Source: a virus
DNA: 37,440 nt
Strand: one strand, 5' to 3'
IMG/VR virus record: IMGVR_UViG_3300009008_000112
Span: 1 to 37,440 of that record
Shown: one piece after another, positions 1-37,440 of the stretch
Position numbering within the stretch: position 1 is the first letter of the stretch
Layout of the letters: every line of letters begins with the position of its first letter
Notes under the pieces: generated by a model
The model's database searches: none
Seen by the model: the letters and a program-made list of their open reading frames with translations, nothing else
Told to the model about the DNA's origin: nothing
Translations under genes and position numbers: made by a program

Positions 1-112
1 GGTGCCGCAGGTGCAGGTGCCGCAGGTGCAGGTGCCGCAGGTGCAGGTGCCGCAGGTGCAGGTGCCGCAGGTGCAGGTGCCGCAGGTGCAGGTGCCGCAG
101 GTGCAGGTGCCG
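1..112. repeat. 15-bp tandem repeat encoding PAPAA, left window end
   Basis: About seven head-to-tail copies of GCAGGTGCAGGTGCC (plus strand) that read Pro-Ala-Pro-Ala-Ala on the minus strand inside the SSB gene. All copies here are the same sequence variant. The window starts inside the array, so true copy number is unknown. Confidence 0.95.
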
Positions 113-701
113 TAACGGGGTTCGCCTGCATCCCGGGTAACGTTGGAGCCATACCGGCGCCAGTGATCAGACCTGCTGCGTTCGGACCGCTTGTAATCTC
201 GTCACCATAGGCGAGTAATTCCACGACAGAACAATTCAGGTAAACGCCCGGTTTCTGTACGTTCTTATTGCCTGCAACCGTAAAAAACACACGGGTAAAA
301 TATCCGCGTTTAATTTCGGCCGGATTTGTAATCGGTCTTTCGGCATTTTTGGCGACTGCTTGGAAAGGAAATCCGGAAGTGAAACGAAAAATCATGCAAC
401 CGGCGAACCCTTCTTTTCCTGCATGTTTGGGGTCGTCACCGTCGATAATTTTCCATGAGAAATCGGCGCGGCCATATTCACCTGTCGGCCAATCACGAGT
501 GCCGATACCATAAACATTCGCCCATGCCTGTTCGAAGTCAGGTGTATTTTTCGGTACAGCAAGTGCTATAAAATACTGAACTTTAGGATTACCTTGTAAG
601 TCTGTTAATGGATTACCCTGCATGTTCGTCGTCTGAGGTTCGAACACACTTCCTTGTACGATACGTCCGGAGACGTTAAAATATTGTTTTTCAACTTGCA
701 T
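1..701 (-). CDS. DUF2815-like ssDNA-binding protein, 5' part of gene (continues at 37440)
   Basis: Probable phage single-strand DNA-binding protein for replication or recombination. It begins at the ATG at 701-699, just inside the 3' end of the DUF2800 gene (stop at 691), so the two are translationally coupled. About 195 residues form the folded domain. It opens MQVEKQYFNVSGRI, followed by VFEPQTT and a strand QYFIALAVPK, then the GVYLNCSVVELLAYG segment typical of the DUF2815 group (OB-fold, gp2.5-like). After that the protein is Pro-Ala repeats that run off the window end. The other end of the window carries the same repeat and a stop codon in the same strand, so this is very likely one gene split by the cut. 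The family assignment is from pattern recognition and neighbours (DUF2800 nuclease, DNA polymerase). Confidence 0.7.
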   Translation of the reverse strand, partial: MQVEKQYFNVSGRIVQGSVFEPQTTNMQGNPLTDLQGNPKVQYFIALAVPKNTPDFEQAWANVYGIGTRDWPTGEYGRADFSWKIIDGDDPKHAGKEGFAGCMIFRFTSGFPFQAVAKNAERPITNPAEIKRGYFTRVFFTVAGNKNVQKPGVYLNCSVVELLAYGDEITSGPNAAGLITGAGMAPTLPGMQANPVTAPAPAAPAPAAPAPAAPAPAAPAPAAPAPAAPAPAA

Positions 702-1737
702 TTTTGATTAACTCCTTTGCGAATGCGATATTCTCGCGTTTCAATTTGAAAGCGCCCGGTTTACGCGACGCCAGTTTCTTGACTTTATCTTCCGGTAATA
801 AATCTCGGTCGATTACCTGAGTCGGTGTGTAAAATTGGGGCGGTTTGACAGCTTCGGCCGGTGCGTCACCATTCCATTTCAATGCTGACCATGTTTGTTT
901 TGCCTGATATCCAGGGATGACATCACCTGTTTTTACGCGCTCAATAGCGTATGGTTCCAGTGCTTCGAGCCGGTGTTTTATCCGTTTTTCAGCCGCATAA
1001 AGTAAATCAAGCTCATGACTGACAGCGACCGGTTCCATATCGGAATGTGTCGGTACCCTGGAAATATCAATAATGTGTGACAATGATTCTTGGTTCGAAT
1101 AACAACCGAGTAATGCTTTACAATATCGACAATGTTCACCGCTTACGGTACGAGCATTGTCAGTCGTGGCAACTCCGGTATTATTTTGAATCATATTCCG
1201 GTAATTACGAACGAGAACGCCGTCAAATTCCCATTTACGTATTGGTCCTTCCGGATGATTTGCGCGAGGTTGAACAACGTATAGTTTAACTCTTCTCGGT
1301 TCAATACCGTTGCCATATTTTAACCACATCAAAACGGCATAGGCGAGTAATTGCCAGTTCTCTTTAACCTCAACCCACCCGTGACCATATTTGAAATCGA
1401 TTATTACGAGAGTACCGTCAGGCAACCATGACCAGAAATCACAAGTACCTTGAAGAATGTTTCCGCACAGGTCGATAGCGTGCTGATCTTCGACCCCCCA
1501 TTTACCATCTTGTATTTTAAACCCTATACAGAAATTTACATATAACATAACAGATCGATACATTTCGAACTCTAGGTCATCAAGTCCGCACCCATATCTT
1601 AAATTCATAAAAGCGAATTCATGTGCGAGCGTGCCTTCCTTCGCCTCTTCGCCTTCCTCGTCAGGGAATGGTGCTTCAAGTGCATATGAGCCGTTACACT
1701 TCATGACTCGAGGTAATCCCGATGCCCGGAATATCAT
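691..1737 (-). CDS. DUF2800-type PD-(D/E)XK nuclease with probable Fe-S cluster
   Basis: A 348-residue RecB/Cas4-type nuclease, probably an exonuclease in phage replication or recombination. Visible motifs are His39 in GTLAHEF, Asp100 in GTCDFW, the Asp114-Phe-Lys116 core in IIDFK, and Gln129-x3-Tyr133 (QLLAY). Cys14 in the N-terminal MKCNGS together with Cys203, Cys206 and Cys212 in HCRYCKALLGC matches the four-Cys 4Fe-4S arrangement of AddB and Cas4 enzymes. In phages DUF2800 genes commonly sit beside a DUF2815 protein and a DNA polymerase, as here. It overlaps the upstream repeat-protein gene by 4 bases and the SSB start by 11, so it lies within a leftward operon. Confidence 0.85.
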   Translation of the reverse strand: MIFRASGLPRVMKCNGSYALEAPFPDEEGEEAKEGTLAHEFAFMNLRYGCGLDDLEFEMYRSVMLYVNFCIGFKIQDGKWGVEDQHAIDLCGNILQGTCDFWSWLPDGTLVIIDFKYGHGWVEVKENWQLLAYAVLMWLKYGNGIEPRRVKLYVVQPRANHPEGPIRKWEFDGVLVRNYRNMIQNNTGVATTDNARTVSGEHCRYCKALLGCYSNQESLSHIIDISRVPTHSDMEPVAVSHELDLLYAAEKRIKHRLEALEPYAIERVKTGDVIPGYQAKQTWSALKWNGDAPAEAVKPPQFYTPTQVIDRDLLPEDKVKKLASRKPGAFKLKRENIAFAKELIKNAS

Positions 1738-2429
1738 TTCGTTAACCCTACAACCTGCGCAACGTATGGAATCAGATTCGGTGAATTCTGAAGTTCCGCA
1801 AGGTTAGCGACCCCGAGTTCAACGCATTTACTGTCAACTAAAACACGATCAATACCGTTACCGACAACCTGTCTCATGAGTTCACCCCATGACGTAATTG
1901 TACCGAATTCTGCCGCAGGTGCAGGGGCCGCAGGTGCAGGGGCCGCAGGTGCAGGGGCCGCAGGTGCAGGGGCCGCAGGTGCAGGACCACCGGGAACGAA
2001 CGGAATTTCCTCACCGTAAATTTTCTTCCACCATTCCGATTTTACCTGTGCGACGAGAATAGCGTCAACACCTCGTTTTAAAGTCCAACACCCTTTTTGC
2101 TTATCTTCAGCGGTACGTTTTTTGTATTTGGTTTTACCACTGGAATGAATACGTTTGTCCCACGGTAAACCCTCTTCATCCAAAGGTCCGAGGTCTTCCG
2201 CGACCGCAGGTGCAGGGGCCGCAGGTGCAGGTGCCGCAGGAGCGGGTGCCGCAGGTGCAGGTGCCGCAGGTGCAGGTGCCGCAGGTGCAGGTGCCGCAGG
2301 AGCGGGTGCCGCACAACCGGTACATTCAATGTCCGGGGTATCTGTTTTTACTGTTCCCAAAATTTCCGCAATTTCACCGAACATGTTCGATAAAGTCATA
2401 AGTACAAGTTTTGCAATCTTAATTTTCAT
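1734..2429 (-). CDS. Pro-Ala repeat protein with a central WDxRIHSS domain
   Basis: A 231-residue protein of unknown function. Residues 1-38 form a short N-terminal segment with a CTGC pair. A first PAPAA array follows, then a central domain of about 70 residues (LDEEGLPWDKRIHSSGKTK with a later WTLKRGVDAILVAQV), a second PAPAA array, and a C-terminal domain of about 60 residues. The central GLPWDxRIHSSxKTK...RRGVD pattern is one I recognise from many phage proteins of unknown role, often near replication genes. The repeats look like flexible linkers. It is second in the leftward operon, overlaps the XRE gene by 11 bases and precedes the DUF2800 nuclease. The same nucleotide repeats occur in the SSB tail 1.2 kb downstream. 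Confidence 0.8.
   Translation of the reverse strand: MKIKIAKLVLMTLSNMFGEIAEILGTVKTDTPDIECTGCAAPAPAAPAPAAPAPAAPAPAAPAPAAPAPAAPAPAVAEDLGPLDEEGLPWDKRIHSSGKTKYKKRTAEDKQKGCWTLKRGVDAILVAQVKSEWWKKIYGEEIPFVPGGPAPAAPAPAAPAPAAPAPAAPAPAAEFGTITSWGELMRQVVGNGIDRVLVDSKCVELGVANLAELQNSPNLIPYVAQVVGLTK
1911..1985. repeat. 15-bp repeat encoding PAPAA, second array of the Pro-Ala protein
   Basis: About five copies of GCAGGTGCAGGGGCC, all of the GGGGCC variant, in the 3' half of the 231-residue gene. The array separates the central and C-terminal domains. Confidence 0.95.
2205..2313. repeat. 15-bp repeat encoding PAPAA, first array of the Pro-Ala protein
   Basis: Seven units in the variant order G, T, A, T, T, T, A. 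The G-T-A-T-T stretch is identical in order to part of the right window-end array in the SSB gene, so long stretches match between the two genes. Confidence 0.95.
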
Positions 2430-2586
2430 TGTTCAAAATCTCCTTTAATTTGTTTAACGTTTCAGAACGAGGATTTTTCGTTGAACCCCGTTCGATTAAT
2501 TGATACGCGTATAGGCTGATTCCCGCTTTACGCGCAACTTCCTCTTGTGACAATTTCTTTTCTTTTCTGGCTTTTAAAAAGTCCAT
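2419..2586 (-). CDS. Small XRE-family helix-turn-helix regulator
   Basis: A 55-residue DNA-binding protein that is essentially a bare HTH_3 domain. It opens MDFLKARKEKKLSQEEVA, followed by RKAGISLYAYQLIERG and a final helix SETLNKLKEIL, giving the usual five-helix plan with helix 2-3 at about residues 13-33. A strong AGGAGG ribosome site precedes the ATG at 2586. It is the first gene of the leftward replication operon and lies next to divergent promoters, so it probably controls its own promoter and the rightward early promoter. A 12-bp inverted repeat overlapping its own -35 box is the likely operator. No lysogeny genes accompany it, so it need not be an immunity repressor. Confidence 0.88.
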   Translation of the reverse strand: MDFLKARKEKKLSQEEVARKAGISLYAYQLIERGSTKNPRSETLNKLKEILNNEN

Positions 2587-2607
2587 GACTTATCCTCCTT
2601 GAACACA

Positions 2608-2636
2608 GATATACAGACCGGTTTTAATGTTGTCAA
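2608..2636 (-). promoter_or_regulatory. Sigma70-like promoter for the leftward operon
   Basis: On the minus strand, a perfect TTGACA (2636-2631) is followed by exactly 17 bp and TATATC (2613-2608). It lies 22 bp upstream of the XRE start codon. The -35 box lies inside a palindrome. Confidence 0.6.
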
Positions 2637-2640
2637 CAAC
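2629..2640. promoter_or_regulatory. Candidate operator, 12-bp inverted repeat
   Basis: GTTGTCAACAAC has perfect 5-bp arms GTTGT/ACAAC around a 2-bp centre. It covers the -35 box of the leftward promoter and lies 27 bp upstream of the -35 of the rightward promoter. Binding by the adjacent XRE protein is inference. Further GTTGTTTTTGTT tracts lie just downstream. Confidence 0.45.
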
Positions 2641-2666
2641 TTTTTGTTGTTTTTGTTATTTTTATC

Positions 2667-2695
2667 TTGACAGGTTATGGGGCGAACTGTATTTA
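2667..2695 (+). promoter_or_regulatory. Sigma70-like promoter for rightward early genes
   Basis: A perfect TTGACA (2667-2672), 17-bp spacer, then TATTTA (2690-2695, followed by TAAGG) lie about 35 bp upstream of the first rightward gene. Confidence 0.6.
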
Positions 2696-2728
2696 TAAGG
2701 AAACAGTAACGAACAGAAAGGGTTGAAA

Positions 2729-2929
2729 ATGTTTTACGAATGGCTCATGTGGCAAGTTGAGGTTTCCCTCGAGATAGACGAGCGGGTGTTTATATTCGGC
2801 ACCGGGCGAAAAGAACCCGTCGGGATAATTAAAGCTTTTGAGGAAAAATCGAAATCGCACACATTAATAATGGAATATGAGACACCCCCACAACGCTGTA
2901 AATATTCAACAAAGGTGAAAGGAGAATAG
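2729..2929 (+). CDS. Small hypothetical protein, first rightward early gene
   Basis: A 66-residue protein with no family I recognise. I chose the ATG at 2729 because AAAGGG ends 6 bases before it; an in-frame TTG at 2723 overlaps that site and is less likely. It starts MFYEWLMWQVEVSL. The middle looks like a small beta-rich domain (VFIFGTGRKEPVGIIKAF), and a single Cys lies near the C-terminus. It sits about 35 bp downstream of a good promoter and its stop is 4 bases before the next ATG, inside which lies that gene's ribosome site. This is a typical position for a phage early, possibly host-directed, protein; that role is inference only. Confidence 0.65.
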   Translation: MFYEWLMWQVEVSLEIDERVFIFGTGRKEPVGIIKAFEEKSKSHTLIMEYETPPQRCKYSTKVKGE

Positions 2930-2933
2930 GCAC

Positions 2934-3518
2934 ATGGAAAAAGTAAACGGATATTGGACAGATGAAAATGGTAACAGATGGAACGAAAATTTTTATACTA
3001 AAAAAGAAGCGGAAAAATGGTCTGAAACTTTAAAAGACTGCACGAACTGCACGGACTGCAGGTACTGCACGGACTGCACGAACTGCACGAACTGCACGAA
3101 CTGCACGGACTGCACGAACTGCACGAACTGCAGTCCGTACTGCACGGACTGCACGGGATGCACGAACTGCAGGTACTGCACGGACTGCACGAACTGCACG
3201 AACTGCACGGACTGCAGGTACTGCACGGACTGCACGGACTGCACGGACTGCAGGTACTGCACGGACTGCACGGAATTTAAAGTTAATCCGAACCGGTACG
3301 CTTTTAAAGGTATCGGTGGTAATTACGATAACACTTGTGCTTATTGGGTACCAGGTGAAAAAGAAATTCAACTCGTTTGCGGTTGTTTCCGTGGTGATCT
3401 TCAGTCATTTGAAAAAGCAGTATTAAAAAAATACCCGTCTAACCACCCGTACATGAAAGCAATTACCATTATTAAAACAATCCGTAATATGGAAAACTCC
3501 GGTGGTACAGATGCGTAG
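2934..3518 (+). CDS. Cys-triplet repeat protein (C-T-D/N repeats)
   Basis: A 194-residue protein. Residues 1-34 form an N-terminal domain rich in Trp and charged residues ([20 protein letters not shown]). Residues 35-113 hold a run with Cys at nearly every third position, in triplets such as CTN, CTD and CRY. About 80 C-terminal residues follow, containing [16 protein letters not shown] and a helix [10 protein letters not shown]. The C-terminal GCFxGxLxxFExAV pattern recalls a domain found after pentapeptide-like repeats in other phage proteins. A strict three-residue period could form a stacked helix or solenoid with aligned Cys columns, able to bind metal or form disulfides; this is inference. 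A GGAG site precedes the ATG. The function is unknown. Confidence 0.82.
3036..3273. repeat. 9- and 18-bp tandem repeat encoding Cys triplets
   Basis: The core is GACTGCACGAACTGCACG with variants carrying GGTACTGCA. It encodes the C-T-D/N/C-R-Y run. The low complexity makes the reverse strand appear open in several frames; those reading frames are not taken as genes. Confidence 0.9.
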
Positions 3519-3897
3519 CGAACAGGCAATACAACAGGCAATCAGGCTCGCCGCTCCGCGTTATGCGACCATACTTTACCGTAATAATGTCGGAGCGTGT
3601 CAGACCGCAGACGGTCGACAAATCCGGTACGGTCTGGCGAATGATTCCGCTCAAATCAACCGGGAATTTAAATCTTCAGACTTGATCGGAATTACACGCC
3701 GTGTGATAACTTCGGATATGGTCGGTCAGATAATAGGTATATTCACTTCTATTGAAGTTAAACGCGAGGGGTGGTCATACCATGGCACGGAGCGAGAACA
3801 GGCACAACAACGGTGGATTGAATTAATTCAAAGTAACGGTGGAATAGCTCAATTCGCTACAGGACCGGCGAGTATATGGCCGGGTGAGGGGGTATAA
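3511..3897 (+). CDS. VRR-NUC domain nuclease
   Basis: A 128-residue stand-alone VRR-NUC, a PD-(D/E)XK nuclease type often encoded next to phage helicases and primases and thought to act on branched or flap DNA. The catalytic set is visible: YRNNVG near residue 23, Asp57 in KSSDLIGI, Glu82-x-Lys84 in SIEVKR, and the Gln-rich helix EREQAQQRWIELI followed by GGIAQFA. I preferred the ATG at 3511, which overlaps the end of the preceding gene, over an in-frame GTG at 3502. It belongs to the rightward early operon. Confidence 0.85.
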   Translation: MRSEQAIQQAIRLAAPRYATILYRNNVGACQTADGRQIRYGLANDSAQINREFKSSDLIGITRRVITSDMVGQIIGIFTSIEVKREGWSYHGTEREQAQQRWIELIQSNGGIAQFATGPASIWPGEGV

Positions 3898-3898
3898 T

Positions 3899-4015
3899 AT
3901 GATAGTATGTCGAGATTGGGAAATCCGGAAAGAAGGTGGTCGTAAAGTATATTTATATTGCGGTTGGTTTCTGTTTGGGATAATTCCTTTATATATCAGG
4001 AGGTGGCGAATATGA
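3899..4015 (+). CDS. Small membrane protein, 38 residues
   Basis: The ATG at 3899 follows the VRR-NUC stop by one base. The protein has a charged N-terminus (MIVCRDWEIRKEGGRK) and a hydrophobic stretch YLYCGWFLFGIIPLYI that could be one membrane helix, then RRWRI. Its stop overlaps the next gene's ATG (ATGA), and the codons for its last residues contain the AGGAGG ribosome site of that gene. It could therefore be a real small gene or a leader that couples translation. No family recognised. Confidence 0.5.
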   Translation: MIVCRDWEIRKEGGRKVYLYCGWFLFGIIPLYIRRWRI

Positions 4016-4326
4016 GTGATCATATTTTGTTTAGTGATTCCGATATACAACATTTGAATAAATATCAATATGACATAATATTTCAAGGTGGTGTTGATAT
4101 CTGTAAAAAATGCGGTGCTATTGGTCATGAAGTAGATGACCTGATATGCAAACCTCGTACCGTTGTCGTTTCCTGGCAGTTATCCAACGGTGCCAATCAG
4201 ACCGGGCGCCTTGTTCGTGAAAACACCCATACAGCTATTGTCAAGCCGCATTTATGGATACGGTCAGGTGAGATCAAGATTCATAAAATCAAATCAGGAA
4301 TGAAATTTACAGGGCGGTGGATATGA
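4012..4326 (+). CDS. Hypothetical protein with CxxC motif
   Basis: A 104-residue protein starting at the ATG at 4012 (MSDHILFSDSDIQHL), with AGGAGGTGG a few bases upstream. Residues about 31-46 contain CKKCGAIGHEVDDLIC, a possible zinc-binding knuckle with three Cys and a His. The C-terminal half (VVVSWQLSNGANQTGRLV, later KIHKIKSGMKFTGRW) looks beta-rich. It overlaps the methyltransferase-like gene by 4 bases. I do not recognise the family; a small nucleic-acid-binding protein is possible. Confidence 0.7.
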   Translation: MSDHILFSDSDIQHLNKYQYDIIFQGGVDICKKCGAIGHEVDDLICKPRTVVVSWQLSNGANQTGRLVRENTHTAIVKPHLWIRSGEIKIHKIKSGMKFTGRWI

Positions 4327-4931
4327 TGAATGTTTTAGTTGCCTGCGAATTTTCCGGAACCGTTAGAGACGCATTTATACGGAAAGGTCATAACGCCGTT
4401 TCATGTGATTTATTACCAACAGAATCGGAAGGTCCGCATTATCAAGGAGACGTTTTTGATGTAATAGATTGTGGGTGGGATTTAATGATAGCTCATCCGC
4501 CTTGTACTTATCTGTCTGTAGCTGGTGCCGGTTGGTTAAATCGAAGACCTGAACGTAAAGAACTTATGAAAAAAGGTGCAAAGTTTTTCAAGAAATTATT
4601 GAACGCTGATATACCAATGGTTGCCGTTGAAAATCCTACTATTTTTCTTGCAGCTAAAGAGATAATCGGACAAAAAGAAACTCAAGTTATTGAACCTTAT
4701 TATTTCGGTGAACCTTTCAAAAAAAGAACATGTTTATGGTTGAGGAATTTACCACTTTTAGAAAAAACCAATGAAGTGGAACCAACAACATATTGGGTAA
4801 ATTCCTCAAGTAATTATAGAAACGGTGCGAAATGTTTGAACAAAGGTGTTAAAAGAGATCCGTATCAACGCGCAAAAACCTTTCAAGGCATTGCCAATGC
4901 TATGGTGGATCAATGGGGGTGCCTCTCGTGA
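4323..4931 (+). CDS. Phage cytosine-C5 methyltransferase-like protein
   Basis: A 202-residue protein with the short C5-methyltransferase-like fold seen in many phages. The SAM-binding start is MNVLVACEFSGTVRDAF. The PPC motif is AHPPCTYLSVAG with catalytic Cys61. The ENV-like motif is VAVENPT with Glu103. The C-terminus RAKTFQGIANAMVDQWG matches this phage family. It lacks a large target-recognition domain, so it is shorter than HhaI-type enzymes (about 330 residues) and its activity or specificity is uncertain; a role in protecting phage DNA from host restriction is plausible. Start at 4323 or 4326, overlapping the previous stop. AT-richer codon use than its neighbours suggests separate acquisition. 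Confidence 0.72.
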   Translation: MMNVLVACEFSGTVRDAFIRKGHNAVSCDLLPTESEGPHYQGDVFDVIDCGWDLMIAHPPCTYLSVAGAGWLNRRPERKELMKKGAKFFKKLLNADIPMVAVENPTIFLAAKEIIGQKETQVIEPYYFGEPFKKRTCLWLRNLPLLEKTNEVEPTTYWVNSSSNYRNGAKCLNKGVKRDPYQRAKTFQGIANAMVDQWGCLS

Positions 4932-7288
4932 CCGCCCTTGATGCTATGCGGAGCTTTCCGCAATGGGTTAATTATCGTCTCGTACCCAAGACTGACGGTA
5001 AAACTGATAAATTGCCCGTCAATCCGCTTACCGGTCAGGTGTGTAACGCTCATGATCCGTCGGTATGGTGCGATTACGTCACCGCTTACAATACCGGCGC
5101 CCCGGTTGCCTTCGTGTTCGCTCAATCCGACCCGTTCTTTTTTCTGGATATAGACGGTTGTCTCGAGCCGTCGGGTAACTGGAACGAACAAGCTTTATAC
5201 CTGTGTTCATTATTTCCAGGGTGCGCTGTCGAGGTGTCACAGTCCGGACGTGGTTTACACATATTCGGTATGATGCCGGCCGATCTGCAACACAGTTGTA
5301 AACGTCCTGACCTCGGACTCGAATTCTATACAACCGGTCGATTCTGTGCAATTACTGAAGCAGGCGTAACCGGAGACGCGGCAGTAATGCCAGATCCTGA
5401 GACGTACCGACAGTTCGTGTCGTATTTCTTCCCACCGTCGGCCGGTGCTCCTGCGTTGCCTGGAGCGAACGCGGCCGAATGGACAACAGAACCATGCGCG
5501 GAATATCTCGGGCCTGAATCCGACGAAGACCTGATCGAACGTATGTTACGGTCCCGCTCGGTTAAATCGATTGTCGGCGCCGGTGTGCGTTTCCGTGATT
5601 TATGGAATGCCGACGGTGACGCCCTGTCTCAAGTTTACCCGGACAATGCCGGTATTCAAGGTCGGGCGTTTGATTGGTCCGCGGCCGACGCGGCTCTCTG
5701 TTCACATCTTGCATTCTGGACCGGTAAAAACTGCGAGCGTATGGACCGTCTATGGGGTCAATCCGCACTCGGTCAGCGTGAGAAATACCATACGAGACCA
5801 CCATATCGGCGTGATACCATACTCCGAGCCGTTGCGGTTTGCTCCAAGGTTTACCGAGATCGAAAACTCATTCAGCCAGCAGACCCGGACGCACCGCCAG
5901 ACGCGGACGGTATGCGACAGGGTTTTCAATTTCTGGCGCCCCAGGATCAATCAAAGCTGTTCGTCGGTTGTGTATATGTCCGTGACGCACATCGAGTATT
6001 CGTTCCGGACGGTGGTTTATTGAAACCGGATCAATTCAAAGCGACTTACGGCGGGTATGTTTTCGCCCTGGATAATATCAATGATAAGACCACTCGTAAC
6101 GCTTATGACGCTTTTATAGAATCTCAAGCATTTACACCACCGCGGGTAAACTCGACTTGCTTCCGGCCGGAACATGCCGCGGGTGAAATCCTTCAGTCTG
6201 AGGGGCGAACTTTCGTAAATACTTATGTTCCTGTTGAGACTGAGTGTCTTTCCGGTGATCCTGCGCCATTTCTGGACCTCGTGGGTCGGTTGTTACCTGA
6301 CGACAGGGATCGTACTATTCTACTCAGTTACATGGCCGCATGCGTTCAGTATCCGGGTATTAAATTCCAATGGGCGCCGGTTCTTCAAGGCACCTTCGGA
6401 AACGGTAAATCACTATTGACTGAAATACTCTCATATTGTGTCGGTATCCGGTATACCCATAAAGTGAACCCGAAAGACCTTGATAATGTTTTTAACGCCT
6501 GGATCACTGGTAAATTGCTGATCATCATAGACGAGGTGAAAGTCAAGTCATCCGATACAGCTATTGAAACGCTTAAAAGCCTTGTCACCGACAGTCGTTT
6601 ACCAATTCAGGCTAAAGGCAGGGACCAAGAAACCGGAGATAACCGGGCTAACCTCATGTTATGCACGAATTACCGGGATGGGATAGTAAAGACACGCTCA
6701 GACCGTCGATTCTCGGTTTTCTTCACGGCTCAACAATGTGTTGATGATATCAGAGCGTCTGGCATGGGTGGAAGGTATTTCCCGAATCTCGTCGGGTGGC
6801 TCAAATCAGGCGGTTATAGCGTCGTTAACTACTATCTGAGGACATATACTATCAGTGACGAGCTTAACCCTGCAACAACGTGTGTATGGGCGCCTGAAAC
6901 CACATCGTCGGAAGAGGCTATCACGGCAAGTTACGGACCGTTCTCACAGGAAATTATCGAAGCGGTGGAATCCGGTACCCCTGGTTTCTGCGGTGGATGG
7001 GTTTCGAGCATGGCACTTGACAGACTTGTATCAAAGGTCGGTGCAAGGGTCAGCATACGTGCTCGTAAAGAACTTCTTGCGGAACTCGGGTATGTAAAGC
7101 ACCCGTCATTACCAGACGGACGTGTAACACGAATTATACCAGCAGAAAATGGACGACCGAGACTTTATGTCAAGTCAGGTCATCTATCATTAAACATTCA
7201 TGAACCCGGGGCAGTTGCGGCCGCTTTCTGTTCGGCGCAATGTTACCCCGCTATACCCGAATCACCATCGGCGCAGGCGTCCCGGTAA
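4913..7288 (+). CDS. Primase-helicase: AEP-type primase fused to DUF5906-like SF3 ATPase
   Basis: A 791-residue replication initiator. The N-terminal 180 residues resemble an archaeo-eukaryotic primase: Asp79-Ile-Asp81 in FLDIDG, SGRGLHIFG with His116, and EFYTTGRFCAIT as the third motif. A linker follows. The C-terminal ATPase has Walker A GTFGNGKS (493-500), Walker B LLIIIDEV (Asp540-Glu541), KSLVTD and a TNYRDG sensor with a downstream arginine cluster, matching the phage DUF5906/NrS-1 primase-helicase type. The ATG at 4913 overlaps the methyltransferase gene by 19 bases; a GTG at 4928 overlapping by 4 bases is an alternative. It probably unwinds and primes DNA for the polymerase encoded on the other strand. 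Confidence 0.85.
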   Translation: MGVPLVTALDAMRSFPQWVNYRLVPKTDGKTDKLPVNPLTGQVCNAHDPSVWCDYVTAYNTGAPVAFVFAQSDPFFFLDIDGCLEPSGNWNEQALYLCSLFPGCAVEVSQSGRGLHIFGMMPADLQHSCKRPDLGLEFYTTGRFCAITEAGVTGDAAVMPDPETYRQFVSYFFPPSAGAPALPGANAAEWTTEPCAEYLGPESDEDLIERMLRSRSVKSIVGAGVRFRDLWNADGDALSQVYPDNAGIQGRAFDWSAADAALCSHLAFWTGKNCERMDRLWGQSALGQREKYHTRPPYRRDTILRAVAVCSKVYRDRKLIQPADPDAPPDADGMRQGFQFLAPQDQSKLFVGCVYVRDAHRVFVPDGGLLKPDQFKATYGGYVFALDNINDKTTRNAYDAFIESQAFTPPRVNSTCFRPEHAAGEILQSEGRTFVNTYVPVETECLSGDPAPFLDLVGRLLPDDRDRTILLSYMAACVQYPGIKFQWAPVLQGTFGNGKSLLTEILSYCVGIRYTHKVNPKDLDNVFNAWITGKLLIIIDEVKVKSSDTAIETLKSLVTDSRLPIQAKGRDQETGDNRANLMLCTNYRDGIVKTRSDRRFSVFFTAQQCVDDIRASGMGGRYFPNLVGWLKSGGYSVVNYYLRTYTISDELNPATTCVWAPETTSSEEAITASYGPFSQEIIEAVESGTPGFCGGWVSSMALDRLVSKVGARVSIRARKELLAELGYVKHPSLPDGRVTRIIPAENGRPRLYVKSGHLSLNIHEPGAVAAAFCSAQCYPAIPESPSAQASR

Positions 7289-7298
7289 TCCCGGGGCG
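7278..7298. terminator. Hairpin at convergent gene ends
   Basis: An 8-bp stem with one G-T pair, CGTCCCGG/CCGGGGCG, has a 5-base loop containing the primase stop codon. It lies between the rightward primase gene and the leftward 35-residue gene. No U-tract follows on either strand, so factor-independent termination is not certain. Confidence 0.4.
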
Positions 7299-7307
7299 CT
7301 TCATGCG

Positions 7308-7415
7308 TTATTCACCACCTCTCGAACGATACATCAAATAAACGTGAGATACGAGACCGTCATTTTCCACGTCTTCACAGGTGACAGTCTTACACTCGCA
7401 ACATACAGTTTTCAT
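7308..7415 (-). CDS. 35-residue Cys-rich protein
   Basis: A short gene starting with the ATG at 7415, two bases after the TAA that ends the pre-insertion ribbon-helix-helix reading frame. The N-terminus MKTVCCECKTVTC has four Cys in nine residues, a possible zinc knuckle; the rest is EDVENDGLVSHVYLMYRSRGGE. It is probably co-transcribed with the ribbon-helix-helix gene. No family recognised. The foreign insert upstream keeps this gene intact. Confidence 0.5.
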   Translation of the reverse strand: MKTVCCECKTVTCEDVENDGLVSHVYLMYRSRGGE

Positions 7416-7416
7416 A

Positions 7417-7698
7417 TTAATTATCCCCCGTGGAACTTGGATCATTTTCTTTATTCAATTTATCCGTTAAAAACTCACCTTTACATGCATCGATTAAATC
7501 TTCTTGAAAATCATATAAATTAAATTTTATTAATCCTTCATCTAAGTTAATTATATGAATGAATTTTTTAATAAAATAAATATAATCATCTTTACATCTT
7601 AAAATCTCAGCAATCTGATCAGCAGTATATTCTTCTTTAACACCACCACGTTTTAAATTAGCATTGCCTTGATATGTTGTATTTTTAGTTGTTGCCAT
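7417..7698 (-). pseudogene. Fragment of T4-type large terminase N-terminus inside the insert
   Basis: This frame starts MATTKNTTYQGNANLKRGG and continues with an EYTADQIAEILRCKDD segment, then IYFIKKFIHIINLDEG and FNLYDFQEDL. That resembles the start of T4-like gp17, where a region of this type precedes the ATPase. It breaks at the 77-bp repeat and finishes with the tail of the ribbon-helix-helix protein (LIDACKGEFLTDKLNKEN...). No Walker motifs remain, so it cannot be a working terminase. Composition is far more AT-rich than the rest of the window. The phage has its own intact TerL at 10332. Identification is from pattern memory and should be read as probable. Confidence 0.6.
7422..7498. repeat. 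77-bp perfect direct repeat, left copy
   Basis: Identical base for base to 8232-8308, offset 810. It encodes the segment LIDACKGEFLTDKLNKEN... of the ribbon-helix-helix protein. Flanking bases differ immediately on both sides. Confidence 0.97.
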
Positions 7699-8231
7699 TT
7701 ATTTTTTTAATTTCAAATATTGTTTTTCAGCAAATTGTGAAGTTTCAGCATATCTACTATCTGTAAAATCTGAAAGAATTTTTATAATATCATCTTTATC
7801 TAATGCTTTTTTAGAATCTTTTTTTATAGATTTTAAATTTTGAATTGATATAGATAAACTATCTATTCTTGATTTTTTTCTTCTTTCATTAGCAGCACCA
7901 ATTGAAGTTACTCCACTATTCAAATTATCCCAATGTCCACCAACTGAAACTTTTTTCGGATTACTTTTATATTTCTTTGAAGTCCATTTTTTCAATTCAT
8001 TTGATAATTTTTTTATTTCCTTATCAATAGTTTTCAAAAATTGTTTTTTCTCTTTTTGAAATTTATCAGGTTTTGGTTTTACTGTTCCCATTAAAATTCC
8101 TAAAGGATCAAAATCTTTATTTCTGTAAACATTTCTTAATTCTACCGTTGATATTGATGAATGTGGTATAACACTTAATAATTTATTTAACCCACTTTCT
8201 GAACTTTTTAATAAATTAACTGTTTGATTCA
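7499..8231. other. Foreign AT-rich insert, 733 bp
   Basis: Unique DNA between the two 77-bp repeats. On the minus strand it carries a Lys-rich 177-residue frame (MNQTVNLLKSSESGLNKLL to KQYLKLKK), immediately followed by the terminase-like fragment. Both read leftward, like the interrupted gene. Without the insert and one repeat copy (810 bp) the ribbon-helix-helix gene closes in frame. No terminal inverted repeats or transposase are present. It could be a recombination product with a T4-like phage or an assembly or amplification chimera. Confidence 0.7.
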
Positions 8232-9027
8232 TATCCCCCGTGGAACTTGGATCATTTTCTTTATTCAATTTATCCGTTAAAAACTCACCTTTACATGCAT
8301 CGATTAAAAATACCCTATGTTTTTTCAACGTATCTTCACTTACCAGGGTAGCAGGTACCTTTTTATCACCAGTTTCATATTGCCACATGAAGAATGCGTC
8401 GAGTGCATCCCGTGTGATCTCCGATAAATCTAAACCTTTTGACATGCAAAAATGATAAACATCAAGTGACAGATAGAAACTAAAACGTTCAAGATTATCT
8501 GATTCAGTTTCAAGATTCATCCCGTCTAAAAGGTATTCGTTAAACGCAGGATTATTCTTGAAATAAGATTCAATGTAATAATACAATGCAATTCTGATTT
8601 CGGATGCACCATTCTGGATTACAGACATCCAATTTTTTTGTGCTTTTGATATCATAACATTAATTAAACATTTGGTTCTGTCTTTACTCAATGTCAATCG
8701 TTTCGGTTTTGGAGGTTCAGGTTTAGATTTTTTAATTTCCACGACACCGAGATACTCACAATTGAAAAACACATCAAGAGCGTGTCGGATACACGCGGAC
8801 CTATTTGGTTTTAATAAATCCAGATAAGAAACAGGTATAGTTAAGTTAAATGGTTGCACATTTCCACCTGTTCCCTGTTCGGGTGTTTCTTGTAGAATAT
8901 TCTGATACCCTATACTTTGTAAGTTACGTGTGCAATACAACTCTATAGCCTTCCTTACAATAAAGGACATGTTGTTTCTTTCTTTGAGTTTCTTTCTTTG
9001 ATCTTCTCTAATATTAAAACATGTCAT
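7699..9027 (-). CDS. Tandem ribbon-helix-helix protein fused to foreign C-terminal sequence
   Basis: The reading frame gives 442 residues, but only 1-265 belong to the original gene. These contain four similar strand-helix-helix units, at about residues 2-33 (FNIREDQRKKLKER with IVRKAIELYC), 58-89 (FNLTIPVSYLDLL with ACIRHALDVFF), 119-155 (INVMISKAQKNWM with SEIRIALYYYI) and 182-214 (FYLSLDVYHFCMS with SEITRDALDAFF). This is the ribbon-helix-helix pattern of CopG/Arc repressors, normally one unit per chain. A Lys-Pro linker follows unit 2. The original gene would have ended GDN-stop at 7417 (266 residues) without the insert. Good AGGAG site upstream of 9027. Likely a DNA-binding regulator or iteron binder. 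Confidence 0.72.
   Translation of the reverse strand: MTCFNIREDQRKKLKERNNMSFIVRKAIELYCTRNLQSIGYQNILQETPEQGTGGNVQPFNLTIPVSYLDLLKPNRSACIRHALDVFFNCEYLGVVEIKKSKPEPPKPKRLTLSKDRTKCLINVMISKAQKNWMSVIQNGASEIRIALYYYIESYFKNNPAFNEYLLDGMNLETESDNLERFSFYLSLDVYHFCMSKGLDLSEITRDALDAFFMWQYETGDKKVPATLVSEDTLKKHRVFLIDACKGEFLTDKLNKENDPSSTGDMNQTVNLLKSSESGLNKLLSVIPHSSISTVELRNVYRNKDFDPLGILMGTVKPKPDKFQKEKKQFLKTIDKEIKKLSNELKKWTSKKYKSNPKKVSVGGHWDNLNSGVTSIGAANERRKKSRIDSLSISIQNLKSIKKDSKKALDKDDIIKILSDFTDSRYAETSQFAEKQYLKLKK
8232..8308. repeat. 77-bp perfect direct repeat, right copy
   Basis: Partner of 7422-7498. It is in its original context, within the C-terminal codons of the ribbon-helix-helix gene. The insert-side neighbour creates an ATG at 8232-8230 that opens the foreign Lys-rich frame. 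Confidence 0.97.
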
Positions 9028-9060
9028 TTCTAAATCTCCTTTCTGTAAAATATTTAACTA

Positions 9061-9089
9061 ACCATACATACAATTACGATAACAGTCAA
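9061..9089 (-). promoter_or_regulatory. Candidate promoter for the ribbon-helix-helix gene
   Basis: Minus strand TTGACT (9089-9084), 17-bp spacer and TATGGT (9066-9061), 33 bp upstream of the start codon at 9027. Each box is an imperfect match, but spacing is ideal. Confidence 0.45.
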
Positions 9090-9133
9090 ATTATATTTTT
9101 AACTATATTATTATCCTACAATTAAAAAACCAT

Positions 9134-9441
9134 CCGGTCATTGTAATTCCTCAATATATACAATATATTACATGTTTCTGTGACCGGATGACCGGAAAAA
9201 CACCATTTTTACTTTCCTACAAATCATTAACACCATGATTATTATTATTTAATACCCTCTATCCTTCTATCCTTCTATCCTTCTATCCTTCTATAATAAT
9301 ATTACACCTGTTACTGTGTGTGTCGTCAGTATAGAGATATGCCGGTCATCCGGTCATACTTCATGTAACTATCTGTATTTACTCGCTATCTTATATGACC
9401 GTTTGTATACCTCTTACCGGTCATGTTCTGGGCATCGGTCA
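9134..9441. repeat. Dispersed TGACCGG/CCGGTCA motif copies
   Basis: Copies lie at 9134-9140 (CCGGTCA), 9181-9195 (TGACCGGATGACCGG, two head-to-tail), 9342-9356 (CCGGTCATCCGGTCA, the exact inverse of the previous pair), 9417-9423 (CCGGTCA) and 9436-9441 (CGGTCA). Within each pair the copies are 8 bp apart. The two paired sites form a 15-bp inverted repeat about 145 bp apart, suitable for cooperative protein binding. Confidence 0.75.
9260..9294. repeat. 8-bp tandem repeat TATCCTTC
   Basis: Four perfect consecutive copies plus a partial, followed by TAATAATATT. The plus strand is strongly pyrimidine-rich. Confidence 0.9.
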
Positions 9442-9473
9442 TACCTTATTATATATTAATACAATTACATTAC

Positions 9474-9503
9474 AATAATAACTAATAATAACTAATAATA
9501 ACA
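9474..9503. repeat. 10-bp tandem repeat AATAATAACT
   Basis: Three consecutive copies, the last with one changed base. AT-only except one C per unit, so easily melted; consistent with an unwinding element, which is inference. Confidence 0.85.
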
Positions 9504-9645
9504 GTAAGATAGAAGATAGCGGGAAGTGACCGAACGATGCCCGATACCGGTTCTGCGTGTTAATCCTTGACAAGTAAGTACGCGGAGTGTAACGGTAATC
9601 TTGTATAAACATGTGGTTAGATACAAATTATTAAAAGGCGGATAA

Positions 9646-10149
9646 ATGCCAAGACACAAATTTCCTAAAGGTAACGAGTTTTGGAAGGCGAGAGCGTCAA
9701 CCGGTCCCGATAAAATATTTTCAACACCTCAAGCGCTTTGGGATGCGGCACAGGAGTATTTTCAATGGGTAAGAGATAACCCGATATACGAACAACGTCT
9801 TGTTACTTATCTCGGTGATTATCAAAGAGTCGATGTTCCCAAAATGCGAGCAATGACGATTTACGGCCTTTGTGGTTTTCTCGGGGTGACGAGTAAGACT
9901 TGGTATCTTTATAAAGATTATGAGGGGTATCAAGACGTTTGCGCAGCTATTGACGAGACTATCCGTCAACAGAAAATTGAGGGTGCTATGGCAAACCAAT
10001 TAAATCAACTCGTCGTTGTTCGTGAACTCGGATTGAAAGATAAAAAAGAATTATCTGGCGATCAGAACGCCCCAATATCAACCGTACGCATGAATGCCAG
10101 TGAATACGCAGCGGTAAGGGACCAAATGTTAAAAGAGGATGATTGCTAA
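9646..10149 (+). CDS. terS: Terminase small subunit (gp3-like DNA packaging protein)
   Basis: A 167-residue packaging protein that recognises phage DNA and hands it to TerL. It fits the family often annotated DNA-packaging protein gp3. The pattern begins with GNEFWKARASTGPDKIFSTP and LWDAAQEYFQWVRDNP, then KMRAMTIYGLCGFLGV as the helix-turn-helix-like part. It ends with RQQKIEGAMANQLNQLVV and RELGLKDKKEL. It is the first gene of the long rightward late block and follows the repeat-rich region, which could contain the pac site. The next small frame overlaps its stop (TAATG). Confidence 0.85.
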   Translation: MPRHKFPKGNEFWKARASTGPDKIFSTPQALWDAAQEYFQWVRDNPIYEQRLVTYLGDYQRVDVPKMRAMTIYGLCGFLGVTSKTWYLYKDYEGYQDVCAAIDETIRQQKIEGAMANQLNQLVVVRELGLKDKKELSGDQNAPISTVRMNASEYAAVRDQMLKEDDC

Positions 10150-10335
10150 TGACAATAGTCGTTCATAATATAACCAGTGATGCCTGGACGCCGGTTAACT
10201 TTCGGTGGTGAGAGTAAAATGGGTGCTGTTATTCGTGTAGCACCCGACGAAGACGTGGAATTATTGGTAAATGACGATTTAACCAGTTTAGAAAAGTTTG
10301 AACTAATTGTCGAAGGGAGTATCGTTCTACCGTGA
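10149..10335 (+). CDS. Small protein with apparent +1 frameshift between TerS and TerL
   Basis: A frame from the ATG at 10149 gives only 20 residues (MTIVVHNITSDAWTPVNFRW) before TGA. If reading moves +1 after codon 18 (TTT at 10200-10202, skipping C10203) it continues GGESKMGAVIRVAPDEDVE... to a TGA at 10335, for 61 residues in total. The local site is AAC UUU CGG: tRNA-Phe can re-pair from UUU to UUC while a CGG codon waits. The downstream part could also start at its own ATG at 10219 (38 residues). A single-base indel would look the same. Its end overlaps the TerL GTG by four bases (GTGA). Function unknown. Confidence 0.5.
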
Positions 10336-11801
10336 CGTATAACGCACCGATGATAACCGAAGCAAGACGGCTCGAGTGTGAGCTTGACGGCATGTATTTT
10401 ACCCGGTATTTCATGAAGCAACGCACCGGGACGAAAATGATTATCGGCCGGCATCATCCCGTTATACAATCCGCCCTTGATAGAACCATGTTACCGCCTG
10501 ATCATCCGGACCATATAAACCGGTTGATTATTAATGTTCCGCCAGGATATACAAAAACGGAAATGGCGGCGATTCACTATATGGCGCGAGGTCTGGCGCT
10601 TGACCCGCGTAATAGGTTCCTTCATCTTTCCTATTCCTCAGACCTCGCATTACAAAATTCAGCAACGACTCGGGAAATTATAAAGTCCGTCGAGTTTCAA
10701 AATATGTGGGCTATTGAAACTAAAGACGATATGAACAGTAAAAAAACGTGGTGGACTGAGCAAACCGGAGGCATACGCGCAGCTTCAGCACGCGGACAGG
10801 TTACAGGATTCAGAGCCGGTCACATGGACAAAGACAGATTTACCGGCGCCTTGATTATTGACGACCCGGTAAAGCCCGAAGACGCATATTCCGAAGTGAA
10901 ACGGATCGCAATCAATGACGGATATAACGAAACGGTCGCGAGCCGGCTTGCTGTTGAATCTGTCCCTGTAATTGTCATCATGCAGCGGATACACCACGAC
11001 GATTTATCCGGATATCTGCTCCGTGGCGGATCGGGTGAGAAATGGCATCATTTGAACATGCCGGTTATCATCGAAGAGGATTACGAATATCCAGAAAAGA
11101 ATACGCACGGAATACCGCTCGATCATGGTCTCACGCCTGGGTGGTTGTGGTCATATAAACATAACGAGGAACACGAAGTCGCTCTCAGGGCGCACCGTAG
11201 AAAGTGGCACGGTCAGTACATGCAGGCACCGAAAAAACGCGACGCTGAATTGATGATATGGCAAGAGGAAGATATCGACAAGGCGCACGGTGAACCCTGG
11301 AAAGGTGGGATACGCACCGTTGTTGCTGTTGACCCTGCGGCGTCGAATACGAAAACCAGTGACGAACACGGCGTCGGAGCAGCCACCTATCACAGTCCGA
11401 ATCAATATACGGTTGACGCTGATCTATCTCGTAAAGGTACCCCGAAACAATGGGCCGATACAGCTATTTATTTACACGACACGTTATCCGCTGCGGCTAT
11501 TGTTATCGAGACAAATCAAGGTGGTGATATGGCGGTCGATACCCTGCGGAATGCGGGTTTTAAGGGTCGTATAATTAAAGTTCATGCCAGTAAAGGGAAA
11601 GTTGCCCGGGCCGAACCGATAGCGGCTTTATATGCGCAAGGGTTCGTGCGTCATAAGCCCGGTTTAAATAAACTTGAAGATGAAATGCTTGACTTTGACC
11701 CCGTAACAGGTAAATCTAACGGAAAATCGCCTAACAGGGTGGATTGGACCGTATGGGCTTTAACAGAATTAAGTAAACACGGGAAGTTCTTATGTAGTTA
11801 A
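10332..11801 (+). CDS. terL: Terminase large subunit
   Basis: A 489-residue packaging motor with ATPase and nuclease domains. The ATPase has a Walker A-like PPGYTKT (70-76) and Walker B ALIIDDP (Asp177, Asp178) followed by the VMQRIHHDD region. The RNase H-like nuclease shows Asp334 in AVDPAAS, Glu393 in VIETNQGGD and Asp471 in RVDWTVW. Full length for the family. The GTG start at 10332 overlaps the previous stop. It acts with the TerS and portal to fill the prohead; a circularly joined genome map would suit headful packaging, though that is inference. Confidence 0.93.
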   Translation: MTYNAPMITEARRLECELDGMYFTRYFMKQRTGTKMIIGRHHPVIQSALDRTMLPPDHPDHINRLIINVPPGYTKTEMAAIHYMARGLALDPRNRFLHLSYSSDLALQNSATTREIIKSVEFQNMWAIETKDDMNSKKTWWTEQTGGIRAASARGQVTGFRAGHMDKDRFTGALIIDDPVKPEDAYSEVKRIAINDGYNETVASRLAVESVPVIVIMQRIHHDDLSGYLLRGGSGEKWHHLNMPVIIEEDYEYPEKNTHGIPLDHGLTPGWLWSYKHNEEHEVALRAHRRKWHGQYMQAPKKRDAELMIWQEEDIDKAHGEPWKGGIRTVVAVDPAASNTKTSDEHGVGAATYHSPNQYTVDADLSRKGTPKQWADTAIYLHDTLSAAAIVIETNQGGDMAVDTLRNAGFKGRIIKVHASKGKVARAEPIAALYAQGFVRHKPGLNKLEDEMLDFDPVTGKSNGKSPNRVDWTVWALTELSKHGKFLCS

Positions 11802-11809
11802 TTGATAAT

Positions 11810-11873
11810 ACCCGGGCAAAGGGTAGCTCCCTGAAATCATTCCTGAGATTTCACGCCCGGGTTATAACTCAGG
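11810..11873 (+). ncRNA. Candidate compact structured RNA between TerL and HNH gene
   Basis: An 8-bp closing stem ACCCGGGC (11810-11817)/GCCCGGGT (11855-11862) encloses two hairpins. One is GGG-TAGCT-CCC (11821-11831); the other is TGAAATC (11832-11838)/GATTTCA (11847-11853). The loop segment CCTGAG (11842-11847) is complementary to CTCAGG (11868-11873) just outside, so a pseudoknot is possible, although its last base is shared with the stem. No U-tract follows. It could be an mRNA-stabilising or processing element, a translation control element for the HNH gene, or chance. Confidence 0.4.
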
Positions 11874-11898
11874 AAACAATATAACAGGAGATATTGAA

Positions 11899-12394
11899 AT
11901 GTTAACACAAATTGAATTAAAGAATTTATTAAAATATGATCTGAAGACAGGAATTTTCATATGGGTGAACAAACCCGCAATAACAAGCCCTATAAGAATT
12001 GGAGATAGAGCAGGGAGTGTCGGAAAGAATGGGTATGAAGTGATTAGAATAAGCAACAAAGCATATAGTTCACACAGGTTAGCTTTTTTTTTACATGAAA
12101 GGTTATTTACCTGAACATGAAGTCGACCACATTAACCGAGTAAGGGACGATAACAGATGGTTAAACCTGAGACACGTTAGCCGGCAGTGTAATGCTTTGA
12201 ATAAATCTATAATGAAAAATAATACTTCCGGTACGGCGGGTGTCACTTGGAACAAACGGGATAAAAGATGGCAAGCGCGGCTTGATGCATGTGGTGAGAC
12301 AGTATTACTCAAGACATTTAAAAATCAGGTTGACGCTATAAAAGCTCGTTTAGAAGCTGAAAATAAATATAAATTAGGAATTATGGTGTCGTGA
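11899..12394 (+). pseudogene. HNH endonuclease with AP2-like tail, frameshifted at T9 tract
   Basis: Two frames together make one HNH homing-type endonuclease of about 164 residues. Frame one gives 71 residues (MLTQIELKNLLKYDLKTG to SSHRLAFFLHERLFT). Removing one T from the nine at 12084-12092 turns this into RLAFFYMKGYLPEHEVDHIN, the expected HNH sequence. The rest follows as RVRDDNRWLNLRHVS, then an AP2-like NNTSGTAGVTWNKRDKRWQARL segment split across the boundary. Either a sequencing or replication slip in the homopolymer, a decayed gene, or phase-variable expression. A GGAG site precedes the ATG. It sits as an insertion between TerL and portal genes, a common place for free-standing HNH genes. 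Confidence 0.8.
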
Positions 12395-12401
12395 GGTAAA
12401 T

Positions 12402-13694
12402 ATGTGGAACCTTTTTAAACGTAAGCAGGTAGAAACGAAATCCGCCACCCGGAGCGTTATTCTCGACGACCTCACGTCGGATTTTATTTCCTCGTGTTTG
12501 TTGGAAGAGAACATAACGCCACAAAAGGCGTTTAAGTTTTACCGGAAAAATAGCAGCGTGGCGACCGCCGTCGACATGATAGCCGATTCATATGAACAGA
12601 TCGAGCCTATCATACAGTTACCGGACGGTTCCATACTCGAGCAGCATCCGGTACTTGACTTGCTCCGGAACCCGAATAGCTTCATGACTTGGAGCGACTT
12701 CGCGGCCAGGATCAGCCGTAACTATCTTTTGACAAATCAATCTCATTTTTACGCTCTCGGAGGTGTGACAGTATCCCCGTCCGAAATTTACCCGATTAAG
12801 CCGACAAATGTTTCCGTTATAACTGGCGGTAGCGAGTATGTCGAGACATTTTACGTCGGTCAGGGTGTCGGGGTGGGTGAATATATTCGAGAATTGGCAA
12901 AACAGCGAATAAGCCGGTATTACGACGGCGCATTGAAGGAATTATATCGAATATCCGGGTTCAGTAGTATGTCAACTGACGGCGGCGCGGATAGTCCGTT
13001 ACAAGCTGCGGCACTTGAGACGAATCAGCAAATTAAAGGCCGCGTGCATAACCTGAAGATGCTCGAGAACGGCGGTCGGTTGTCTCTTATGGTTATTTTC
13101 AAAGAGGAACAACTTTCCGACGATGAACACAAGGAACGGACGCAGCGTATTAATGAATCATGGAGCGGTCCGGAGAATGCCGGCAAAATCGGTGTCATGT
13201 CTGGCAGTGATATTCAGGACGTCAAGGAAATGGGCGTTAATCAGAAAGACATGGATTATGCGGAACTTGATCGAATCGCGTCCCAGGCTATTTACTTCAG
13301 GTACAAAATTCCATTACCTTTAATCACCGTAACGGCGAGCACGTTCAATAATATGCAAACGGCAATTGAAATGCTTTATGATTTTGCGGTTCTCCCGCTC
13401 GCTGATAAGCTTTTTACCGGAATGTCAAGGTTTCTGTTGCCTCGATTCGGTATCGACTTAAATCAGGCTAAAATTACCTACAATCCTGAATCTTTACAAG
13501 CTTTGAAATCCCGACGTCTCGAGGAATTGAAACAACGTAAGGATATCGGCGTCGAGACTATTAACGAAATGAGAGAACAGATACCGAACCGTGATCCGAT
13601 AGACGGCGGTAATACCCTGTATCAGTCCGCGACACTGGTACCGGTTGGAACAGACATAAATGATGATGGTGGATTAAATGACAACGATAGCTGA
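12402..13694 (+). CDS. Portal protein (HK97-type)
   Basis: A 430-residue protein forming the dodecameric ring at the capsid vertex through which DNA passes. It shows the phage_portal pattern: AFKFYRKNSSVATAVDMIA near residue 42, HPVLDLLRNPNSFMTWSDF, then SPLQAAALETNQQI, and an acidic C-terminal tail. Length is usual for HK97-like portals. The GTGAGG upstream is a modest ribosome site. It overlaps the head morphogenesis gene by 17 bases and belongs to the packaging and head operon. Confidence 0.9.
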   Translation: MWNLFKRKQVETKSATRSVILDDLTSDFISSCLLEENITPQKAFKFYRKNSSVATAVDMIADSYEQIEPIIQLPDGSILEQHPVLDLLRNPNSFMTWSDFAARISRNYLLTNQSHFYALGGVTVSPSEIYPIKPTNVSVITGGSEYVETFYVGQGVGVGEYIRELAKQRISRYYDGALKELYRISGFSSMSTDGGADSPLQAAALETNQQIKGRVHNLKMLENGGRLSLMVIFKEEQLSDDEHKERTQRINESWSGPENAGKIGVMSGSDIQDVKEMGVNQKDMDYAELDRIASQAIYFRYKIPLPLITVTASTFNNMQTAIEMLYDFAVLPLADKLFTGMSRFLLPRFGIDLNQAKITYNPESLQALKSRRLEELKQRKDIGVETINEMREQIPNRDPIDGGNTLYQSATLVPVGTDINDDGGLNDNDS

Positions 13695-14457
13695 ACAAAC
13701 ACGGCGTAAAATCTCGTTCGAGGAACGCATGCGGCGTGAGGTTCGGGCGTTATTTAACCGGATACGTATCGAATTCCGAATCAGTGTGTCAGCAGGCCGG
13801 CCCGTTCGTGCCAGTAAATACGAATCTCAATGGGAAAGCTTGCTTTTAAACCATTATCGACGCGTTCAAAACGGATTCCGCGGCGTTGTCGAGAGTAATA
13901 CGAAGCAGAACGAGCAGGAAATCGAAGACCTTGTGCTCGCTGCACTTATAGCATGGGCGGAAAAGAATGCACCTTTATCTGCGGTCCGGATTACTGATAC
14001 AACTCAGGAAAATATGGACGATTCCATAGCGCAGGCCCGACAGGCTTTTTCGGACGAGGGGCACACCGATTATACCGATCAAGAACTCGCTTTAGTTTCT
14101 GCGACTATCCTCGGGCGTAAATTCCGAGGACGTGAAGAGGCTATCATATCGACGGAAACACAAGGACCGGCTGAATCAACAAAATTAATTGAAGCTTTCA
14201 GTATTGCAGGTTTAGCACCTTTAGCGGTTGTAACAGGCGAGCGAGTGGAAGCAACCGAGGATTTCAAAGAGTGGAATACGGTCGGTGATTCCCGGGTTCG
14301 GATCATTCACAGGCGAGCGAACGGTCAGCGGGTACCGCTCAATGAACCTTACATTGTAAACGGTCAGCGGTTAATGTATCCCGGGGATAATTCTCGTGGT
14401 GCAACCGCTGATAATACTATACATTGCCGTTGCGCGGCATTTTACATTTTTAGGTGA
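13678..14457 (+). CDS. Head morphogenesis protein (Mu gpF/SPP1 gp7 family)
   Basis: A 259-residue minor head protein that associates with the portal and helps DNA enter the host. The N-terminal half is helical and charged (IAEQTRRKISFEERM, then LFNRIRIEFRI). The C-terminal domain ends in the family signature: EWNTVGDSRVRIIHRRANGQ, VPLNEPY, then GATADNTIHCRCAAFYIF with the conserved His-Cys-Arg-Cys. It follows the portal, as in Mu and SPP1. The ATG at 13678 overlaps the portal end. Confidence 0.86.
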   Translation: MTTIAEQTRRKISFEERMRREVRALFNRIRIEFRISVSAGRPVRASKYESQWESLLLNHYRRVQNGFRGVVESNTKQNEQEIEDLVLAALIAWAEKNAPLSAVRITDTTQENMDDSIAQARQAFSDEGHTDYTDQELALVSATILGRKFRGREEAIISTETQGPAESTKLIEAFSIAGLAPLAVVTGERVEATEDFKEWNTVGDSRVRIIHRRANGQRVPLNEPYIVNGQRLMYPGDNSRGATADNTIHCRCAAFYIFR

Positions 14458-14461
14458 TATT

Positions 14462-15529
14462 ATGAAAATCAAAAGTTTGTATCACGGTGGGCGTGTCAAA
14501 GAAGTAAAAACCCGCGACAGAAACGGTATACCTGTCGGTGTCGTATCGGGATATATTGCCACATGGGATGTTGACCGTGGAGATTGGACCGGTATTCGCG
14601 ACAAGTTTTTACCGGGTGCATTCCTCGAGAGTATCGAACGGCACAGGGCGACCGACAGACCGATACGTTTAAAAGATCACCATGGGCGTACAATCGGCGG
14701 TTTCCCCATTGAAACAATCAGGGAAGACAGTACGGGCCTGTTCGGTATCGGTGAAATCAATCTCGAGGTACAACAGGGTGCGGAAGCTTTTTCATTGGCA
14801 AAACAGAAAGTTTTATCAGATTTTTCTATCGGGTGGGAAATGATTTCCGAACCGTCTATCGTGGAAGGTGTTCGCCACATATCCAAGGCTGAAATATGGG
14901 AAGGGAGTATCGTCGATGAACCCATGAACCCGCACGCGAACATACTCGACGTAAAATCAGTTGTACCGTTTCAAGATTTGCCTTTAGCGGACCGCACCCG
15001 CCCGTGGGATTCCGGACAGGCAATCGCCCGGGTGCGTCAGTTTACCGACAGTGACGACGAACCGAGCCGTTCATATCGACGTGCATTCCTATGGTTTGAT
15101 GAAGATTCCCCGGATCAGTTCGGGTCGTATAAATTACCAATAGCGGACGTTATAGACGGTCGGTTAATTGCGGTACCGAGAGGAATATTCGCGGCCGCTG
15201 CGACCATGAGAGGCGCCCGGGGCGGTGTGGATATACCGGCGGAAGATAGACCCGGTGTAATCGCTCATATCAACCGTTACTATGATAAGTTGGGCCTTGA
15301 CAGTCCGTTTGATGAAAAGTCCTTTCGTATCGATGATTTAAAGGCACTTGACGAACGTACCCTCGAGCGGTTATGTAAGAAAGGAATATGTTTTTCGTCT
15401 GAAGGGGCGAAACGTTTTATAAGCCATTTTAAAAATGCCGGTCTGTTACGAGACGAACAGGAGGGCCACCGAGACGGTGAATTTATGGCGGGACTTGATT
15501 CAATTATTAATCTATTAAAACAGGAGTAA
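14462..15529 (+). CDS. Prohead protease with extra C-terminal domain
   Basis: A 355-residue protein. The N-terminal 160 residues form an HK97 U35/S78-type prohead protease. The catalytic candidates are His73 or His74 in LKDHHGRTIGG and Ser122 in LSDFSIGWE; the fold start is VVSGYIATWDVDRG. Residues about 185-285 add a second domain: WDSGQAIARVRQF, SYRRAFLWFD, FGSYKLPIADVIDG, AAATMRGARGGVDIP. This domain occurs fused to proteases or alone in other phages and has no known role. The C-terminus is helical. I chose the ATG at 14462, five bases after the previous stop. Cleaves scaffold-like delta regions during capsid maturation. Confidence 0.85.
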   Translation: MKIKSLYHGGRVKEVKTRDRNGIPVGVVSGYIATWDVDRGDWTGIRDKFLPGAFLESIERHRATDRPIRLKDHHGRTIGGFPIETIREDSTGLFGIGEINLEVQQGAEAFSLAKQKVLSDFSIGWEMISEPSIVEGVRHISKAEIWEGSIVDEPMNPHANILDVKSVVPFQDLPLADRTRPWDSGQAIARVRQFTDSDDEPSRSYRRAFLWFDEDSPDQFGSYKLPIADVIDGRLIAVPRGIFAAAATMRGARGGVDIPAEDRPGVIAHINRYYDKLGLDSPFDEKSFRIDDLKALDERTLERLCKKGICFSSEGAKRFISHFKNAGLLRDEQEGHRDGEFMAGLDSIINLLKQE

Positions 15530-15534
15530 ACAAA

Positions 15535-16836
15535 ATGCCTGACATTGATGTAAAAAAGAAAATGAATGAGATTGCAGACGGGATCACCGCCGTACAGGAG
15601 AAAGTTACGTCTCTTGAAACACAGTATGACGGTCTTGATCTTGAAGCAATGACAAAAGCCGCGGAAGATGCGTCCAAAGGTCTTGAAGCGATTCAGCAGC
15701 TTGAGCAAAAAATAAAAGCTGACGAGCTTATGGACCGTATTTTTTCCATTGAAAGTGCTGTTGTCGAAGCAACCAAAGGGAAAAAGACCGACGAAACCGA
15801 TCCGCTTCACAAAGCGTCGTTTTACGCTTATCTGCGTAAAGGTGTCCACATTCCTGCGGAAACCGTACAGGCGTATTGCGAAGATGTGGCAAAAAAGACC
15901 CTTCTCCATGCTGATGAACAGAAAGTCGCAGCATACGTTAAGGATCTTGTCGAGGGTTCAAACCCTGACGGTGGTTTTTTCATTACCCCGGAGCGGTCGA
16001 CTCAGATTATCCGGAGAGTTTTCGAAACTTCTCCCGTTCGTCTGGTTGCCAATGTTACCACGACTTCAAGTAACAGTATGGAGTTTGTAATCGATGATGA
16101 CGAAGCCGACGCCGGATGGGTGGGCGAGGTTCAGAGTCGCCCGGATACCGATACACCGGAAATCGGTTTGAAGACCATTCCGGTACATGAGCTTTACGCA
16201 CAGCCGAAAGCAACACAGCGTATGCTTGACGACGCAGGTTTCGACCTTGAAGGATGGTTGCAGGGTAAAGTAACCCGTCGGTTCAGCCGTCTGGAAAACA
16301 CCGCGTTTGTCGTCGGTGACGGTTCCAAAAAACCCAAAGGGTTCTTGAGCTATCCTGCGTGGGCTGTAGCCGGCACGTATGAACGTGACGCAATCGAACA
16401 GATTACAGCCACCGGTACCGCCGGTACCCTGGACGAATCAGACGATCTTATCACCCTGCAAAACAGCTTGATTGATGATTATCAGGCGTCCGCTGTATGG
16501 GGTGGTACCCGTGAAACTTTCAGTGATATCATGAAACTGAAAGACACAACCGGTCAATACCTGCTTAATCCTGTAATGCTCCGTGAAGGTGCCGACCGTA
16601 TCTTAATCGGGAAACGGTTTATTATTATGCAGGATATGCCGGAAGTCGCGGCAAATGCCCTGTCCGTTGTTTACGGTGATTTCGGGGAAGGTTACACAGT
16701 CGTTGATAGATTCGGCGTTCGGGTTCTGAGAGATCCTTACACGGCCAAACCGTATGTAAGATTCTATAGCACCAAGAGAACAGGCGGTGACGTGACGAAT
16801 TTCGAAGCGTTGAAAATCCTGAAAATTAACGCATAA
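15535..16836 (+). CDS. Major capsid protein (HK97 fold)
   Basis: A 433-residue shell protein. Residues 1-110 form a charged helical delta-like region with heptads (EKVTSLETQYDGL), probably a scaffold removed by the upstream protease. The HK97 domain begins near residue 130 with NPDGGFFITPERSTQIIRR, then PVRLVANVTTTSSNSMEF, AGWVGEVQ, ENTAFVVGDG with PKGF, and the C-terminal FGEGYTVVDRFGVRVLRDPY, all family marks. GGAG lies 8 bases upstream of the ATG. Two hairpins follow the gene, perhaps protecting the abundant mRNA. Confidence 0.94.
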   Translation: MPDIDVKKKMNEIADGITAVQEKVTSLETQYDGLDLEAMTKAAEDASKGLEAIQQLEQKIKADELMDRIFSIESAVVEATKGKKTDETDPLHKASFYAYLRKGVHIPAETVQAYCEDVAKKTLLHADEQKVAAYVKDLVEGSNPDGGFFITPERSTQIIRRVFETSPVRLVANVTTTSSNSMEFVIDDDEADAGWVGEVQSRPDTDTPEIGLKTIPVHELYAQPKATQRMLDDAGFDLEGWLQGKVTRRFSRLENTAFVVGDGSKKPKGFLSYPAWAVAGTYERDAIEQITATGTAGTLDESDDLITLQNSLIDDYQASAVWGGTRETFSDIMKLKDTTGQYLLNPVMLREGADRILIGKRFIIMQDMPEVAANALSVVYGDFGEGYTVVDRFGVRVLRDPYTAKPYVRFYSTKRTGGDVTNFEALKILKINA

Positions 16837-16840
16837 CCCG

Positions 16841-16883
16841 AGGGTCGCACCCTTACCCGACAACGCGCGGGGTAGCGCCCCGC
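16841..16883 (+). other. Paired hairpins after the capsid gene
   Basis: The first hairpin is AGGGT-CGC-ACCCT (16841-16853). The second is GCGGGG-TAGCG-CCCCGC (16867-16883). After the second comes AACTTTAAAAAC, not a U-run, so these look like mRNA stabilising or weak attenuating elements rather than a strong terminator. Confidence 0.5.
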
Positions 16884-16919
16884 AACTTTAAAAACATACT
16901 CACAGGAGGAAAATATATC

Positions 16920-17345
16920 ATGGCAATCAAAGAAGTAGTTACGAAACAGATTGTTATCAATGCCCTTGAACCGCAGGTGATTGGCTCAAATACGACCACC
17001 ACCGGGGCGATTATCGACATGGCAGATTATGACAACGGTATTTACTTTGCTGTTGACGTATCCGCCTACACTGACGGTACCTTTACCTTGAAAATCGAAG
17101 ACGGCGACGATTCCGGTCTTTCTGACGCTGCGGATATCCCGTCCGATCAACTGGTTTACGGTTCCTTGCCTGCGCCGGCCGCGGCCATTGCTGAAGGCGC
17201 CGCGCTTCCGAAAGAAGGTATTTTCGGTAATAAACGGTATGTTCGGGCGTCCATTGTGTCCACAGGTGTAACAACCGGTGCGACCGTGAGCGTCAAAGCC
17301 ATTGTCAACCCCGAGATTGCGAAGACCCCCCAGGATTCTTTGTAA
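16920..17345 (+). CDS. Probable capsid decoration or head-associated protein
   Basis: A 141-residue beta-rich protein immediately after the capsid gene, with a strong AGGAGG site. The pattern includes TTGAIIDMADYDNGIYFAV, YTDGTFTLKIEDGDDSGLS, FGNKRYVRASIVSTGV and GATVSVKAI. It matches a group of small head proteins that follow HK97 capsid genes and often decorate the shell; this placement is the main argument. The final residues are Pro-rich and flexible. It is followed by its own hairpin, again suggesting high expression. Confidence 0.55.
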   Translation: MAIKEVVTKQIVINALEPQVIGSNTTTTGAIIDMADYDNGIYFAVDVSAYTDGTFTLKIEDGDDSGLSDAADIPSDQLVYGSLPAPAAAIAEGAALPKEGIFGNKRYVRASIVSTGVTTGATVSVKAIVNPEIAKTPQDSL

Positions 17346-17356
17346 TTCCGTGCCTT

Positions 17357-17380
17357 GGGCGCCCTGGAAACGGGGCGTCC
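17357..17380 (+). other. Hairpin after decoration-like gene
   Basis: An 8-bp stem GGGCGCCC/GGGCGTCC with one G-T pair and an 8-base loop. No U-tract follows; the next gene's AAAGGAG starts 8 bases later. Confidence 0.5.
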
Positions 17381-17401
17381 TAAATTAAAGGAGAATACAG
17401 G

Positions 17402-17680
17402 ATGAAAATTACCGCTTTAAAATCCGGGAAATTTGCACATCCAGATCCGAGTAAGCCCATTAAGACATTGACTGAAGGTAAAAACATAGAGGTTGATGGT
17501 ATAATGGGTGTTGCACTTATCGAAACCGGTTGGGGCAAACCTGCCCAGGATGCACCTTCTTTGTCAAGAATGACGAAAAAAGAACTCGAGGATTACGCCG
17601 ACACAATCGGATTGAAAGACCTTGACCCAAACTTAAAAAAAGCCGACATGATCGAAGCTATTGAGGCACACCGTGGGTAA
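17402..17680 (+). CDS. Small head protein with HeH/SAP-like C-terminus
   Basis: A 92-residue protein. The N-terminal half is a small beta-rich segment (MKITALKSGKFAHPDP, then GVALIETGWGKPA). Residues about 54-90 have the helix-extended loop-helix pattern of HeH/SAP or Rho-N-like DNA-binding motifs: SRMTKKELEDYADTIGL, then LKKADMIEAIEAH. It lies between the decoration-like and connector genes. Similar small proteins occur in that slot in other phages, of unknown role. AAAGGAG precedes the ATG. Overlaps the connector start. Confidence 0.7.
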   Translation: MKITALKSGKFAHPDPSKPIKTLTEGKNIEVDGIMGVALIETGWGKPAQDAPSLSRMTKKELEDYADTIGLKDLDPNLKKADMIEAIEAHRG

Positions 17681-18275
17681 CGATCGGTACGACGTCATAA
17701 TTCCCGTTGCGGAAGATCCGGTAACATTGGCGGAGGCGAAAGCGTGGTGTAAAATTACGCATTCTTCCGAGGATACGCTCATAACTGCGTTGATCAAATC
17801 CGCCACGGCAAAACTTGAGTTGTATACGAATCGGGTATTTGTCGAACGAACATTTACCGGTTTCTTCTCGCACCTTGAATGCTCGAAGTTTGAGAAAGGC
17901 TTATATCTTGCATTAAGACGGGCGCCGTTACTATCAGTTTCGACTATTGAAGTCACCGAGGATGACTCACAGGTAACGGTATCAACAGACGATTACAACG
18001 TCAAAGAAACGGCCGCATTTTCCCGGGTAATCTTTTCTGAAATAAATAATAGTCCTGACGTCATACCGTACCCATGGCAAGTCGATTTTGTGGCAGGATA
18101 CGGTGCAGCGGCCGACGTTCCGGAGCCGATCAAAACTATGATCAAGCAATACGTCTGTTTTCTTTATACGAATAAAGGAGATTGCGCGGACGCCGGTGGT
18201 AAAACTGGCGGAATTCCGGAGATTGTACGGGCCATAGCGGACGAATACAGGATAGTTAATACTTTCGGGTGCTGA
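17673..18275 (+). CDS. Head-tail connector (HK97 gp6-like)
   Basis: A 200-residue protein of the gp6-like connector ring under the portal. The family pattern is DPVTLAEAKAWCKI at the start, TLITALIKSATAKLELYTNR, RTFTGFF, LRRAPLLSVSTIEV, FVAGYG and PEPIKTMIKQYVCFLY. I chose the GTG at 17673 because GAGG stands 7 bases before it; an in-frame TTG at 17661 is the alternative. It overlaps the preceding gene by 8 bases. Confidence 0.8.
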   Translation: MGNDRYDVIIPVAEDPVTLAEAKAWCKITHSSEDTLITALIKSATAKLELYTNRVFVERTFTGFFSHLECSKFEKGLYLALRRAPLLSVSTIEVTEDDSQVTVSTDDYNVKETAAFSRVIFSEINNSPDVIPYPWQVDFVAGYGAAADVPEPIKTMIKQYVCFLYTNKGDCADAGGKTGGIPEIVRAIADEYRIVNTFGC

Positions 18276-18276
18276 T

Positions 18277-18690
18277 ATGGGTAATTGCAATATAAAACGT
18301 ATAAAAGCAACGAAGCTTTGCAGGGGTGATCTTAAACATTTGGTTGATTTACAGACCCGCAGTCTCAAGGAAAGCGGTTTTGACTCGAGTCAACCGAACG
18401 AGCAGTTTTCAACTATCCGGCAACAATGGTGCGCAATCGAAACAGTCGGAGGCGTCGGGCGTGGGGTGTCCAGATTTGCGAAAATTCATATCCTCGATGA
18501 AGCAACGCACCTTTTCTGGACAGTTTGGGATTCTGACTTTCCGGATCTTGAAAACAGGAATTCATGGGTATTATACGAGGGACGTCGTTACAAAGTGTTA
18601 CGGGTCGATAATATCAATGAATTGAATACAACAATCGTGATACAGTTAACAGAACGGGGCGAAGATTCAGAAGAGGCGAGCGAGGCGTAA
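18277..18690 (+). CDS. Head-tail adaptor (HK97 gp7/SPP1 gp16-like)
   Basis: A 137-residue stopper or adaptor protein. The motif order is GDLKHLVDLQTRSLKESG, QQWCAIETVGGVGRG, HLFWTVWDSDF, SWVLYEGRRYKVLRVDNI and TTIVIQLTERG, as in the phage head-tail joining family. It lies between gp6-like and gp10-like genes, the standard order. The ATG is one base after the previous stop. Confidence 0.78.
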   Translation: MGNCNIKRIKATKLCRGDLKHLVDLQTRSLKESGFDSSQPNEQFSTIRQQWCAIETVGGVGRGVSRFAKIHILDEATHLFWTVWDSDFPDLENRNSWVLYEGRRYKVLRVDNINELNTTIVIQLTERGEDSEEASEA

Positions 18691-19131
18691 ATGACAGTCA
18701 CCATCAAAACAACAAAGCGAACTCAGGAAATATTAATCGGTGTGCCTAAACACATGTTGAAACACCGCGCCGGTCTCGAGTCCGCTTTGTACGATATTGG
18801 TTCCGAGGTTGTAAAGGAAACCGCTCGCCTCATTATCAACGGACCGAAAACAGGCCGTATTTACAGTTTCAGGGGTGGCAGACATCAAGCGTCAGCACCC
18901 GGAGAACCGCCAGCAAATCGTACCGGACGGCTTGCGAGATCCGGTGATTTTATCGTTCGGAACTGGCAGGAAATGACAGTCGGTGAGAAAGCAGAATACG
19001 CCGGTTTTCTTGAGGACGGTACTCGCGGTCGGATTGCACCGAGACCGCATTTAATACGTGCTGTCAATGACAAGGCTCGTGATACTCAAATAGCCATACT
19101 CGAGAACGTGCAAAGGGAGATAGAAAGTTGA
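18691..19131 (+). CDS. HK97 gp10-like tail connection protein
   Basis: A 146-residue protein of the HK97-gp10 group, which works at the head-tail interface. Visible marks are the HQASAPGEPPANRTGRLARS loop and YAGFLEDGTRGRIAPRPHL near the end. It directly abuts the adaptor gene and overlaps the next gene by 4 bases (TTGA). Confidence 0.82.
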   Translation: MTVTIKTTKRTQEILIGVPKHMLKHRAGLESALYDIGSEVVKETARLIINGPKTGRIYSFRGGRHQASAPGEPPANRTGRLARSGDFIVRNWQEMTVGEKAEYAGFLEDGTRGRIAPRPHLIRAVNDKARDTQIAILENVQREIES

Positions 19132-20219
19132 TTACACCTTCCGATATAGTTAAACATTTGAAAACATATCTTCCTATTTTTACGGATAAATTTACAGAAT
19201 TATTAACCGTTACCGCTGCAAGCATAACGGCAGGTAACATACTCAATGTTACAAGTACGGCGCACGGGAAATCACCCGGGCAATCCATCGTGATATCAAA
19301 CGGGACGGTTCGTAACAGTCTAACAGCTTCGAGCCTTGGTACTGGAACAGTGACATTTACCACCGGTACAGATCACGATTTGATAAAACCGAGTCAACCG
19401 CTCGATGATCAGATTTTAACACTTGCCGGTTTCGGTAATGTTTGGGACGGTGAACATGATATCATAGACATTCCGAATCGGCGTAATTTTACGGTAAATC
19501 TCCCGTCGGGTGAGGTAGCAGCACCACCGGTCGACGGGTCTCAATATCTTATTGAATCATTAACTTTCGGGGTCCAGACAATTAACACGGTTCCGACTGT
19601 TGACACCTTTACTGTCGATTTGTCAGCATCGCCGGTATTACCTATCGGTACCGTTGATAATCTTAAGGTAATATCCGGATTTAGAATCGCGGCCGCTGCG
19701 GATTTTAACCGAGCACAAGCAGCATATAGTAAACAGAACACCGGTGAGGCGTATTTATTTGTCATCATGACCGATACTGACGTCAGCAAAGACCGTCATA
19801 CTTTCAATGATGGTGTTGCCGGCCTTACTCGCCAGGATGAAATGTTACTCCGGTTACTGCAATCGTTCAGTACATCGGTTTTCATTCCTACGACTGAAGA
19901 TTTATCCGGGGTAGACGCACAGGATTTGGCGTACGGTTCGCTTTTTAGTGCTTTAATAAGGGCATTATTCGGATATGAACCGGACGGCTCTCAAATACGC
20001 TATTTGAACGTCCCTTCCGGACATGGACCCGGGGAATATAATTCAGCATATTACGTGCATGTCTACGATTGGCAGTTACCGGACGTGATCAATTACGAAG
20101 ATAGTTTCCTCGAGCAACCCGACGTTGCATTCAGGGATATTGCTCAAACGTTGAAATTATTTAGTGACAACGAAGCGGAAATGATAGTAAATATTAATTT
20201 AGATGATGAACCATTATAA
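19128..20219 (+). CDS. Tail completion protein, Mu gp37-position, with inserted beta domain
   Basis: A 363-residue protein between the gp10-like and DUF2635 genes, the position of Mu gp37-type tail terminators. The start is TTG at 19128, supported by GGGAG upstream and a TTGA overlap. The N-terminal VKHLKTYLPIFTDKF and the C-terminal half (FNRAQAAYSKQNTGEAYLFV, DEMLLRLLQSFSTSVFIPTT, GYEPDG, AYYVHVYDWQLPDV) look like the core. A beta-rich region with Ig-like short strands lies between (about residues 30-180). Function inferred mostly from place; DNA-level recognition of the family is only moderate. Confidence 0.6.
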   Translation: MITPSDIVKHLKTYLPIFTDKFTELLTVTAASITAGNILNVTSTAHGKSPGQSIVISNGTVRNSLTASSLGTGTVTFTTGTDHDLIKPSQPLDDQILTLAGFGNVWDGEHDIIDIPNRRNFTVNLPSGEVAAPPVDGSQYLIESLTFGVQTINTVPTVDTFTVDLSASPVLPIGTVDNLKVISGFRIAAAADFNRAQAAYSKQNTGEAYLFVIMTDTDVSKDRHTFNDGVAGLTRQDEMLLRLLQSFSTSVFIPTTEDLSGVDAQDLAYGSLFSALIRALFGYEPDGSQIRYLNVPSGHGPGEYNSAYYVHVYDWQLPDVINYEDSFLEQPDVAFRDIAQTLKLFSDNEAEMIVNINLDDEPL

Positions 20220-20233
20220 CCGGAGGCGTTTTT

Positions 20234-20449
20234 ATGAACAAAACCATTATTGAGAACAAATCAGGTGTGACCATTCACGGCCTGAGACCGGGCGGTAAAA
20301 TGCCCGTTGAGGTGGACCCAAACGGAACGCCTCTTGACAAGAAATGGAGACGAAGGCTCGCAGATTCAAAAATCGACGGCGCAATCTCTCTGAGCAAACC
20401 TGCTAAAACTCTGAGCAAACCTGCTAAAACAAAGAAAAAGGAGGGTTAA
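20234..20449 (+). CDS. DUF2635 protein (Mu gp38-like)
   Basis: A 71-residue protein matching the short Mu gp38-like family found just before the sheath gene. The marks are VDPNGTPLDKKWRRRLADSK. The tail carries a duplicated 7-residue unit (LSKPAKT twice, from a 21-bp repeat) and a Lys-rich end. GGAGG 7 bases before the ATG. Role in tail assembly is not known. Confidence 0.8.
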   Translation: MNKTIIENKSGVTIHGLRPGGKMPVEVDPNGTPLDKKWRRRLADSKIDGAISLSKPAKTLSKPAKTKKKEG

Positions 20450-20452
20450 AAA

Positions 20453-22036
20453 ATGGGTACTGTAACCAGTAATCCGAAGGTTAATATTCAATTATTACCT
20501 GCGGCCCTCGTCGATGCCTTCGAAGACAGGAGAGACATTATTTTCGGACAAATCGGCGCGAGTGGTACCGCTGTTGACGGTGAATTGAATGTTGATGTTC
20601 ACACAATGACAACCGCTGAAATCAAGACGCTTTTCGGTGCTGATACGTTCTTGACGAATCAAATCCTTGCCTGGTTGTCGAGTAATGAGGCTGAATCTCC
20701 GCTCGATGTTATCGGGAAAGATCCGGCCGGCGGCGCAGTTGCGGCAACCGGTGTAATTACTTTCGGTGGTGCAGCCACGAGTGACGGCGAGTTCCTTATA
20801 ACACTTGTGGATGAGGAACAATACGAAGTTACTGTCGCTGTCACTTCCGGTGATACCGCTACGGATATTGGCGACGCGCTCGTAGCTGCAATCGGTACCC
20901 TTACCGATCCGGTATTTAGTGCTGTTAATGCGCTCGGGGCAGTGACCGCAACCGCTAAAGATGGTGGGACCATCGGTAATAATTACGGCATCAAAGTTGA
21001 AGGTACGGTACCAGGCGTTACCGTGGCGCTTACTGCCTGGACCGGTGGCGCAACTGACCCGACGTTAACCGGGATTCTCGATCCCATCGAAGGTATCAGG
21101 TATACCGGTGTCTTATGGCCAGAAGCATGGAATGCAAACCTGAGTATTATCAAGGATGAACTCGACAGTCGTTTCAACGCTTCAAACGCAATTCTCGACG
21201 GTGTTGTATTTCACGGTCTCACCGATACATACGCAAATATACTTACCGCCATAGCTTCCGAGAATTCACAATCCGTTGTGTTTATGGGTGCGCCTAAACT
21301 CGCACTTACGGCGCATACCGGACCGGCTATTTTACGCCCTGCGGATTGGGTGGCGGCGGAATTTGCCGGTATCCGGGCGCGGCGTCTTACCAGTGACGCG
21401 CCTATCGCTGATTATATTATCACGACTTCGGGCGGTCTTGACGCTTTCGGTGGTCCGAGTCTGGCGAGTTTGCCTTATTTCAATACACCGCTTGCTGATA
21501 CACCGGTAACACCGTCCACGAATTTATTTTCCGCTACGGAACAAGACGAACTCGAGGATGAAGGTTTTACCACCTATGGCGTGAACTCCGCTCAGAATTT
21601 TATGATCATGGGACCGGTTGTTACAAACTGGACGACTGACGCCGGCGGCAACCCGAATGAAAGTTTTAAGTATCTAAACTATGTTGATACCGGGTCCGCT
21701 TGTCGTGAAATTTTCTTTCGCGTGCTCAAATCGACTTACGCACAGTCAAGATTAACCGAGGGTGATTTGATCCCGGGTCGGTCCATGGCAAATGCGGAAA
21801 GTATCAAAGCTGAATTATTGAGAATTTATCGTGTCCTCGTTGATTTGGCTTTAACCCAGGCCGGAAGAGAGGCGGAAAGCTTTTTCAGTCAGAATACCAC
21901 TGTAACGGTGTCTCTCGCTGAAAGAAAAGCGACCATTAACGGACCGTTACCGATTGTGACTCAGTTAGGTTTGATCAATTACAGCCTGCAACTGTCCTTC
22001 ACGATCACAGGTACCGGTACTCAGATAACCGTATAA
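20453..22036 (+). CDS. Tail sheath protein (Mu gpL-like)
   Basis: A 527-residue contractile sheath subunit. The C-terminal domain is clear: ANAESIKAELLRIYRVLVDL, ALTQAGREAESFF and LGLINYSLQLSFTITG, the handshake strands typical of sheath proteins. Upstream are FFRVLKSTYAQSRL and an N-terminal PKVNIQLLPAALVDAF. An Ala, Gly and Thr-rich domain near residues 95-205 is likely a surface-exposed insert. AAGGAGG lies upstream of the ATG. It shows a contractile tail. Confidence 0.9.
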   Translation: MGTVTSNPKVNIQLLPAALVDAFEDRRDIIFGQIGASGTAVDGELNVDVHTMTTAEIKTLFGADTFLTNQILAWLSSNEAESPLDVIGKDPAGGAVAATGVITFGGAATSDGEFLITLVDEEQYEVTVAVTSGDTATDIGDALVAAIGTLTDPVFSAVNALGAVTATAKDGGTIGNNYGIKVEGTVPGVTVALTAWTGGATDPTLTGILDPIEGIRYTGVLWPEAWNANLSIIKDELDSRFNASNAILDGVVFHGLTDTYANILTAIASENSQSVVFMGAPKLALTAHTGPAILRPADWVAAEFAGIRARRLTSDAPIADYIITTSGGLDAFGGPSLASLPYFNTPLADTPVTPSTNLFSATEQDELEDEGFTTYGVNSAQNFMIMGPVVTNWTTDAGGNPNESFKYLNYVDTGSACREIFFRVLKSTYAQSRLTEGDLIPGRSMANAESIKAELLRIYRVLVDLALTQAGREAESFFSQNTTVTVSLAERKATINGPLPIVTQLGLINYSLQLSFTITGTGTQITV

Positions 22037-22049
22037 AGGAGCGTGAATT

Positions 22050-22454
22050 ATGGGTAATAGAACTCTAAGCGTCCCGACCGTCATAATCAACAATGAAACG
22101 TATTCTATTGTTCCCAACAGTTTCATGTATGACGGCGGGGAAGGTGAAATCAATGTGAGATCAGCGAGCGCCGGCGGTGGGAACAGTACGAGCGTTCATT
22201 CACAGAATGCAGAGACTCAAATCGGTAAATGTAAATTTGACGTTTTCTTGGTTCCGGGTCTCGATTCAGATATTGCCACATGGAAAGAAAATGTCGGCGC
22301 GAACAGTATTCAAGCGATTCAACGTGCGGGTGACGGTGAGTCTGTTACTTTGTCATGGGATAACTGTTCCCTTGTCAACGCTGTTGAACGTGAGGCAAGC
22401 GCAGACGGCGTTACGTCGCTCGAGTTTGAAGGCGACAGAATGTCAATTCAGTAA
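22050..22454 (+). CDS. Tail tube protein (Mu gpM-like)
   Basis: A 134-residue tube subunit directly after the sheath, as in Mu. Marks include TVIINNETYSIVPNSFMYD, GEGEINVRSASAGGG, IGKCKFDVFLVP and VTSLEFEGDRM. AAAGGAG precedes the ATG. Followed by a UUCG hairpin. Confidence 0.85.
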   Translation: MGNRTLSVPTVIINNETYSIVPNSFMYDGGEGEINVRSASAGGGNSTSVHSQNAETQIGKCKFDVFLVPGLDSDIATWKENVGANSIQAIQRAGDGESVTLSWDNCSLVNAVEREASADGVTSLEFEGDRMSIQ

Positions 22455-22467
22455 TCGATTAAAAAGG

Positions 22468-22489
22468 GGGCGGTTCTTCGGGACCGCCC
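22468..22489 (+). other. C(UUCG)G tetraloop hairpin after tube gene
   Basis: GGGCGGTTC (22468-22476), loop TTCG, GGACCGCCC (22481-22489): a 9-bp stem with one wobble and a C(UUCG)G loop, an especially stable RNA hairpin. No U-tract follows. Likely limits read-through or protects the sheath-tube mRNA. Confidence 0.65.
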
Positions 22490-22510
22490 GTCCATAAAGG
22501 AGTTGTGTAA

Positions 22511-23068
22511 ATGGGTATTCAAGACGGCACATGTGAGTTTTCACTCACACGGGGGGTAAATTACAAGTCTCAGGGGTCCACAGTTACGGCAGAATCAGTT
22601 ACGTTAAAAGAGCCGGGTATGGATCATATTAAGTTTTATTTGAAGCTTAAACAGATGATAACGCGTTCTCAGATGGAACTTGCAAAACAGGCAGGTGAAA
22701 TCAATAAAATGAAAGATTCCATAGGGGAAATTGTCAAACCCTTGGATCAAGATACGGAACGCATTGAATCGGAAACTGAAGATATGCACGATGCGATTTC
22801 TCTTGCACTTCAAGCGTCCGATTCTGTTGATATTGGAAAGTTCATTGAAACGTTTGAAAAAATGGCATGTCTGAAAGGACGTTCCTCAGTCTGTATGGTT
22901 GATGGTAAACAGTCAATGACCGCGGCCATTTGGGCGAACTTGAAACCGGACGACGCTTTTAATATGGCGGTTCGGTGGTGTTCTTTTTTCGGTATGCCCT
23001 CGGAAGGGGGCGAGAAGACTTTATCAGACCGGCCGTCCGAATCTCATACGGAACGGACGGAGGTATAG
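22511..23068 (+). CDS. Tail assembly chaperone, short form (Mu gp41-like)
   Basis: A 185-residue frame-0 product between tube and tape measure, the position of the Mu gp41/gp42 chaperones. Parts are VTLKEPGMDHIKFYLKLK, a helical middle, FIETFEKMACLKGR and LKPDDAFNMAVRWCSFFGMP. The last 25 residues (SEGGEKTLSDRPSES...) are low in structure and end at the frame-0 stop. A slippery site at 22984 allows an extended product. AAAGGAG site upstream. Confidence 0.8.
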   Translation: MGIQDGTCEFSLTRGVNYKSQGSTVTAESVTLKEPGMDHIKFYLKLKQMITRSQMELAKQAGEINKMKDSIGEIVKPLDQDTERIESETEDMHDAISLALQASDSVDIGKFIETFEKMACLKGRSSVCMVDGKQSMTAAIWANLKPDDAFNMAVRWCSFFGMPSEGGEKTLSDRPSESHTERTEV

Positions 23069-23160
23069 ACTATAATACGGCACTGGGGTTATCCATGTGG
23101 GATTTGACAATCATAGGTGACGAGCTTGAACAAATAAGTAGAGAGGTTAAAAGAAAATAA
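22511..23160 (+). CDS. Tail assembly chaperone, -1 frameshift long form
   Basis: Frame 0 to codon 160, then -1 at T_TTT_TTC gives a 216-residue product. After the shift it runs RYALGRGREDFIRP, then GIDYNTALGLSMWDL with TIIGDELEQISREVKRK at the end. The GLSMWDL-helix resembles the usual C-terminus of long-form chaperones (gpGT type). In the -1 frame a stop at 22960 lies just upstream, so the shift must occur after it. Its stop overlaps the tape-measure ATG (TAATG). Confidence 0.68.
22984..22990 (+). promoter_or_regulatory. Slippery heptamer T_TTT_TTC for -1 frameshift
   Basis: Frame-0 codons are TCT TTT TTC, giving X_XXY_YYZ. Both tRNAs can re-pair after slipping back one base. It lies 22 bases after the last -1 frame stop and ahead of the frame-0 stop. 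Downstream sequence is GC-rich enough for a stimulatory structure, which I have not folded. Confidence 0.68.
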
Positions 23161-24989
23161 TGGCTTTTACTGCGGAATATATTTACAGAATCATGGACAG
23201 GTATTCCGGTCCTTTGGATCGAATATCCAGATCGACTGATAAATTTCGCAGTAAGGCTGCGGCCGCAGCGTCCCGGGTTGACCGACTCAGTAATCGACTT
23301 GAAAAATCAAGTCAGACAATGGCGAATTTTAGAACGGCAATCGGCGGTGCGGCCATAACCGCCGGCATGTTTCAGTTTGCGAAAACCGCCTCAACAATTG
23401 AGGACGCCATGGCAGACGTCGAACGTGTTACCGGATTAACCGGCGTTGCCCTTGAACGAATGCAAGAACGGTTACAACGCATGGGACGTGAGACGGGCAG
23501 AAGTGCCGAAGGTCTGGCGGCTATTGCGTTCGAAGGTGGTAAACTTGGTATAACAAACGATAAACTTGTCGATTTTGTGTTAATGGTCACAAAGACGGCG
23601 GCGGCTTTTGATATGGTGGATTCTGAAGCAGGTCGGGCGATAGGTTCCATTCGTGCAAAGCTCGGGTTATCCGTTCAGGACGTTAACACTCTCATGCAGC
23701 GGGTAAATTTCCTCGCTGATAATACCAGTGCGGCCGGTAATCAGATGATTGAAATTATCGAACGTACTTCAGGAACTTTCAAAACCCTGAATATTCCACC
23801 TGAAGTTACGGCCGGGTGGGCGGCTTTTGCGAATCAGGTCGAAGTTACTCCGGAACTTGCAGCGTCCGGGTTAAATATGATGATGGCTCGCATGATGAAA
23901 ATACCCGGAATGCTCGATAAAATGCTGAAAGATCCTCAGAACGCCGTTATCGATTTTCTGAAACGTTTCGAAAAGATGCCTGAAGCACAAAGAGGGGCGG
24001 CGATATTAAAAGTATTCGGCCAAGAGGCGGGGCGTTTCGTACTTAAAGCAGTCAGTAATACCAAATTGCTTGACGATGCAATGGCAAAGGGAAGGGCGGC
24101 CGAGGCTTTGGGTTCCATGGACCGAGAATTTACGAATATACTAAAAAGGAGCAGTACCGCAGGTAAACGTATCAAAGAAACTTTTATCGATATTTCTCGC
24201 ACTATAGGAGCGGTTTTCCTGCGTGTTTTCGATAAGTATTCCGCTCGAATTCAAAAAGCAACCGAATTTGTACTCAGGTTTGTAAAGACACACCCGGGAC
24301 TTGTCAAGATTGCCGGTGTTGCTGCGATCATCCTTGCAGGTCTGACAGCTATTGTTGTACCTTTAGGTATTTTGTTCAGTATCATTGCCGGCGGTCTTCC
24401 GATATTAACTGCACTCATGACCGCAGTAAGTGCCATAAGTGCACCGGTTGTAATAGCCGTTGCCGGTATTGCAGCTTTTGTCGCCTGGATAGGGTGGGCC
24501 TATGCTAAGTCGGCCGCGTTCAGGCAATCTCTTGTAAATCTTGCTGACGCTTTCAGTCCTATTGTAAACGGTGCTAAAATGATCGTATTATGGATAGGTA
24601 AAAAATTAATCAGAGACCTTGACGCGTCTCATGCTGCAATGCAATCGTGGGGTGATTTCTTCGCGGTCATTATTAATGGAGTTGCAGCACTTATCAAAGG
24701 ACTGTTAGCACCTATTGAAAGTATAAAAGAATCAATGACCATGATCGCGAATATTGATATCGGCGGAAAATTTGAAGCACTGAAAGAAAAAGTCGATTTC
24801 GGCGGCGCATGGGAATCTGTAAAATCAGGTCTCGGTTTCGGACTGGCTCGAGATAAAGCCGCTGCGAGATCCCAAGATAACAAAATGGAAATTTCCGGTC
24901 GAATCGGTGTGACAGCTTCAGGTGGTGCGAAGGTGGAAAAAGCCGATATAAATTTAAACACGGGTTATAACTTAGCGGTGGCGCACTAA
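23160..24989 (+). CDS. Tail tape measure protein
   Basis: A 609-residue tape measure that sets tail length and is ejected with DNA. The N-terminal 330 residues are helical with Ala-rich segments (TDKFRSKAAAAASRVDRL) and a TP901-type motif: IEDAMADVERVTGLTG, MGRETGRSAEGLA, FEGGKLGI. A hydrophobic region lies near residues 380-450 (VAAIILAGLTAIVVPLGILF and more), probably membrane segments. The length is short, so the tail is predicted to be short for a myovirus, if the usual length rule holds. The ATG overlaps the chaperone stop. Confidence 0.9.
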   Translation: MAFTAEYIYRIMDRYSGPLDRISRSTDKFRSKAAAAASRVDRLSNRLEKSSQTMANFRTAIGGAAITAGMFQFAKTASTIEDAMADVERVTGLTGVALERMQERLQRMGRETGRSAEGLAAIAFEGGKLGITNDKLVDFVLMVTKTAAAFDMVDSEAGRAIGSIRAKLGLSVQDVNTLMQRVNFLADNTSAAGNQMIEIIERTSGTFKTLNIPPEVTAGWAAFANQVEVTPELAASGLNMMMARMMKIPGMLDKMLKDPQNAVIDFLKRFEKMPEAQRGAAILKVFGQEAGRFVLKAVSNTKLLDDAMAKGRAAEALGSMDREFTNILKRSSTAGKRIKETFIDISRTIGAVFLRVFDKYSARIQKATEFVLRFVKTHPGLVKIAGVAAIILAGLTAIVVPLGILFSIIAGGLPILTALMTAVSAISAPVVIAVAGIAAFVAWIGWAYAKSAAFRQSLVNLADAFSPIVNGAKMIVLWIGKKLIRDLDASHAAMQSWGDFFAVIINGVAALIKGLLAPIESIKESMTMIANIDIGGKFEALKEKVDFGGAWESVKSGLGFGLARDKAAARSQDNKMEISGRIGVTASGGAKVEKADINLNTGYNLAVAH

Positions 24990-26284
24990 TGACAAGAACA
25001 CGAGATTTATTACCGGCATCATGGAAGGGGATACCTTTTCTTGTCCGTTCTGAGGTTTTAACCGAGGGTGGTCGTCGAATAGTTTTACATGATTACCCGA
25101 ACAGTTCAGAACGTTTCGTCGAGGATTTGGGACAATTACCGCCTAAATTTAGCGTGACAGCTTTTGTAACCGGCGAGGATTATCTCGACCGTGCGGAACA
25201 ATTGGAACGGGCATTGCAGGAAGAGGGTCAGGGTCGACTTTCAATGCCGACTTTAGGTTCTCGAAATCTATTCGCGTTACCTTACAGGAAAGACGCTTCA
25301 CAGACAGAGGTCGGGGAAATCCGTTTCGAACTCGAGTTCGTGGCCGGCCGTGCCATATCCGGACCGAGCAGGGCGCCGAATACTGTCGAGACTGTTTTTT
25401 CTCTCGGTGATACCGCGCGAATTGAAATCGGCGCAGCTTTAGAAGACCTTTGGATACCGCCAGTTGAAACACCGAACGTTTTAACAGCACAATTCGACTT
25501 GAAACAATTTACCGAGGCAATCGACCAATTGAGAACGGTCGTAAATAATGTCAGTGATATTGATACAATTATTGATTTTATTGACGTTAACGCCCCGTCT
25601 ATAGTTCGGTCCGCATCATCTATTGCAACGACGTTTATCAGTGAATTATGGCAAACTGTCAGCGTAGGTTTAACAGATGGTGCAGGTTTTTCATTTTTAA
25701 ACGATCTGACACGTTTCGGCGCCTCGTTATCCCTCAGTCTTTCCGATATCAGGAATGCTACCATTTCAGGCATTACACCCGAGTCTGAAGAGACAGAAAT
25801 ACCTTTATGGTCAGAAACAACCGGTGGAAGAGTGATCCGGAATAAAAACCGGCTATCATTGGTGAACGCAGGTCGTGTATCCGCTTTAGTTTCTGTTTAC
25901 GAACAAGCGGCGGACACGACATATCGAACCGATACCGAGATAGACGAGGCACGATTGACACTTGAGACTGAACATCAAAGATTGATGCGTGTCGATACTG
26001 AGGATCGGAATTTAATACAGTCTCAATCTTCGGTCAGGCGAGCAGTTGAAAATATACGTTTAGCCGCTTTAGATATTTTAGACCAGAAAGAACAAACAAC
26101 ATACAGCCTTGTAACAATTTCCCGGGGCGCTCCGATAAGTTCTTTTGTTCTCGCTTATAATCTTTACGCTGAAGAATTTACCACAAGTGAACAGGTAACA
26201 AGTCGAGGTGTGGAAATAAGAGGCCTAAACCCATCTGAACCGGCGGATAAATTAGATAACGGGGTTACGGTATTACAATCATGA
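24989..26284 (+). CDS. Baseplate/tail-tip protein, Mu gpN-like (DNA circulation N-domain)
   Basis: A 431-residue protein following the tape measure as in Mu. The N-terminal 120 residues match the DNA-circularisation N-domain: RDLLPASWKGIPFLVRSE, GRRIVLHDYPNSS, EDLGQLPPKFSVTAFV, EEGQGRLSMPTLG and RFELEFVAG. The rest is helical. In Mu this protein is a baseplate hub component. The ATG overlaps the previous stop (TAATG). Confidence 0.83.
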   Translation: MTRTRDLLPASWKGIPFLVRSEVLTEGGRRIVLHDYPNSSERFVEDLGQLPPKFSVTAFVTGEDYLDRAEQLERALQEEGQGRLSMPTLGSRNLFALPYRKDASQTEVGEIRFELEFVAGRAISGPSRAPNTVETVFSLGDTARIEIGAALEDLWIPPVETPNVLTAQFDLKQFTEAIDQLRTVVNNVSDIDTIIDFIDVNAPSIVRSASSIATTFISELWQTVSVGLTDGAGFSFLNDLTRFGASLSLSLSDIRNATISGITPESEETEIPLWSETTGGRVIRNKNRLSLVNAGRVSALVSVYEQAADTTYRTDTEIDEARLTLETEHQRLMRVDTEDRNLIQSQSSVRRAVENIRLAALDILDQKEQTTYSLVTISRGAPISSFVLAYNLYAEEFTTSEQVTSRGVEIRGLNPSEPADKLDNGVTVLQS

Positions 26285-27414
26285 GTTTTGAAATCCGCAT
26301 AAACGGTGAGCCGTTCTTTTTATGGAAATCTGCAAGTGTTCAGAGATCCATTGACAGCAACGCCGGTGCTTTTAGATTCAGTAATTCGAGCACTGTCCCG
26401 TTATCTGATTACCCGGTAAAAACAGGTGATTTTGTCGAGATCATTATTGAAGGTGTTCGGAAGATTGCCGGATTTGTCGACGAGATCACAGGAAGTCAGG
26501 ATGAGAGCAGTCACACTGTTGAGGTTTCAGGAAGGGACAATATAGCCGATTTAATCGATTCGAGTATACCGGACGGTGCAAAAGTAACCGAAGGTCCGGT
26601 ATCTCTCAAAGCGTTGATCGAAAAAGTTATATCGACATTGGGTGCGAGTATAGAAGTATCAGTCAATGTCGACGATTTGTCGGAATTTTCTTCCCAGGAT
26701 CTACAGGCTGCGGGTTCCGGTGAGACCTGTATGGCATATCTTGTATCTTTCGCTAGGAAAAGACAAGTTTATCTCGTTCCGGATGGTGCCGGCGGTCTAT
26801 CTATTTTCCGTCCTGATAAATCGATACAATCTGTTACCCCTTTGTTGCATCAAATCAATGGTGTTTCAAACAATGTGACGACATATTCGTTCAGGCAGTC
26901 TCAACAGAACAGATTTAATCAGTATCTTTGCCGTTCTCAAGATAATTTCGGTTTTGACGCCTTCGGGGATTATTCCGGAGACGGAACAGATCGTAAAAAT
27001 TCCGTTACTGATTCGCAAATACGCTCGAGTCGATACCTTGAACTTCAGGCTGAAGAGTCAATGAACGATCAAGAATGCGCCGAACGAGCCGCGGAAGAAT
27101 CGAATATACGTCGAGCATTTGGAATCGAATATACGGCGTCTGTACCGGGGGTTTCTCAATCTGACGGTACCTTGTGGGACTTCGGGCAATTCGTCGATGC
27201 TATAGACGATTACGCTAATATTTCCGGTAAATTCTTGATAAAATCAGTTGAGTATGCAATTGATACTCGAGGGGGTACACGAACGCAAATTGTATGTGTA
27301 CCGCCGGATGCTTATCAAGTAACGGCTGAACCCTCAAAAGAAAATAAACGGAGCGCAAAAACAGGGGAAGGTTTTCAGAGAACCGAACCGCAGGAGCAAC
27401 CGAACATAAGATGA
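26281..27414 (+). CDS. Baseplate hub protein, Mu gpP-like (gp27/gpD type)
   Basis: A 377-residue hub protein. Start SFEIRINGEPFFLWKSASV, then GAFRFSNSS and FVEIIIEGVRKIAGFVDEI, SHTVEVSGRDNIADLIDSS, and TLWDFGQFVDAIDDY with VEYAIDTRGGTRT near the end. This is the Mu gp44 pattern. It overlaps the gpN-like gene by 4 bases and the spike gene by 4 bases. Confidence 0.83.
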   Translation: MSFEIRINGEPFFLWKSASVQRSIDSNAGAFRFSNSSTVPLSDYPVKTGDFVEIIIEGVRKIAGFVDEITGSQDESSHTVEVSGRDNIADLIDSSIPDGAKVTEGPVSLKALIEKVISTLGASIEVSVNVDDLSEFSSQDLQAAGSGETCMAYLVSFARKRQVYLVPDGAGGLSIFRPDKSIQSVTPLLHQINGVSNNVTTYSFRQSQQNRFNQYLCRSQDNFGFDAFGDYSGDGTDRKNSVTDSQIRSSRYLELQAEESMNDQECAERAAEESNIRRAFGIEYTASVPGVSQSDGTLWDFGQFVDAIDDYANISGKFLIKSVEYAIDTRGGTRTQIVCVPPDAYQVTAEPSKENKRSAKTGEGFQRTEPQEQPNIR

Positions 27415-27920
27415 AAAATATTATAAACTGCATAAAGAATATCTTTAAAATTGCGAAGCTGTTATCAGTCGACGACACGGGCAATTTGCGGTTTTATACT
27501 GTTTCCTTCATGGGTAAGCAACAAAAGGTACTCGGTTTTTCCCCTTATGGACTCATGCACAAACCGCCGGCCGACAGTATGGTTTTATTGTGGTCACAAC
27601 AAGGACAAGAAAGTAATGGTATAGGGATTGCCGACGATCCTCGTAACCGCACCTTAAAGGATTTGAAAGAAGGCGAAGTCGCTCTCGGTAATTACAGAAC
27701 CGGACATTACATATATTTCGACGAAAACGGTCTTTGTACGGTGGTTGCAAAAGATTTAAAATTTGTTATCGACGATTCCGTAATTATCCAGGGAACAGAC
27801 GTCGAAATAACGAGCACCACCCTTACTCATAACGGTACGAATATCGGTGATACTCATGTACATTCGCAAGGATCAGATTCGGCCGGTGATTCAGAAGTTG
27901 ATACGGATGGTCCGAAATGA
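27411..27920 (+). CDS. Baseplate central spike, Mu gp45-like
   Basis: A 169-residue membrane-piercing spike. N-terminal OB-like domain (SVDDTGNLRFYTVSFMG, GFSPYGLMHKPPADS, IGIADDPRNR), then a beta-helix region (YFDENGLCTVVAKDLKFVI), and an apex with His149-x-His151 in GDTHVHSQG, the metal-binding HxH found in such spikes. The first 18 residues are basic and hydrophobic and may come from a recent extension. Confidence 0.83.
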   Translation: MKNIINCIKNIFKIAKLLSVDDTGNLRFYTVSFMGKQQKVLGFSPYGLMHKPPADSMVLLWSQQGQESNGIGIADDPRNRTLKDLKEGEVALGNYRTGHYIYFDENGLCTVVAKDLKFVIDDSVIIQGTDVEITSTTLTHNGTNIGDTHVHSQGSDSAGDSEVDTDGPK

Positions 27921-28378
27921 GACAAGATATTTTAATAAAATCCGATGATCGAGGAATATACGATATTCAGATAGACGGTTCAGATTTTGCCAGTGCAGAA
28001 GGTTTCGAATCGGCTATAGCGACAAGTTATTTTACTGACTCGAGAGCACCCGCCGTGCAGGTTCAGGAAGCGCAAAACCGGCGAGGATGGGTCGGGAATA
28101 TTTTAACTGCGATTGTTTCCAGGGAGTTAGGTGGTCTGCTTTGGATTCTGGATCAGGCGCGGATAACAAACGATACTTTAAATTTTGCAAAGTCATTTGC
28201 TCAAGACAGTTTACAATGGCTCATAGAGGACGGTTTAGCTCGTTCGGTTCAGGTTTCAGTTATAAGAAACGGTAGTCGGGGAATATCAATCCTGACTGAC
28301 ATAACCACAATTGAAAATACCGTTCTGAGATATGTCACATTGTGGCGGTCAACTGACTTAACAAGGATTTTACCATGA
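27917..28378 (+). CDS. Baseplate wedge protein, Mu gp46-like
   Basis: A 153-residue protein in the gp46 slot. Marks are YDIQIDGSDFASAEGFESAI, QVQEAQNRRGWVGNIL, SRELGGLLWILDQ and SLQWLIEDGLARSVQV. This matches the small GPW/gp25-like wedge protein. 4-bp overlaps on both sides show tight coupling. Confidence 0.82.
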   Translation: MRQDILIKSDDRGIYDIQIDGSDFASAEGFESAIATSYFTDSRAPAVQVQEAQNRRGWVGNILTAIVSRELGGLLWILDQARITNDTLNFAKSFAQDSLQWLIEDGLARSVQVSVIRNGSRGISILTDITTIENTVLRYVTLWRSTDLTRILP

Positions 28379-29730
28379 GTTTAAATTACCCGACTTTTGA
28401 TGATTTAGCAGCACAGATACGGGCAGAATTCAGGACACAATTACCTGAAGTTGACCCGACAGTTTTCGGTTCATGGGCGCGAGCTTTAGCAGACGGAAAC
28501 GCTGTTCTTGCACAATCTATATCTTTTCTTGTTCGTGATCTTGAAAAAGAACTTTTCCCGCAGACTGCATCGGGTGAATTTTTGAACTTGTGGGGCGATT
28601 ATGAAGGTTTGGAACGTAAACCCGAATCACCGGCAACGGGTAATATCTCAGTGACCGGTACTGCCGGCGTCGTAATACCTGTTTTAACCGATTTTACCGG
28701 CAGTAATGGGGTGACATATCGTTCGACCGCTGTATCAACAATTACGGCTATAAATCAATCCATTGTGACCCTTGAACGGTCGGGTTCTTTAGTTACGGCG
28801 ACTCTCGGTTCAGAACATTTTCTCGCAACAGGTACCGAGATTACGATCAGCGGTGCGACCGAACCTGAATATAACGGTACTTTCATAATTACGGTTACTT
28901 CGAGAACAACTTTTCAATATACGATCATCGGTACACCGAGTACACCGGCCACCGGTTCGCCGGAATATGACGTCGATATAGCGTCAGTCACCGTGGAAGC
29001 TCAAGCAACGGGTTTGACAACGAATCTCGATTCCGGCGCTCAATTATCTTTTGTTACTCCGATAACAAATGCTGACGACCCGGGATTAGTTCAATTTGAC
29101 GGATTGTCCGGAGGTGCTTCAGAAGAAACCGACGAAGATTACCGGGCAAGGATATTACTATCACGTTCGATCATCGAAGGTGTTTTCACACCTGATCAAA
29201 TTAAACTTGCGGCCTTGTCGGTTTCAGGCAATACGAGAGCTTTCGTTAAAAAACCGACCCTTTCAGTGTGTGCCGGTGGATCAGGTTCGGCGATTGATCC
29301 GGTACCCGGTCAGGTATCAGTTTTCATACTGAGAGACAATGACCCGAGTATTATTCCGAGTCAAACGGTACTTGATGCGACGAAAGACGCAATAATAGAG
29401 GACGGCGCTTTACCTGCTCATACGAGCGAGGTTGATTTATTTGTTGAAGCACCGACACTCGTCGAAACTGATTTCGATTTTATAGCATTGAACCCTGACA
29501 CAACGACCATGAGAACAGCGGTTCAGGAACAGTTAAAAGCATTTTTTGAAGATACTGTCGATTTTGAAGAAACAGTAACCGAGGCAAGTTATCTCGGAGC
29601 TATTCAGGCGACCCAGGATTTACAAACCGGGGAGTTTATAATTTCTTTTTCACTGTCCACGCCTACGGGTGATATTGTTGTAACCGACGGTGAAATTGCA
29701 TCATTGGGAGACGTGACTTTCACGATATAA
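28375..29730 (+). CDS. Baseplate J-like protein, Mu gp47-like
   Basis: A 451-residue baseplate wedge. Start NYPTFDDLAAQIRAEFRTQLP, then AQSISFLVRDLEKELFPQTA and LNLWGDYEGLERKPESPATG, then a beta domain with Thr-rich strands (about 90-230). After that come SGGASEETDEDYRARILL, GQVSVFILRDNDPS and AVQEQLKAFFEDTVDFE. These are typical of the Baseplate_J family. A beta insert in the middle is longer than usual, and similar in style to the insert in the gp37-position gene. Confidence 0.87.
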   Translation: MSLNYPTFDDLAAQIRAEFRTQLPEVDPTVFGSWARALADGNAVLAQSISFLVRDLEKELFPQTASGEFLNLWGDYEGLERKPESPATGNISVTGTAGVVIPVLTDFTGSNGVTYRSTAVSTITAINQSIVTLERSGSLVTATLGSEHFLATGTEITISGATEPEYNGTFIITVTSRTTFQYTIIGTPSTPATGSPEYDVDIASVTVEAQATGLTTNLDSGAQLSFVTPITNADDPGLVQFDGLSGGASEETDEDYRARILLSRSIIEGVFTPDQIKLAALSVSGNTRAFVKKPTLSVCAGGSGSAIDPVPGQVSVFILRDNDPSIIPSQTVLDATKDAIIEDGALPAHTSEVDLFVEAPTLVETDFDFIALNPDTTTMRTAVQEQLKAFFEDTVDFEETVTEASYLGAIQATQDLQTGEFIISFSLSTPTGDIVVTDGEIASLGDVTFTI

Positions 29731-29733
29731 AAT

Positions 29734-30345
29734 ATGGGTAATAACATATTTAAAGCTCCGGACGATACAAGTCAGCAAGCGGCAGATAGTTTGCCTGTAG
29801 GTCGCGCATGGGCAAGTAAAAATATTGATGATAGTAATACTCGAAAATTATTAAATTGTCTGGCGGTTGCTCATAATCTGACACAACGGCAGGTTGAATT
29901 ATTAGACGATGAATTTCGGATTTTGCAAACTTTCGATTTACTTGAGGATTGGGAAGAATCAGTCGGTATACCTGACGAATGTCTCGCAGAATCAGAAACA
30001 CTTGATCAGCGAAGACAAGCCGTTATCGACCGTTTACGTAAACAACCGATAGTTACACTTGAAGAAACTGAAAATTATGTAAATGCGTTATTCCCAGGGT
30101 TAAATATAACTTTAATTCCAGGTGTCGAATATTTCACTTTTGAATATGGTTTCGAGGTATCTTTCTTAGGTGATGTATCGGAAAAATTTATACTTGTTGT
30201 TCAAGTACCGGTCAGTGGTGAATCTTTTGAATATGATTTCGAATTGCCTTTTATCGGTGGGCCTGATACTGAAAGATTAAGGTGTTTACTTGAAAAAATA
30301 GTACCGGCGAATGTATACATAATAATAGAATTTACGGGGGCATAA
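29734..30345 (+). CDS. Mu gp48-like tail protein (DUF2313)
   Basis: A 203-residue protein of the DUF2313 group, between gpJ-like and fibre genes. Marks are SLPVGRAWASKNIDDSNTR and LLDDEFRILQTFDLLEDWEE, SVGIPDECLA and RRQAVIDRLRKQPIV, with ENYVNALFPGLNITL after. It probably links fibre to baseplate. The ATG follows the previous stop by three bases. Confidence 0.84.
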   Translation: MGNNIFKAPDDTSQQAADSLPVGRAWASKNIDDSNTRKLLNCLAVAHNLTQRQVELLDDEFRILQTFDLLEDWEESVGIPDECLAESETLDQRRQAVIDRLRKQPIVTLEETENYVNALFPGLNITLIPGVEYFTFEYGFEVSFLGDVSEKFILVVQVPVSGESFEYDFELPFIGGPDTERLRCLLEKIVPANVYIIIEFTGA

Positions 30346-31191
30346 ATGAGGGATTATCAAACCAAAGCGAATCAAGGTGGATTGCCGGACAGCATTACGG
30401 CTGAAAAACTCGGGGCGGGTGAAGCAAACTCAACCCTTACCGAAAGCAAAACGGCTGTACAAAGCTCTGGACAGACTCTCGCACCGGCGGACGGAACGGC
30501 GGAGGTCACGGACCAGTTAGCTAAAGCATTAGCGATATACGGCGCCGGTGGCGGGGAATACCATATAGATACAGGTGCAGTGAATGCGTATGTATTAAAC
30601 CCCGTATCTCCGAAAAAATCACCGCCGGCGTATTTCGACGGTTTTACTGTCATGTTCGAACCCGGGAACGACAATACAGGCGCGGCCACTGTTAACGTGG
30701 CGTCGCTCGGGGTCGTAGATATAGTTGAAATAAACGGCGGTGCGCTAACCGGTGGTGAAATTACCGACACGGTTCGTATGCGTTATGACTCAGCGTCGGG
30801 CGATTTTAAAATCGTAGGGAACGTTAGTCAAGTTAAGGTTGGTACATTTACGCGTGACATGACGGCGGCAACAGGGTCACAAGTGATTACAGGGGTAGGT
30901 TTTAAACCAAAAGGCGGCGTATTTATAGCGTCAGTCAATAATACAACCATGATGAGTGTTGGTGTAGACGATACCGTGACTCATGCCGGGGTCAGAACCA
31001 ATGATCCTACGACAACGGACACATGGCTTATAGGTATGGCCCGGACTATAGACATGTTCGATAATACAGGCCCGGACGAACAAATAGGGATTGTATCATC
31101 GTGGGATAGCGACGGATTTACAATTGGCTGGACAAAATTCGGGGCGCCGGCGGTGAATACAGCAACTATTTTTTATCTTGTATGGAGGTGA
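30346..31191 (+). CDS. Tail fibre or receptor-binding protein
   Basis: A 281-residue fibre. The N-terminus (MRDYQTKANQGGLPDS) fits a baseplate-attachment stem. The middle has fibre-like Ala, Gly and Thr content (FEPGNDNTGAATVNVASL, DIVEINGGALTGGEI), seen in many fibre and collar proteins, and the C-terminus forms a distinct beta domain (IASVNNTTMMSVGVDD, GFTIGWTKFG, TIFYLVWR) likely binding the host surface. It sits after gp48-like, in the fibre position. GC and Gly use are higher than in flanks, as common for exchanged host-range genes. Confidence 0.72.
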   Translation: MRDYQTKANQGGLPDSITAEKLGAGEANSTLTESKTAVQSSGQTLAPADGTAEVTDQLAKALAIYGAGGGEYHIDTGAVNAYVLNPVSPKKSPPAYFDGFTVMFEPGNDNTGAATVNVASLGVVDIVEINGGALTGGEITDTVRMRYDSASGDFKIVGNVSQVKVGTFTRDMTAATGSQVITGVGFKPKGGVFIASVNNTTMMSVGVDDTVTHAGVRTNDPTTTDTWLIGMARTIDMFDNTGPDEQIGIVSSWDSDGFTIGWTKFGAPAVNTATIFYLVWR

Positions 31192-31198
31192 TATTAAT

Positions 31199-31660
31199 AT
31201 GAGAATTTGCGCCCATAAAATAACGAAAAAAATAATTGAAATGCAAAGTGACGGCGTATCAAATGCCGATCTTGATATACTAATCAGAAACGGGATAGCG
31301 GCGGGTTACAATGAGGATGAAATACACGCTTTTTTTGAAAATAGTCCGCAACCGAGCGTATATCACGATATGCACGATGGAACGGTGTGGGTAGAAAATA
31401 CGGAGAAAAAAGATACAGGTACGATTGACAGGCAACGGAAAACTGAAATCCTACGGGAACAAGAAAACACTGGCTTAAAAGACGTTACAGTACAACAGGC
31501 AAAAGACGTTATTACGGCCAGATATGATACCGTTCGAGTGTTACCGGTCGCCGGAGCAAATAACGCCGAAACAATCGCGAATATCGAGGCTAAAATCGAT
31601 GCTTTAATAAATGCTTGTCAATGGGTTGACATAAAAGAGGCTATTTATTTACTGAGGTAA
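31199..31660 (+). CDS. Hypothetical protein downstream of fibre; possible fibre-assembly role
   Basis: A 153-residue protein starting at the ATG at 31199, with GGAGGTGAT upstream. An in-frame TTG at 31178 inside the fibre end is less likely. It opens MRICAHKITKKIIEMQSDGV, with RNGIAAGYNEDEIHAFF, a middle HDMHDGTVWVE, and a C-terminal helical half ANIEAKIDALINACQ. The small DGTVWV segment and position right after the fibre recall fibre chaperones, but I cannot place the family. Confidence 0.55.
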   Translation: MRICAHKITKKIIEMQSDGVSNADLDILIRNGIAAGYNEDEIHAFFENSPQPSVYHDMHDGTVWVENTEKKDTGTIDRQRKTEILREQENTGLKDVTVQQAKDVITARYDTVRVLPVAGANNAETIANIEAKIDALINACQWVDIKEAIYLLR

Positions 31661-31664
31661 TCTC

Positions 31665-32093
31665 GTGACTGATAAAGAATTTTTTATAATTTTGAGTGCT
31701 GTTGTCGTTGTTATGCAGTTTGGTATTGTCGTCATGCAGTTTCTTTATCGACACTGGGATAAAAAAGATAATAAACTTGTAATAACGGCTATATCAGAAG
31801 CGGTCAAGTCTTTTGAACCAACTATTGAACGGAATCGGCGCACCCACGGAATAATAAAGAATCTTAAAAAAATGCATGATGTAAGAGACGATGACGGCCG
31901 GCCCATGTGGTACTTACCCCGTGAAATAATCGAAACTCAACGGGAAATAGTAGCTACACAGCACTTAATGGCGGAGAATCAACGTAATACATTGTTGCTC
32001 ATGGAAAAAGTTCTTGATAAAGTCGACAGGCATCATGAGAACTGTAAAGATCAATTCGCACAGTTAGATAAAAAAACAGAAAACGGATTGTGA
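31665..32093 (+). CDS. Single-pass membrane protein in lysis region
   Basis: A 142-residue protein with a GTG start. Residues 5-27 form a hydrophobic helix (IILSAVVVVMQFGIVVMQFL) and the rest is charged and helical, with a long heptad-like stretch IETQREIVATQHLMAENQRN. The shape recalls an inner-membrane spanin or a holin partner. No outer-membrane spanin lipobox gene is visible nearby. Placed immediately before the endolysin and holin genes. Confidence 0.6.
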   Translation: MTDKEFFIILSAVVVVMQFGIVVMQFLYRHWDKKDNKLVITAISEAVKSFEPTIERNRRTHGIIKNLKKMHDVRDDDGRPMWYLPREIIETQREIVATQHLMAENQRNTLLLMEKVLDKVDRHHENCKDQFAQLDKKTENGL

Positions 32094-32096
32094 ATC

Positions 32097-32459
32097 ATGA
32101 AATCACCAACAGGCAAAGGGATTCGGTCGGATTCAGAAGGCGACGGAAATTACGGGGCAAGACGAGGAAGCAGGGTCCATAACGGAATTGACTTCTTATG
32201 CGATGAAGGACAGGCAATCGGCGCACCTTTCGATATGAAAATCCTCCGCGTGGCTAAACCGAAGGTAGGTTCTGTCATGTCCGGTATCGAATGGCAGGCG
32301 GGACGATCAACCGGTAAAATGTTTTATTTTGAACCTGATTACACATTGATCGGGAAAGAAGTAAAACAAGAACAGTTGATCGGCGTTGCGCAATCGGTAA
32401 GTAAGGATTATGGTTTACCGAACATGAAAGATCACATACATTTTCAGGTAGACAAATGA
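32097..32459 (+). CDS. M23 metallopeptidase endolysin
   Basis: A 120-residue peptidoglycan endopeptidase of the LytM/M23 type. Zinc ligands are visible: His28-x3-Asp32 in VHNGIDF, and His113-x-His115 near the C-terminus (KDHIHFQV). GQAIGAPFDMKILRV matches the usual strand after the first motif. At 120 residues it is a bare catalytic domain without signal peptide or wall-binding domain, so it needs a holin to reach the wall. The gene overlaps the holin start by 4 bases. Confidence 0.8.
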   Translation: MKSPTGKGIRSDSEGDGNYGARRGSRVHNGIDFLCDEGQAIGAPFDMKILRVAKPKVGSVMSGIEWQAGRSTGKMFYFEPDYTLIGKEVKQEQLIGVAQSVSKDYGLPNMKDHIHFQVDK

Positions 32460-32986
32460 GCTTTGATTGGAAAGGGACTATAGGAAAAGTTGCCCCAGGT
32501 ATTGCAACAATGCTCGGTGGACCATTAGCCGGCATGGCGACAAATGCGTTATGTGAAATGTTTGATATTGAACCGACACGTACAGACGTCGATACTCAAC
32601 TTGCCGATGCGGTGGCGAAAATGACGCCGGAGCAGGCTATCAAGATGCGGGAAGTTGAGAACAATCTCAAAGTTCAATTAAAGAAAATCGACGTTGATAT
32701 CTTCGAAGCTGAAGTATCAGACCGTAAGAGCGCCCGAGAACAGCACAAGAACGCCCGGACGCCTTCGATTTTAACGTATCTTATTGTCATTTGTGCCGGA
32801 ATAATCGTTTATTGTGTGTTTACTGATACAATGCCTGCAACGGCTGATAAAACGCTCGTAGGTGCCGTAATTGGATATATATTCAGTGAATTAAAACAAG
32901 CTACCGGTTTTTGGCTCGGTTCGAGTTTTGGAAGTCGTGACCGCACCGATAAGCTTGTCAACGGTATTACTCCCATGAGAAAATAA
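32456..32986 (+). CDS. Holin_3TM-type holin
   Basis: A 176-residue protein fitting the 3TM holin family first noted for gene-transfer agents. N-terminal hydrophobic segment (VAPGIATMLGGPLAGMATNAL), a charged middle, DRKSAREQHKNARTPS, then TYLIVICAGIIVYCVF and a final LVGAVIGYIF with GFWLGSSFGSRDRTDKL. It makes pores for the M23 endolysin. It is the last gene of the late rightward block and its end overlaps the end of a leftward gene by 20 bases. Confidence 0.78.
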   Translation: MSFDWKGTIGKVAPGIATMLGGPLAGMATNALCEMFDIEPTRTDVDTQLADAVAKMTPEQAIKMREVENNLKVQLKKIDVDIFEAEVSDRKSAREQHKNARTPSILTYLIVICAGIIVYCVFTDTMPATADKTLVGAVIGYIFSELKQATGFWLGSSFGSRDRTDKLVNGITPMRK

Positions 32987-33302
32987 CGACCATTGCACCC
33001 GGTTTACACATAAAGTCAAATCCATAATCGCAGCAGCAGCAGTTAATAAAGAGACTTTCTGTAAATTTTATATCCTGGCGTTGCAATTCTTTACGGTACT
33101 TTTTGACTCGAGTACCTTGTTTTTTCTTTAATTCAGGACCGAAAGTCCCGTCACAAATGCCCGGATCTTCAGTTATTTTCCCGTTCTTATCACGGTGATT
33201 ACCGAGAACTGAACGTGATCCACATTTGTTACAGATCTGATTTACTTTTGTTTCAGTAAAATTAATTGCTGTTTTTCCGTTTATAAGCTTGTATTCTGAC
33301 AT
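32967..33302 (-). CDS. Cys-rich hypothetical protein
   Basis: A 111-residue protein, last in the leftward operon. Start at the ATG at 33302 with GAGGTG five bases upstream. It contains CNKCGSRSVLGNHRDK, then GICDGTFGP, and a C-terminal FINCCCCDYGFDFMC with four consecutive Cys. These pairs suggest one or two zinc sites. A lysine-rich helical stretch lies between. Unknown family; nucleic-acid binding is possible. Confidence 0.68.
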   Translation of the reverse strand: MSEYKLINGKTAINFTETKVNQICNKCGSRSVLGNHRDKNGKITEDPGICDGTFGPELKKKQGTRVKKYRKELQRQDIKFTESLFINCCCCDYGFDFMCKPGAMVVIFSWE

Positions 33303-33311
33303 ATTCACCTC

Positions 33312-33416
33312 TTAATTCCAGAACGGCCCGATACCACATGTATCTGATAAATATTCCCAACATACCCAAAGCCCGAGTATGAACCCGATTGCCATATAAA
33401 ACAAAACGTCTCTCAC
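33312..33416 (-). CDS. 34-residue membrane peptide
   Basis: GTG start at 33416 overlapping the helicase stop (GTGA), with GGAAGGTG upstream. Sequence starts MRDVLFYMAIGFILGLWVCW, a single membrane helix, and ends with GIGPFWN. It lies between helicase and Cys-rich genes. Tight overlap and ribosome site support a real gene; function unknown. Confidence 0.5.
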   Translation of the reverse strand: MRDVLFYMAIGFILGLWVCWEYLSDTCGIGPFWN

Positions 33417-35050
33417 TGTATCACCTTCCTTAATCTGTTAGTTAATTCCTGCGCCTGTCTTTTCCCAAGGCATTGAGCACTCAATATATCCATTCCGAAA
33501 GTGTGGTAAAACCTTTTGAGCACTGTCCCGTTAACTTGACCGGCCGCGTTCTGGTAGCCGGCCCATTCAGATATAACCGAACGCAATACCGCCTGCGCTT
33601 CCTGACGGTCTCGGTGTCTTGCGGCCGCACCGTTTACTGCCTGCGGTGGTGCGCCGGCTTTACGCATCCTGTCCATTATCATGTAATCAGGTTCGTCTAT
33701 ACGTGCGACCTCACCTCGCATTTGTGCCAGTAATTCCGGTGATAATTCTGTTATATCCCCTTCGACTTGTTCAATGGTACCGGTCGGTTCTGGAACATAA
33801 ACCCACCCACAGTAAGGGCAGTCTTTTTGCCACGATTCATAGACAGCGGTACACCTTCGACAAGTTCTTATCGGTACGAGATCCGGATCACGTTTTGACT
33901 GTCGGCGCTCTCGATTATCAAGAGACCATTCCCGATGACTGTCAGGTAATCCATGGCGAGTTACATTTCTAACATGATCAATGATAATAGCGTCTGTCTT
34001 ATCTTCCATTATTCTTAACCCGCGGCCAAATTGTTGAACATAAAGCGGATAAGATTCGGTCGGTCTCGCCATGGATATTGTTTCAATTGCCGGCAGGTCG
34101 TAACCTTCTCCGAATATATCCACATTTACGAGTTGCTTCAGTTCTCCGCGTGCGAGCATTTCCGTTGATTCTTGCCGTTCGCGGTCCGGTGTTTTTGCAT
34201 GGACGACACGGGACGGAACGCCGGCCGCGGTGTATGCCTGTGATAATTCTTCTGCTGTCTTTACGTCCGGAACAAATGTTACACCTATTTTTCCGGGTGC
34301 TATCTCGCAGTAAGACCGAACCACGTCACCGACTATATGAGATTTACGGACCGCGGCGACAAGCTTCGGTTTGCTGTAATCACCTGTTGAACCGATGGTA
34401 ACACCGCTCAAATCGATATCAGAATATGGACCGAAGATACGGTAATCGGTGAGATAATCGGCCTGTATCAACTGGCGCATGCCTGGACCGACGATCATAG
34501 TATCAGTGAAACCGCTCGCATTCCGCCCGATACCTTTCCCGTCGGCTCGTTCCGGTGTGGCTGTTACTCCAAGACCACGACAGGATTCAGGAAACAGTTT
34601 TACAGCCTTACCCCATACGTTACCTCTCAAGCAATGGTGAAATTCGTCTATAACCCATAGAGAGGCTCGCTGAATCTCAGAATAAAGGGAGTGTTGCCTA
34701 TTGAGTAATGTAATCACACCTGCAACGTGACATGATGCCCCGGGTCCGTTAACAAAGTGTTTACCGAATGTCCGGGTTTGAAGTGCGACAACCCATTGAA
34801 CGACCTTTTTCGGAGCGTGCAATACGTGATTTATACCGTATTTTGCAAGAGCCATTGATATCTGTCCGATAAGTTCTTGACGGTGAGCTATGGCGAATGT
34901 AACACCCGGTGCGGCCGCAATTTTATTACCGAATACGATAGTTTTCCCCGCTCCGGTAGGGAGAACGGCGCATACATTTTGAGCGCCGTCCGTCCATGCT
35001 TGAGTAATACGGTCCGATATGTCTATCTGATACGGTCTAAGCGTAATCAC
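33413..35050 (-). CDS. SF2 DNA helicase with C-terminal zinc ribbon
   Basis: A 545-residue DEAD/DEAH-like helicase related to phage UvsW/RecG-like and ERCC3-type proteins. Motifs: RPYQ at 5-8, Walker A PTGAGKT (31-37), AHRQEL (Ia), VIDEFHH (II), TATPER (III), GVTFVPDV, and QQFGRGLR (VI). A zinc ribbon CRRC...CPYCGW follows the helicase core, then a helical tail. GTG start at 35050. The start overlaps the 47-residue gene by 14 bases. It probably remodels replication or recombination intermediates. Confidence 0.88.
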   Translation of the reverse strand: MITLRPYQIDISDRITQAWTDGAQNVCAVLPTGAGKTIVFGNKIAAAPGVTFAIAHRQELIGQISMALAKYGINHVLHAPKKVVQWVVALQTRTFGKHFVNGPGASCHVAGVITLLNRQHSLYSEIQRASLWVIDEFHHCLRGNVWGKAVKLFPESCRGLGVTATPERADGKGIGRNASGFTDTMIVGPGMRQLIQADYLTDYRIFGPYSDIDLSGVTIGSTGDYSKPKLVAAVRKSHIVGDVVRSYCEIAPGKIGVTFVPDVKTAEELSQAYTAAGVPSRVVHAKTPDRERQESTEMLARGELKQLVNVDIFGEGYDLPAIETISMARPTESYPLYVQQFGRGLRIMEDKTDAIIIDHVRNVTRHGLPDSHREWSLDNRERRQSKRDPDLVPIRTCRRCTAVYESWQKDCPYCGWVYVPEPTGTIEQVEGDITELSPELLAQMRGEVARIDEPDYMIMDRMRKAGAPPQAVNGAAARHRDRQEAQAVLRSVISEWAGYQNAAGQVNGTVLKRFYHTFGMDILSAQCLGKRQAQELTNRLRKVIQ

Positions 35051-35180
35051 GACTTAACCTGATATTTGCGATCAGGAATAAACCAAGACCGATCACGTTT
35101 ATGTAAGGGAAGAACGGTCCGTCAGAACCGGCAATCAGGAGACCGGCGACCCATGCCGCGGCAGTAAGTATGCGTTTCAT
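35037..35180 (-). CDS. 47-residue membrane protein
   Basis: ATG at 35180, three bases after the polymerase stop codon. Two hydrophobic segments, ILTAAAWVAGLLIAGS and INVIGLGLFLIANI, split by DGPFFPY, give a two-pass hairpin-like small membrane protein. Overlaps the helicase start. Unknown role; could anchor replication proteins to the membrane, which is inference. Confidence 0.55.
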   Translation of the reverse strand: MKRILTAAAWVAGLLIAGSDGPFFPYINVIGLGLFLIANIRLSRDYA

Positions 35181-35182
35181 AA

Positions 35183-37057
35183 TCATTTCACGGGTTCTAT
35201 TAACTCCCGTGCCTTTTCAATGTAATATGTATAGTCAATTACGAACCGGTCGAACGCCTGCATATCGTTACATGGTGTACATTTCCACCCTTTTTGAATC
35301 GACATGCGTCTATTAGGTGCGTTCGGGTTCTTTGTCAATTGTGCCGGTGTGGGTGGCATTATCTTTGTCAATTCTGCACCGTTCGTTGATATATAATATC
35401 TTGTGATCCGTTGTAATGGGTAATCATCCTGACCCCAAACAAGCCGACTATTACGCTGTAATTTCGTTCTGAGGCAAAAATCGAATGGTACCGGGTGATT
35501 CCGGATAAACGTTTCGACATTAACACCGCGGATCAAATGTGCCTCAACAGCTTTTTGTACGACCATTGCTGACGTGTTTTGATGCCACCCGCGACCGTCA
35601 TGCATGTAAGCACCTTTTAGTTTCAATGCGCCAGTTTCGACTTTTTCCGCTATATAATTATTGACGTCCCGTATCCACATTCGTGAATATTCAGCGTATT
35701 CAAGTTCGAGACCGGTTACACCTTCCCACCATTTACACACTGATAACAGGTGATCATGATAAACCCGAGGCAAACGGACAGTTAAACCGTCAGTATTGAT
35801 CTGAATCATTTCAAGACCCGGGGTTTTCATAACCTGTTCTGCCAACATACAAAGCAGTAATTGACCGTTAATGGTGATTGTCATCGTATACTTAGGGTCA
35901 TAAAACGGAGAATAACGGTTATTACTGTCACCGTAAGTACCGTTCAGTGCGAGTTTAAACATGGAATTTTCAGGAGTACCTTTCGCGTACTGAGTCCGCA
36001 GGTTCTTAACATCTGCATAAATGTCGCAAAAAGTCTTGCCTAAATGTTCCGGATAAACCCGGTTACTGATAGCAAGGGAGGGGTAATAACTCGTGACGTC
36101 AATGTCTATAATGCAATTAGTATCATCACTGGTCACACACCGACTCGAGACGCTTCCGTGAATTCCACCGGTACCGAAATCAAAACGAAAACCGTCAACA
36201 GAAGTGTGTAAATCATCAATGGCGCCTTTTGTTTCAGTGATCACCTGAGATTGAAACCACCTCAAAACTCGATTAAATTCCTCACGCTCGAATCGAACAT
36301 AAGGGAACACCACGTCAGCAAGTGCGATACTATCCCGCGGAGTCTGACGTGGTATACGCCGGCCGCTGACGTCTTTCAAATAGCACGAACCGGGCGCCTG
36401 AGACTCGAGACGATTTATAAAATACTGTTTCCCGATTTTCGTATCATTAAAATTGATCATATCCTGACCGTATTTCAAACTGAGTTCGTCACGTAAAGCG
36501 ATAGCCGATTCAGACTTAATGAAGAACGCTCGAGTATCGTCCGTGTCTTTATCATTATACCGTTTGAGCACGTCTATTTGATCTGGTGTGAGCACTGAAC
36601 CCGGTTCGTATGGTAAGTCCTCGATAGTGTCCCGTTTCATTTGAAATTCAAGCATTTTAAGCCCTGTACGTTTAGCTTTATTGTCAAAATGATGAATTTT
36701 AAATAAATCAAGTTGAGGTATTAAACGGTCATTCGGCCATATGATATTATGAAATCTGTCATTCCACGGTGTTTTTATGATCCCGTAAGATTTGTCATAT
36801 ATCTGACCGGGCGTGATTGACATACCAGTTGTGAGTATATGATGTATTACCGGATAGTCGTATCCCTCATTATTGAAACCAACCATTCGAGCGTTGGGTA
36901 ACACACGGAGATAGTCACAGAGATGTGTGAATTGTCCGATTTGATTAACACGGTCAGAATGTTCGAACATCCATCGTTGATCTGTTTCATGATGAATCAA
37001 CGAACAGGTGAAAACATTCGGGTAAACCTCAATGTCATATATAAAATTTTGGTACAT
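35183..37057 (-). CDS. Family B DNA polymerase with 3'-5' exonuclease
   Basis: A 624-residue replicative polymerase. Exonuclease motifs: Asp8-Ile-Glu10 (I), Asn63-x2-Tyr66-Asp67 (II, VGFNNEGYDYP), Tyr167-x3-Asp171 (III). A GTGGIHGS loop lies near 295-302. Polymerase motif A is DVTSYYPS (320-327), motif B KLALNGTYG (368-376), and motif C is INTDGLTV (Asp423), where the family normally has DTDS; the first Asp is Asn421 here. The length is compact, similar to phage protein-primed polymerases, but no terminal protein gene is seen and a primase is present. Starts one base over the stop of the 50-residue gene. Confidence 0.85.
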   Translation of the reverse strand: MYQNFIYDIEVYPNVFTCSLIHHETDQRWMFEHSDRVNQIGQFTHLCDYLRVLPNARMVGFNNEGYDYPVIHHILTTGMSITPGQIYDKSYGIIKTPWNDRFHNIIWPNDRLIPQLDLFKIHHFDNKAKRTGLKMLEFQMKRDTIEDLPYEPGSVLTPDQIDVLKRYNDKDTDDTRAFFIKSESAIALRDELSLKYGQDMINFNDTKIGKQYFINRLESQAPGSCYLKDVSGRRIPRQTPRDSIALADVVFPYVRFEREEFNRVLRWFQSQVITETKGAIDDLHTSVDGFRFDFGTGGIHGSVSSRCVTSDDTNCIIDIDVTSYYPSLAISNRVYPEHLGKTFCDIYADVKNLRTQYAKGTPENSMFKLALNGTYGDSNNRYSPFYDPKYTMTITINGQLLLCMLAEQVMKTPGLEMIQINTDGLTVRLPRVYHDHLLSVCKWWEGVTGLELEYAEYSRMWIRDVNNYIAEKVETGALKLKGAYMHDGRGWHQNTSAMVVQKAVEAHLIRGVNVETFIRNHPVPFDFCLRTKLQRNSRLVWGQDDYPLQRITRYYISTNGAELTKIMPPTPAQLTKNPNAPNRRMSIQKGWKCTPCNDMQAFDRFVIDYTYYIEKARELIEPVK

Positions 37058-37209
37058 TACTTCACTGAGTTGTAATGTTGCTTTTTAGCTTTTTGATATT
37101 CTTTTCGAGCCTTATCAGCATGAATCGTACCTTTTTGGTCTCTGTAATAGGTTCTTGTTTTCGGATAATACATGTTATTTCTAATTTCTTTTGCTGTTCT
37201 ACCGTTCAT
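37057..37209 (-). CDS. 50-residue basic protein
   Basis: ATG at 37209, stop overlapping the polymerase ATG by one base. Sequence MNGRTAKEIRNNMYYPKTRT followed by a Lys-rich helix. AAAAGGAG lies 6-7 bases upstream. A small basic protein between SSB and polymerase; may bind nucleic acid or couple translation. No family recognised. Confidence 0.6.
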   Translation of the reverse strand: MNGRTAKEIRNNMYYPKTRTYYRDQKGTIHADKARKEYQKAKKQHYNSVK

Positions 37210-37238
37210 TATAAAATTCTCCTTTTAAGCCTCGTTTA

Positions 37239-37271
37239 ACGGTCCCGGGATATGATACCACCCGGGACCGT
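37239..37271 (-). other. Strong hairpin after SSB gene
   Basis: An 11-bp perfect stem (ACGGTCCCGGG/CCCGGGACCGT) with an 11-base loop. On the transcribed strand it lies 12 bases after the SSB stop and is followed by TAAACGAGGC, not by a U-run. Probably separates or stabilises the SSB message rather than fully terminating it, since the polymerase lies downstream. Confidence 0.6.
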
Positions 37272-37282
37272 CTGAATCGTTA

Positions 37283-37440
37283 TTATGCAGGGTTAAGAAT
37301 TGCCGGATTCGGCGGGATTACGCCCGGAGCAGGTGCAGGGGCCGCAGGTGCAGGGGCCGCAGGTGCAGGGGCCGCAGGTGCAGGTGCCGCAGGAGCGGGT
37401 GCCGCAGGTGCAGGTGCCGCAGGTGCAGGTGCCGCAGGAG
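37283..37440 (-). CDS. DUF2815-like ssDNA-binding protein, 3' part of gene (continues from 1)
   Basis: C-terminal tail of the split SSB gene. It consists of PAPAA repeats ending in PGVIPPNPAILNPA and a TAA at 37285-37283. Joining 37440 directly to position 1 gives 859 bases, one more than a multiple of three. Inserting CG at the junction restores both the repeat pattern (variant unit ending GGAGCGGGTGCC) and the frame, giving 286 residues if no further repeat units are missing. The tail is uncharged, unlike the acidic C-terminal tips usual in bacterial and T7 SSBs. The gene is followed by a strong hairpin and then the 50-residue gene. That this end belongs to the SSB gene is inferred from frame and repeat phase. 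Confidence 0.6.
   Translation of the reverse strand, partial: PAAPAPAAPAPAAPAPAAPAPAAPAPAAPAPAAPAPAPGVIPPNPAILNPA
37329..37440. repeat. 15-bp tandem repeat encoding PAPAA, right window end
   Basis: About seven units of the same array, with three sequence variants: GGGGCC, GGTGCC and GGAGCGGGTGCC types. In plus-strand order the variants run three G, one T, one A, two T, then a truncated A unit. Part of this order recurs at 2205-2313 in another gene. Confidence 0.95.

Follow-up and report, generated by a model that had tools for sequence, protein, structure and literature searches.

This locus raises the question of how one phage protein chain comes to hold four apparent ribbon-helix-helix (RHH) units, when RHH proteins are textbook homodimers, and what such a chain might do between the genes for replication and packaging. 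The window, meaning the whole stretch of DNA analyzed here (37,440 bp), is the complete IMG/VR virus record IMGVR_UViG_3300009008_000112. Its sequence identifies it as the genome of a contractile-tailed phage infecting bacteria, and portal, capsid, and tail sheath genes are also encoded in it. An NrS-1-type primase gene was assigned at 4913-7288 from profile and PHROGs matches; by primase, the closest isolates are Shewanella phage SppYZU01 and Acinetobacter phage Scuro, with Edwardsiella phage MSW-3 more distant. On the plus strand, the terminase small subunit gene (terS, 9646-10149; PF16677, E 1.1e-20; phrog_606, E 3.1e-45) is the first gene of a divergent packaging operon, and the large terminase gene begins at 10332. 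The four-unit RHH gene lies on the minus strand between the replication and packaging genes, next to primase and terminase.

We first had to establish the extent of the gene. As sequenced, it is a minus-strand ORF of 442 aa (7699-9027, with its start at 9027), and residues 1-239 (8309-9027) hold all four units. The sequence-only reading had described a 266-residue four-unit chain; the four units were found, but the length did not hold, as the ORF is longer and interrupted at its 3' end, and 266 residues is the gene length only if an insert is removed. This insert is a 733-bp foreign segment (7499-8231, minus strand) lying between perfect 77-bp direct repeats. The native part of the gene (8232-9027, minus strand, residues 1-265 up to the insert) shares 61-64% identity with an intact homologue on two related contigs (L003/L004), in which an uninterrupted gene encodes 274 aa. 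Repeat copy 1 (8232-8308) forms the native 3' part of the RHH gene, and the intact relative aligns through it, ending KKHREFLTEACKGNFLPD... at the same place, which marks the repeat as native; the insert and one of the two repeat copies are therefore additional. Copy 2 (7422-7498) lies in a minus-strand segment (7417-7498) that also carries the probable native stop codon, directly after GDN.

The content of the insert is T4-like. It encodes a 177-aa frame weakly resembling virion protein phrog_16530 (E 0.0045) and the N-terminal 66 aa of a large terminase of T4-like type (phrog_5989, E 2.6e-15), the latter fragment having matches in 1878 phage records; a search for a near-identical T4-like source found none. 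As the weak phrog_16530 alignment extends into the 77-bp repeat, we considered whether the repeat belonged to the T4-like fragment and rejected this, since the intact RHH homologue encodes the matching tail. The 442-aa ORF was likewise rejected as a single natural protein, because the gene in its relatives stops after 274 aa and the additional sequence is that of a T4-like phage.

A repeat length of 77 bp is a common assembler word length. We consider the insert a probable chimera of assembly or amplification: the repeat is exactly of this length, the insert (GC 0.23) consists of parts of two T4-like genes that break off where the repeat begins, and the relatives lack it. That the 442-aa fusion is real, made of DNA captured from a co-infecting T4-like phage, seems rather unlikely to us against these points, even though the reading frame stays open across the copy-1 join and a repeat-flanked insert could conceivably arise in vivo by template switching. 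This uncertainty concerns the insert only. Users of the public contig should check the reads before annotating the 442-aa ORF as a genuine fusion protein.

We next examined the four units. They follow a beta-alpha-alpha pattern, and the helix motifs quoted earlier (VRKAIELYC, IRHALDVFF, IRIALYYYI, and TRDALDAFF) are all present. In a full-length AlphaFold model built from a two-sequence alignment, which has very low confidence (pLDDT 36.7), a helix-helix pattern is repeated four times, and strands are assigned to units 3 and 4. Unit 1 (8926-9027, minus strand, residues 1-34) has helices at 8-15 and 20-33 in this weak model, and unit 2 (8749-8856, minus strand, residues 58-93) at 66-71 and 76-92. 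A Lys/Pro-rich linker (8674-8748, minus strand, residues 94-118, EIKKSKPEPPKPKR...), recognized from the sequence, separates them from unit 3 (8560-8673, minus strand; strand 119-127, helices 128-136 and 140-156) and unit 4 (8371-8493, minus strand; strand 179-187, helices 188-196 and 201-219), both taken from AlphaFold modeling.

Units 3-4 were then modeled separately (8350-8709). The six-row alignment took in each half of the protein from the window and from L004, plus two proteins from another related contig, L020, with some of the alignments uncertain. This model was confident (pLDDT 81.0, pTM 0.75) and showed strand-helix-helix twice (E13-21 H22-30 H34-50 E73-81 H82-90 H95-113), as expected for an RHH pseudo-dimer; the strand pairing is taken from the DSSP assignment and the match to TraY rather than from coordinates. 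In a fold search against the PDB, F-plasmid TraY ranked at the top with a VIA Z of 7.6-7.9, a range (below 8) that can reflect a common arrangement. Lower matches included a CRISPR-related protein (Z 5.3), VirC2 (5.0), DndE (4.8), and AvtR (4.5), the last three within 4.3-5.0. Against models of viral proteins, several named matches of units 3-4 were RHH proteins of archaeal viruses. As the Foldseek E values against the PDB were above 0.05, the case for an RHH fold rests jointly on the model confidence, the topology, and the identity of the top matches. On this model, units 3-4 would form a functional dimer internally, within one chain.

Sequence searches were less informative. Pfam gave no RHH family match for the whole protein or the separate units, and PHROGs, PDB-sequence, and annotated-phage searches gave no usable match for either. 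NCBIfam aCcr1, an archaeal cell-cycle regulator that we take to be an RHH protein, matched weakly (E 5.5e-4 for the whole protein, and 1.1e-3), under its 60-bit cut-off, and the match falls in unit 4 at residues 193-209. The lack of a curated Pfam or PHROGs match and the very low confidence of the full-length model would suit a chance repetition of helices in some fold other than RHH. Given the confident half model, with its strand-helix-helix topology repeated, and TraY at the head of the PDB list, we regard that explanation as highly improbable.

The RHH assignment of units 1-2 comes through homology to the modeled half. Profiles of units 1-2 and units 3-4 aligned in hhalign with a probability of 92 (E 6.5e-7, 91 columns) and a score of 41.6, compared with 20.5 for the best of 200 column shuffles and 11.7 for the reversed profile. 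With two sequences per half the signal was weaker, at 19.9 versus a maximum of 15.8 in 60 shuffles. By these alignments, units 1-2 are a diverged copy of units 3-4.

To place the protein in an evolutionary context, we looked for relatives. A scan of genome contigs found none, and scans of viral contigs found homologues only in L003/L004, where the homologue also has four units, and in L020. The L020 locus carries two short minus-strand genes, encoding 104 aa and then ~102 aa, that overlap as ATGA, the TGA of the first lying over the ATG of the second; this boundary matches the position of the Lys/Pro-rich linker. The 104-aa protein (L020:2616-2927) has two units and is homologous to units 1-2 (E 3e-13), unit for unit. 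The ~102-aa protein reads as two units, with no significant sequence similarity to units 3-4. Four units arranged as 2+2 in L020 and as four in one chain in its relative are what a fusion of two pseudo-dimers predicts. The earlier suggestion that the diverged units make up two fused pseudo-dimers is thus backed by the units 3-4 model, the TraY match, the internal duplication, and the L020 split. The split and fused relatives provide a natural fusion series in which the effect of covalent linkage on cooperativity and site spacing could be followed.

Among other related phages, the genes at the same position in Scuro, MSW-3, and SppYZU01 were rejected as homologues, as they showed no similarity and no RHH pattern. 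By eye, candidates were also seen in L022 (130 aa, two units) and L021 (86 aa, one unit).

How new is a four-unit chain? VirC2 is known to carry two tandem RHH units per chain, and MetJ reads tandem 8-bp boxes. MetJ, Arc, and CopG have the RHH fold in common with the window protein, and the MetJ boxes resemble the 8-bp spacing of TGACCGGA; however, these proteins have one unit per chain and act as homodimers on symmetric sites, whereas here the units are diverged and the sites non-palindromic. In TraY, both RHH motifs lie in one polypeptide that forms a monomeric pseudo-dimer, and three molecules line up in a train over direct and inverted sites (PMC12117103). As a single-chain pseudo-dimer, F-plasmid TraY (PDB 9f0x-9f12) is the best structural match, but it is a plasmid relaxosome protein with two units rather than four. 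DndE chains likewise contain two RHH units in tandem (PMC10853773). The fold matches to DndE (PDB 4lrv, 5wtu) and VirC2 (PDB 2rh3) have Z of about 4-5, and these two-unit proteins belong to different contexts, DNA modification and T-DNA transfer, respectively. A sequence search of solved structures, made with a two-sequence profile that would miss distant relatives, found no similarity to TraY or DndE. The family context of these proteins (oriT with tra genes, or dnd genes) is also lacking, the gene lying instead in a phage primase/terminase locus. AvtR of Acidianus filamentous virus 6 (PDB 4hv0) is alike in being a viral single-chain tandem-RHH regulator with several genomic sites; it has two units and comes from an archaeal virus, and its likeness to the four-unit protein is structural. 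The window protein and its L003/L004 homologue, with four units, depart from the exactly two units of the TraY/AvtR/DndE type.

In line with the earlier judgment that no four-unit family has been described, a literature search, mainly of open-access papers, found no described four-unit RHH protein. Strict uniqueness was not upheld. In the archaeal virus STSV1 (L107, NC_006268), ORF23 (270 aa, 23299-24111) and ORF26 (326 aa, 26354-27334), both annotated as hypothetical, were each read as four tandem RHH-like units. Pfam RHH_1 falls on one unit of each (below the cut-off in ORF26) and CopG_antitoxin near another unit of ORF23, the remaining units being assigned by eye. The viral fold matches include proteins of the lengths of ORF23 and ORF26, probably those ORFs. 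Unannotated four-unit RHH proteins thus appear, from sequence patterns, to exist in STSV1. They share the four-unit chain with the window protein but belong to an archaeal virus, and the likeness rests on the unit pattern. Since two-unit chains are known and four-unit readings exist in STSV1, the window protein extends a known design rather than opening a new category.

We then analyzed the region between the RHH gene and terS. The paired TGACCGG sites noted earlier are present, at 9181/9189 and 9342/9350. They form part of a TGACCG(G) array spanning 9134-9533, with CGGTCA at 9135, 9343, 9351, 9418, and 9436 and TGACCG at 9181, 9189, 9396, and 9527; in each of two tandem pairs, the sites are 8 bp apart. 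All five window copies of ATGACCGG fall at 9134-9424, between the two genes. The sites are non-palindromic, which is what a ribbon built from two unlike strands would predict.

The array follows the gene across phages. Among over-represented words, ATGACCG ranks first or second in the divergent regions of the window, the L004/L008 phage, and L020, in similar positions and with closely spaced pairs. The raw Poisson log10P values, about -11, -11, and -7, respectively, belong to words chosen as the best of many thousand and must be corrected by several orders of magnitude. The first two values easily withstand this, and L020 is an independent repeat, as the motif had already been named beforehand. 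ATGACCG was absent (0/5) from this region in L021, L022, MSW-3, SppYZU01, and Scuro, five related phages that carry different genes in this slot. By sequence, therefore, the adjacent repeat region stands up as the likely target that had been suggested for the protein, being conserved with the gene and missing from related phages without it.

It could still be that another phage or host factor binds the TGACCGG array and that the RHH protein works on other targets, such as host promoters. Such host targets are conceivable, and binding of the array by the protein is inferred. Nevertheless, the co-occurrence of array and gene, the absence of the array from five related phages with other slot genes, and the confinement of ATGACCGG in the window to the array make this quite improbable.

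Promoter-like elements flank the array. A putative promoter for the RHH gene (TTGACT-N17-TATGGT, 9061-9089, minus strand) lies 33 nt from the start codon, as does TTGACA-N17-TAATAT in L004. A putative promoter for the terminase operon (TTGACA-N17-TAACGG, 9567-9595, plus strand) is conserved also in L004, L020, and L021, making four phages. A consensus scan of the region gave 12 matches versus 12.8 by chance, so that the support for the putative promoters comes from conservation alone. Rather than covering the putative -35 elements, the nearest sites are upstream of them, which makes activation, cooperative spreading, or looping likelier than simple promoter blocking.

Taking together the computed units, half fold, homology, split, and array, we infer that the protein is probably a site-specific phage DNA-binding regulator of two covalently fused RHH pseudo-dimers, which would control its own gene and the packaging/structural operon. 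Units 1+2 and units 3+4 would form the two pseudo-dimers, joined by the Lys/Pro linker. Each would read one non-palindromic TGACCGG-type site through an asymmetric ribbon of two strands placed in the major groove, and the linker would let one chain occupy two neighboring sites, such as direct repeats 8 bp apart. A filled array between the RHH gene and terS could then control expression of the gene itself and of the packaging/structural operon. A chain of this kind, with its diverged pseudo-dimers fused, could recognize composite, asymmetric sites without having to self-assemble, and the array offers a ready candidate target. By analogy, AvtR is the best model for the mode of action. The genome of its virus contains eight potential sites for this tandem-RHH protein, which represses the gene encoding it and, depending on concentration, either activates or represses the next gene (PMC5569661).

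The position of the sites upstream of, not over, the putative promoters could also fit an origin of replication, a partition site, or a start site for packaging, with the four-unit protein as a structural DNA-binding factor. The region is AT-rich (GC 0.33 vs 0.45), as is the same junction in related phages, it is rich in short direct repeats, and it adjoins the NrS-1-type primase and terminase genes; in this reading, the protein would act as plasmid RHH proteins do on repeated sites. However, intergenic regions are AT-rich in any case, the GC skew gives no clear origin signal here, and conserved promoter-like elements face both ways out of the array. We therefore consider an origin unlikely and retain the regulator of gene and operon as the preferred reading.

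The comparison among phages also suggests a wider pattern. We tentatively propose, as a possibility that we would not yet call likely, that the junction slot is an exchangeable cassette, holding one divergent DNA-binding gene together with a private site array and swapped as a unit. The gene would be of the four-unit RHH type made by pseudo-dimer duplication, the 2+2 RHH type, a zinc-ribbon repeat type, or another. The slot proteins of MSW-3 (L018 41695-42339) and SppYZU01 (L019 236-1078) have repeated CxxC, zinc-ribbon-like motifs, and the slot gene of Scuro differs. The leading words of the divergent regions differ as well, with TCGGGCA in L021 and GGGGTA in MSW-3 and Scuro. If the proposal is correct, a slot that swaps DNA-binding genes with their site motif would equip phages that have NrS-1-type primases with a modular early/late switch.

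In L021, the divergent region (6388-7002) has six copies of TCGGGCA, compared with 2 elsewhere in 19 kb, and adjoins a 147-aa gene whose HTH matches are weak; the two are possibly another gene-plus-private-motif pair.

Repeats were also observed elsewhere in the window. A 194-aa protein (2934-3518) is encoded with ~26 copies of a 9-bp unit (array 3036-3274), giving Cys-Thr-Asn/Asp triplets (NCTDCTNC...), and the gene at the matching place in L021 (366-821) has pentapeptide-like repeats instead. Closely similar copies of 15-bp tandem units, GGTGCCGCAGGTGCA, which encode APAAP repeats, occur at 1-112, 1912-1985, 2204-2313, and 37329-37438. As these units lie in several genes and at both contig ends, the contig break is probably inside a repeat, and the genome may be circular.
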